Assembly (NCBI GenBank): GCA_903874895.1
Contig: CAIQUG010000028.1
Span: 1 to 48,441 of the forward strand
Length of the DNA: 48,441 nt
Direction: 5' to 3'
Source of the DNA: an uncultured Caulobacterales bacterium
GTDB taxonomy: Bacteria > Pseudomonadota > Alphaproteobacteria > Caulobacterales > Caulobacteraceae
The position numbers were made by a program, and so were the translations under genes. Shown here piece after piece: positions 1 through 48,441 of the stretch (the first letter of the stretch is position 1; the number at the start of each line of letters is the position of its first letter). The notes beneath the pieces are model-generated. The model was not told the DNA's origin, searched no databases, and worked only from the letters and a program-made list of their open reading frames with translations.

Positions 1-377
1 GCATCGAGCCCCCTCGCGCCCCCGGTCTCGAACAGCAGGGGTACGTCGAGGATCACCAGATCAGCGTGACGGGCACTGGCTTCGTCGAAAAAGGCCTGCC
101 GGTCGGCACCGACGAGCGGGTGAACCACCCCCTCGAGCGTCCGCATGGCGGCGTCGTTCCCCAGAACCCGGGCGCTCAGCCGGCGACGGTCAATGGCCCC
201 GTCCACCTCGACCTCCGGAAAGAGCGCCGCCACGGGCCGGACCGCAGCACCGCCCGGCGCATAGAGTCGATGCACGGCCGCATCGGCGTCATAGACCGGT
301 AATCCCATCTCCGCGAAGAGCGAGGCCGTGGTGGACTTGCCCATCCCGATCGAGCCGGTCAGACCGATCAGCTTCAT
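1..377 (-). CDS. coaE: Dephospho-CoA kinase (partial, 3' end outside window)
   Basis: Catalyses the last step of coenzyme A synthesis, phosphorylating the ribose 3'-OH of dephospho-CoA with ATP in the cytoplasm. Reading the minus strand from the ATG at 377 gives [16 protein letters not shown], a P-loop at the N-terminus, then [22 protein letters not shown] and DVPLLFETG, all characteristic of CoaE. About 125 of the usual ~200 residues are present; the rest lies beyond the left edge. The start codon shares one base with the aroE stop (TGATG), so it is translationally coupled as the downstream gene of ppsR-maf-aroE-coaE. The identity is clear; only the C-terminal part cannot be checked. Confidence 0.95.
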
Positions 378-1267
378 CACAGGTCTCCGGGCGCTGGAAC
401 CATTGCGGCCAACAGGATCTCGCGGACGGGCAGGTCTGGCGGTGCCACGCCGTAGAACGCCACGAACGACGGGATCGCCTGACCGATCAGCATGTCCAGA
501 CCGTCGACGGTCTGGTGGCCAAGGGCGCGGCAAGCCGCGAGAAATGGCGTTTCGAGGGGCTTGTAGACCATGTCCATCACGACGATTCCGCCGTCCGAGG
601 CCGGGGGCAGGGGCAGGGGTGTATCACCGGTGAGCTGGCCGGACGTGGCATTGATGACCGTGGCTGTGCCGTCGAAGGCTGTGGCCGCGTCGTCCCAGCC
701 GAAGGCCTTGCAGGGCAGAAGGGCCGATAGCGTGTCGGCGCGCGCCCTTGTCCGATTGAGGATGCGAATGTCTGCGGCACCGGCCGCGGCCAATGCCGCG
801 ACAGCCCCCCGCGCCGCGCCGCCAGCGCCGATCACCGTGACGGGACCGCGATCGGGCTGCCAACCCGGTGCCTGCCGGCGCAGGGCGTACAGCAATCCCT
901 CACCATCGGTATTGTCGGCCAGGAGGGTGCCGTCCTCTCGATAGAGAATGACATTCGCCGCGCCCGACGCCGCGGCGCGGTCGGTGGCATCATCCGCGAG
1001 GGCGAGGGCGCGTTCCTTGAAGGGCAATGTCACGTTGACCCCGCGGAACGTGCCGCCGGTCAAGGCATTGACGGTCATTTCGAAGGTGTCCGGGCGGGTC
1101 TGGAGGGGAACATAGGCCGCGTCGATGCCGAGGGCGCGAATCCAGGCGCCGTGAAGCCGCGGGCTCAGGGAATGACGAATGGGATGACCGATCACGCCGG
1201 CCACCATGGCCCCGCCGGACAGGAGCCCATCATACCGGATGGCCGGGTCGGACATTGCTCGGCTCAT
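377..1267 (-). CDS. aroE: Shikimate 5-dehydrogenase
   Basis: NADPH-dependent reduction of 3-dehydroshikimate to shikimate in aromatic amino acid synthesis. The 296-residue product has the substrate-binding N-terminal motif [13 protein letters not shown], the catalytic-lysine segment [11 protein letters not shown], the DNTDGEG motif and the nucleotide-binding loop [12 protein letters not shown] followed by NRTRARA. The first ATG (1267) overlaps the maf stop as ATGA; a second in-frame ATG at 1255 is an alternative start and would remove four residues. It lies inside the minus-strand ppsR-maf-aroE-coaE operon with no intergenic DNA on either side. Length is slightly above the usual 270-285 residues, mostly at the N-terminus. 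Confidence 0.95.
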
Positions 1268-1851
1268 GCCATCAGTTCTCCGCGATCACGGAAAAAGGCC
1301 AGCACATCCAGGAGCGGCAGGCCGAGCACCGTGAAATAGTCACCGTCCACCTGTTCGAACAATTGAGACCCCGCCGCCTCGAGATGGTATCCGCCCACCG
1401 AGGACATGACGTCGCCACCGTGTCGTTCAAGGTACCAGTCGAGCCAGGTGTCCGAAAAAGCCCGGACCTGGAGCCGGGCGGTTCGCACGGCCCGCCAGAC
1501 CGGGAGGCCATTCTCGGCGATGACGGCTGCCGAGTGAAGACTGTGGCGTCGCCCTCTCAGGTCCAGCAGTGTCCGGCGCAGATCGGCATGGGACTCCGCC
1601 TTGTCCACGAGGCGGCCATCAAGATCGAGGGTCTGATCCGCCCCGAGGACGAGGCCTGGCGTGCGGCGGGAGACCCGGACAGCTTTCAGCTCCGCCAGGG
1701 CGTCAGCCATGTCCCGCGGGCCGACCCCGTCCTGCACCAGGGCATGTTTCGCCAAGGCTTCATCCACTCCCGGCGCAACGGCGGTGAGCTCGACCCCCGC
1801 CGCCCGCAACATCGATTGGCGGGCGGAGCTGGTTGACGCCAGGACGATCAT
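1264..1851 (-). CDS. maf: Maf-family nucleotide pyrophosphatase
   Basis: A Maf/YceF/YhdE-type nucleoside triphosphate pyrophosphatase, 195 residues, expected to hydrolyse non-canonical or modified NTPs in the cytoplasm. The start IVLASTSSARQSMLRAAG is the family's phosphate-binding N-terminal motif, and later GLVLGADQTLDLDGRL supplies the conserved acidic segment. Which Maf subfamily (dTTP/UTP or m7GTP specific) it belongs to is not decided here. The ATG overlaps the ppsR stop by ATGA and the stop overlaps aroE by ATGA, so the whole cluster is one transcript. maf beside aroE and coaE is a common alphaproteobacterial arrangement near the origin. Confidence 0.93.
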   Translation of the reverse strand: MIVLASTSSARQSMLRAAGVELTAVAPGVDEALAKHALVQDGVGPRDMADALAELKAVRVSRRTPGLVLGADQTLDLDGRLVDKAESHADLRRTLLDLRGRRHSLHSAAVIAENGLPVWRAVRTARLQVRAFSDTWLDWYLERHGGDVMSSVGGYHLEAAGSQLFEQVDGDYFTVLGLPLLDVLAFFRDRGELMA

Positions 1852-2708
1852 GCGGCGGGACCATGAGAACTCGGTCGGCCTGACTGCCGGGCATTGAGCA
1901 GGTTGATGACCGCGGCGGCGGTCTCTTCCACGGATCGGCGGCTGACATCGATCACCGGCCAGCCCTGGCGTTCGAACAGTCGCCGGGCATTGACGATCTC
2001 CTCACGAACGGCATCGGCGTCCACATAGCTGCTCTCGCGGTTTTCGTTGAGCGATAACAACCGGTTCCGGCGGATCTGGATCAATCGGTCCGGGGACAGG
2101 ATCAAGCCGACAATCAAGGGCCGGGTCGTCCGGAAGAGCATTTCCGGCAGGGTCGCGCCGGGCACGAGCGGAACATTGGCGGCCCTGACACCCCGATGCG
2201 CAAGATAAATGGATGTCGGTGTCTTTGATGTCCGGCTCACGCCCACCAGTACCACGTCGGCGCTGTCGAGGTTCTGGCCACCTTGGCCGTCATCGTGGCC
2301 GATGGCGTAGTTGAGCGCTTCGATCCGGTTGAAATAGTCCGTGTCGAGGGCGTGCTGGGCGCCGACGCGGGTCGACAGCTGGGCACCGAGATAGCGGCCC
2401 AGCGCCGCTGTCATCGGGTCGAGGGCCGCGACGCAGGGTGTCATCATGGTCCGGCAGCCGTCTTCCAGGCTGGTCCGAAGTTCCCGGTCGACGATGGTAT
2501 GGACGACCATGCCGGGGGCATCCTCGATCTCCCGCAGGACCCGTTCCAGCTGACGGGTGGACCGGACCAGCGGATAGATGTGTTCGATGGGCAGGATATT
2601 GTCGAACCGGGCGCAGACCGCCTTGCTGATGGCGTTCAAGGTTTCGCCGGTGGAGTCGGACACCAGGTGCACGTGGAAGTATGTCGCGAGGCGGGCGGTG
2701 CCGACCAT
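1848..2708 (-). CDS. ppsR: Pyruvate, phosphate/water dikinase regulatory protein (DUF299, RP001 homologue)
   Basis: A bifunctional serine/threonine kinase and pyrophosphorylase family (DUF299) that turns pyruvate,water or pyruvate,phosphate dikinase off and on using ADP and phosphate. I start it at ATG 2708 (MVGTARLATYFHVHLVSDST) because family members begin just before the FHLHLVSDSTGET motif; the reading frame stays open to 2945 but the upstream 79 codons lie in origin DNA. The product is 286 residues and carries the nucleotide-binding loop VGVSRTSKTPTSIYLA. It is the first gene of the operon with maf, aroE and coaE. Its homologue RP001 is the classical left neighbour of Cori in Caulobacter and of the Rickettsia origin, which supports placing oriC just upstream. 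Confidence 0.93.
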   Translation of the reverse strand: MVGTARLATYFHVHLVSDSTGETLNAISKAVCARFDNILPIEHIYPLVRSTRQLERVLREIEDAPGMVVHTIVDRELRTSLEDGCRTMMTPCVAALDPMTAALGRYLGAQLSTRVGAQHALDTDYFNRIEALNYAIGHDDGQGGQNLDSADVVLVGVSRTSKTPTSIYLAHRGVRAANVPLVPGATLPEMLFRTTRPLIVGLILSPDRLIQIRRNRLLSLNENRESSYVDADAVREEIVNARRLFERQGWPVIDVSRRSVEETAAAVINLLNARQSGRPSSHGPAA

Positions 2709-2779
2709 GAAATCCGTCCAGGGCTTCGGCTCCCCCGCAGGGTACCGGGTCTGTTGAAAATGCTCGTCCCCCGCGGCAC

Positions 2780-2812
2780 CGCGGATAAATCCGTGGACAG
2801 ATTTGCGGATAG
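2780..2812 (-). repeat. Three phased DnaA-like 9-mers
   Basis: CGCGGATAA (2780-2788), CGTGGACAG (2792-2800) and TGCGGATAG (2804-2812) lie in the same orientation at exact 12-base intervals, separated by atc and att. Read on the minus strand they are TTATCCGCG, CTGTCCACG and CTATCCGCA, matching the DnaA box TTATCCACA at 7, 6 and 7 of 9 positions. They look like a weak, helically phased DnaA array within the origin. Each single site is weak; the regular spacing is the argument. Confidence 0.55.
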
Positions 2813-2904
2813 ACCGATGACCGGCTGGGGATGCTTCACGACAAGACGCGGTCTCGCGCCCGAATCCAAGACCTTCGGGGGATTTCGGGCACAAAACAGC
2901 GATT

Positions 2905-2925
2905 TTTTCCACGGGCTGAGCCACC
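2905..2925 (+). repeat. Two further DnaA/G-box-like 9-mers
   Basis: TTTTCCACG (2905-2913, 7 of 9 against TTATCCACA) and TGAGCCACC (2917-2925, 7 of 9 against the Caulobacter G-box TGATCCACA) lie on the plus strand 12 bases apart, the same period as the array at 2780-2812. They are probable low-affinity initiator sites. The call rests on location and spacing more than on sequence match. Confidence 0.45.
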
Positions 2926-2996
2926 GGTGGACGACTTTCTCCCAAGGTCGGGAAAAATCGCCGGGCAGGTCCGGGCAGCCGGCGTCATCCAGAGCC

Positions 2997-3005
2997 TGTG
3001 GTTAA
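2997..3005 (-). promoter_or_regulatory. DnaA-box-like site overlapping a CtrA box
   Basis: TGTGGTTAA reads TTAACCACA on the minus strand, 8 of 9 matches to TTATCCACA and the best DnaA-like match in the intergenic region. Its last four bases are the first TTAA of the CtrA box at 3002-3016, and it sits at the left edge of the AT-rich core. Binding by an initiator and a repressor here would be mutually exclusive. Confidence 0.55.
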
Positions 3006-3016
3006 TTTTTCGTTAA
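3002..3016. promoter_or_regulatory. CtrA-type box 1 (TTAA-N7-TTAA)
   Basis: TTAATTTTTCGTTAA is a perfect match to the CtrA full site TTAA-N7-TTAA. It lies in the AT-rich core of the putative origin and overlaps a DnaA-like box, which is the arrangement by which CtrA silences the Caulobacter origin. No ctrA gene is in the window, so the assignment relies on the motif and its position. Confidence 0.65.
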
Positions 3017-3029
3017 GGTTTTCCATGTG

Positions 3030-3044
3030 TTAAAAAAGTCTTAA
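3030..3044. promoter_or_regulatory. CtrA-type box 2 (TTAA-N7-TTAA)
   Basis: TTAAAAAAGTCTTAA is a second perfect TTAA-N7-TTAA, centred 28 bases from box 1. A degenerate third copy, TGAATGAATTGTTAA (TGAA-N7-TTAA), lies at 3083-3097. Two perfect copies within 45 bases are hard to explain by chance in DNA this GC-rich. Confidence 0.65.
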
Positions 3045-3179
3045 TCGTCCTTGCACACAGGCTCGGGCCCCCCAGCCAATGGTGAATGAATTGTTAATAT
3101 TCTGTCACGATATCCGCCCGGATCTGGCATGTCCCCGGTTTGACCGGCCCTACTGCCTCCTCTCCAAACCTTTTCAAGA

Positions 3180-3199
3180 CTCTTTCCAGATAGAAAGAG
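3180..3199. repeat. Inverted repeat in origin region
   Basis: CTCTTTC and GAAAGAG are perfect 7-base arms around the 6-base loop CAGATA. A GANTC site (GACTC, 3178-3182), the target of CcrM-type methylation in Alphaproteobacteria, overlaps the left arm. There is no T-run, so it is not a typical terminator; function unknown. Confidence 0.5.
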
Positions 3200-3459
3200 G
3201 GCCCGGAGAACGGGACTGGGTATGACCGGGGCCGGGGTCTTGAGAACACCATCCGACAAGGGTTTAAGCGACAGGCTCGCTTCGCCGGTCGAGACCGGGA
3301 GATGGCAAACCGGGAATGACCTGCTGCGGGCCCCGACACGCAGCCCGTTATTCGGCCAGAAACGGCAGCGGGCCATCTCGCTTCTGGTGGCAAATGTGCC
3401 TACATCACGGCGGCCGGGGATTTGACGTCGTACATACTCAGAGAAGGAACCATAAGCTC

Positions 3460-4536
3460 GTGAGCCTGAAGCGTCGCCGCATCGCCGTGGTGTTGTTCAA
3501 CCTCGGGGGGCCCGACGGGCCGGACGCAGTGCGTCCGTTCCTGTTCAATCTGTTTCGGGATCCGGCGATCATCAGCGTTCCGGCACTGGTTCGGCTGCCT
3601 CTGGCTGCGTTGATCTCGACCACGCGGGCGCCATCCGCAAAACTCAACTACGCGATCATGGGGGGAGGATCTCCCCTTCTGCCAGAGACACAGGCGCAGT
3701 CTGCCGCCCTGCTCGCAAGGCTGTCGGCGCAGGACCCGGACACGGAATTCAAGATCTTCATCGCGATGCGTTACTGGAAGCCGTTCACTGAAGTGACGGC
3801 GCGTGAAGTGGCCGCGTTCTGTCCGGATCATGTGGTGCTGCTGCCGCTTTATCCACATTTCTCGACCACCACGACGGGGTCGTCGGTCAAGGCGTGGAAC
3901 AAGGCCTATCGGGGTCCGGGCCAGGTCCATACGGTCTGCTGCTATCCGTCCGCAGACGGTTTCATAGCGGCGCATGCCGAGCGCATCCTGGAATGCTGGA
4001 AGGGGGCGGGATCACCTGCAAACGTCAGATTGCTGTTCTCGGCCCATGGACTGCCGGAGAAGGTGATCAAGGACGGGGACCCGTACCAGTCGCAGATCGA
4101 AGCGACGGCGGCGGCTGTGGCGGCGCGTCTCGGGGACGGATGGGACTGGCAGGTCTGCTATCAGAGCCGGGTCGGCCCGTTGAAGTGGATCGGCCCATCA
4201 ACGACCGACGCCATCAGCGGGGCCGCGGCTGACGGAAAAGGGGTTCTGATCACGCCCATCGCCTTTGTGTCCGAGCACGTGGAGACACTCGTCGAACTGG
4301 ATCATGAATATGCGGAACTGGCCGAGCAGCAGGGTGTGTCTCCCTATCTGCGGGCACCGGCCCTTGGTATCACCGCAGCCTTCATCGACACCCTGGCCGA
4401 GGCTGTGACAACATCCCTGGACGAGACCGGTGTCGTACCGTTCATGTGGCGCGGCTGTGATGACTGCCATCGACAATGCCCGCGGCAGCGGACCGGTGAC
4501 GTGGGCGAAAGGTCAAAGGACAAGGTGTTGGCATGA
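3460..4536 (+). CDS. hemH: Ferrochelatase, probably with a [2Fe-2S] cluster
   Basis: Inserts ferrous iron into protoporphyrin IX, the last step of haem synthesis. I start at GTG 3460 after AGAAGGAA (3442-3449), giving 358 residues beginning with SLKRRRIAVVLFNLGGPDG; the frame is open further upstream but into origin DNA. Family motifs include IAMRYWKPF, LLPLYPHFSTTTTGS, the catalytic-histidine segment LFSAHGLP and PIAFVSEHVETLVELD. Cysteines at about 160/161 and a C-terminal C333-x2-C336-x3-C340 group resemble the [2Fe-2S] ligand pattern known from Caulobacter and mycobacterial ferrochelatases. Its stop overlaps hemJ by ATGA, coupling it to the preceding step of the pathway. Confidence 0.96.
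   Translation: MSLKRRRIAVVLFNLGGPDGPDAVRPFLFNLFRDPAIISVPALVRLPLAALISTTRAPSAKLNYAIMGGGSPLLPETQAQSAALLARLSAQDPDTEFKIFIAMRYWKPFTEVTAREVAAFCPDHVVLLPLYPHFSTTTTGSSVKAWNKAYRGPGQVHTVCCYPSADGFIAAHAERILECWKGAGSPANVRLLFSAHGLPEKVIKDGDPYQSQIEATAAAVAARLGDGWDWQVCYQSRVGPLKWIGPSTTDAISGAAADGKGVLITPIAFVSEHVETLVELDHEYAELAEQQGVSPYLRAPALGITAAFIDTLAEAVTTSLDETGVVPFMWRGCDDCHRQCPRQRTGDVGERSKDKVLA
3849..3857 (+). promoter_or_regulatory. Perfect DnaA box inside hemH
   Basis: TTATCCACA occurs here exactly, about 0.8 kb from the AT-rich core. It encodes part of the conserved Leu-Tyr-Pro-His segment of ferrochelatase, so it could be a coincidence of codon choice. Confidence 0.3.
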
Positions 4537-4985
4537 CCGAGCATTACAATCTCGTTCGCGGCCTCCATATCCTGGCAGTGATTGCCTGGATGGCTGGCCT
4601 GCTCTACCTGCCGCGCCTTTTCGTCTATCACACCCGGGCCATTTCGGGCGGCGAGTTGGACACGACACTTCAGGAAATGGAACTCAAGCTGTCGCGGATC
4701 ATTATGGTCCCGGCGATGACGGTCGCCTTGATCCTCGGGTTGACCTTGATCTGGATCGACAGCCAGACCCGCGGCTGGGGTTTCCTCCTCAAGCCATGGA
4801 TGCTGGTGAAGTTCACCGGCCTCATCGCGTTGTTCGGGTTTCACGGCTTCCTGTCCGCCAGCCGCAAGCGTTTCGCCGCCGGCCAGAACACCCGAAGCGA
4901 GCGGTTCTGGCGGATGACCAACGAGATTCCTTTCGTGGCTGCCATCGCCATCGTTCTTTCGGTCACAACCAAGTTTCTCGACTAG
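4533..4985 (+). CDS. hemJ: Protoporphyrinogen IX oxidase, HemJ type
   Basis: A 150-residue integral membrane protein of the HemJ (UPF0093, formerly CopD-like) family that oxidises protoporphyrinogen IX to protoporphyrin IX, the substrate of the adjacent ferrochelatase. It begins TEHYNLVRGLHILAVIAWMAG, placing the conserved haem-binding histidine in the first membrane helix, and has about four hydrophobic segments with conserved lysine/arginine residues in GFLLKPWMLVKFTGL. The ATGA overlap with hemH means the last two steps of haem synthesis are co-translated. Upstream of rho this gene is a stable alphaproteobacterial neighbour. HemJ type is preferred over HemG/HemY from length and topology. 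Confidence 0.92.
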   Translation: MTEHYNLVRGLHILAVIAWMAGLLYLPRLFVYHTRAISGGELDTTLQEMELKLSRIIMVPAMTVALILGLTLIWIDSQTRGWGFLLKPWMLVKFTGLIALFGFHGFLSASRKRFAAGQNTRSERFWRMTNEIPFVAAIAIVLSVTTKFLD

Positions 4986-5219
4986 CCGCTTGACCGGCCG
5001 GAACCGCTGTGGTTCTGCTCAAGCACCCGGACCCGCCAGCGTCATTGCACGTGTCCGCGTCCCATTGCCGAGCGCGGTCCTCGCGTGACTACCGGCCCTC
5101 ACAGTTTCCACTGAACGCGGAAGTCCATCCGGCTCTTCGCGTTCCACAGACTCTTCGGCGTTGGCCGGGCAGAGACCGCTCTCGGTCCGCCAGGCCACGG
5201 CCCTTTGCGAGATCTCCAC

Positions 5220-6578
5220 ATGACCGATGACATCGACACCCCGACCGAACCGACCCTCGAAGGCGACAGCACCGAGGGTGCGGTCGAGCCGAACCTGGCC
5301 GAGTCCCTGGGCGTGACGCGCATGTCACTCCAGGAACTCAAGGAAAAGTCTCCGGCTGACCTGCTCGCCTTTGCCGAGAGCCTGGAAATCGAGAACGCCA
5401 ATTCCATGCGCAAGCAGGACATGATGTTCGCGATCCTGAAGGCCCTTGCGGACGACGGCGTCGAGATTTCGGGCTCCGGCGTGATGGAAGTGCTGCAGGA
5501 CGGGTTCGGCTTCCTCCGGAGTCCGGAGGCCAACTACCTGGCGGGCCCGGACGATATCTATGTGTCGCCGACCATGATCCGGAAGTACGGCGTGCGAACC
5601 GGGGACACGGTGGACGGACCGGTTCGGGCCCCCCGTGAAGGCGAGCGGTACTTCGCCATGACGAAGGTCGACAAGGTCAATTTCGAAAATCCGGACAATG
5701 TTCGCCACAAGGTCCATTTCGACAACCTGACGCCTCTTTATCCCGATGAGCGTCTGTCGATGGAGATGCTGGATCCGACCCTCAAGGATCGGTCCGGCCG
5801 GATCATCGATATTGTCTCGCCCCTCGGCAAGGGCCAACGGTGTCTCATCGTCGCACCGCCACGGGTCGGCAAGACGATGATGTTGCAGAACATCGCCAAG
5901 TCGATCGCCGCCAACCATCCGGAATGCTACCTGATCGTGCTGCTGATCGATGAACGCCCGGAAGAAGTCACGGACATGCAGCGGACCGTGAAGGGCGAGG
6001 TGATCTCCTCGACCTTCGACGAGCCGGCAACCCGGCACGTGGCCGTGGCGGAGATGGTGATCGAGAAGGCCAAGCGTCTGGTCGAGCACAAGCGGGACGT
6101 GATCATCCTGCTGGATTCCATTACCCGCCTCGGGCGGGCCTACAACACCGTGGTCCCGTCGTCAGGCAAGGTGCTCACGGGGGGCGTCGATGCCAACGCC
6201 CTGCAGAGGCCCAAGCGCTTTTTCGGTGCCGCCCGAAACATCGAGGAGGGCGGGTCCCTCACCATCATCGCGACAGCTCTGATCGATACGGGCAGCCGGA
6301 TGGACGAAGTGATCTTCGAAGAGTTCAAGGGGACCGGAAACTCCGAAATCGTGCTTGACCGCAAGGTCGCCGACAAGCGGGTCTTCCCCGCCATGGACAT
6401 CCTCAAGTCCGGCACCCGGAAAGAGGAGCTTCTCGTGCCGAAGGACCAGCTGCAGAAGACCTATGTGCTCCGGCGCATCCTCAACCCCATGGGGGCACAG
6501 GACGCGATCGAGTTCCTGATCGACAAGCTGCGTCAGTCGAAGAACAACGCGGACTTCTTCCAGTCCATGAACACCTGA
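5220..6578 (+). CDS. rho: Transcription termination factor Rho
   Basis: RNA-dependent ATPase/helicase hexamer that terminates transcription. The ATG at 5220 gives 452 residues; an in-frame TTG at 5205 would add five and is less likely. Order of parts: a short acidic leader, the SAP-like Rho N domain around [20 protein letters not shown], the cold-shock-like RNA-binding fold around [15 protein letters not shown] (from residue ~85), Walker [11 protein letters not shown] (~213), Walker [18 protein letters not shown] (~293) and the Q/R-loop region [21 protein letters not shown] 234-base leader (4986-5219) without an ORF precedes it; rho leaders in other bacteria are autoregulated by premature termination, but I see no definite structure here. 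Confidence 0.98.
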
Positions 6579-6614
6579 CACCTGACATCCGACACCGGGC
6601 GCTGTGGGTCGGGG

Positions 6615-7583
6615 CTAGACCCTCAGCAGGGTCGCCCCGGTGGTCTGGCGCCCAGCGAGTGCCACATGCGCGGCAGCAGCGTCTTCCAGGTCAAAGGTCT
6701 GGCCGATACGGACCTTGACTTGGCCACTGGCCAGCACAGCGAACAGCGCTTCCGCCGCGCCGTCCAGTTCGTGTGCCGTGGAGACATAGTCGAACAGGGT
6801 CGGCCGGGTGAGAAAGAGGGAACCGGCGCGGGACAGGCGCAAGGGATCAACCGGAGCCGGTGGTCCAGACGCGTTGCCGAAACTGACGAGCAGACCCCGC
6901 CGCGCGAGACTGGCAAGGCTACCGTCGAGACTGGTCCGTCCCACGGAGTCATAGGCGATCCGGACGCCCGCGTTCCCGGTGAGGGCGCGGACCCTGGCAG
7001 CCACGTCTTCCTGCTCCGAGATGATGACCTCGTCGCATCCGTGGGCGCGGGCCAGCGTCGCCTTGGCCTCTGAACCCACGCAGCCGATCACGCGCACGCC
7101 GACGGCTTTCAGCCACTGGCAAAGGATCAACCCCACGCCACCAGCGGCAGCCTGGACCAGAGCTGTGTCCCCGGCTGCCAGGGGCCAGAGACGTCGGACC
7201 AGGAACTCGGCTGTCAGACCCTTCAGCAGGCTGGCCGCAGCGGTATCGAGAGATACGCCGTCAGGAACCCGGACCGCCCGGTCCGCCCTCACGACATTGG
7301 CATCGGCATAGGCGCCGAGGGAACTGCTATACGCCACACGATCTCCCGCCCGGAAGCGGGATACATCCGCGCCGACTGCTTCCACCACCCCGGCGGCTTC
7401 CAGACCGAGCGTGGCGGGCAGGGGAATTGGATAGAGGCCGTCGCGCTGGTAGATGTCGATGAAATTGAGACCCACAGCGGCATGACGGATGAGGATTTCC
7501 CCCGGGCCCGGTGCCGGCGTCGGGACATCTTCCAGGCGCAGGACGTCCGGGCCGCCAGTCGCGTGAACACGGATCGCGCGCAT
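6615..7583 (-). CDS. NADPH:quinone oxidoreductase family (zeta-crystallin type MDR)
   Basis: A 322-residue medium-chain dehydrogenase/reductase of the QOR branch, expected to reduce quinones or reactive carbonyls with NADPH. The N-terminus RAIRVHATGGPDVLRLEDVP, the GLNFIDIYQRDGLYPIPLP motif and the nucleotide-binding loop AAAGGVGLILCQWLKAVG are typical of Qor; no structural-zinc cysteine cluster is seen. Its ATG shares one base with the stop of the upstream hydrolase gene (TGATG), so both are one minus-strand unit inserted between rho and mnmE. The physiological substrate cannot be told from sequence. Confidence 0.88.
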   Translation of the reverse strand: MRAIRVHATGGPDVLRLEDVPTPAPGPGEILIRHAAVGLNFIDIYQRDGLYPIPLPATLGLEAAGVVEAVGADVSRFRAGDRVAYSSSLGAYADANVVRADRAVRVPDGVSLDTAAASLLKGLTAEFLVRRLWPLAAGDTALVQAAAGGVGLILCQWLKAVGVRVIGCVGSEAKATLARAHGCDEVIISEQEDVAARVRALTGNAGVRIAYDSVGRTSLDGSLASLARRGLLVSFGNASGPPAPVDPLRLSRAGSLFLTRPTLFDYVSTAHELDGAAEALFAVLASGQVKVRIGQTFDLEDAAAAHVALAGRQTTGATLLRV

Positions 7584-8281
7584 CAGACGAGGGCCTTGTG
7601 AAACAGGGCGAGGGTTGCCGCGTTGGCGCGCGCGGCGTCTGCGGCGTCATAGTGCTCGCCGCCGACCCGGGCGAAGGCATGGTCACGGCCGGGATAGATC
7701 ATCAGATCGACATGGGGTCGGCCGCGCAAAGCGGCCACAATGGCGTCCCGGGCTGCCGGCGGGCAAAACCCGTCCAACTCCGCGATATGCAGGAGAAGCG
7801 GGGTTTTCAGATCGGCGGCGGCATCGAGGTGTTTGTCGAGACCCACGCCATAATAGCCGACAGACGCGTCGACATCCGTCCGGGTGGCGGTGAGGTAGGC
7901 CAGGAGGCCCCCGAGGCAGAAGCCGACGCAGCCGACCTTGCCGGTCGAAGCCGGATGCTGGCGGATATGCGTCACCGTCGCGGCGATGTCGGCGACGCCC
8001 TTGTTCACGTCAAAGGCGTTGAAGAGTTCGAAGGCGCGCTTCCATTCGGCCTCGCTGTGGTCCGTCAGCTCGATGTTCGGTTCGATCCGCCAGAAGAGAT
8101 CGGGGACGATGGCGAGAAATCCTTGGGACGCGAGCCAGTCGGCAACGTCGCGCATGACATGGTTCACGCCGAAGATTTCCTGGATCACGACGATTGCGGG
8201 CGCGTTCGGCGCTGTTGGACGGGCGACGTAGGCGTCAAACTGGCCATCGGCGACGGTGATCTTCTCTCGGCTGGCGGGCAT
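7583..8281 (-). CDS. Dienelactone hydrolase family protein
   Basis: A 232-residue alpha/beta hydrolase of the dienelactone hydrolase family, cytoplasmic with no signal peptide. Visible active-site elements are the nucleophile elbow GFCLGG (cysteine nucleophile), an acid in LLLHIAELDGFCPP and the histidine in YPGRDHAF; the VIQEIFGVN segment carries the conserved glutamate that modulates the cysteine. True substrates of this broad family (carboxymethylenebutenolide and others) cannot be assigned, and no aromatic degradation genes are nearby. It is the promoter-proximal gene of a two-gene unit with the quinone oxidoreductase and is divergent from the mnmE unit across 113 bases. Confidence 0.9.
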   Translation of the reverse strand: MPASREKITVADGQFDAYVARPTAPNAPAIVVIQEIFGVNHVMRDVADWLASQGFLAIVPDLFWRIEPNIELTDHSEAEWKRAFELFNAFDVNKGVADIAATVTHIRQHPASTGKVGCVGFCLGGLLAYLTATRTDVDASVGYYGVGLDKHLDAAADLKTPLLLHIAELDGFCPPAARDAIVAALRGRPHVDLMIYPGRDHAFARVGGEHYDAADAARANAATLALFHKALV

Positions 8282-8394
8282 CGGCTTCCTCGGCTGCGGA
8301 ATGGACTCTCGTCCTCGGCCTCGAACTTGGGTAAGCCTTGGGGACTTGTCGAGGGCTGATCGCGTGCTCTGTTGGCGGTAAGGGAGCTCCCAGG

Positions 8395-8652
8395 ATGAAT
8401 CTCAAGATCGAAGTTGATTGCTCACCCGAGGAAGCCCGGGCTTTCCTGGGTCTGCCGGATGTCAGCGGGCTGAACGCACACCTCATCGAGGAAATGAAGA
8501 AGCGTATGGATTCCAACATGAATCTGCTTCAGCCGGACGAACTCATGAAGACCTGGATGTCCTATGGTGGCCAGGCGACCGAACAGTTCCGCAAGCTGAT
8601 GACGGCTGCGGCGACGGCTGGCATGTCGGGAGCCTCGTCTCCCAAGCGATGA
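8395..8652 (+). CDS. Small DUF6489-like protein coupled to mnmE
   Basis: An 85-residue soluble protein beginning NLKIEVDCSPEEARAFLGLP. A good ribosome site (AGGGAG, 8381-8386) precedes ATG 8395. The pattern of a short basic/acidic N-terminus, CSPEEARAFLGLPDV and an amphipathic helix EEMKKRMDSNMNL looks like the alphaproteobacterial DUF6489 family (recognised from memory). The C-terminal half, ELMKTWMSYGGQATEQFRKLM, slightly resembles a phasin-type helix. Its stop overlaps mnmE by ATGA, so the two are translated together. No function is known to me; it may act near MnmE or be a leader cistron. Confidence 0.82.
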   Translation: MNLKIEVDCSPEEARAFLGLPDVSGLNAHLIEEMKKRMDSNMNLLQPDELMKTWMSYGGQATEQFRKLMTAAATAGMSGASSPKR

Positions 8653-9962
8653 ATGATACGATCTATGCTCTCGCCACGGCCCCCGGTCGGGCGGCCCTCG
8701 CGGTGATGCGGGTGTCCGGGCCGGGCAGCACCCGTGTGCTGGAAAGCCTGACCCGTCGTCCAATGCCGCGAGTCCGGTCCTTGCAGGTGCGGCGGTTGCT
8801 GGATGACAGCGGCACCATTCTGGACGAGGCCCTCGTCGCCTGGTTTCGGGGTCCTGCGAGTTTCACGGGCGAGGACATCGTGGAGCTGCATCTTCATGGG
8901 GGCGTCGCCGTCGTGAACGGTGTTGCGGGTGCCTTGGAGGCGGCGGGTTGTCGCGCGGCCCTGCCGGGAGAATTCACGCGACGGGCGTTCGAGAACGGGC
9001 GTCTCAGTCTCGCGGAAGCCGAAGGCGTCGCTGACCTCATAGACGCCGAGACCACACAGCAGCGTCGACAGGCACTGGACCAACTCGGTGGAGCGCTGGA
9101 CGATCGGTTCGCGCACTGGCGACAGTCCCTGATCGGGGTGCTGGCACTTCTGGAAGCGGCGATCGACTTTCCCGACGAGGACCTGCCGACGGACGTCACG
9201 TCCGGAGCTCTGCGGGTGCTGGAAGCGCTGGATCAGGACCTCGCCGCAGCGTTCGGCTCCGAACGGGGTGTACAGGTCCGTGAAGGGTTCAAGGTGGCCT
9301 TGGCGGGCCCGCCAAATGCTGGAAAGTCGAGTTTAGTCAATAGTTTGATAGATCGAGACGCGGCCATCGTGACCCCCGTTGCAGGCACGACACGGGACGT
9401 GATCGAGGCCGACCTGATCCTGGGCGGCTATCTGGTACGGATCGCCGATACGGCGGGCCTGCGGGAGACGGATGATCTGGTGGAGATCGAAGGCATCCGC
9501 CGGGCACAGGATTGGGCCTCGGGTGCCGGTCTTCGACTCTGGTTGGCAGACGCAACGTCACACGTGGAACAACGGCCCCCATCCGGCCCCGAAGACTGGT
9601 GGGTGTTCACGCATGCGGACCTGGCAGATCACGGACTTTTGCCGATCGGCCAGCCTTACTGTTTCGCGGTGGATGCGCGCCATCGCGGGAGCCTGGCGGA
9701 CCTGATCGGGGCTCTGTCGGAGCATGTGGTGGCCGTGCTGTCGGGCGGAGATTTCCCGGCGGTGACTCGGCAACGACATCGAGAGATTCTCTCGGATGCG
9801 AGGGCTGCCGTGCGCCGCGCAATCGAGGGCTTCGGTCGTGATCCTGAGCTCGTTGGAGAAGATGTGCGGCTGGCTGCGCGATCCCTCGAACGGTTGACAG
9901 GACGGATCGGGTCCGAAGACGTGCTGGATGAGGTCTTCCGGTCGTTCTGTATCGGGAAGTAG
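8649..9962 (+). CDS. mnmE: tRNA modification GTPase MnmE
   Basis: GTPase that with MnmG installs the (carboxymethyl)aminomethyl group on U34 of certain tRNAs. The 437-residue product has the N-terminal tetrahydrofolate-binding domain ([28 protein letters not shown]), the central helical part ([12 protein letters not shown]), and an inserted G domain with G1 [10 protein letters not shown] (~219), G2 GTTRDV and G3 IADTAGLRE. It ends in the C-terminal CIGK motif whose cysteine is functionally important. The G4 position reads VFTHADL (~320) instead of NKxD. It overlaps the small upstream gene by ATGA and is followed by a parS site and mnmG. Confidence 0.97.
9556..9571. promoter_or_regulatory. Degenerate parS-like site in mnmE
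   Basis: CGTCACACGTGGAACA matches TGTTCCACGTGGAACA at 13 of 16 positions, with the right arm perfect. It lies inside mnmE, about 400 bases before the clear parS at 9963. Probably a weak ParB half-site at best. Confidence 0.35.
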
Positions 9963-9978
9963 TGTTTCACGTGGAACA
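9963..9978. promoter_or_regulatory. parS: parS centromere site
   Basis: TGTTTCACGTGGAACA lies directly after the mnmE stop codon. It fits the near-universal chromosomal parS consensus TGTTNCACGTGNAACA and is 15 of 16 identical to the perfect palindrome at 10472. The position, within 4 kb of parA-parB and about 7 kb from the putative origin, is where alphaproteobacterial parS sites are found. Confidence 0.88.
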
Positions 9979-10065
9979 GGCTTGAGCCGCGGGAGGCCTC
10001 GACCTCAGGCCGGGGACAGGCTAAAGCACAGCCCCGCCGCAGACCGCGAAGAGACCGTCCGTTCC

Positions 10066-11955
10066 ATGATCCACCGTACCGATCAAACCCTGAAGACCAG
10101 GCGCTGGGACGTCATTGTCATCGGCGGCGGTCATGCGGGTGTCGAGGCCGCGACCGCGTCCGCACGGGTCGGTGCCGCGACGCTTCTGGTCACGCATCGG
10201 GCCGATACTCTCGGGGAGATGTCATGCAATCCGGCCATCGGGGGTCTCGGCAAGGGACACATCGTCCGGGAGATCGATGCCCTCGATGGCATCATGGGCC
10301 GGATGGCCGACGCCGCTGGAATCCAGTTCCGGATGCTGAACCGGTCCAAGGGACCCGCGGTGCGCGGCCCCAGGGCTCAGATCGACCGCGCCCTCTATCG
10401 GAAAGCCGCGCAGGGCATTCTCGCTGACTACCCCAACCTCGACATCATCGAGGGTGCCGTGGATGACCTGGTGTTCCACGTGGAACAGGTGGGGGGCGTG
10501 CGCCTGTCCGACGGCCGGACCTACGAGGCGGAAGCCGTCGTGCTGACCACCGGAACCTTCCTCCGGGGGGTCATCCTTCGGGGAGACGAGCGCATACCCG
10601 CCGGCCGCCACGGGGAGGCGCCGGCCATTGCCCTTGCCGACCGTCTCTATGCAACCGGCCTCCAGATGGGTCGGCTCAAGACCGGTACACCGGCTCGCCT
10701 TGACGGCCGGACGATTGCCTGGTCCCGCCTCGAGATGCAGGCCGGCGACCCGGAACCGATCCCGTTCTCGTTCCTCACGGATCGGATCACCCGTCAGCAG
10801 GTGGACTGCGGTGTCACCTGGACCAACGCCGAGACGCACAGGATCATTGGAGAAAACCTCGGAGAGTCCGCGGTCTATGGCGGCAAGGCTCACGGGGTGG
10901 GTCCGCGGTACTGCCCATCCATCGAGGACAAGGTGGTCCGCTTTGCCGACAAGAGCAGCCACCAGATCTTTCTGGAGCCGGAGGGCCTCGACGATCCGAC
11001 GGTCTATCCCAATGGCATATCGACCTCCGTGGCACCGGCGACCCAGGATGCATTTCTCCGGACCATCATCGGTCTGGAGGCGGTGAAGGTCATCCGCTAC
11101 GGCTATGCCATCGAGTACGATTATGTGGACCCGCGGGAGCTCAGGCCGTCACTGGAGTGCAAGCGGGTCCCCGGGCTCTATCTGGCCGGTCAGATCAACG
11201 GCACCACCGGGTATGAGGAAGCCGCCGGTCAGGGCCTGGTGGCCGGACTGAACGCCGCGCGTCACGCCGCCGGTCGTCCCGCCGTCACCTTCGCCCGGGA
11301 TGAGGCCTATCTCGGTGTGATGATCGACGACCTGGTCACCCGGGGCGTATCCGAGCCGTATCGAATGTTCACAAGCCGCGCGGAATTCCGTCTGCTGTTG
11401 CGGGCCGACAATGCGGACCAGCGTCTGACCCCGCGCGGCATCGACCTCGGCCTCGTGGCCTCGCAACGGACGGCGCACTTTTCCGTCAAGGCGGCGGCGC
11501 TGGCGGCGGCACGGAGGATGGCCACCGAACGCTCCCTGACACCGAAGGAGGCCCGCGAACATGGACTTTTGGTGAATGCGGATGGTCAGCGGCGCGACGT
11601 ATCCCAACTTCTGACATGCCCTGGCGTCACGCTGGATCGCCTGTCGCAGATCTGGCCCGAGCTGCGATCCTGGACCGCAGAGGTTCGCGAGCAGATCGAG
11701 ATCGACGCACTCTATGCCGGGTATCTTGACCGCCAGGCGGCGGACGTCGCGGCGTTTCGCCAGGATGAGAACCTGCGGCTGGATCCCGACCTCGACTATC
11801 GCCAGGTCGGCGGCTTGAGCCACGAGGCCGTTGAGAAGTTGTCGGCCGTCCGTCCCGTCACCCTCGGGCAGGCCGCGCGGATCGAAGGGGTGACACCCGG
11901 TGCCCTGACGGCCCTACTGGGTCACGTTCGACGTGGAGCAACCGATGCCGCCTGA
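10066..11955 (+). CDS. mnmG: tRNA uridine-5-carboxymethylaminomethyl modification enzyme MnmG (GidA)
   Basis: FAD-dependent partner of MnmE in U34 modification. I start at ATG 10066, just before [20 protein letters not shown], because the dinucleotide-binding loop [20 protein letters not shown] normally lies near the N-terminus; the open frame upstream runs through the parS region. At 629 residues it equals the E. coli length. Signature segments are [43 protein letters not shown], and [21 protein letters not shown] perfect parS palindrome is embedded at 10472-10487 within VFHVEQVG. The stop lies inside the start of rsmG. Confidence 0.97.
10472..10487. promoter_or_regulatory. parS: parS site inside mnmG (perfect 16-bp palindrome)
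   Basis: TGTTCCACGTGGAACA is a perfect palindrome and a perfect match to the parS consensus. It sits in the mnmG coding sequence, translated as Phe-His-Val-Glu-Gln. Together with the site at 9963 it forms the ParB nucleation region upstream of parAB. Confidence 0.88.
11925..11940. promoter_or_regulatory. Degenerate parS-like site at mnmG/rsmG junction
   Basis: CGTTCGACGTGGAGCA matches TGTTCCACGTGGAACA at 13 of 16 positions. Its right arm contains GGAG (11935-11938), the likely Shine-Dalgarno of rsmG. Either a weak ParB site or a coincidence with the ribosome binding site. Confidence 0.35.
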
Positions 11956-12589
11956 AGTCAGTCCGGAATCGACGTCTTCGCGGCAGCTCTTCCAGCGGCG
12001 GACCGGCGCGAATGCGGAGGCCATGAACGGCATGGACGAGTACGTCCGGCTTTTGACGGACTGGAATTCGCGAATGAACCTGGTGGGACCGTCGGCCCTC
12101 GCCGAGTTCTGGGACCGTCATGCCCTGGACAGTGCACAACTTCTGGACCATGCCCCCGAGGCCCGCATCTGGGCTGACATCGGAGCGGGGGCCGGATTTC
12201 CCGGTCTCGTGCTGGCGATCCTTCTGAAGGACCGACCGGGTGTGACGGTTCATCTCATCGAAAGTATGGCCAAGCGGTGCGCCTTCCTCCGCGCCGTCTC
12301 GACCGCGCTCAATCTGCCCACACAAGTCCACAACGCCCGGGCCGAATCGCTGGACTTATCCCCAGTCGATGTGGTGACCGCGCGGGCGTGTGCCCCGCTG
12401 CCCCGACTTTTGGAGTATGCTCGTCCTCTGCTCCGCGGTTCGGCTGTCGCTCTTTTCCTGAAGGGGAAGGATGCCGAGACCGAGCTGGCAGAGGCTCGCA
12501 AGACCTGGCGCTTCACCGCCTCGCTGATGCCCAGCGTCAGTGGCGCAGACGGCCGGATCGTAAGACTTGAAAGGCTCGCTCGTGTCTGA
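11945..12589 (+). CDS. rsmG: 16S rRNA (guanine527-N7)-methyltransferase RsmG (GidB)
   Basis: SAM-dependent methylation of G527 in 16S rRNA. ATG 11945 is chosen because TGGAG lies 6-10 bases upstream; a GTG at 11933 is possible. The product is 214 residues with the family motifs [25 protein letters not shown], the SAM loop [16 protein letters not shown] and [17 protein letters not shown]. It overlaps the 3' end of mnmG by 11 bases and the start of parA lies within its last codons, so mnmG-rsmG-parA-parB appears to be one transcript. Confidence 0.95.
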
Positions 12590-13400
12590 GGCAATTTCTG
12601 AAACCGGCGCGCGGCCGCGGGTCCTGGCCGTCGCCAATCAAAAAGGCGGCGTGGGAAAGACCACGACGGCGATCAATCTCGGGACGGCACTGGCTGCGGT
12701 GGGCGAGCGCGTACTCATCATCGACATCGATCCCCAGGGCAACGCGTCGACGGGTCTCGGCGTCCGGCGGGAGCAACGGGCCCGCACCATCTATGACGTT
12801 CTGGTGGGGGGTGCCGCCATCGCCGACACGGTGGTTCACACGACCGTCCCCGGCCTGGACCTGATGCCGTCGGACGCAGACCTGTCCGGCGCAGAGATCG
12901 AACTGGGTACGGCCAATCGCCGGTCTTACCGGCTGCGCGATGCCATCGACGGCATGCCCGCCGCGGGTGCCTACGACTATGTCCTGATCGATTGTCCGCC
13001 GTCGCTCAATCTGCTGACCGTCAACGCCATGACGGCCGCGGACGCCGTTCTGGTCCCCCTGCAGTGCGAATTCTTCGCCCTCGAGGGCCTGACGCAACTG
13101 ATGCGCACGGTGGATCTGGTGCGGGGCAGCCTCAATCCCCGGCTGGAGATCCAGGGCGTTGTCCTGACCATGTATGATCGTCGCAACAGCCTGTCGGAAC
13201 AGGTGGCAGCCGATGTGCGCAGCCATTTCGGCGACAAGGTCTACAACTCCGTCATTCCCCGGAATGTCCGGGTGTCGGAGGCCCCGTCCTTCGGGAAGCC
13301 GGTGCTGATCTACGATCTCAAATGCGCAGGCAGCCAGGCCTATCTGCGGCTGGCGCGGGAAGTGGTCGGCCGCGAACGCGCGCGGCGCGTAGCGGCCTGA
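12582..13400 (+). CDS. parA: Chromosome partitioning ATPase ParA
   Basis: Walker-type ATPase that drives segregation of the ParB-parS complex. Deviant Walker A KGGVGKT at residues 21-27 (AVANQKGGVGKTTTAINLG), then IIDIDPQGNASTGLG and the YDYVLIDCPPSL Walker B. I take GTG 12582 as start (272 residues; an AAGG lies about 8 bases upstream), although an in-frame TTG at 12567 would add five residues; both overlap the end of rsmG. The protein lacks the extra N-terminal DNA-binding domain of plasmid ParA, as expected for a chromosomal type. parB follows after 10 bases. Confidence 0.96.
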   Translation: MSEAISETGARPRVLAVANQKGGVGKTTTAINLGTALAAVGERVLIIDIDPQGNASTGLGVRREQRARTIYDVLVGGAAIADTVVHTTVPGLDLMPSDADLSGAEIELGTANRRSYRLRDAIDGMPAAGAYDYVLIDCPPSLNLLTVNAMTAADAVLVPLQCEFFALEGLTQLMRTVDLVRGSLNPRLEIQGVVLTMYDRRNSLSEQVAADVRSHFGDKVYNSVIPRNVRVSEAPSFGKPVLIYDLKCAGSQAYLRLAREVVGRERARRVAA

Positions 13401-13410
13401 GGAACAGAAC

Positions 13411-14313
13411 ATGGCAGAGCAACAGGCAGGGCGCCGGGGTCTGGGACGGGGATTGTCGGCCCTGTTGGGCGAGACCGATCCGGCGCTTTCGTCATCCGAC
13501 GGGGCCGTCGCAACGGACACCCTGGGGTCCCACGAGGTCTCGATCGAACTCCTTCGGCGCAATCCGGATCAACCCCGGCGCTTTTTTGACGAGGGGGATC
13601 TCGATGATCTGGCGGCATCGATCCGGGAGAAGGGCATCCTTCAGCCGATCCTGGTCAGACCCGCACCGGGTGCGCCCGGGGAATACCAGATTGTGGCGGG
13701 AGAACGTCGCTGGCGGGCTGCTCAAAGGGCCGGACTCCATAATGTGCCCATTTTGGTGCGCGAGTTCGACGATCTGGACGTGCTCGAGATCGGCATCATC
13801 GAGAATGTCCAGCGCGCAGACCTCAACCCCCTCGAAGAAGCCAACGGCTACAAGGCCTTGATCGAGCGGTTCGGCCGGACACAAGATGTCGTGGCCCTGA
13901 CCGTTGGGAAGAGCCGCAGTCACGTGGCCAACATGCTCCGCCTTCTCAATCTCCCGGAAGGCGTCCGCGAGCATCTGGCGGAAGGGCGGATCAGCATCGG
14001 CCATGCCCGCGCCATTGCTTCGGCGCCCGACCCGGCAGCCCTCGCGGAGTCCATCGTGAAGCACGGACTGTCGGTCCGTCAGGCCGAGCAGCTCGCCCGC
14101 AAGGCCGCCGACCGTCCCACGCGCGCGTCGGCTCGTGGGCCCCGGCCGGCGCCGTCCGCCAATGCCGATGTCGCCGCCATCGAACATGATCTCGCCGATG
14201 CCCTCGGGCTGGCGGTGCAGTTGGTCTACAACGATGGCAAGGGTGAACTGCGGATCCGGTACGAAACCCTCGACCAGCTCGACGATATCTGCCAGCGCCT
14301 GACCAGCCACTAG
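13411..14313 (+). CDS. parB: Chromosome partitioning protein ParB
   Basis: CTP-dependent DNA clamp that loads at parS. The 300-residue product begins with a ParA-interacting tail AEQQAGRRGLGRGLSALLG, followed by the ParB/Srx-fold core with the CTP-binding GERRWRAAQRAGL motif and ENVQRADLNPLEEA. Next come the helix-turn-helix TVGKSRSHVANMLRLLNLP and a C-terminal dimerisation segment GKGELRIRYETLDQLDDI. Binding sites consistent with its specificity lie upstream at 9963 and 10472. The stop codon TAG is part of a CTAG that also ends nth on the other strand. Confidence 0.96.
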   Translation: MAEQQAGRRGLGRGLSALLGETDPALSSSDGAVATDTLGSHEVSIELLRRNPDQPRRFFDEGDLDDLAASIREKGILQPILVRPAPGAPGEYQIVAGERRWRAAQRAGLHNVPILVREFDDLDVLEIGIIENVQRADLNPLEEANGYKALIERFGRTQDVVALTVGKSRSHVANMLRLLNLPEGVREHLAEGRISIGHARAIASAPDPAALAESIVKHGLSVRQAEQLARKAADRPTRASARGPRPAPSANADVAAIEHDLADALGLAVQLVYNDGKGELRIRYETLDQLDDICQRLTSH

Positions 14314-15029
14314 GCCTCGGTCGACCTCGAGGGCCGCTTCGGCGCCGGACGGCTGGGACAGAGATCGGCCACCGGGCAGACCTCGCACCGCGGCTTGCGC
14401 GCCACGCACACATAGCGCCCGTGCAGGATCAGCCAGTGGTGGGCCCGCTGAAGCCACTGCGCCGGGATCGCAGCCTTCAGCTGCCGCTCTACCGCGTCCG
14501 GTGTCTTTCCGTCGGCCAGGCCCAGCCGGTGAGCGACCCGGAAGACGTGGGTATCCACCGCCACGGCGGGCTCGATCCCTAGCTCGTTGAGCACCACGCT
14601 GGCTGTCTTGCGACCGACACCGGGCAGGGCCTGCAGCGCCTCGCGGTTCAGGGGGACCTCGCCGCCGTGCTGGTCGATCAGGATCCGGGACAGGGCCAGG
14701 ACGTTCTTCGCCTTGTTCCGGAACAGCCCGATCGTGCGGATGAGGTCCGTGATCTGGTCCAGACCCAGCGCCACCATGGCCGTGGGCGTGTCGGCCAGGG
14801 AAAACAATCGGGCGGTCGCCTTGTTGACGGAGACGTCCGTTGCCTGGGCCGACAGAGCGACGGCGACAACGAGGGTATAGGGCGAGGTATAGTCGAGCTC
14901 GGTCTTCGGAGACGGGTCTGCCGCTTCGAACCGCTCGAACAGCTTGCGGATCTTGCTCGGGGTCAGGATGGGCTCCCATTGTGGATCGAGCACCGGCACA
15001 GGGTGGCGCGGAGCCGCTGACCGACCCAT
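14310..15029 (-). CDS. nth: Endonuclease III
   Basis: Bifunctional DNA glycosylase/AP lyase for oxidised pyrimidines. ATG 15029 gives 239 residues; a much longer open frame upstream runs into the divergent gene and is not credible. Seen directly: the helix-hairpin-helix LPGVGRKTASVVLNELG containing the catalytic lysine, the catalytic aspartate in VAVDTHVFRVAHRLGL, and a C-terminal iron-sulfur motif C-x6-C-x2-C-x5-C in VCVARKPRCEVCPVADLCPS. It converges on parB with a 4-base overlap through CTAG, and its start lies only 9 bases from the start of the divergent DUF2244 gene. Confidence 0.97.
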   Translation of the reverse strand: MGRSAAPRHPVPVLDPQWEPILTPSKIRKLFERFEAADPSPKTELDYTSPYTLVVAVALSAQATDVSVNKATARLFSLADTPTAMVALGLDQITDLIRTIGLFRNKAKNVLALSRILIDQHGGEVPLNREALQALPGVGRKTASVVLNELGIEPAVAVDTHVFRVAHRLGLADGKTPDAVERQLKAAIPAQWLQRAHHWLILHGRYVCVARKPRCEVCPVADLCPSRPAPKRPSRSTEA

Positions 15030-15038
15030 ATCAGCGCC

Positions 15039-15557
15039 ATGCCGATGGAAAAAGCCGATCTCTCGCCAGATGCCCCCCGTTCTGCGCCGGTGGTCTACCT
15101 GGACCGGTCGGTCGAGCCTAACCGGTCCCTGTCCCGGCGGGGGATGCTGGTCGTCCTGGGGCTTCTGGCCGTCTTCAATCTGTTTACCGCGGGATTCATG
15201 ATCGTGATCGGGGCCTACCCCGCGCCGATCTTTCTCGGGGCCGACATGATCGCGGTCAGTGCGGCCTTCTGGGTGATGGACCGACGCCGGACCGCCCGGA
15301 CGGAGCGGGTCACCGTGACCAGCGATCGTGTCGAAGTGCACCGCGCAGACATTGTCGGTGCCGTCTGGAGCACCGCGCCCGGTTTCACACGGGTCGTGCT
15401 TGATGACCCGGACGCGGATCTGCCGCGCCTGCGAATCGCCTCCGCCGGGAAGTTCCTGGACGTGGGGATGCATGTGGGGCCCGAGACCCGGACCCTGCTG
15501 GCAGGAGAGCTGGAAGCGGCGATCCAGCGGGCGAGGAGCGAGCGGCACCCCGTCTGA
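15039..15557 (+). CDS. DUF2244 family membrane protein
   Basis: A 172-residue protein with a polar N-terminus, two adjacent hydrophobic segments around residues 36-80 (MLVVLGLLAVFNLFTAGFMI and AVSAAFWVMDRR), then a beta-rich cytoplasmic tail (VTVTSDRVEVHR, FTRVVLDDPD). This layout and its position next to nth match the DUF2244 family common in Alphaproteobacteria. Function unknown. ATG 15039 is the start used; a second ATG two codons on is possible. Because the nth start is 9 bases away on the other strand, each gene's promoter must lie inside the other's coding sequence. Confidence 0.85.
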   Translation: MPMEKADLSPDAPRSAPVVYLDRSVEPNRSLSRRGMLVVLGLLAVFNLFTAGFMIVIGAYPAPIFLGADMIAVSAAFWVMDRRRTARTERVTVTSDRVEVHRADIVGAVWSTAPGFTRVVLDDPDADLPRLRIASAGKFLDVGMHVGPETRTLLAGELEAAIQRARSERHPV

Positions 15558-15636
15558 CCTTGGCGACCTCCCTGTCCGCCCGGCCTGCGACGCTGTGAAC
15601 GCTTGGCGCTGGCCGCCAAAGCGGTCATATCGACCC

Positions 15637-16509
15637 ATGAGACCGCCCCCACCGCAACCCTCGACGGCCCCCCTCGCGCCCGGGCTGTACATCGTGGCCA
15701 CGCCGATCGGGAACCTGCGGGACATGACCCTGCGGGCCATCGACATCCTGGCCGGTGCGGATCTCGTGCTGGCCGAGGACACCCGCGTCGCAGCCAAGCT
15801 CCTGTCCGCCTACGACCTCAAGGCAAGGGTCGAGCGCTACGACGATCACACGGATGCGCGGCGTCGCCCCCAGATCCTCGAAAAACTGCTGGCCGGGGCG
15901 CGGGTCGCGCTGGTGTCCGACGCCGGTACGCCCCTGGTTTCGGATCCGGGCTATCGCCTCGTCCGCGCCTGCGCCGAGGCCGGCGTGGATGTCTTTGCTG
16001 CGCCGGGGCCGTCGGCGGCGCTCGCGGCCTTGGCCGTGTCGGGTTTGCCGACGGACCGCTTCCTCTTCGCCGGGTTCCTGCCCCCGAAGTCCGGGCCCCG
16101 AAGGGCCTTCCTGGCCGAGCTGGGCCCGATCCGCGCCACGCTGATCCTCTACGAGACAGGTCCGAGACTGTCGGACAGCCTGGCGGACATGCGGGAGGTC
16201 CTCGGCGATCGGGAGGCGGTGGTGGCAAGGGAGCTGACGAAGCTGCACGAGACGGTGGTCCGCGCGCGCCTGTCAGAGCTGATCGAGCGGTTCTCCGAAG
16301 GTCCGCCACGGGGCGAGATCGTGGTTCTGATTGCGCCGGGCGAAGCGACGGCCGCCACCGAAGCGGATGCGGATGCGGCCCTGATCGATGCCCTGACCCG
16401 CGCCGGACCCGCGGAAGCCGCGACCCAGGTGGCGAAGGCACTGGGCCTCAATCGCCGGCTTCTCTACCGACGGGCACTCGACCTGAAGGGGGATCCCGAT
16501 CGGTCATGA
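15637..16509 (+). CDS. rsmI: 16S rRNA (cytidine1402-2'-O)-methyltransferase RsmI
   Basis: Methylates the ribose of C1402 in 16S rRNA using SAM. The 290-residue product starts at ATG 15637 with a proline-rich leader followed by GLYIVATPIGNLRDMTLRA, LVLAEDTRVAAKLLSAY, and VALVSDAGTPLVSDPGYRLV, all hallmark RsmI (tetrapyrrole methylase fold) motifs, then FLFAGFLPPKSGPRR. The frame is open far upstream but that part overlaps the DUF2244 gene. The stop overlaps yraN by ATGA, and rsmI-yraN-gshB is a familiar alphaproteobacterial order. Confidence 0.95.
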   Translation: MRPPPPQPSTAPLAPGLYIVATPIGNLRDMTLRAIDILAGADLVLAEDTRVAAKLLSAYDLKARVERYDDHTDARRRPQILEKLLAGARVALVSDAGTPLVSDPGYRLVRACAEAGVDVFAAPGPSAALAALAVSGLPTDRFLFAGFLPPKSGPRRAFLAELGPIRATLILYETGPRLSDSLADMREVLGDREAVVARELTKLHETVVRARLSELIERFSEGPPRGEIVVLIAPGEATAATEADADAALIDALTRAGPAEAATQVAKALGLNRRLLYRRALDLKGDPDRS

Positions 16510-16883
16510 CCCCGAACCGCCACGACCGGGGTCGGGAAGCGCATCGCCGGGGACACTCGGGCGAATGGCTGGCGGCCGCCTGGTTGCTGCTCCACGGCTG
16601 GCGGATCGTCGGTTTCCGCGTCCGGACTCCACAGGGAGAAATCGACCTTCTTGCGCGCCGGGGCCGCGTTCTTGCGGTGGTGGAGGTGAAGCACCGGCGA
16701 ACGGTCGACGAGGCGTTGGCCGCTGTCGGTCACGTCCAGCAACGGCGACTGGCGAAGGCGGCGGCGGCGGTCTGTGCACAGCGGGTCCGCTGGCGCAATC
16801 TGGCGATCCGCCTCGACCTCATCGCCCTGGCACCGCGGAAGTGGCCCGTGCACGTGCCGGACGCCTGGCGAATGGACGGGTAG
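16506..16883 (+). CDS. yraN: YraN family protein (UPF0102, nuclease-like fold)
   Basis: A 125-residue protein with the PD-(D/E)xK-like core [24 protein letters not shown], which carries the conserved acidic and lysine residues of UPF0102. The N-terminal [25 protein letters not shown] matches the family's GxxGE..A...L...G motif. A nuclease role is suspected for the family but not established. Translationally coupled to rsmI by ATGA. A 100-base gap follows before gshB. Confidence 0.92.
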
Positions 16884-16983
16884 GAGGCCAGGGATTGCAC
16901 CGTCCGCAAATTTCTCCGGCCCGGGAGTTCCCAACCGGGGGGGAATGCCCGTAGATGGGCCTCGAAATATTGAAGGATTCCGC

Positions 16984-17931
16984 ATGTCTCTGAAGGTCGC
17001 GATCCAGATGGACCCGGTGGGCGCGGTCAATCCGCTGACCGACACCAGCTATCTGATGGCCCTGAACGCCCAGGCCCGCGGGCACCGTCTGTGGACCTAC
17101 CAGCCGGACCGCCTGGCCCTCGAGGGCAACCGGGTCACCGCGCGCGGCCGCAGCCTCGAGGTCCGGGACGGCCAGACCCCGGCCGTGGGGGAAGGCGAAA
17201 TCGAGATTCTGGAGCTGGCCGAGTTCGACGTCGTGCTCATGCGTCAGGACCCGCCCTTCGACCTCGCCTACATCACCGCGACCCACATTCTGGAGCACAT
17301 CCATCCTTCGACCCTCGTGGTCAACGATCCCGCATCGGTCCGCAATGCGCCTGAAAAACTGCTGGTCACGCACTTCCCCGGGGTTCAGCCCCCGACCCTG
17401 GTGACCCGGGACATGGATGCGATCCTCGATTTCCGTGGGCGGTACCCGGACATGATCCTGAAGCCCCTGTATGGCGGCGGCGGGTCCGGGGTCGCGCGAC
17501 TGAAACCGGACGACAGCAATCTCGATGCGATGCTGGAGCTTCACTTCGCCATCAGTCGCGACCCGGTGATCTGCCAGGCCTTCCTCCCCGCGGTCACCAA
17601 GGGCGACAAGCGCATCCTGATCGTGGACGGGGAGCCCGTGGGAGCCATCAACCGCGTGCCCGCCGAGGGCCAGATCCGCTCCAACCTGCGGGTCGGCGGA
17701 TCGGCAGAGGCTGTGGACCTGACCGCCCGCGACCGGGAGCTGTGCGGGATCATCGGCCCGACCCTGAAGGCGCAAGGTCTGATGTTCGTCGGCGTGGACG
17801 TGATCGGCGACTATCTGACGGAAATCAACGTGACCTCACCCACAGGGGCCCAGCAGCTGAAGCGTTTCACCGGGATCGACGCCACCGCCATCATGTGGGA
17901 CCGGATCGAGGCCCTCCGGGCCGCGCGCTGA
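16984..17931 (+). CDS. gshB: Glutathione synthetase
   Basis: ATP-grasp ligase joining gamma-glutamylcysteine and glycine. 315 residues, as in the family. Motifs seen: the N-terminal [58 protein letters not shown], the glycine-rich ATP loop [35 protein letters not shown] and the metal/nucleotide site [18 protein letters not shown]. mutS begins 7 bases after its stop, so they may be co-transcribed. Confidence 0.97.
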
Positions 17932-17938
17932 GGCAGCG

Positions 17939-20629
17939 ATGACGGAGACCCTTCCGGCCGCGCCACCGCTGAACGCTGCAGGCGCCACCCCGGTGATGCA
18001 GCAGTTCTTCGACGTCAAGCAGCGGCATCCCGAAGCCCTGATCTTCTTCCGCATGGGCGACTTCTACGAACTGTTCTTCGATGATGCGCGGAAGGCGGCA
18101 GAGGCCCTCGGCATCACTCTGACCTACCGGGGCAAGCACGCCGGCGAGGACATTCCCATGGCCGGCGTTCCGGTCCATGCGGCTGATGCCTATCTGGCCA
18201 AGCTGATCCGGGCCGGGTTTCGGGTGGCAGTCTGCGAGCAGCTGGAAGATCCCGCCGAGGCCCGCAAGCGCGGGTCCAAGGCGGTGGTCCGGCGGGACGT
18301 GGTCCGCGTGGTCACGCCGGGCACTCTCACCGAGGATACGTTGCTGGACGCCCGGGGTGCGAACCGCCTGGCCGCCGTTGCGGTTCGCGCGGGGCAGGCG
18401 GCGGTCGCCACCGCGGAGCTGTCGACCGGCGAAGTCTGGTCCTTCCAGCTGGAGGTCAGTGCGCTGGCCCCCATGCTGGCAAGTCTTCGTCCGACGGAGA
18501 CGCTGGTGCCGGACCGGATGCTGGCGGATGCTGCCCTCGTGGCAGCACTGAAGGCCGGGGGTGGCGTTCTGCAGCCCATGCCGGGTGCCCTGGCCGATCC
18601 GGCGGCTTCGGATGCCCGGGTCCGTCGCCTCTACGGGGTCGACACCCTGGACGGCTTCGGCGGGCTGAGTTCCGCCGAAGTGGTGGCGCTGGGCCTGATT
18701 GCCGCCCACCTGGAAATGACGCAGGCCGGTCGCCTGCCGGCCCTGGCGGCGCCACGCCGCGCCGCCGGTGCCCAGTCCATGGCCATCGACCCGGCGACCC
18801 GAACGAGCCTCGAGATCGACCGGACGACGACAGGGGCCCGGGAGGGGTCCCTGCTGTCTGTGATCGACCGGACGGTCACCGCGCCCGGTGCCCGCCTGCT
18901 GGCCGACCGGATCTCCCGGCCGCTGATGTCGGTCGAGGCCATCAATGCACGCCTCGACTCCGTGGCCTTCCTCAAGTCCGACAGACGACTGCGAGAGGAT
19001 CTGCGCACGCACCTCAAGGCCGCCGGCGACATGGCCCGTAGCCTGTCGCGGCTCGCGCTGGGCCGTGGCGGCCCGAGAGACCTCGGAATCCTTCGGGCCG
19101 GCCTGGCCGCCGGGGAGGCGATCTGTGCCCGCTTCGGACGGGATCGTTCGCCCCTGGACAGCCTTCCGGCGGAACTGGCCACCGCCCTGGATGACCTGAC
19201 CCTGTCGCGGTCGCCCGAACTGGCGCATCTGGCGCAGGAGCTCGCCCTCGGCCTGGATGCGGACCTGCCGTTGCTGGCGCGGGACGGGGGGTTCGTCGCC
19301 CGGGGCTATCGCCCTGATCTGGACCAGACCCGCGGGCTCCGGGATGACAGCCGCCGGGTCGTCGCCCATCTCGAAGCGCGCCTGCAGAAGGAAACGGGCC
19401 TCGGCCTGAAGATCCGGCACAATGCGGTGCTGGGATATTTCGTCGACACGACCGCCAAGCAGGCCGAGACGCTGTTCCAACCCCCGTGGACCACCAGCTT
19501 CATCCACCGCCAGACAACCGCCAATCAGGTGCGCTTCACCACCACGGAACTGGCAGACCTGGACGCCCGGATATCCCAGGCGGCGGACCGCACCCGGGCC
19601 ATGGAACTGGAGACCTTCGAGGCCTTCCGTGCCCAGGTCGAACAGCTGGCGGACCCGATCCGTCAGGCTGCCTTTGCACTCTCGGTTCTGGATGTGGCGG
19701 CTGCGCTCGCGGAGTGGGCCGATGAGGCAGACGCGGTCCGCCCCCAGCTCGACACCTCCACGGCGTTCGAGGTCGAGGGCGCGCGCCACCCGGTGGTCGA
19801 GCAGGCCGTCCGGCGCAGTGGCGAGCCCTACACTCCCAATGACTGCCGGTTGGACGGATCGGGTCAGTCGGCGGCGCGTCTCGCCATCGTCACGGGCCCG
19901 AACATGGCCGGAAAATCCACCTTCCTGCGCCAGAATGCCCTGCTGGCCGTCCTCGCACAGGCGGGGGCCTTCGTGCCCGCCCGCCGGTTCCGCCTCGGTC
20001 TGGTGGATCGCCTGTTCAGTCGGGTCGGGGCGGGGGATGACCTGTCCCGTGGCCGGTCGACCTTCATGATGGAGATGGTGGAGACCGCCGCGATCCTCAC
20101 CCAGTCCACCGATCGCTCCCTCGTGGTGCTGGACGAGATCGGCCGCGGCACCGCCACCTATGACGGTCTCGCCATCGCCTGGGCCGCTGCCGAGGCGCTG
20201 CATGACGTCAATCGCTGCCGAACCCTCTTTGCCACCCACTATCATGAGCTGGCCCAGCTTCAGGGCCGGCTGGGGCATGTGAGCAACCTGTCCCTCCGGG
20301 CGCGGGAATGGAACGGCGACCTCGTCTTCCTGCACGAGGCGGTGGAGGGGGCGGCGGATCGGTCCTATGGCGTGCAGGTCGCCCGCCTGGCCGGCGTACC
20401 CCCCGCCGTGGTGGCCCGGGCGAGGGAGGTCCTGCAACGCCTCGAGGCCACGCCGAGCTCTCCGGCACGGCTGGACGACCTTCCCCTGTTTGCGGAGCGG
20501 GCGCCCGCGGTGGTTGTCCAGCCGTCCCGGGTTGAGCAGGCCCTGCGGGACCTGGAGCCGGACGCGCTCTCGCCGAGGGAGGCCCTCGAAGCCCTCTACA
20601 GGCTCCGCTCCCTCCTGACCGAAACCTGA
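17939..20629 (+). CDS. mutS: DNA mismatch repair protein MutS
   Basis: Mismatch recognition ATPase, 896 residues. The N-terminal domain holds the mismatch-wedging Phe-x-Glu motif in [20 protein letters not shown]. The core lever/clamp includes [20 protein letters not shown]. The ATPase domain has Walker [20 protein letters not shown] (~650), [15 protein letters not shown], Walker [21 protein letters not shown] (~730) and the ATHYHEL switch. The C-terminus ends with a probable beta-clamp/tetramer region. Length agrees with alphaproteobacterial MutS (about 880-910). A long minus-strand open frame opposite is a GC-bias shadow. Confidence 0.98.
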
Positions 20630-20686
20630 ATCGCCGGACGGCCCTTCGGCCATTGCGCCGACGCCAAACCGGCCTAACGTGCATCC

Positions 20687-23542
20687 ATGGCCCGTCGCCT
20701 TCGCCCCACCCGCATCGAACACGTCGTCGACGGTCACCGTCTGCGCGCCCAGCTGACGACCGCCGCGCTCGACGCCCTTGGAGACGAGGCCGAGCAGCGG
20801 CGGCGGGCCCTGGACGTCCTGCGGGCCGCGCTGTTCCGCGGCCGGATGATCACCAAGGAGCGGCTGGAGGCGGGGGCCGGCGGCATCGAGACGGCCCAGC
20901 TCCTCAGCCACGTGGTCGACGAGGTGATCACCGCCCTCTACGACTTCACGACGGTGCACATCTTCCGGGCGCGGAACCCGACGGAGGGCGAACGCCTCGC
21001 CCTGCTCGCGGTGGGGGGCTACGGCCGTGGCGCCCTGGCGCCCTTTTCCGATGTCGATCTCCTGTTCCTGCGGCCCTACAAGCAGACACCCCATGCGGAG
21101 AGCGTGATCGAGTACATGCTCTACGCCTTGTGGGACCTCGGCTTCAAGGTCGGCCACGCATCCCGGACAGTGGAGGAGTGCGTCCGCCTGGCGCGGGAGG
21201 ATTACACCATCCGCACCGCGCTGCTGGAGGCCCGCCATCTGACCGGTGACGAGACGCTGAGCGACGACCTGCGCCGCCGCTTTCGCAGGGACGTGGCTGA
21301 CGGCACCGGAGCGGAGTTCGTCGCGGCCAAGCTCAAGGAGCGGGATGATCGTCATGCCCGTGCCGGTGCATCCCGCTACATGGTCGAGCCCAATGTGAAG
21401 GAGGGCAAGGGCGGGTTACGCGACCTCAACACCCTGTTCTGGATCGCCCAGTACCTCCACCCGTCCGACCGTCCGGCCGAATTCATTCGCCTGGAGGAAT
21501 TCACCACCCGGGAACTCAAGGCCTTCATCCGGGCCTTCGACTTCCTGTGGGCGGTGCGCGCCCACCTGCATTATGCCACCGGGCGGGCCGAGGAACGCCT
21601 GTCCTTCGACCTGCAGCCGGAGATCGCGCGGCGCATGGGCTATCTCGACCGTCCGACGCGAGATGGCGGGTCAGAGCCCCTCGAGACAGGGGTCGAGCGC
21701 TTCATGCGCCGCTATTTCCTGATTGCGCGGGAGGTTGGCTCCCTGACCCGGGTGTTCTGCGCCAAACTCGAGGCCGACCAGGCCAAGCGCAGCCCGCAGG
21801 GGCTGTCCCGCTTCCTTCCGCAGCGGTTCCGAAACGGTCGCAAGGTGGTGGCGCCCGGCTTTCTCGAGGAGTCCGGGCGGCTGAGCATCGCCGATCCCGG
21901 CGTGCTGGCCAGCGACCCCATCAAGATGCTGTCGCTGTTCCGGCTGGCGGACAAGACGAACCACGACCTGCACCCGGACGCCTTTTCCGCGGTCAGCCGA
22001 TCGCTGAGCCTGATAACCCCGCGGCTGAGACGGGATCCGGTGGCGGCGGAGGTGTTCCTCGACATCCTGAGCCGGGGCCGACACACCTTCAAGACCCTCG
22101 AACTGATGAACGAAGCGGGCTTGCTGGGGCGTTATCTGCCGGAGTTCGGGCGGGTCGTGGCCCAGATGCAGTTCAACATGTACCACTCCTACACGGTCGA
22201 CGAGCACACGCTGCGCGCCGTCGGCGTGATGGCGGACATCATGGCTGGCCGGCTGGTGGAGGATCATCCGCTGGCCGTGTCCATCGCGCCGATGGTGGAA
22301 GACGTCGAGGTCCTGTTCCTGGCCATGCTGCTGCACGATACCGGCAAGGGCGGGGAGGGGGGCCAGGAGCTGGCGGGTGCCCGGGCGGCCCGGTCTGCTT
22401 GCGAACGCCTCGGGCTGTCCCCGACCCGGGTTGAAGCGGTGGCCTGGCTCGTCGAGCATCACCTGGTCATGTCGGACTTTGCGCAGAAGCGGGATGTGAC
22501 GGACCCGAGAACCGTCGCCGATTTCGTGCGTATCGTGCAGGACCCGGAGCGGCTTCGGGCCCTGCTGATCCTGACCGTCTGTGACATCCGCGCCGTCGGC
22601 CCGGGTGTGTGGAACGGCTGGAAGGGCCAGTTGCTGCGGGATCTCTATGCCGCCAGCGAGGCCACGTTCCGGGGCGGGCGCTCGGACGCTGCGGCCGAGC
22701 AGGCCCGCCGGGCCCAGGCCGATGCTGCCCGCGCCGCCCTGGTCAGTTGGACCGGCGACCCGACGCCGGAATTGCGGGTCTGGGCTCAGCAGATGGAGGA
22801 CGCCTATTTCATGGCCTTCTCCCCCGAGGAACAGATGCGGCACTATGCCCTGATCGGGCGGGCCGCGACCCAGGGCGGGGCCGCTGCGTCATCGGAAATC
22901 CGCCGGGATTCGCCAGTGGCGGAAGTCTCCGTGGCGGCCCTTGACCGGCGCGGGCTGTTCGCCGATCTGGCCGGCGTCATGGCCGGGATGGGCGCCAATG
23001 TCGTCGGGGCCCGGGTCTATACCTCCAGCGCAGGTCAGGCTCTCGATATCTTTCTGGTCCAGGACATGGCCGGAGGACCGTTCGGCTGCGACCATCCGCA
23101 GGGAACGGCGCGTCTGGTCGAGGCCCTCGAGGCGGCCGGGCGCGGGGAGCCGGCCCGGATCGAGGCGGTGCGCTGGTCCGACCCGGGCCGCGCGGCGGCG
23201 TTCTCCGTGGCCTCCACTGTCTCGGTGGACAACAACGCTTCGGAAAGTGCGACGGTGATCGAAGTGTCCGGCCGGGACCGGCCCGGTCTGCTGGAAGCCC
23301 TGGCCCGCACCTTCGCCACGGCGGAACTCACCATCCAGTCCGCGCATATCGACTGCTATGGGGAACGTGCGGTCGACGCCTTCTATGTGGCGACCCTGGA
23401 TGGTGGAAAGCTCGAGGATCCACGCCGTATCAGCCCGCTGCGGGAAAGCCTCATGACCGTCCTGCAGGAGGGTGAACCGGATCCGGCCAGTGCGTCGGCG
23501 CGGCCGAAGCGGCAGAAGGCCCGGGCCAGCGTCGGCCGCTGA
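20687..23542 (+). CDS. glnD: [Protein-PII] uridylyltransferase / uridylyl-removing enzyme
   Basis: Glutamine sensor that uridylylates and deuridylylates PII proteins, controlling nitrogen assimilation. The 951-residue product shows the nucleotidyltransferase motif VGGYGRGALAPFSDVDLLFL (~110) with its DxD, the linker NVKEGKGGLRDLNTLFWIAQ, an HD hydrolase domain (VLFLAMLLHDTGKGGEGG, ~550), and two C-terminal ACT domains beginning VSVAALDRRGLFADLAGVMA (~745) and VIEVSGRDRPGLLEALARTF (~856). All four catalytic and sensory parts are intact. A possible PII gene is not in the window. Confidence 0.97.
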   Translation: MARRLRPTRIEHVVDGHRLRAQLTTAALDALGDEAEQRRRALDVLRAALFRGRMITKERLEAGAGGIETAQLLSHVVDEVITALYDFTTVHIFRARNPTEGERLALLAVGGYGRGALAPFSDVDLLFLRPYKQTPHAESVIEYMLYALWDLGFKVGHASRTVEECVRLAREDYTIRTALLEARHLTGDETLSDDLRRRFRRDVADGTGAEFVAAKLKERDDRHARAGASRYMVEPNVKEGKGGLRDLNTLFWIAQYLHPSDRPAEFIRLEEFTTRELKAFIRAFDFLWAVRAHLHYATGRAEERLSFDLQPEIARRMGYLDRPTRDGGSEPLETGVERFMRRYFLIAREVGSLTRVFCAKLEADQAKRSPQGLSRFLPQRFRNGRKVVAPGFLEESGRLSIADPGVLASDPIKMLSLFRLADKTNHDLHPDAFSAVSRSLSLITPRLRRDPVAAEVFLDILSRGRHTFKTLELMNEAGLLGRYLPEFGRVVAQMQFNMYHSYTVDEHTLRAVGVMADIMAGRLVEDHPLAVSIAPMVEDVEVLFLAMLLHDTGKGGEGGQELAGARAARSACERLGLSPTRVEAVAWLVEHHLVMSDFAQKRDVTDPRTVADFVRIVQDPERLRALLILTVCDIRAVGPGVWNGWKGQLLRDLYAASEATFRGGRSDAAAEQARRAQADAARAALVSWTGDPTPELRVWAQQMEDAYFMAFSPEEQMRHYALIGRAATQGGAAASSEIRRDSPVAEVSVAALDRRGLFADLAGVMAGMGANVVGARVYTSSAGQALDIFLVQDMAGGPFGCDHPQGTARLVEALEAAGRGEPARIEAVRWSDPGRAAAFSVASTVSVDNNASESATVIEVSGRDRPGLLEALARTFATAELTIQSAHIDCYGERAVDAFYVATLDGGKLEDPRRISPLRESLMTVLQEGEPDPASASARPKRQKARASVGR

Positions 23543-23602
23543 CCATCGCGCCCCGGAGCGGGACGGGAGGCCCGGTCCGGTCGTCCTGTCCGGCCGTCGG
23601 CC

Positions 23603-24850
23603 TCAGCCCAGCGCCAGTGATCGCGGCAGATCCCCGGCGGCGGCACCCGCCTCGCGTGCCAGGACGCGCCGGATCGCCGGGGAGCGATCCGCGACGCTGA
23701 GGGCCAGGCCACGTATCCAGCGCAGACTGTCATGGTCGTTCGAGAAGACGCGGGCGATGAGATCGGCCGCAGTGACGGCGCCCGCCACGTCCAGCCGCCG
23801 CCACCGGGCATAGCGATCCAGGACCAGGCTGCCGCCGATGTCTTCGCCCAGGTCCCGCGCGTCAGACAGCACCTCCGTCAAGGCCGCCACATCCTTGAGA
23901 CCGAGATTGAGGCCCTGACCGGAGATCGGATGCAGCCCGTGAGCCGCATCCCCCACCAGGGCCAATCGATCACCGGTCACGGCGCTGACCCGCTGAAGGG
24001 ACAACGGATAGGCGAACCGCGGGCCGATCAGGGTCGGCCGGCCGAGGTCATCGCCGAAGCGTCGGGCGAGCAATGCGGTGAATGCCGCTTCCGGCATGGA
24101 CTGGAGTGCCCGGGCGCGATCGTTCCTCTCCGTCCAGACGAGGGACGCGCGGTCTCCGGTCAGGGGAAGGATCGCCAGGGGGCCAGCGGGCATGAAGTGC
24201 TGCCAGGCGGTGCCGTCGTGGCGCTTCGCCAGGGCCACCGTCGCCACGACACCGGTCTGGCCGTATCCGGACGTTTCCGCCCTGATGCCGGCAGTCTGGC
24301 GCAGGACGGATCGCCGACCTTCGGAACTGACCAGAAGCTTCGCGCTGACCGTTTGGCCCGTGTCGAGCCGGAGACGTCCGCCATTGGCCGCGATGTCGGC
24401 ACCCGTCACTCCGGCGGGTCTCAGGACCGTGACGCCGGACCGGGCCAGGGCGGCCAGAAGGGCGGACAGGACCTGAGTGTTCTCAATCAACCAGCCCAGA
24501 GGCTCGCCCGCCTCGGAGTCCCCGAGGTCCTTCGCAGAGATGCTGAGGCGCACGGGCAGGGTTGCGCCCGCGCCGGCACCCGGTGCCGGCCCATCGGTCA
24601 CCACGATCCGTTCCATGGGCTGGGCCGCAGCCTGAAGTCGGGCATCAAGGCCAAGGTTGCGCCATTGTCGCATCGCGGTGAAGGCGATCGCCGAGGCGCG
24701 GCCGTCAAACGCCGTGGCCTCCATGGCGACCGGCAGGTTGGCGTCTACCAGGGCGACGGAGAAGCCCGCCTGGTCCAAGGCCAGGGCCAGGGTGGCTCCG
24801 GTCAACCCGCCGCCTGCGATGGCGACATCAAATTCGGTCTCGATGTGCAT
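23603..24850 (-). CDS. UbiH/UbiF/COQ6-type FAD monooxygenase (ubiquinone synthesis)
   Basis: FAD-dependent aromatic-ring hydroxylase of the Ubi family, 415 residues. The N-terminal dinucleotide loop VAIAGGGLTGATLALALDQA, the middle STxTA-like region LLVSSEGRRSVLRQTAGI, and the second FAD motif LVGDAAHGLHPISGQGLNLG are all present, the last being diagnostic for UbiH/UbiF/UbiI/UbiM/UbiL enzymes. Which carbon of the ubiquinone ring it hydroxylates cannot be told: Alphaproteobacteria mix UbiL, UbiM and other types. It is transcribed alone, facing glnD and divergent from ftsK across 163 bases. Confidence 0.92.
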   Translation of the reverse strand: MHIETEFDVAIAGGGLTGATLALALDQAGFSVALVDANLPVAMEATAFDGRASAIAFTAMRQWRNLGLDARLQAAAQPMERIVVTDGPAPGAGAGATLPVRLSISAKDLGDSEAGEPLGWLIENTQVLSALLAALARSGVTVLRPAGVTGADIAANGGRLRLDTGQTVSAKLLVSSEGRRSVLRQTAGIRAETSGYGQTGVVATVALAKRHDGTAWQHFMPAGPLAILPLTGDRASLVWTERNDRARALQSMPEAAFTALLARRFGDDLGRPTLIGPRFAYPLSLQRVSAVTGDRLALVGDAAHGLHPISGQGLNLGLKDVAALTEVLSDARDLGEDIGGSLVLDRYARWRRLDVAGAVTAADLIARVFSNDHDSLRWIRGLALSVADRSPAIRRVLAREAGAAAGDLPRSLALG

Positions 24851-25013
24851 GGGTCCTATCTGGCCCTTCCGACCCGTCAGGTCCAGATCACCCGGCCTTA
24901 CAATCCGGGGTCCCGTCCCGAACCTCCGCGCCTGGTAAACGCGACATTAACGGCTGTTGGCTCAGGGTTGCGGCTTCGCCGCTTCCCCGGACTGCGCAAT
25001 CGGAGATCTGAGT

Positions 25014-27476
25014 ATGGCCAATACGGCTGCCGAGCAACCGGCGCATCTGCTGCTCCAGACCTGGTCCAGCCTGCGTCTGGTCTGGCGTGCCTCCTGGACG
25101 ACGCGCCTGCGGGGGGGTGCGACGGCCCTGTTCGGGCTGGCCCTGCTGATCTCGCTGATGTCCTACAATCCCGCGGACCCCAGCTGGAACGTGGCATCGG
25201 CGGACACGGTCCGAAACCTGCTCGGCCATTCCGGGGCGATCCTGGCCGATGCCGCGGTCCAGAGTCTGGGTCTGTCGGCCTGGATTCTGGCCCTGATCCT
25301 GATCTGCGCCGGGATTGCCCGAGCCGGTGCGCGGGATCTCGTGGCCACCGGCCCGGCCTATCGCCTGCGGCTTCTGACCGCCCTTGTCGGGGCCGTGCTC
25401 CTGTCCGTGGCCCTGGCGGGACCCCGCCCGCCGGTGATCTGGCCCCTGTCGTCGGGTCTCGGAGGATTCTGGGGCGACGGCTGCCTGTCCGGTCTCGCCA
25501 CGTTGTTGCGCATGACGGGCCTGCCCGGTGCCCGCATCATTGCCGCCGCCCTCATGGGTCTTGCGGCAGTGGGGCTTCTGGCCCGGGCCGCCGGCGTGGG
25601 GGCCGCCGATCTGATCACCGCCCGGGCACGACTGGCCGACGGAGGCGCCCAGGCCCTGTCCCTGGGAGAGCGACTGTTGGTCCGCCGCCGGGATGTGGCA
25701 GCGACCGAAGATGCCGAACCGGTCCCCGTTCCCGCCCGCACCCGCCGGGCAACGGCGGAGACGCCTCCATCGTCCATCGCGAGCTCGCCGGTGGACATTG
25801 CCGGCCGCGCTGTCCCCTCGGGGATCGACGACGACGATGACGATGATGACGACGTACCCCCCTTCGACCTGGCCCCCGCGGCCGGAGGTGCCAAGGTGGC
25901 GAGCCCCAAGTCGCCGAAACTGTCGGCCCGGGAGCAGCGGGAAAAGCAGGTGGCCTTCGACTTCGTCCAGCCCGGGGGGTTCCGCCTGCCGGAGCTGGCG
26001 ATGCTGTCCAAGGCCAAGCCCCGGATGAGCAGCATTGATGAGGGTGCGCTCCGGCAGAACGCGAAGCTCCTGGAGACGGTCCTATCCGAGTTCGGCGTCA
26101 AGGGACACATCGACCAGATCCGACCCGGTCCGGTGGTCACTCTCTACGAGATGGTGCCAGCGCCGGGGGTTAAGCACAGCCGGGTCGTCGCCCTGTCCGA
26201 CGATATCGCCCGATCCATGAGTGCCAGGGCCTGCCGGGTCGCCGTGGTGCCCGGCCGGAACGCCATCGGCGTGGAGCTTCCCAACCCCAGACGAGACACG
26301 GTCTATCTGCGGGATCTACTGGCCTCGGCGGACTACGAGAAGTCCACCGCCGCCCTGCCCCTCGCACTGGGAGAATCCATCGGCGGCGAACCCTATGTGG
26401 CCGACCTCGCGCGCATGCCGCACCTGCTGATCGCGGGCACCACTGGCTCGGGCAAGTCCGTGGGGGTCAACGCCATGATCCTGTCGGTGCTCTACCGTCT
26501 GACCCCGGACCAGTGCCGGTTCATCATGATCGATCCCAAGATGCTGGAACTGTCGGTCTATGACGGAATTCCCCATCTGCTGGCCCCGGTGGTCACCGAC
26601 CCGAAGAAGGCGATCGTCGCCCTCAAATGGACCGTGAAGGAGATGGAGGACCGCTATCGCCGCATGTCCAAGATCGGTGTGCGCAACATCGGCGGCTTCA
26701 ACGAAAAGGCCCGCGAGGCGCTGGCCCGGGGCGAGCATTTCGAGCGGACCGTCCAGACGGGCTTCGACGATGCCGGCCGCCCGATCTACGAGACCGAGAC
26801 GGTCCGCCCGGAGCCCATGCCCTATCTGGTGGTGGTCATCGACGAAGTGGCCGACCTGATGATGGTCGCGGGTAAGGACATCGAAGGTGCGGTTCAGCGC
26901 CTGGCGCAGATGGCCCGGGCCGCCGGAATTCATCTGATCATGGCTACCCAGCGTCCGTCGGTCGACGTGATCACCGGCACCATCAAGGCCAACTTCCCCA
27001 CCCGGATCAGCTTCCAGGTCACCTCCAAGATCGATGCGCGAACCATCCTGGGCGAGCAGGGTGCCGAACAACTGCTGGGCCAGGGAGACATGCTCTACAT
27101 GGCGGGCGGCGGCCGCGTGACCCGTCTGCACGGGCCCTTTGTCGCAGATGACGAGGTCGAGGCCGTGGCGAGCTTCCTTCGCCAGCAGGGTGAGCCCCAG
27201 TATCTCGACGACGTGACCGAAGGCGGTGACGACGAGGAGGGCGGCGGCGGTGACATGCCGGGCAACGGGTCCAGCGGCGACGATCTCTACGACCAGGCCG
27301 TGGCCGTTGTGACCCGGGACCGGAAGGCGTCGACCTCCTACATCCAGCGGCGCCTGCAGATCGGCTACAACCGGGCCGCCTCCCTGATCGAGCGGATGGA
27401 GAAGGAGGGGCTGGTCGGGCCGGCCAACCATGCGGGCAAGCGGGACATCCTTGCGGGACCTCCGCCGCCGGTCTGA
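25014..27476 (+). CDS. ftsK: DNA translocase FtsK
   Basis: Septum-located DNA pump that clears the chromosome terminus and activates XerCD. ATG 25014 (GGAGA 8 bases upstream) gives 820 residues. The N-terminal 200 residues hold about four membrane helices ([31 protein letters not shown] and others). The linker is short, with a run of eight aspartates (~271-279) and charged lysine-rich sequence. The motor has [16 protein letters not shown], Walker [21 protein letters not shown] (~475) and [17 protein letters not shown]. The C-terminal winged-helix gamma domain (~756-820, [20 protein letters not shown]) should read KOPS orientation motifs. Confidence 0.97.
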
Positions 27477-27565
27477 CGGCGGTCCACGTCACGGTCTCGT
27501 GCGGGTGCCCTTGAATTGACGCAACATCCGTGTTCACAGGCGGCTCAGTCTTCGGAAGCTCGCCC

Positions 27566-28210
27566 ATGCTCAGTCGTCGTCAGTCGCTCGGTCTCGCTGC
27601 CTCTCTGGCCCTCGGCTCCGCCATGCTGTCGGTCGGGCCCGCTGATGCGCGCGCTCTGAAGCTGACGCCGCAGCAGTCCGGCAGGCTTCAGGCGGCCAAT
27701 GCCTATCTGACCGACCTCAAGTCCGTGCAGGGACGCTTCAACCAGGTGGACGCCCAGGGGGTCGAGACCTCCGGGACCCTCTGGCTCAAGCGTCCCGGAA
27801 AAGCGCGGTTCCAGTACGACGCGCCTGCAGATCTGCTGGTGGTTTCGGATGGCGCCAATGTGATGGTGAATGACCGGCGACTGAAGACCTTCGACCAGTA
27901 CCCGCTCTGGGCGACGCCGCTGGGGCTTCTGCTGGCCAAGCAGGTGCGCCTCGACAAGGGCGTGGACGTCACCGCGGTGACCGAGACGGCCGATGGCTTC
28001 ACCATCACGGCCCGGGACGGTCGCAAGCAGACCGAAGGATCGATCTCCCTCCACTTTGCGGCACAGCCCGTGGCCCTGACCGGCTGGATCGTGACCGATG
28101 GTCAGGGGCAGCGGACCGAGATCACCATCGGTGCCCTTCACGGGATCACCGATCCGGACCCGCAGCTTTTCGTCCTGCGTGACCCCAACCCCCGTCGGGG
28201 CAAGAACTGA
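27566..28210 (+). CDS. lolA: Outer-membrane lipoprotein carrier LolA
   Basis: Periplasmic chaperone that carries lipoproteins from LolCDE to the outer membrane. ATG 27566 gives 214 residues with a cleavable signal MLSRRQSLGLAASLALGSAM ending near the alanine-rich SVGPADARA; the SRRQSL start is reminiscent of a twin-arginine signal. The mature part shows the LolA fold sequence YLTDLKSVQGRFNQVDAQG, GTLWLKRPGKARFQYD and LLLAKQVRLDKGVDV, ending in RTEITIGALHG. It follows ftsK by 89 bases, a common pairing (lolA downstream of ftsK). Confidence 0.94.
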   Translation: MLSRRQSLGLAASLALGSAMLSVGPADARALKLTPQQSGRLQAANAYLTDLKSVQGRFNQVDAQGVETSGTLWLKRPGKARFQYDAPADLLVVSDGANVMVNDRRLKTFDQYPLWATPLGLLLAKQVRLDKGVDVTAVTETADGFTITARDGRKQTEGSISLHFAAQPVALTGWIVTDGQGQRTEITIGALHGITDPDPQLFVLRDPNPRRGKN

Positions 28211-28315
28211 CAGGACTGGGGCCGACGCCCTTCCGGGACCGTGCTCAATTTACAACAACGAAGAAAATTACGATTCGACGTTGACTTAACCGGTTGAGCG
28301 TGGCAATTTGAACAC

Positions 28316-28445
28316 GCTTCAGAGCGGGGCCCTCAACGGTGTCGCCTGATCGTCCCGCCGGACACCATCCCCTCCCGGCGCGACACAACTATGATCCCTA
28401 TGCCCGGCCGCGAGTCCCCCCCTCTCGCGGCCGGGTTACTTTTTG
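28316..28445 (+). ncRNA. Candidate small RNA
   Basis: Proposed from a promoter-like AT-rich segment just upstream and a 12-bp GC-rich terminator hairpin with T-rich tail at its end, in a gap without coding potential. I do not recognise it as 6S, SRP, tmRNA or a known riboswitch. The alternative is that the hairpin simply terminates lolA or attenuates nfuA. The promoter -10 is weak, so the start is uncertain. Confidence 0.3.
28403..28445 (+). terminator. Rho-independent terminator
   Basis: CCCGGCCGCGAG (28403-28414) pairs perfectly with CTCGCGGCCGGG (28424-28435) around a 9-base pyrimidine loop, followed by TTACTTTTT. This is one of the strongest hairpins in the window and works only on the plus strand. 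Confidence 0.85.
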
Positions 28446-28564
28446 GGGATGCGATGCCGGCCGCCGAGGCATCGATCCGCTTCGTCCGCCTTGCGTCGCG
28501 ACGTCGTCCGCGCCATGTCTGTGCTGCCCGTCCTTGTAGGACGACCCGTTCCGCAGGCCCCCGA

Positions 28565-29143
28565 ATGTTCATCCAGACCGAGCACACCCCAAATCCAGAG
28601 ACCCTGAAGTTTCTTCCCGGCGAGCCGGTCTCCCCCGAGGGTCCCCGTGAGTTTCGCAAGGGTGACGCGGATCCGGGCTCGGCCCTCGTGCGCGCACTGT
28701 TCGAGATCGAAGGCGTCGTCCGCGTCTATTTCGGATCCGACTTCCTGACCATCACCAAGGACGGCCCGGATCACGACTGGAAGCACTTGAAGGCGCCGAT
28801 CCTGGCCGCGGTGATGGACCACTACACGGCCGCCGAGCCCCTGTTCGCGGACAGTCTCCAGGCTGCCTCCGGTCAGCATGACGACACCGCCTACGAAGGC
28901 GATTCCGCGCAGGTGGTCGCCGAGATCAAGGACCTGCTGGACACCCGGATCCGTCCAGCGGTCGCCCAGGACGGCGGCGATATCCTCTTCGACCGGTTCG
29001 ACGCGGAAAACGGCGTGGTCTGGCTGCACATGCGCGGGGCCTGCGCCGGGTGCCCGTCCTCGTCCGCCACGCTGAAATCCGGTGTCGAGAACATGCTCAA
29101 GCACTATGTCCCGGAAGTGAACCGGGTCGAGCAGACCCTCTAG
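28565..29143 (+). CDS. nfuA: NfuA/NifU-type iron-sulfur carrier
   Basis: Iron-sulfur cluster scaffold or carrier delivering clusters to target proteins. ATG 28565 starts MFIQTEHTPNPETLKFLPGE, the Nfu N-terminal domain of alphaproteobacterial and mitochondrial NFU1-type proteins; the frame is open upstream but lacks family similarity. The C-terminal NifU domain contains AVAQDGGDILFDRFD and the cluster-binding CAGCPSSSATLKSGVE (C-x2-C at about 158-161). 192 residues, near the usual size. It follows a strong terminator, so it has its own promoter, and starts a run with the nitroreductase, tsaB and rimI genes. Confidence 0.94.
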   Translation: MFIQTEHTPNPETLKFLPGEPVSPEGPREFRKGDADPGSALVRALFEIEGVVRVYFGSDFLTITKDGPDHDWKHLKAPILAAVMDHYTAAEPLFADSLQAASGQHDDTAYEGDSAQVVAEIKDLLDTRIRPAVAQDGGDILFDRFDAENGVVWLHMRGACAGCPSSSATLKSGVENMLKHYVPEVNRVEQTL

Positions 29144-29173
29144 CCCCCTGCGACCCCACCGGATTCCCAGCCC

Positions 29174-29761
29174 ATGACGTCTCCCCTTTCCCAGGCCGCC
29201 CTCGAACAACTCTTCACCCAGGCGCGGTCGCGCAATGCATGGCGCAAGGAAACCCTGCCGGACAGCACCTGGCGGGACCTCTATGACGTGCTCAAGTTCG
29301 GCCCGACCTCCGCCAACCTGTCCCCGGCGCGGTTCGTCTTCGTCACGACGCCGGAGGGCAAGGCGCGTCTGGCGCCGCATCTCTCCGAGTCCAACCGGGC
29401 CAAGAGCCTCGATGCCCCGGCCATTGTCATCATTGCCCACGACCTTGCCTTTGCCGACAAGGCCGCCGAACTGTTCCCGATCAATCCGGGGGTGGCCGCC
29501 TGGTTTGCCGCGCCGGCAGTGGCCGAGGTCACGGCCCTGCGCAACGGATCGCTGCAGGGAGCCTATCTGATCCTGGCGGCGCGGGCGCTGGGGCTCGACG
29601 CCGGTCCCATGTCCGGCTTCGACAATGCCGGGGTCGACCAGGCCTTCTTCGCCGGAACCACCTGGAAGTCCAACTTCATCTGCAGCCTCGGCCACGGGAT
29701 CGACGACTCCTTCCCGCGCCTGCCCCGCCTGGCATTCGAGTCGGCGTGCCAGATCGTCTGA
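29174..29761 (+). CDS. Nitroreductase family protein, RutE/HadB-like (malonic semialdehyde reductase type)
   Basis: A 195-residue FMN-dependent nitroreductase-fold protein. The compact length and motifs WRDLYDVLKFGPTSANLSPARF, ALRNGSLQGAYLILAARALG and GLDAGPMSGFDNAGVD match the RutE/HadB/YdfG-associated branch, whose RutE member acts on malonic semialdehyde in pyrimidine breakdown. No other rut genes are nearby, so the pathway role is unproven and a general quinone or nitro reductase is possible. tsaB starts within its last codons. Confidence 0.88.
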   Translation: MTSPLSQAALEQLFTQARSRNAWRKETLPDSTWRDLYDVLKFGPTSANLSPARFVFVTTPEGKARLAPHLSESNRAKSLDAPAIVIIAHDLAFADKAAELFPINPGVAAWFAAPAVAEVTALRNGSLQGAYLILAARALGLDAGPMSGFDNAGVDQAFFAGTTWKSNFICSLGHGIDDSFPRLPRLAFESACQIV

Positions 29762-30453
29762 CCCGGACGGCGGACCGTCCCGCCGGGGGGGATGCGATCC
29801 TGTCCCTCGACCTCTGCCTTGGTGCCTGTGTGGTCGCCCTCGAGCTTGACGGACGGGGGCTTGTGGCCCTGCGGGAACAGCCCATGGATCGCGGGCACCA
29901 GGAACGCATCGCCCCGCTGGTCCAGGAGGTCTTCGCCGAGGCCGGGATCAGCCTTCAACGCCTTCGCCGGATCGGCGTGACCACCGGCCCGGGGTCGTTC
30001 ACCGGTCTTCGGGTGGGTCTCGCCTTTGCCCGGACGCTGGCCATGACCCTCGGCTGCGAGTGTGTCGGGCTGTCGAGCCTCGACGCCCTTGCGGCCACGG
30101 CCCCGTCGCGCGGCACCACCCTGTCGGCCATACCGTCCCGCCAGGACCTGATGTTCGTGGCCTTCCATGTGGACGGTGCGCCGGTGATGGCCCCGGACCA
30201 GCTGGGTCTGACGGAGATCGCAGCCCGGCTCGCCGAGATCTGGACCGGGGGGCACCTGACCCTGGTCGGGCCCGGTGCCCGCGCGCTGGCCCATCTCGCC
30301 CCGGCGGCAACCGTGCGCGATATCAGCTTTCCCTCCGCCGAGGCCCTCGCCCGGCAGGTGGCCGCCGCGCCGACCGGCGGACCGCCGCCCAGGGCCCTTT
30401 ACCTGAGGGCTCCCGACGCCCGGACCCTCGCGGAGCGGGGTGCCGGTGCCTGA
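29746..30453 (+). CDS. tsaB: tRNA threonylcarbamoyladenosine synthesis protein TsaB
   Basis: Partner of TsaD in making t6A37 on ANN-decoding tRNAs; an ASKHA-fold pseudo-protease also called YeaZ. 235 residues from GTG 29746, which overlaps the preceding gene by 16 bases; no later ATG/GTG start keeps the LSLDLCLGACVVALEL strand. Motifs: HQERIAPLVQEVFAEAGI and the family signature GVTTGPGSFTGLRVGLAFAR. rimI follows with a 14-base overlap, the frequent tsaB-rimI pairing. Confidence 0.93.
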   Translation: MPDRLTRTADRPAGGDAILSLDLCLGACVVALELDGRGLVALREQPMDRGHQERIAPLVQEVFAEAGISLQRLRRIGVTTGPGSFTGLRVGLAFARTLAMTLGCECVGLSSLDALAATAPSRGTTLSAIPSRQDLMFVAFHVDGAPVMAPDQLGLTEIAARLAEIWTGGHLTLVGPGARALAHLAPAATVRDISFPSAEALARQVAAAPTGGPPPRALYLRAPDARTLAERGAGA

Positions 30454-30925
30454 GGCGAGTGACCCGGCTGCGCGCCTGGCCGAGGCCTCGCTGACCGATG
30501 CCGAAGCGCTGAGCCGACTGCACGCGCAGGCCTTCGACCGGGTCTGGAGCCCGGCGGACTTCGTCGGTTTCCTGGAGACCGGGGCCGTTGCCTATCTGGC
30601 CCGCATCGAGGGCACCGCCGTGGCCATGGGACTGTTTCGCGCCGTCGTCGACGAGGCGGAGGTGTTGACCCTTGCCACCGGTCCCGCCCTTCGCGGTCGC
30701 GGCCTGGCCCGCGCGGTGCTCGACCTCGCAATGGACAATCTCGCCGCCCGGGGTGTTCGGAGGATGACGCTGGAGGTGGCCGCCGACAACGCCCCGGCGC
30801 GGGCGCTCTACGCCCGATCGGGGTTTCACGAGATCGGCCGTCGTCGGGCCTATTATCCCCGACCCGAAGGCGCGGTGGACGCCCATGTGCTCGCCCGGAC
30901 CCTTGAGGCGCGCAATGGTGCATGA
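30440..30925 (+). CDS. rimI: GNAT acetyltransferase, RimI-like
   Basis: A 161-residue GCN5-related N-acetyltransferase, probably ribosomal protein S18 N-alpha-acetyltransferase by its place after tsaB. The acetyl-CoA motif is LATGPALRGRGLARAVLDLA (R-x-x-G-x-G/A type), with EVAADNAPARALYARSGFHE following, both typical of RimI. GTG 30440 and GTG 30446 are both possible starts; GGAG at 30432-30435 fits the second better by spacing. The substrate is inferred from the family only. Confidence 0.88.
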   Translation: MPVPEASDPAARLAEASLTDAEALSRLHAQAFDRVWSPADFVGFLETGAVAYLARIEGTAVAMGLFRAVVDEAEVLTLATGPALRGRGLARAVLDLAMDNLAARGVRRMTLEVAADNAPARALYARSGFHEIGRRRAYYPRPEGAVDAHVLARTLEARNGA

Positions 30926-30941
30926 CCTTTCGCCACGACGC

Positions 30942-30970
30942 TTAACAGGGCGCTGCATTGCGCCTATGTT
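30942..30970 (+). promoter_or_regulatory. Candidate promoter of the fur-miaB-phoH unit
   Basis: TTAACA (30942-30947) and TATGTT (30965-30970) are separated by exactly 17 bases and match the -35 and -10 consensus at 5 and 4 of 6 positions. The spacer contains the inverted repeat GGCGC-TGCATT-GCGCC (30949-30964), a possible operator. The fur GTG is 33 bases downstream. Confidence 0.5.
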
Positions 30971-31002
30971 CCGCCCCTGAACCCGCAGCAACCGGCCGAC
31001 CC

Positions 31003-31419
31003 GTGGATCGCATCGAGAAACTCTGCCTCGAGAAGGGCATGCGCATGACCGATCAGCGCAAGGTGATCGCCCGCGTCCTGTCGCAGGCTCAGGACCATCC
31101 GGATGTGGAAGAGCTCTACCGCCGGTCCTCCGCCGTGGACCCGAACATCTCCATCGCCACCGTCTATCGCACGGTCCGCCTCTTCGAGGAGGCTGGAATC
31201 ATCGCCCGCCACGACTTCCGCGACGGGCGGTCGCGGTATGAGCAGGCGGGGGAGGAGCACCACGACCACCTGATCGACATGAAGTCCGGACAGGTGATCG
31301 AATTCATCGACGAAGAGATCGAGCGGCTGCAGCATATGATTGCCGCGCGGCTCGGATTCCGGCTGATCGATCACCGGCTGGAGCTCTATGCCGTGCCCCT
31401 CGAGCCAGGCGAGACCTGA
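31003..31419 (+). CDS. Fur-family transcriptional regulator (Fur/Mur type)
   Basis: Metal-responsive repressor, 138 residues from GTG 31003. The winged-helix DNA-binding part is [20 protein letters not shown] with [19 protein letters not shown]; the metal/dimer part has [19 protein letters not shown]. The C-x2-C structural zinc site of gammaproteobacterial Fur is absent: the usual CxxCG position reads DMKSGQ. Lack of those cysteines is usual for alphaproteobacterial Fur/Mur. Being the first gene before miaB is the conserved context; whether it senses iron or manganese is not decided. Confidence 0.9.
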
Positions 31420-31426
31420 TCCCGGA

Positions 31427-32815
31427 ATGGACACCCCCCCTTCGACGCCGCGCAAGCGCGTCCACATCAAGACCTATGGCTGTCAGATGAATGTCTATGA
31501 CAGCGAACGCATGGCCGACGCCCTGGCCCCGGAAGGCTATGATCCGACCGACGATGCGGCGACGGCCGATCTGGTGCTGATCAACACCTGCCATATTCGG
31601 GAAAAGGCGTCGGAGAAGCTGTATTCGGACCTGGGCCGCCTGCGGGACATGAAGGCCGAGCGGGAGGACGGTGCCACCGTCACGATCGCCGTGGCCGGCT
31701 GTGTCGCCCAGGCTGAGGGAACGGAGATCATCCGGCGCGCCCCGGTGGTGGACCTGGTGGTCGGGCCCCAGTCGTACCATCGCCTGCCGGAGCTCGTGGC
31801 CCGGTCCCGTTCGACCACGCCCCCCGTGGGGGATGGTCAACTGGCTGCGGATTTCGAGCCGCAGGCCAAGTTCGACCTGCTGCCCAAGCTGCGGCGGTCT
31901 TCCGGTCCCACGGCCTTCCTGACGGTCCAGGAGGGGTGCGACAAGTTCTGCGCCTTCTGCGTCGTGCCCTATACCCGTGGGGCGGAATTCTCCCGTCCGG
32001 CCGCCGATATCATCGCCGAGGCCCGGCGGCTCACCGAAGCCGGCGTGCGCGAGATCACCCTGCTGGGCCAGAACGTCAACGCCTATCACGCGGAGGAAAC
32101 CGCCGGTCCTGTGGCGCTGGCGGACCTCATGCGGCGGCTCGCCGAGATCCCGGGGGTGGCGCGGCTGCGCTACACCACCAGCCACCCCAACGACATGACG
32201 GACGCGCTGATCGCCGCCCACGCGGAGATTCCGGCGGTGATGCCCTATCTTCACCTGCCGGTGCAGTCCGGGTCGGACCGCATCCTGAAGGCCATGAACC
32301 GCCGGCATACCGCGGCGAGCTACGTCCGGCTGGTGGAGCGCCTGCGGGCGGCCAGACCTGATCTGGCCCTGTCCGGAGACTTCATCGTCGGCTTCCCCGG
32401 GGAGACCGAGGCGGATTTCGAGGCGACGCTGGCGCTCGTCCGGCAGGTGACCTATGCCGGGGCCTTCACCTTCAAATATTCCCGGCGACCGGGTACCCCC
32501 GCCGCGGGGGCCGATCAGCAGGTCCCGGAGGCAGTGAAGGCCGAACGCCTGGCCCGGCTCAATGCCCTGCTGGAGGATCAGCGTCAGGCCTTCAACCGCT
32601 CCAAGATCGGGACCGTGATGCCGATTCTGTTTGAACGGCAGGGCCGTCACGCCGGCCAGCTGATTGGTCGCAGTCCCTGGCTCCAGTCTGTCTGGACCGA
32701 GGCACCGGAGACCCTGATGGGGCAGATCGCGGAGGTCGAGATCACCGACGTCGGCCCCAACAGCCTGGTGGGCCGGCGGCTGGGGGCCAGCCCCCGGTCC
32801 GGTGCGGCCGCATGA
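31427..32815 (+). CDS. miaB: tRNA-2-methylthio-N6-dimethylallyladenosine synthase MiaB
   Basis: Radical SAM methylthiotransferase adding the ms2 group to i6A37 of tRNA. ATG 31427 gives 462 residues. The N-terminal MTTase domain has three cluster cysteines ([42 protein letters not shown]), the radical SAM domain has [15 protein letters not shown] (C-x3-C-x2-C, ~170), and the C-terminus ends in a TRAM domain ([19 protein letters not shown]). It follows fur by 7 bases and overlaps phoH by ATGA. Confidence 0.97.
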
Positions 32816-33771
32816 AGACGGCCGCCGAAGACTTCCTGCCCCTCGCCGATGTCGCCGCCCGCGCCGTGGCCGGCCCCCGCGGCCGGCACGCCGCCCTGAT
32901 CGAGGATGCCTTCCAGGTCATGGTCGAAACGCCGGGGGGCGGTGTGCGATTCACCGGCGACGGTCCCGGACGGGCCCGAGCCCGCCGGACTGTGGAAACT
33001 CTGGCGGAGCGGGCGCTGCAGGGCCTCGAGGTCACGGAGGGGGACGTGCGCACAGCCATCCTCCAGGCCCGGACCGGGGCGGTCCGTGGCGTGCGGCCGG
33101 CCATGCCGGTGGGTCGGCGCGGCGCAGTGGCCCCCAAGACCGAGGCCCAGGCACGGTATCTGGATCTCCTGGCCCACCATGACCTTGTGTTCGGCATCGG
33201 CCCGGCCGGAACAGGAAAGACCTTCCTGGCCGTGGCCCACGGGGTGTCGATGCTCTCCCGGGGCGAGGTCGACCGGTTGGTCATCACCCGTCCCGCCGTG
33301 GAGGCGGGGGAGCGCCTCGGCTTCCTGCCGGGGGATCTGAAGGAGAAGGTCGACCCCTATCTGGCCCCCATCTGGGAGGCCCTTTCGGACCTGATGGGTC
33401 GCGAGGCCCTGGACCGACGCCGGGACCGGGGAGAGGTGGAGGTCGCGCCCATTGCCTTCATGCGCGGCCGGACCCTGGCCCACGCCTATGTCATCGTCGA
33501 CGAGGCCCAGAATGCCACCCGGTTGCAGATGAAGATGATCCTGACCCGCCTCGGCGAGGGCGCCCGGATGGCGGTGACCGGTGACCCCAGCCAGATCGAC
33601 CTGCCCAACCTTCGGGACAGTGGCCTCGCCCACGCCGTCTCCATCCTCGACGGGGTCGAGGGCGTCGCGGTCGCCCGTTTTTCCGCCGCGGACGTGGTTC
33701 GCCATCCGTTGGTGGAGCGGATTGTCCGGGCTTACGACGCCGACGCCGCCCAGACCGGGGGCGGCCGCTGA
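32812..33771 (+). CDS. phoH: PhoH family protein (PhoH-like ATPase)
   Basis: A 319-residue PhoH-like P-loop ATPase, probable RNA helicase or RNA-processing partner of YbeY. Walker A is [17 protein letters not shown] (~131) and Walker B lies in [20 protein letters not shown]; the [20 protein letters not shown] and [11 protein letters not shown]-like segments ([18 protein letters not shown]) are characteristic. It is bound on both sides by overlaps (ATGA with miaB, TGATG with ybeY), the standard miaB-phoH-ybeY-corC-lnt order. Confidence 0.95.
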
Positions 33772-34268
33772 TGCCGCGGACGTCTGCGGCGGTCGAGATC
33801 GATGTGGAAATCGAGGATGCGGGCTGGACCGATCGCCTCCCGGATGTGGAAGCGCTGGTGGTCGCCGTGGCGAGGGCCGCCCTTGATCCGGACCAGTCGG
33901 GGGCTGTCACCGTGCTCCTGACGGACAACGCAGCCGTCGCCGAACTCAACCTGCAGTTCCGGGGTCGCGACGGCGCGACCAATGTGCTGAGCTTTCCGGC
34001 CGCGGCCAGCGCCCGCCCGCACCTGGGCGACCTGGCCCTCGCCCTGGGGGTCTGCGAGGCGGAAGCCCGGGCCCAGGGGAAGCCGCTGGCGCACCATCTG
34101 CAACATCTGGTGGCGCATGGGGTGCTTCATCTAGTAGGCTTTGATCATCAGTCCGACGGGGAGGCCGAGATCATGGAGGCGCGGGAACGCCGCATCCTGG
34201 CCAGCCTCGGCATCGCGGACCCCTATGCCGTGCCGGATGATCCGTCACCGGCCCATACGGAGCCCTAG
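33771..34268 (+). CDS. ybeY: Endoribonuclease YbeY
   Basis: Zinc-dependent single-strand RNase for 16S rRNA 3'-end maturation and ribosome quality control. 165 residues; the metal-binding motif H-x3-H-x5-H is seen in LVAHGVLHLVGFDHQSDGEA. The preceding GRDGATNVLSFPA and LGDLALALGVCEAEA segments are conserved in the family. Start ATG shares one base with the phoH stop. Confidence 0.96.
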   Translation: MPRTSAAVEIDVEIEDAGWTDRLPDVEALVVAVARAALDPDQSGAVTVLLTDNAAVAELNLQFRGRDGATNVLSFPAAASARPHLGDLALALGVCEAEARAQGKPLAHHLQHLVAHGVLHLVGFDHQSDGEAEIMEARERRILASLGIADPYAVPDDPSPAHTEP

Positions 34269-34280
34269 GCGACCGACCCC

Positions 34281-35162
34281 ATGGCGACCTCAGACCCCCG
34301 ATCCGGCACCGCCTCCCCTCCGTGGATGCGATGGTTTGGAAACCGCCGGAAGCCGGACCCCTGCCCTCAGCCGACGGCCGCGGAAGAGGAGGCCGTCGAT
34401 CTCATAGATCAGGCGGAGGCGTTCCAGACCCTGCGGATCCGGGATGTGATGACCCCCCGGGCCGATATCGTCGCCCTGGAGATCTCGCTGCCGCTCGACG
34501 AGGTGGTGCGGCGCTTCGCCAGGAGCGAACTGACCCGGATGCCGATCTATCGGGAAACCCTCGATGACCCCGTGGGCGTCGTCCACATCAAGGACATCGT
34601 CCTCTTGCTCGCGCCGCCCGAGGATCCGGCGGCCACGCCGGCCCCGATCCCCTGGAAGGAACCGGTCCTGCATCGCCTGCGCCGGGACGCGCTGTATGTC
34701 CCCGCATCGATGTTGTGCTCCGATCTTCTGCTGCGGATGCGGGTGGCGCGGATCCACATGGGCCTGGTGATCGACGAGTTCGGGGGCGTGGACGGCCTTG
34801 TGACCCTCGAGGACCTGCTGGAGGCGGTTGTCGGGGAAATCGACGACGAGCACGACGACGACGAGACGCCGGATCTTGTGACCCGGCCCGGCGGTGTGAT
34901 CGAGGCGGATGCCCGGGCCTCGCTGGAGGATCTCGAGGCGGCACTGGGGCGCTCCCTCCAGCCCCCGGACGAGGAGGAGGAGATCGACACGGTGGCCGGA
35001 CTGGTGGCCACCCTGGCCGGTCGTGTTCCGCAGCGCGGCGAGGTCATCGTTCATCCCGACGGTTACGAGTTCGAGATCATCGACGCCGATCCCCGCAGGA
35101 TCCGGCGGCTCCGCATCCGCCCGCCCAGCGACAGTCCGGCCCCGGAGGACACGCCGCGATGA
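34281..35162 (+). CDS. corC: CorC/HlyC-type CBS-domain protein
   Basis: A 293-residue hemolysin-family protein without the membrane domain. It has two CBS repeats (RIRDVMTPRADIVALEIS through VGVVHIKDIVLLL; then ALYVPASMLCSDLLLRMR through GLVTLEDLLEAVVGEIDDEH) and a C-terminal CorC_HlyC domain (VAGLVATLAGRVPQRGEVIV). This form is usually linked to magnesium/cobalt efflux or to membrane protection; its role here is not settled by sequence. The stop overlaps lnt by ATGA. Confidence 0.93.
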   Translation: MATSDPRSGTASPPWMRWFGNRRKPDPCPQPTAAEEEAVDLIDQAEAFQTLRIRDVMTPRADIVALEISLPLDEVVRRFARSELTRMPIYRETLDDPVGVVHIKDIVLLLAPPEDPAATPAPIPWKEPVLHRLRRDALYVPASMLCSDLLLRMRVARIHMGLVIDEFGGVDGLVTLEDLLEAVVGEIDDEHDDDETPDLVTRPGGVIEADARASLEDLEAALGRSLQPPDEEEEIDTVAGLVATLAGRVPQRGEVIVHPDGYEFEIIDADPRRIRRLRIRPPSDSPAPEDTPR

Positions 35163-36787
35163 ACGCCCTTCTGCGTGTCCGCAAGGGCGGTCCGGCCGCT
35201 GTCCTTGCGGGCCTTGCGGCGGCGCTGGCACATCCGCCCTTCGGGTTCCTGCCCGGTCTCCTGGGCTTTTCCGTCCTCTATCTGCTGCTGTTGCGGACCG
35301 CACCGGAGCGGCCGTTTCGATCCGCCTTCTGGCGGGGTTGGCTGTTCGGGCTGGCCTATTTCGCCGTGAGCCTCTGGTGGATCTCCGAAGCCTTCATGGT
35401 CGACGTCGCCGCCCACGGCTGGCAGGCCCCCTTCGCTGTCGCAGGCCTCGCCGGAGGCCTCGCGCTGATGTGGGGCCTGGCTGCCGGGGTGTGGCGTATC
35501 GTCACCCCTCCCGGGCTGGCCGGTGCGCTGGCCTTTGCCGGCATCCTGGCTGTCACGGAATGGCTGCGGGGCCACATCCTCACGGGCCTGCCGTGGAACC
35601 CGCCCGGCGCCGCCTGGGCCGCAGGGAGCGCGGTCAGCCAGCTGGCCTCCGTTGTGGGCATTTACGGCCTGACGCTGTTCACCCTCATTCTCACATCCCT
35701 GGTTGGTCTGGCGGCCGTGCCTGATCAGCGGCACAGGGCGCCGCCGGTGCTCGCGGCCGTGTGTGCCCTGGTGCTCGTCTGGGGTTTCGGCGCGAGCCGT
35801 CTGGCCATGGCACCTCACGGGCCGCCAGGACCGGTGGTTCGCATCATCCAGGCCAATGTGCCCCAGACGGACAAATGGGATGCGCGGACCTTCACCGAGA
35901 TCCTGGAGCGCTACACCCGCCTGACCGCGGCCCCCGCGTCGGGCCCGAAGCCGACCTATGTGATCTGGTCCGAGACTGCCATTCCTGCCCTTCTGGACGA
36001 CTATCTGGCAGAGGGCACCTGGACCGCGGCGACCGTTCAGGCAAGTCTGCAGACTGGCCAGACCCTGATCCTGGGGGCCGACCGGGCCGAGCCGACGGCC
36101 AGCCGGACGCGCTACTACAACAGCCTGTTCGTCCTGCGCCGCACCGCCGTCGGCTTCGACCGCCTGGCGGTCTACGACAAGCATCATCTGGTGCCGTTCG
36201 GCGAGTATTTCCCGGTGGACAGCCTTGCCGAGGCCACGGGCCTGAAGAAGCTCGTCCATGTGGGCGACGGCTTTGACGCCGGGCCGCCGTCCCGGGTCGT
36301 GCAAGCCAAGGGGGTCCCCGGCTTCGCGCCGATGATCTGCTACGAGAGCCTGTTTCCCGGCGCCATCGCGGACGAAGGTCGACGCGCCGCCTGGATCGTC
36401 AATGTCTCGAACGACGCCTGGTTCGGGCGCACGAGCGGGCCGATCCAGCATCTGAACCTCGCCAGCTACCGGGCCATCGAGACCGGGCTGCCCATGGCCC
36501 GGTCGACCCCCACGGGCGTGTCGGCCATGATCGATGCCTATGGCCGCTCCCTCCGGCAACTCGGTCAGGGACAGGAGGGCTTCATCGATCTTCCCCTGCC
36601 GGCCGCAGCGCCCGAGACGCCCTATCACCGGTTCGGCGACCTGATTTTCTGGGTTGTAATTATCACTATGTTTTTGCACGCTATGGCATTATTTGTGTCG
36701 GGAGGGCGAGGGGATCGTGCCGCGGTGTCGTCCTGTACGAGCCGGACGGTCGCTCCGCCCAACCCAACTCTGTCAGGCGACGCCTGA
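35159..36787 (+). CDS. lnt: Apolipoprotein N-acyltransferase
   Basis: Inner-membrane enzyme adding the third acyl chain to lipoproteins, making them substrates for the Lol system (lolA is also in the window). 542 residues. The N-terminal half has about six membrane helices; the periplasmic nitrilase-like domain shows the Glu-Lys-Cys triad in VIWSETAIPALLDDYL (~270), VYDKHHLVPFGEYFP (~339) and APMICYESLFPG (~392), plus WIVNVSNDAWFGRTSGP. A last membrane helix (IFWVVIITMFLHAMALFVSG) is encoded by unusually AT-rich DNA (36650-36700), followed by a serine/proline-rich tail. Confidence 0.96.
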   Translation: MNALLRVRKGGPAAVLAGLAAALAHPPFGFLPGLLGFSVLYLLLLRTAPERPFRSAFWRGWLFGLAYFAVSLWWISEAFMVDVAAHGWQAPFAVAGLAGGLALMWGLAAGVWRIVTPPGLAGALAFAGILAVTEWLRGHILTGLPWNPPGAAWAAGSAVSQLASVVGIYGLTLFTLILTSLVGLAAVPDQRHRAPPVLAAVCALVLVWGFGASRLAMAPHGPPGPVVRIIQANVPQTDKWDARTFTEILERYTRLTAAPASGPKPTYVIWSETAIPALLDDYLAEGTWTAATVQASLQTGQTLILGADRAEPTASRTRYYNSLFVLRRTAVGFDRLAVYDKHHLVPFGEYFPVDSLAEATGLKKLVHVGDGFDAGPPSRVVQAKGVPGFAPMICYESLFPGAIADEGRRAAWIVNVSNDAWFGRTSGPIQHLNLASYRAIETGLPMARSTPTGVSAMIDAYGRSLRQLGQGQEGFIDLPLPAAAPETPYHRFGDLIFWVVIITMFLHAMALFVSGGRGDRAAVSSCTSRTVAPPNPTLSGDA

Positions 36788-36844
36788 ATCTGCCTGGCAC
36801 CGCGGGCGGTTCGCATGCGATCCCCCTGCCCCGTCGAGAGGCCC

Positions 36845-37282
36845 ATGACGTCAGTCCACGACACAGAACGCGCCCCGAACATGGTCGACCTGCATGTGGG
36901 CATGCGAATCCGATTGCGCCGGAAAGCCATGGGTCTGAGCCAGGACAAGCTCGCCGAGGCGCTCGGCCTGACCTTCCAGCAGGTGCAGAAATACGAGCGG
37001 GGGCTGAACCGCGTCAGCGCCTCCAAGCTGTACGACATCGCCCGAACGCTACGCACGGCGATCCCCTATTTCTTCGAGGGACTGGCCAGCCCGGAGACCG
37101 CGCACCGGTCCGACGTCTCCGAGCCCGACTCGGCAGAGTTTCTCTACGATCTGGTCATGACCCCGGAGGGGCTGGAGCTCGCCGCCCTGTTCCCCCGGAT
37201 CGAGCGGAAGCACCGCCGTCTGGTCCTCGAAATGGCCCGGGTCCTGGCCGGCGAGTCACCCGTCGATGCGAATGTCGACTGA
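36845..37282 (+). CDS. XRE-family helix-turn-helix regulator
   Basis: A 145-residue DNA-binding protein. The HTH is VGMRIRLRRKAMGLSQDKLA through QVQKYERGLNRVSASKLYDI, followed by RTAIPYFFEGLASPE and a C-terminal alpha-helical segment around RKHRRLVLEMARVL. This regulator between lnt and metK-trmB is widely conserved in Alphaproteobacteria; here the metK-trmB pair has been moved and inverted, 6 kb away. The ATG at 36845 is used; another ATG at 36881 directly precedes VDLHVGMRIRLRR. It overlaps xth tail-to-tail by 27 bases. Confidence 0.9.
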   Translation: MTSVHDTERAPNMVDLHVGMRIRLRRKAMGLSQDKLAEALGLTFQQVQKYERGLNRVSASKLYDIARTLRTAIPYFFEGLASPETAHRSDVSEPDSAEFLYDLVMTPEGLELAALFPRIERKHRRLVLEMARVLAGESPVDANVD

Positions 37283-38068
37283 CACCGGCGCATGATCGGA
37301 CGGGCGCTCCCACTCCCGCACCGTATCGTGCACGCGGGCGTCGGCGCGACCGCGGTCGCGGGCCGCCGGGGCGAGGCCCGGACTGGCCCACAGATGGTCC
37401 AGTCGCAGCCCCCGGTTGGACTTTCGGAAGTCCTGGGCGCGATAACTCCACCAGCTGTAGAGCTTCGTCGGCTCCGGTACCGCCTCCCGCGGCAGGTCGA
37501 CGAAGCCGAGGGACGCCTGCATCCGGGCAATGGCCTCCAGTTCCACCGGCGTGTGACTGACGACCTTCAGCATCTGCCGGTGACTCCAGACGTCATTCTC
37601 GCCCGGCGCGACGTTGAAGTCGCCGGTGAGCAGCAGGGGGGCCCTGGGATCGCGGGCGGCCATCTCGTCGGTCGCGCGCCTCAGGAAGTCGAGCTTGTGC
37701 GCGAACTTCGGATTCTCCACCGGGTCGGGGGTGTCCCCGCCAGCGGGAATGTAAAGGGTCTGGATCTCGATGCCTTCGACGATCACGCCGACACTGCGGG
37801 CGTGGCCCTCCCGGCAGAGGTCCAGCACCGGGGCCGGTGTGATCGGCAGGCGGGACGCGATGGCCACCCCGTGCCAGCCCTTCTGCCCCCGGAGCGCCAG
37901 ATGGGGCAGGCCCATCGCCTCGAAGGCGCCGACGGGAAACTCCCCGTCATGACACTTGGTCTCCTGGAGGCACAGGACATCGATCGCAGCCTCGGTGACG
38001 AACCGGGCCACCTGATCTATGCGCAGGCGGACGGAATTGATGTTCCAGGTGGCGACCCTGAGGCGCAT
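37256..38068 (-). CDS. xth: Exodeoxyribonuclease III
   Basis: AP endonuclease/3'-5' exonuclease of base excision repair, 270 residues. The family motifs are complete: RVATWNINSVRLRIDQVARF, LQETKCHDGEFP (catalytic glutamate), YIPAGGDTPDPV, LLTGDFNVAPGENDVW (Asp/Asn pair), GLRLDHLWASPGL and the C-terminal SDHAPVSVDI (catalytic His). It is convergent with the XRE gene with a 27-base overlap, and lies 28 bases downstream of trpS on the minus strand, so likely at the end of the murJ-trpS-xth transcript. Confidence 0.97.
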   Translation of the reverse strand: MRLRVATWNINSVRLRIDQVARFVTEAAIDVLCLQETKCHDGEFPVGAFEAMGLPHLALRGQKGWHGVAIASRLPITPAPVLDLCREGHARSVGVIVEGIEIQTLYIPAGGDTPDPVENPKFAHKLDFLRRATDEMAARDPRAPLLLTGDFNVAPGENDVWSHRQMLKVVSHTPVELEAIARMQASLGFVDLPREAVPEPTKLYSWWSYRAQDFRKSNRGLRLDHLWASPGLAPAARDRGRADARVHDTVREWERPSDHAPVSVDIRIDG

Positions 38069-38096
38069 CGCAGCTCTCCGATCCGGGTTGACGGGT

Positions 38097-39137
38097 CTAT
38101 CGCCCGCGGGGCGACCAGAAGCCGACGATCCGGCGAACCTCGTCCAGCGTCGGCTCGGCCACGGCGCTGGCCGTTTCCGCCGCCGCCGCCAGCACGCGAT
38201 CGATCTCGGCGGGATCGGCCAGAAGGCAGCGCATGCGCTCGCCGATCGGGGCGATGGCCGATACGGCCACCTCCACCAGGGCGGGCTTGAAGGCCCCGAA
38301 ACCCTGACCGGCGAAGCGGCCGAGGACGTCCAGCTTGGTCTCCCCCGTGAGGGCGGCGTAGATGCCCACCAGGTTGTCCGCTTCCGGCCGGGCCTTCAGG
38401 GCCTCCAGGGTATCCGGCAGCGGCTCGGGGTCCGTCTTCGCCTTGCGGATCTTCTGCGCGATGGCGTCGGCGTCGTCGGTCAGGTTGATCCGGCTGTAGT
38501 CCGACGGATCGGACTTGGACATCTTGGAGGTGCCATCCCGCAGGCTCATCACCCGGGCGCCCGGCCCCTCGATCAGGGGGTCCGGCAGGGGAAAGAACCC
38601 GGGGACGGCAAAGTCGTGATTGAACTTCGCCGCCACGTCGCGGGTCAGCTCCAGATGCTGTTTCTGGTCCTCGCCCACGGGAACGTGGGTCGCCTTGTAG
38701 AGCAGGATGTCCGCCGCCTGCAGGACCGGATAGGTGTAGAGCCCCACCGACGAGCGCTCCTTGTGCTTGCCCGACTTCTCCTTGAACTGGGTCATTCGGT
38801 CGAGCCAGCCGAGGCGGGCCACGCAGTTGAAGATCCAGGCGAGTTCGGTATGTGCACGCACTGCGGACTGGGGAAAGATGGTCGCCTTCGTGGTGTCGAG
38901 GCCTGCCGCCATGTAGGCCGCGGCGATTTCCCGGGTCTGGGAGGCCAGCTTCTGCGGGTCCTGCCAGACGGTGATGGCGTGCTGGTCGGCGACGAAAAGG
39001 AAGGGCCGCTGGTCCTGCAGATCCACGAACTTCTTCAGTGCGCCGAGATAGTTGCCCAGGTGCAGCTCGCCCGAGGGCTGGATGCCGGACAGGACGCGGG
39101 TGGGACCGGCATAGACGGGGGGTGCGGTGTCGCTCAT
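38097..39137 (-). CDS. trpS: Tryptophanyl-tRNA synthetase
   Basis: Class I aminoacyl-tRNA synthetase charging tRNA-Trp. I start at ATG 39137, just before [20 protein letters not shown], giving 346 residues; the longer frame would enter the murJ 3' end. The HIGH-like [12 protein letters not shown] (residues 21-32) and KMSKS (205-209, in [13 protein letters not shown]) signatures are intact. It lies 10 bases after murJ, the conserved murJ-trpS pairing of Alphaproteobacteria. Confidence 0.97.
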
Positions 39138-39147
39138 CTCGGGGCTC

Positions 39148-40797
39148 TTAAAGGGAATTGTCGCTGATTGCATCCGCCGATCGCGGCGAGCGGCGCAGGG
39201 CCGCACGGATTTCCTGCAGGGTCAGCGCCCGCAGGGCGAACAACAGGACGAGATAGATCACGGCCCCCACACCGACCGCCAGGATGACGGCAATCTCCTT
39301 GCGGTGCAGCAGCCATGGCTCATACAGGGAGCGGGTCTCGCCGGCCAGGTAGAGCAGACCCGTCAGCAGGCCGCTGGCGATCATGATCCGGACCAGCCGG
39401 GACACGGCGGCGGCGGACGGGGCGTAGTAGCCCCGCTGCAGCAGGGCGCGGAGCATCTGGCCCACGTTCAGCCATGCGGCCAGGGCCGTCGCCGCGGCAA
39501 TGCCGGCGACGCCGTGCATCAGGAAGAACAGGGCCACGCCCGCCACGACGTTCACCGCCACGCTCACCAGGGCAAAACGCATGGGGCTCCGGGTGTCCTG
39601 CCGGGCAAAGAAGGCCTGGTTCAGGATCCGGGTCAGCACGAAGGCCGGCGTTCCGAGGCCATACCAGAACAGGGCATTGGCCGTCTGGTGGGCGTCGAAG
39701 AGGGAGAACTCTCCCCGGGTGAAGAGGGCGTCGATCAGGAAGAAGGGCATGCCCACCAGGGCTGCGGCGGCGGGCAGGGAAAAGGCCAGGGACAGGGCCA
39801 TCGCTTCATCCATGGCGGACTGTGCTCCCCCGTGATCACCGGACTGGACGGTGGTGGACAGGCGGGGCAGCAGGGCGACCCCGATGGCCACGCCGACCAG
39901 CCCCAGGGGCAGCTGGTAGAGCCGGTCCGCCGCCGCCAGCCAGGATCGGCCTCCGGGCACCAGGCTCGCGAGATTGCCGCTGATGAAAATATTGATCTGG
40001 GTCGCGCTGGCGGCGATGGCGCCGGGAATGGCAAGCCCGATCAGCGCCTTGATCTCCGGTGTCAGGCGCGGCAGGCGGACATCCACCCGGGCCCCGGACT
40101 TGCGCACGCCCCACCACAAGAGACCGGCCTGGAGGACGCCGGCCACGATCACCCCGAACGAGGCGGCATAGGCTGCCGAGACGGCGTCGGTCTGCGGCCA
40201 GACCGCCACCAGCATCACGAGATTCAGCAGGGTCGGGGCGAGGGCGGATACGATGAAGCGTCCGCGGGCCTGCAGGACCCCGGACAGGTGCGCGTAGATG
40301 GCCATGCAGGGCAGGTAGGGCATGGCGATCTGGGTCAGGGTGACCGCCAGCTTGAACTTCACAGGGTCATGGGCATAGCCGGGGTTGATCACGTACATCA
40401 GCCACGGCATGGCCAGCTGCGCTGCCACGGTGATGACGATGGTAGCCGCGGCCAGGGTGGCCATGGCATCGGCGGCCAGGACATCGGCGATCTCCTCCCC
40501 GTCGGTGGCGAGGCTGCGGGCGTAGGCCGGGACGAAGGCCGTGGCGAAGGCCCCTTCCGCGAAGATCCGCCGGAACAGGTTCGGGAAGGCGAGCGCCGTG
40601 TTGTAGCAGTCGGCGGCGATGGTGGACGACGCCCCCATCCGGTAGGTGATGACCAGGTCCCGCAGGAAGCCCATGACCCGGCTGATCATGGTCAGGCCGG
40701 AATAGATGGCGGAGGACCGCATCACGCTGGCACCCGGCCGCCGGTGGGCGGCGGCGGTCGCGCCGGCGGGGGCTGCGGATTTGCGGGGGGGCGTCAT
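39148..40797 (-). CDS. murJ: Lipid II flippase MurJ
   Basis: Flips lipid II across the inner membrane for peptidoglycan synthesis. 549 residues with about fourteen hydrophobic segments and the N-terminal MurJ/MviN signature [20 protein letters not shown], then [20 protein letters not shown]. The first ATG gives a 25-residue basic, alanine-rich leader; a start at ATG 40722 (MRSSAIYSG) is more like other family members. A long plus-strand open frame opposite is a shadow. Divergent from queG across 77 bases. Confidence 0.96.
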
Positions 40798-40874
40798 CCC
40801 CCGCCTATGCTCTCAACTTGCGCGACGGGTCAAGGCGCTGTGACGGCGCGGCGCGGGCGGTATATGAGGAGGCC

Positions 40875-41984
40875 ATGCCGACCCGAACCCGCCAGCCTCT
40901 GACACCCATGAACGCGGCAACGGCGATCAAGTCCCGGGCCCTGGTCGAAGGTTTCGATACCGTGCGCCTGACGACCCTGCCCGCCGACGACCTGCGCGGG
41001 GAGCGCCTGGACCAGTTCCTGGCCCTGGGCCATCACGGGCAGATGGGCTGGATGGCCGAAACGGCGGAACGACGACGACATCCCAGGGCCCTGTGGGCCG
41101 ACGCGCGGTCCGCCGTGGTGCTCGGCCTGAACTACGGCCCGGACCATGATCCGATGGCGGCGCTGGCCCATCGGGACCGGGGCGTGATCAGCGTCTATGC
41201 CCAGGGCCGTGACTATCACGACGTGGTCAAGAAGCGGCTGAAGGCGCTGGGGGGGTGGATGGCCAACGCCCTCGGAGGCGAACTGAAGGTGTTCGTCGAT
41301 ACGGCACCCCTGATGGAAAAGCCCCTGGCTGCGCAGGCCGGTCTCGGCTGGCAGGGCAAGCACACCAATCTGGTCAGCCGGACCCACGGTTCGTGGCTGT
41401 TCCTAGGGGTGATCCTGACGACCCTGGACCTGCCGCCGGACCCGCCGGAGGCCGATCACTGCGGCGTCTGCCGCGCCTGCCTCGACATCTGCCCGACGCA
41501 GGCCTTCCCGGCTCCCTACCAGCTGGATGCCCGGCGCTGCATCTCCTACCTGACCATCGAACACCGGGGGCCGGTGCCGCAGACGCTGCGTCCGGCGCTG
41601 GGCAACCGGATCTATGGCTGCGACGATTGCCTCGCCGTCTGCCCGTGGAACAAGTTCGCGCAGGTGGCGGCCGAGCAGGCCTTCCATTCCCGGGAGGCCC
41701 TGACCGCGCCCCGTCTGACGGAGCTGGCGACGCTGGATGATGCGGCGTTCCGGAGTCTGTTCGCCGGCAGCCCGGTGAAGCGCATCGGCCGCGACCGGTT
41801 CGTGCGCAATGTGGCCTATGCCCTCGGCAACAGCGCCGACACCTTGGCCGTCCCGGTGCTGACGACCTTGTGCCACGATGCCGACGAGACTGTGCGCGAT
41901 GCGGCAGAATGGGCGCTTCGACGGCTTGGGGCACCGGCCGCGGACCAAGAGACCCCTTCCGCAGACGGTGGTTTCGGCGCATAG
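40875..41984 (+). CDS. queG: Epoxyqueuosine reductase QueG
   Basis: Cobalamin- and iron-sulfur-dependent enzyme for the last step of queuosine synthesis on tRNA. 369 residues from ATG 40875. Two ferredoxin-like [4Fe-4S] motifs are present, [19 protein letters not shown] and [15 protein letters not shown], with [20 protein letters not shown] and YLTIEHRGP also typical, and a C-terminal HEAT-like segment ([18 protein letters not shown]). A perfect AGGAGG (40867-40872) sits only two bases before the ATG, closer than usual; the next ATG is at 40908. No other queuosine genes are nearby. Confidence 0.95.
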
Positions 41985-42017
41985 GGAGCGCCTCCCCAAC
42001 TGACCTGTGTGTGCTCC

Positions 42018-42581
42018 ATGGACCTTTCCAAGATCCCGACCGGCGTGAACCCTCCCTACGATGTGAACGCCGTCATCGAAATCCCCCAGGGCGGCGAGCC
42101 CGTGAAGTACGAGATCGACAAGGAATCCGGCGCGATCTTCGTTGATCGGTTCCTCCACACCGCCATGTTCTATCCCGGCAACTACGGCTTCATCCCGCAC
42201 ACCCTCGCGGATGACGGCGACCCGATGGACATCATGGTGGTCGGACCGACCCCGGTGGTACCGGGTGCCATCATCCGCTGCCGCCCCATCGGCGTCCTGA
42301 AGATGCGCGACGAGAAGGGCGGCGACGAGAAGATCCTGGCCGTTCCCGTGGACGCCCTGCATCCCTTCTATACGGGTGTGGACAGCTGGCGCGGCCTGCC
42401 GACCATCCTGACCGAGCAGATCGCCCACTTCTTCCAGCACTACAAGGATCTGGAAAAGGGCAAGGAAACCTTCATCGCCGGATGGGGCGATGCCGAGGAG
42501 GCCGGTCACCTGATCCGCGAATCCATCGAGCGGGCGTCGGCTGCGGATGAAACGCCGCGGAAGCTCCTCTCCCCGGCCTGA
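42018..42581 (+). CDS. ppa: Inorganic pyrophosphatase (family I)
   Basis: Soluble metal-dependent hydrolase that clears pyrophosphate. 187 residues. Signature segments are VIEIPQGGEPVKYEIDKESG, FYPGNYGFIPHTLADDGDPM with the DxDxxD-type metal site DDGDPMDIMV, and HFFQHYKDLEKGK. It stands alone on the plus strand, 33 bases after queG, and is followed by a strong terminator. Confidence 0.97.
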   Translation: MDLSKIPTGVNPPYDVNAVIEIPQGGEPVKYEIDKESGAIFVDRFLHTAMFYPGNYGFIPHTLADDGDPMDIMVVGPTPVVPGAIIRCRPIGVLKMRDEKGGDEKILAVPVDALHPFYTGVDSWRGLPTILTEQIAHFFQHYKDLEKGKETFIAGWGDAEEAGHLIRESIERASAADETPRKLLSPA

Positions 42582-42614
42582 TCGCCGGGGGATTTGTCGC
42601 GTCACCGAGATCGA

Positions 42615-42643
42615 GGGGGTGCCGGAGTGGCGCCCCCTTTTTT
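42615..42643 (+). terminator. Rho-independent terminator after ppa
   Basis: GGGGGTGCC (42615-42623) pairs with GGCGCCCCC (42629-42637), one G-U pair, around the loop GGAGT, followed by TTTTTT. It is directional for the plus strand; there is no T-run for trmB on the other strand. Confidence 0.85.
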
Positions 42644-42656
42644 CGTTGAAGTCGCG

Positions 42657-43340
42657 TCAGCGCTTGATCAAGTCCAGATAGACCGGCGCAATGTCGCCCA
42701 GGCCCTTTTCCTGATAGCGCGTGGTCACGTGGTCCGCCGGGGGAACCCGCCAGTCGTCCGCCCGGTCCGCGGTCCAGGTCAGCTCGGGATGGGCGATCAT
42801 CCGCTGCAACGCCCAGTCGGCATAGTCCGCCCAGTCTGTGGCGAACCGCAGCCGTCCCCCCGGGACAAGAACCCGGACGAGATCCGCGACAAAGGCCTGC
42901 TGGATCAGCCGGCGCTTGTGGTGCCGGGCCTTGGGCCATGGGTCGGGAAACAGGATGAACACCCGGTCCAGGCTGGCGTCGGGCAGTCGGTCGAGGATGT
43001 CGCGGGCATCGCCCACATGCAGCCGGACGTTCGTCAGTCCGGCCTCGGCGATGTGCCGCAGGGCGCTGGCGGCACCGTTGAGGAACGGCTCTGCCCCGAT
43101 CAGTGTGGCCTGGGGGTGCCGGCTTGCCTGGCCAGCCAGGTGCTCTCCTCCGCCGAAACCGATCTCGAGCCACAGCTCGTCCCGACCGGCCCGCAGGCCG
43201 TCCCGGGTCATGGCGACGTCCAGGGGAACAGCGATCTGCGGCAGCAGGGTTTCCAGCAGCACGCCCTGGGCCGCCTTGATCGTGCGGGACTTCACCCGGC
43301 CGAAGGTGCGCAGGGGAGGATGGGGGTCGGACGGGCTCAT
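42657..43340 (-). CDS. trmB: tRNA (guanine46-N7)-methyltransferase
   Basis: SAM-dependent methylation of G46 in tRNA. ATG 43340 (MSPSDPHPPLRTFGRVKSRT) gives 227 residues; an earlier ATG at 43352 adds four. Motifs: LWLEIGFGGGEHLAGQASRH for SAM, VHVGDARD-like RLHVGDARDILDRLPD, the family signature ILFPDPWPKARHHKRRL, and the C-terminal TRYQEKGLGDIAPVYLDL. It lies downstream of metK on the same strand; the enzyme that makes SAM and a SAM user are thus co-transcribed, as is usual in Alphaproteobacteria. Confidence 0.96.
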   Translation of the reverse strand: MSPSDPHPPLRTFGRVKSRTIKAAQGVLLETLLPQIAVPLDVAMTRDGLRAGRDELWLEIGFGGGEHLAGQASRHPQATLIGAEPFLNGAASALRHIAEAGLTNVRLHVGDARDILDRLPDASLDRVFILFPDPWPKARHHKRRLIQQAFVADLVRVLVPGGRLRFATDWADYADWALQRMIAHPELTWTADRADDWRVPPADHVTTRYQEKGLGDIAPVYLDLIKR

Positions 43341-43388
43341 GCGCAGGGGCATAGCCCGGTCAGTGGCGGTTGGCCATCACCGGACCGC

Positions 43389-44555
43389 TCAGGCGAGGCC
43401 TTTCAGGGCATCCACCAGATCGGTCTTCTCCCATGAGAACCCACCGTCGGCGTCCGGCGTCCGGCCAAAGTGGCCGTAGGCGGCCGTGCGGGCATAGATC
43501 GGCCGGTTCAGCTTCAGATGCTCTCGGATCCCGCGCGGGGTGCAGCCCCCCACCAGGTCCGGCAGGATCTTCTCGAGCCTGGCAGGATCGATGCGTCCGG
43601 TGTCATGCAGGTCCACATAGAAGCTCAGTGGCTTCGAGACGCCGATGGCATAGCTGATCTGCAGGGTGCACTTGTCGGCGAGACCGGCGGCCACGACGTT
43701 CTTGGCCAGGTAGCGGCAGACATAGGCTGCCGAGCGGTCCACCTTGGTCGGGTCCTTGCCCGAGAAGGCACCGCCCCCATGGGGTGCCGCGCCGCCGTAG
43801 GTGTCGACGATGATCTTGCGCCCCGTCAGGCCGGCATCCCCGTCCGGGCCGCCGATCTCGAACTTGCCCGTCGGGTTGATGTGCCACTCGGTCTCGTCAG
43901 TCACGAACCCGTCCGGAAACACCGACAGGATGTAGGGCCGGACCAGGTCGCCGATATCGGCGGGGGTGAAGCCCGGCTTGTGCTGGGTGGACAGGACGAT
44001 GGAAGTGGCACGCACCGGGCGGCCGTTCTCGTAGGCCAGGGTCACCTGGCTCTTCGCGTCGGGCTCCAGCTCCGACCGCTCGCCGGAGTGCCGGGCAGCG
44101 GCCAGAACCTTCAGGATGTTGTGGCTGTACTGGAGGGTGGCGGGCATCAGCTCCGGCGTCTCGGAGGTGGCGTAGCCGAACATGATGCCCTGGTCGCCGG
44201 CACCCTCGTCCTTGTTGCCCGCGGCGTCCACCCCCATGGCGATGTCTGCGGACTGGGGATGCAGGTGGCAGGCGAAGTCCGCTGTCTTCCAGTGGAACCC
44301 GGCCTGCTCGTAGCCGATGTCCTTCACCGCCGCGCGAACCTTGTCCTCGAGGTCCTCGACGAGGCCGTCGGGGCCGCGCACTTCCCCGGCTAGCACGATG
44401 CGATTGGTGGTCACCAGGGTCTCGCAGGCCACGCGGGCATAGGGATCGGCGCTGAGGAAAGCATCGACCACCGTATCCGAGATCCGGTCGGCGACCTTGT
44501 CCGGGTGGCCTTCGGAGACGCTTTCGCTGGTGAAGATATAGGCGGGACGGATCAC
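43389..44555 (-). CDS. metK: S-adenosylmethionine synthetase
   Basis: Makes SAM from methionine and ATP. I choose GTG 44555 because GGAG (44565-44562 on the minus strand) precedes it by six bases; a TTG at 44570 adds five residues but lacks a ribosome site. 388 residues. Motifs: [60 protein letters not shown] (phosphate-binding P-loop) and [20 protein letters not shown]. The promoter carries an 18-bp perfect palindrome between -35 and -10, so repression by a SAM/SAH-sensing regulator is likely. Confidence 0.97.
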
Positions 44556-44598
44556 GGCGAGCTCCGGCAAGGGCGAGGGTCAGGCGAGGTTGGACCGG

Positions 44599-44627
44599 AA
44601 CCTATAAAGATATCTTTATATGTGCAA
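44599..44627 (-). promoter_or_regulatory. Candidate metK promoter
   Basis: On the minus strand TTGCAC (44627-44622) is followed after 17 bases by TAGGTT (44604-44599), a plausible sigma70-type pair. Nearly the whole palindrome at 44603-44620 fills the spacer. The expected transcript start is near 44592, about 37 bases before the GTG start. Confidence 0.5.
44603..44620. promoter_or_regulatory. Operator-like 18-bp palindrome, SahR/SamR-type
   Basis: TATAAAGATATCTTTATA is a perfect palindrome in the metK upstream region. From memory it resembles the ArsR-family SahR/SamR motif (near CATATAAAGANATCTTTATATG) that controls methionine-cycle genes in Proteobacteria. It is AT-rich in GC-rich surroundings and overlaps the metK promoter. 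No ArsR-family gene is in the window. Confidence 0.65.
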
Positions 44628-44760
44628 GTCATTCTGACGGCGCGGTTTCCCGGATGATGATCGACGTCGCCAAATCGTCACTGGCGCCCTCCCGCCGCAT
44701 CGGCCTATCGAGGAGCAATGCGGGCCGCCGGCCCCTCACCCTGACTTCGGGACTGCCGAC

Positions 44761-46203
44761 ATGTCCGGCTCCAATTCCCCCACCGATCCCGTCCCCGGCG
44801 CGACGGGCCAGATCGTCCTCGGCCGGGACGAATGGGTCGCCCTGCCGGACCTCGGCCTGCCGGCGATCCGGGCCAAGGTGGACACCGGCGCGCGGACGTC
44901 GGCCCTCCACGCCTATGGCCTGCAGACCTTCGGGCCTGCCGAGGCACCATGGGTACGGTTCCGGGTCCAGCCGATCCCGGGGCGGGCCGATGTGGACATC
45001 GACTGTGCCGCCGAGATCGTCGACCGACGCGCCGTCACCAGCTCCAACGGAGAGACGGAGGTCCGCTACGTGGTTCGGGCGGACCTTGTCATCGCCGGGC
45101 GTTCGGTGTCCGCCGAGGTGTCCCTGACCAATCGCGACGGCATGAGCAGCCGGATGCTGCTGGGACGACAGGCCCTGGAGGCCATGGGCGCGGTGGTGGA
45201 TCCAACCCTGGCCGAGGCCCAGCCCGCCCTGGACTATGCCGTGTATCTCGCGCGCCCGGACGGGGCGACGCCGCCCTCGACCCTGCGGATCGCCCTGCTG
45301 ACGGTCAATGCCCAGAACTATTCCAGCCGACGGCTGATCGAGGCGGCGACGGCTCGCGGCCACCGGATCGATGCCATCGACACCACCCGCTGCTACATGA
45401 ACATCAATGTCCTCGCCCCTGCCGTGCTCTATGACGGCGAGGTGCTGGAGCGGTATGACGCCGTGATCCCCCGGATCGGATCGCCCCTGACGGACTACGG
45501 GCTTGCGGTGGTCCGGCAGTTCGAGATGACCGGCGCCTTCTGTCTCAACCGGGCCGCTGCCATCGGCGCGGCGCGGGACAAGCTGCACGCCCTCCAGGTA
45601 CTGGCCCGAAAGGGCGTGGCCATGCCGACCACGGCCTTTGCCCGGTCCCCCAAGGACACCCGCCATGTGCTGGGCCTGGTCGGCGGCGCGCCCCTGGTGG
45701 TCAAGTTGCTGCAGGGCAGCCAGGGTCGCGGCGTGGTCCTGGCCGAAACCGCCCAGGCGGCGGAATCGGTGATCTCCGCCTTCCGGGATCTGGAGGCTGA
45801 CATCCTGGTGCAGGAATTCGTCGCCGAGGCGGGGGGTGCGGACATCCGTTGCTTCGTCATCGGTGGCCGGGTGGTGGCGGCGATGAAACGCCAGGCCAAG
45901 CTGGGGGATTTCCGCTCCAACCTGCATCAGGGCGGTGAGGCGCTGCCGGTGAAGATCACCACCGCCGAGCGTGACCTGGCGGTGCGGGCGGTTCGCGCCC
46001 TCGGCCTGCAGGTCGCGGGTGTGGACATCCTGCGGGCCCATGACGGCCCCAAGGTGATCGAGGTGAACGCCTCACCGGGCCTGCAGGGGGTGGAACGGGC
46101 CTCCGGCAAGGATGTCGCGGATCTGATCATCCGCCATCTGGAAGGCCGGGTCGCGCCGGCGTCCCTGGCCGTGACAGCCCGGAAGGTCGCCCCTGCCGGT
46201 TGA
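44761..46203 (+). CDS. Fused RimB-like aspartic protease and RimK-like glutamate ligase
   Basis: A 480-residue protein with two parts. Residues about 17-155 are a retropepsin-like domain (ATP-dependent zinc protease/RimB family, PF05618-type): [20 protein letters not shown] with the catalytic-type Asp-Thr-Gly at 41-43, ALHAYGLQ, and [14 protein letters not shown]. From about 175 it is an ATP-grasp ligase of the RimK family: [98 protein letters not shown] and [20 protein letters not shown]. RimK adds glutamates to ribosomal protein S6; RimB is a protease acting on it. Here both are on one chain. An LysX-like ligase is a less likely reading of the second half. Confidence 0.9.
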
Positions 46204-46266
46204 CCGGCGGCAGGCTTTGCGTCACGCAATCGGCGGGCCGGCCCGAACGGCCGCCGGATCGGATGG

Positions 46267-47346
46267 GTGGCCATAAATCGGATGCAGCAATCGAGCGTGT
46301 CACGGGTGGCTCTGATCGTTCTGGCCGTGATCGCCGCCGGGGCTGCGATGAACTGGGCGGCGGCGATCCTTACCCCCCTGGTGCTGGCCCTGTTCCTCAC
46401 CGTCCTGATCGACAGCTTTGCCCGGTTCCTCCAGCGGCGGGCACCGTTCATTCCCGAATGGGCCGACCTGCCCCTGGCGCTGCTGATCTCCACCATCGGA
46501 TTCGGCGTGACGGTCTGGGTCGTCGTCGACAATGCCGCCGCCTTTTCCACCAAGCTGGTGTCCGACGCCCCGCGACTGAACCAGGCATTGATGCAGGTGT
46601 CGGCCATCGCCGGGGTCACGGCCCCGCCCACGGTCGGCGCGCTGATCAACCAGATCAACCCGGCCCGCTATTTCGGCGACGTGGCCCACGCCCTCCAGTC
46701 CTTCGCGGCGGGAGCGGTCTATGTCTTCATCTATACCGGCTTCCTGATCGCCGCGCGGGCGGGCCTTCGCAGCAAGGTCGACGCCCTGTGGCCGGTCCTC
46801 GAGGAGCGTGAGCAGGCGATCCTTGTCTTCAGCCGGATCCGCGACGGGGTGGAGCGCTATCTCTGGATCCAGACGGTGACCGGGTCGCTGATCGCGCTCC
46901 TGTCCTGGGCCCTGATGGCGGCGCTGGGCCTGCAGAATGCCACGTTCTGGGCCTTCCTGATCTTCATCATCGTGTTCGTTCCCGTGATCGGCGGACTGAT
47001 CGCCGCGGTCCTGCCGCCGCTGTTCGCCCTGGTCCAGTTCCCGACCCTGTGGGAGTCCGTCGCCCTGTTCTGCGGCCTGCAGGCGATCCTGTTCGTCGTG
47101 GGCAGCATCCTGCTGCCACGGATGCAACGGGACGGGCTGAACATCGACCCGGTGGTCGTGCTGCTGAGCCTGGCCGTCTGGGGAGCCATCTGGGGCATTC
47201 CAGGCATGTTCCTGTCCACGCCGCTGACGGTGACGGCGATCATCATCCTGGCCCAGTTCCCCAATGCCCGCTGGATCGCCGTCCTTCTCTCCGGTGATGG
47301 TCACCCCGAAGCCGGTTCGGCGGCGCGCCATCCCGGACCCGCCTGA
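46267..47346 (+). CDS. AI-2E family transporter
   Basis: A 359-residue membrane protein of the AI-2E (TqsA/PerM) family with about eight hydrophobic segments. It has the typical central hydrophilic region (KLVSDAPRLNQALMQVSAIA) and family-like loops FVPVIGGLIAAVLPPLFALV and DPVVVLLSLAVWGAIWGIPG. Family members are exporters or cation antiporters with varied substrates; autoinducer-2 export is only one, so the substrate is unknown. GTG 46267 is used as start; ATG at 46282 is possible. Its stop is followed by a 343-base gap. Confidence 0.9.
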   Translation: MAINRMQQSSVSRVALIVLAVIAAGAAMNWAAAILTPLVLALFLTVLIDSFARFLQRRAPFIPEWADLPLALLISTIGFGVTVWVVVDNAAAFSTKLVSDAPRLNQALMQVSAIAGVTAPPTVGALINQINPARYFGDVAHALQSFAAGAVYVFIYTGFLIAARAGLRSKVDALWPVLEEREQAILVFSRIRDGVERYLWIQTVTGSLIALLSWALMAALGLQNATFWAFLIFIIVFVPVIGGLIAAVLPPLFALVQFPTLWESVALFCGLQAILFVVGSILLPRMQRDGLNIDPVVVLLSLAVWGAIWGIPGMFLSTPLTVTAIIILAQFPNARWIAVLLSGDGHPEAGSAARHPGPA

Positions 47347-47689
47347 CCCGCCATCGCGGGAAGATCACGGGGGCTTGAACGGTTTTTGTGACAAACCCCC
47401 TCCCATCGCGGGTCTGGCTGCCTATCTTATGAGCGTCGGGCGCATCCCCCCTCGCCTGACTCATCGCACAGCCCGCGGCCCTTCGCGGTCACGGACTGTC
47501 GCAGATGTTCCCTGGCGCCTGCCACGGAACCCGCGCCGCCGGACGCCCCCTCGTCCGGCGGCGCTTGCGTTTTCACCGGTCATGACACGGCTTTTTCACC
47601 GAACCCCTTGTTGAAGCTTCGCTAAGGAGGTTTAGGGTAAATTCGCGTGAACCGATCCCGTTCAGAGGGTCGACAATTGCGGGATTCCC
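47347..47689. other. Intergenic region upstream of the NAD-glutamate dehydrogenase gene
   Basis: No credible gene is seen in these 343 bases. It contains the terminator at 47533-47573, about 190 bases after the AI-2E gene. It also has a strong Shine-Dalgarno-like AAGGAGG (47624-47630) followed by no convincing reading frame, and a weak promoter-like pair TTGAAG (47611-47616) and TAGGGT (47633-47638). The latter may drive the downstream gene. Confidence 0.5.
47533..47573 (+). terminator. Rho-independent terminator
   Basis: GCGCCGCCGGACG (47533-47545) pairs perfectly with CGTCCGGCGGCGC (47552-47564) around a 6-base loop, followed by TTGCGTTTT. A 13-bp GC-rich stem with a short T-rich tail acting on plus-strand transcripts. 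Confidence 0.75.
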
Positions 47690-48441
47690 ATGTTTTCCGA
47701 AAAGCCAACCCCCTTTTCCCGGGAAAACCTCCTGGAAGCGTTCTGCAAAACCGGAGATTTCGGGGCGCCTTCACCGGCGCAGCAGGACTTTGTAGGCCAG
47801 GCCTTCGACGACGCCCGTGCCGATGAACTGCCGGGGGTCACAATGGCCGATCTGGCGGCATGGCTGGTGCAGGCCTGGTCCGCGGCCGACCATCTGAATG
47901 GCGAACCGGTGATCCGCCTGACCCCGGCTGTGGGGGCGGCGGGACAGCCGCTCGGGCTTGACCTCCTCGTGGTCGCCCAGCCCGACGCGCCCTTCCTCGT
48001 GGACAGCGTGATGGGTGAGCTGTCCGACGGCGGTCTTGACGTCCGGGCGATGTTCCACCCTGTGGTCGCCGCGCGACGGGACAGCGCCGGTCGCCGGTCT
48101 TCGGAGGGCCAGAGCCGCCGGGAATCCGTCATCATCGTCGCCGTGGCCCCCGTGGGCGAGGATCGCCGGGACGCCGTGGTCGCCGGCGTCGCCGCGACGC
48201 TTTCGGACGTCCGCCAGGCCGTCGCCGATTTCGAGCCCATGCGCGATCTGCTCCGGCAGACCACCCAGGAACTGAAGCAGGCCCTGACGGCCGACGGTGC
48301 GGCCTTGCCACGCTGGCTCAAGGCCCGCGGGGCCCGGGCACCGGGCGTGCCGACGGAAACCGTGGATGAGTATCTCCACTTCCTGCGCTGGCTGGGCGAG
48401 GACCATTTCGTCTTCCTCGGCGCGCGGGTCTATGAATATCC
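47690..48441 (+). CDS. gdhB: NAD-specific glutamate dehydrogenase, large type (partial, 3' end outside window)
   Basis: Oxidises glutamate to 2-oxoglutarate with NAD; this is the start of the ~1600-residue (180 kDa) type. From ATG 47690 the frame reads MFSEKPTPFSRENLLEAFCK and stays open to the window end (about 250 residues). Signature N-terminal segments are DAPFLVDSVMGELSDGGLDV, with MFHPVVAARRD, and HFLRWLGEDHFVFLGARVYE, which lie in the regulatory ACT-like region of this family. The catalytic domain lies beyond the right edge, so intactness cannot be judged. It is the only long plus-strand frame here and follows a terminator. Confidence 0.92.
   Translation, partial: MFSEKPTPFSRENLLEAFCKTGDFGAPSPAQQDFVGQAFDDARADELPGVTMADLAAWLVQAWSAADHLNGEPVIRLTPAVGAAGQPLGLDLLVVAQPDAPFLVDSVMGELSDGGLDVRAMFHPVVAARRDSAGRRSSEGQSRRESVIIVAVAPVGEDRRDAVVAGVAATLSDVRQAVADFEPMRDLLRQTTQELKQALTADGAALPRWLKARGARAPGVPTETVDEYLHFLRWLGEDHFVFLGARVYEY

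Follow-up and report, generated by a model that had tools for sequence, protein, structure and literature searches.

Does the gene-free stretch beside the ppsR gene of this uncultured bacterium hold the origin of its chromosome, and if so, where would the DNA be opened? The stretch of DNA which we analysed, called here the window, is 48,441 nucleotides long and is one contig (C28) of a metagenome-assembled genome of 3.56 Mb in 266 contigs (genome G000). A preliminary description, made from the letters alone, had proposed that the region was the oriC of the host, with an architecture of the Cori type. Our analysis supports this proposal: positions ~2775-3245 appear to be, with a probability of about 0.93 in our estimate, the chromosomal oriC of a Caulobacteraceae bacterium, and would work like the Cori of Caulobacter. 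The evidence consists of synteny, of a tandem pair of CtrA boxes which is unique in the genome and stands at a conserved place, of the presence, 7 kb away, of the only parS sites of the genome, and of the conservation of motifs. A Cori-like origin is the expected kind of element here, and its general design is already known. We class the locus as a derived variant of Cori because we looked for the hemE border and for the G-box and found neither.

The locus and its genomic surroundings

According to our ORF calls, positions 2709-3459 are exactly the gap between two divergent genes, and the 751-base gene-free region reported beforehand next to the RP001/DUF299 gene was therefore delimited to the base. 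On the left, the start codon of ppsR (RP001/DUF299/COG1806; 1848-2708, minus strand; NCBIfam NF003742, E 6e-101) extends to position 2708. On the right, hemH (ferrochelatase; 3460-4536, plus strand; TIGR00109, E 4e-83) begins at 3460, at the place expected for hemE. An orthologue of ppsR is present in 98 of 100 relatives. The copy of the window shares 97% identity with its counterpart in "uncultured Caulobacterales bacterium AM-2014_bin-1795" (locus L003, genome G003), and 72-84% with the copies in Caulobacteraceae records that are more distant, Caulobacter and Phenylobacterium among them; because of these identities to records of the family, the host is taken as a member of Caulobacteraceae. 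Its genome encodes DnaA, and its CtrA is 91% identical to what we take to be the CtrA of C. crescentus.

The preliminary description had also placed the locus at the gene border where the origins of Caulobacter and Rickettsia lie. Half of this holds: the RP001/ppsR side is present, but the known border is hemE/RP001, and here hemH replaces hemE. In C. crescentus and Rickettsia the pair of bordering genes is hemE and COG1806 (PMC1914354), and transcription of hemE matters for Cori (PMC8959179). The hemE gene of our host is found on contig C263 (4128-5216; locus L114) and not at the border of the origin, and no remnant of it was found in the gap of the window. Genome G004, of the same genus, retains the order ppsR, origin, hemE, hemH; G000, G001 and G003 (contig C17) share one new neighbourhood of hemE, while G005 (contig C22) has another. 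In most of the genus, then, the gene is no longer at the border of the origin. These differing neighbourhoods suggest at least two relocations. In the distant loci L007 (genome G031) and L010 (genome G016), hemE is off the border as well, and these two genes are about 51% identical to the copy of the genus.

A genome-wide scan found only two parS sites, both 7 kb from the origin locus and just before parAB: TGTTTCACGTGGAACA (9963-9978), directly after the stop codon of mnmE, and TGTTCCACGTGGAACA (10472-10487), inside mnmG. Neither lies in a dedicated gap. The two ORFs which we take to be parA and parB (chromosome partitioning; 12567-14313, plus strand) were named by recognition; we ran them as tblastn queries on related loci. 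As to parS, five relatives resemble the host: all their sites fall in a single cluster on the contig carrying ppsR.

GC skew had been put forward beforehand as a check of the origin. The window alone cannot show a reversal of the skew because the left arm is off the contig. The plain GC skew of 20-kb samples was too noisy and was replaced by the skew at 4-fold degenerate sites. In the sister genome G003, this skew is not the same to the left and to the right of the locus (p 0.006); its change is best placed at 427.6 kb, the locus being at 423.3 kb, with p 0.047 over all positions and a broad bootstrap. In G016, a relative assembled in a single contig, the polarity of KOPS-like motifs splits at the locus (p 0.011), and the plain GC skew there is not significant (p 0.19). 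What remains of the check is thus a weak change about 4 kb from the locus in G003, and in this lineage the signal is too weak to serve as a test. That this change point lies 4 kb rightward, with a wide interval, would suit an origin which is in the neighbourhood but initiates elsewhere within ~20 kb, for instance near parS. We consider this exceedingly improbable, as no other place on the 521-kb contig of G003 equals the locus, which ranks first there, for DnaA and CtrA sites taken jointly, and as the conserved module described below is found at the origin locus itself.

DnaA-like and CtrA boxes in the gap

The gap has a G+C content of 57.9%, compared to 67.3% for the window. A 60-base core of about one-third G+C had been singled out in it beforehand; the 60-mer at 2985 (2985-3044) indeed has 33.3% G+C, the minimum of the 48 kb, and there, over 100 and 150 bp, the duplex is less stable than anywhere else in the window. 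This core, however, is the pair of CtrA boxes, and the likely unwinding module lies ~110 bp rightward. Low G+C alone is not diagnostic, since position 36639 of the window is also AT-rich, with 35% G+C. On the 521-kb contig of G003, about a dozen places are less stable than the origin locus.

The DnaA-like 9-mers and CtrA boxes noticed in the gap at first reading were both recovered in excess. Six 9-mers match TTATCCACA with at most 2 mismatches, where shuffled sequences give 1.24 and none of 300 shuffles reaches 6; elsewhere on the contig the count is never above 5. On the ppsR side, TTATCCGCG (2780-2788) and CTATCCGCA (2804-2812), with GTGGACAG, of the TNTCCAC type, between them, form a block (2780-2812, minus strand) which is kept in two sister species. 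The box TTTTCCACG follows at 2905-2913 (plus strand), where TTTTTCCAC/TTTGTCCAC is kept in three sister species. The best box of the E. coli type, TTAACCACA (2997-3005, minus strand), has 1 mismatch and shares a TTAA with the first CtrA box; the same overlap of a DnaA box and a CtrA box is present in the Caulobacter loci L047 and L038. A W-box TCCCCA, the weak type of DnaA box of C. crescentus, stands at 2826-2831 (minus strand) within the conserved CTGGGGAT and is identical at 6 of 6 positions in three sisters. This single exact match is to be compared to 0.9 expected in shuffles; words of the TCCCC type are strongly enriched across the origins of the family. The G-box TGATCCACA has no match in the gap at 0-1 mismatch, and three at 2 mismatches against 2.5 expected. 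The IHF consensus WATCANNNNTTR, a loose one and the only form scanned, has no match in the gap.

Exact CtrA boxes number two in the gap, compared to 0.01 in shuffles. These perfect TTAA-N7-TTAA boxes, at 3002-3016 and 3030-3044, are spaced by 28 bp, and the second is aligned in all five sister sequences. A degenerate third box, TGAA-N7-TTAA (3083-3097, 1 mismatch), is TTAA-N7-TTAA at the aligned position in L004, L006 and L086. The whole 3.56-Mb genome holds 13 exact TTAA-N7-TTAA sites, a total similar to that of the reversed control pattern (12 sites), and the only ones that are paired are the two at 3002-3044. Tandem pairs were found in 14 of 60 genomes of the family, compared to only 2 for the reversed control. 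Judging by their coordinates relative to those of ppsR, 12 of the 14 pairs lie directly upstream of that gene (the exceptions are G005 and G008), and this holds whether the downstream gene is hemE or hemH.

CtrA boxes occur at promoters too, one weak promoter-like match overlaps the boxes of the gap, and there are other AT-rich gaps in the window, such as that at 36639. Hence the region could in principle be a CtrA-controlled promoter of ppsR and hemH, AT-rich since it is regulatory, with the origin elsewhere. We judge this very unlikely: no other such pair exists in the genome and, in 12 of 14 cases in the family, the pair stands upstream of ppsR with hemE or hemH downstream, while the cluster of DnaA-like boxes, the proximity of parS and the change of skew all coincide at the locus.

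Upstream of ppsR, L010 has no pair of CtrA boxes and indeed no CtrA box at all, and L007 has a single one. The lack of tandem boxes in these two loci, together with their ~51%-identical hemE, suggests that the gene was replaced there and the control of the origin altered.

Motif positions, which we defined on the window alone, are better conserved than the rest of the gap in three sisters (Fisher p 5e-8, 5e-4 and 3e-10), and marginally so in a fourth, more distant one (p 0.05). The last ~200 bp (3260-3459) show little conservation, and their length varies from sister to sister; for this reason we place the functional core of the gap at ~2775-3245. A block resembling CGACAAGACGCGGTCT at 2837-2851 is kept in sister species and matches no known origin motif. 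Scans of the window with Rfam and for tRNAs gave no match, so that no known RNA family, such as a curated CcnA, is seen in it, and folding of the conserved block as RNA gave no structure consistent across sisters.

A candidate unwinding module

Comparison with the family indicates that the counterpart of the AT-rich unwinding region of Cori is likely 3129-3206, not 2985-3044; the 60-base low-GC core itself seems to be the counterpart of CtrA sites which, in Caulobacter L047, lie at a distance of 250-315 bp from ppsR. The module begins with a DnaA-type box, ATGTCCCCG (3129-3137, plus strand), for which the family consensus is TTNTCC[C/A]C[G/A]. It is followed by a 12-nt GC-rich spacer, GTTTGACCGGCC (3138-3149, plus strand), in which GGCC is conserved in the family according to the alignment. 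Six trio-like triplets delimited by a period-3 test come next (3150-3167, minus strand); they read CTA CTG CCT CCT CTC CAA on the plus strand, that is 3'-GAT GAC GGA GGA GAG GTT-5' on the minus strand. The tract at 3168-3206 is homologous to the AT-rich tract adjacent to hemE in the origins of other Caulobacteraceae and, from the alignment and from where the AT-rich minimum falls in relatives, is the probable duplex unwinding element. Finally, CTTGAG (3239-3244, plus strand) marks the right edge of the conserved origin and is kept without hemE. This order (box, spacer, trios, AT-rich tract, CTTGAG) is conserved across Caulobacteraceae.

The search for the module was anchored on CTTGAG, which 70 of 74 non-redundant origins carry on the plus strand and 2 on the minus strand, whether hemE is adjacent or not. 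From 70 to 125 bp upstream of it, a box TCC[CA]C[AG] is present on the plus strand in 55 of 70 origins and on the minus strand in 5. The three positions preceding this box were not part of the search; T is found at the first two of them in ~80%, and the box is therefore written TTNTCC[C/A]C[G/A]. The spacer measures 12-13 nt with GGCC in the family, and 12 nt in the window and in three sisters, whose aligned sequences were read by eye. In the 18-nt block after the spacer, the frequency of C is 0.74 in the first phase versus 0.37 and 0.29 in the others; permuting the columns gave p <= 2e-4 at three levels of de-duplication, and a control segment was flat. In the window, C occupies 6 of the 6 first positions of triplets. 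A stricter search, which required a middle T in two or more triplets, recovered the family only in part and was abandoned, as alignment on the box put the periodicity in the first base. By this criterion, the module is found in only 3 of 20 genomes from other families of the order, and consequently we do not claim it beyond Caulobacteraceae.

In the basal unwinding system, a DnaA box is followed by a spacer with a peak at 10-13 bp, by triplets starting from 3'-GAT and by AT-rich DNA; the published rule for the DnaA-trio asks for three triplets with a middle adenine (PMC8287927). In the structure from B. subtilis, Arg202 and Glu228 contact the first guanine and Asn187 the middle adenine, which cytosine can replace (PMC10721633). 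The module shares with the trio system of B. subtilis and other bacteria the box, the 12-nt GC-rich spacer, the triplets starting with 3'-GAT and the AT-rich tract (PMC8287927, PMC10721633), and it differs in that the first base of the trio (3'-G), not the middle adenine, is kept and in that the box is of the TCCCC type. The spacer falls within the range of the trio system (0-16 bp, typically 10-13), but ATGTCCCCG has 4 mismatches to TTATCCACA, where a DnaA box of that system is allowed at most 2, and 1 to the family consensus. Three consecutive triplets with a middle adenine are absent from the window, which has two in a row (GAT GAC), and the published rule, (.A.) three times, selects 8 of 41 origins of the family. 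The rule misses most members of the family because it is the first base which is kept and not the middle A. Deviant trios were expected by the authors of the rule (PMC8287927).

The block at 3150-3167 may thus be a deviant DnaA-trio, or something else. We tentatively propose, at somewhat less than even odds, that Caulobacteraceae share a module with a drifted DnaA-trio, recognizable by its first base 3'-G and preceded by a weak TTNTCCCCG box and a spacer of 12-13 nt; that the standard search mostly misses it; and that in the genus of the window it functions without hemE, which left the origin at least once. The open-access papers searched here gave no account of a trio-like module for Caulobacter, a genus that goes unmentioned in the main text of PMC8287927. 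The periodic C could also be the trace of a short leader peptide, of an element of the hemE promoter or of some other pyrimidine-rich signal. This is a serious possibility, though less likely than not: codons of high G+C produce a period of 3 as well, and only those 8 origins follow the standard rule, but each reading frame is interrupted by a stop codon in 51-83% of origins, the periodicity of C stops after 18 nt, and the module and CTTGAG persist where hemE has gone, the window included. The stops and this persistence speak against both a leader peptide and an element of hemE, and the length of the spacer and the order of the elements fit the published layout (PMC8287927).

Comparison with Cori and meaning

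The locus shares with the Cori of C. crescentus the ppsR/COG1806 border, an AT-rich tract on the hem side, parS and parAB close by, CtrA boxes (TTAA-N7-TTAA) that overlap a DnaA-like box, and weak DnaA boxes (PMC1914354, PMC4468827, PMC4285127, PMC8959179). It differs by its right border, hemH, hemE being relocated, and by its CtrA boxes, two perfect and clustered plus one degenerate, where Cori has five. It also lacks an exact G-box and the ppsR-proximal pair of a CtrA box and a G-box, a pair which is found within 60 bp of ppsR in Caulobacter L047. The hemE/RP001 origins of Rickettsia prowazekii and of other Alphaproteobacteria likewise have the RP001/COG1806 border, and their gap too contains CtrA and DnaA sites; unlike the window, they have kept the hemE border, and the gap of Rickettsia is ~384 bp long and AT-rich throughout (PMC1914354).

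From these homologies we infer how the origin would operate. DnaA would load on weak boxes of the TCCAC/TCCCC type, on the ppsR side (2780-3005) and at 3129-3137, extend across the GC-rich spacer to reach the trio-like strand (3150-3167), and open the AT-rich tract at 3168-3206, where the helicase would be loaded. In the non-replicating cell type, CtrA~P bound to the tandem boxes at 3002-3044, and to the weak one at 3083, would block initiation, one of the tandem boxes sharing bases with the best DnaA box. ParB bound to parS, 7 kb away, would carry the new origin to the opposite pole.

The analysis places oriC on the fragmented genome of an uncultured bacterium. It also means that the classic hemE border, often used for locating alphaproteobacterial origins, can go while the core of the origin stays. 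The comparison of ~50 non-redundant origins makes the opening of Cori a specific, testable question. If the trio-like block acts as a DnaA-trio, then the defining rule of a middle adenine would fail for a major model family.
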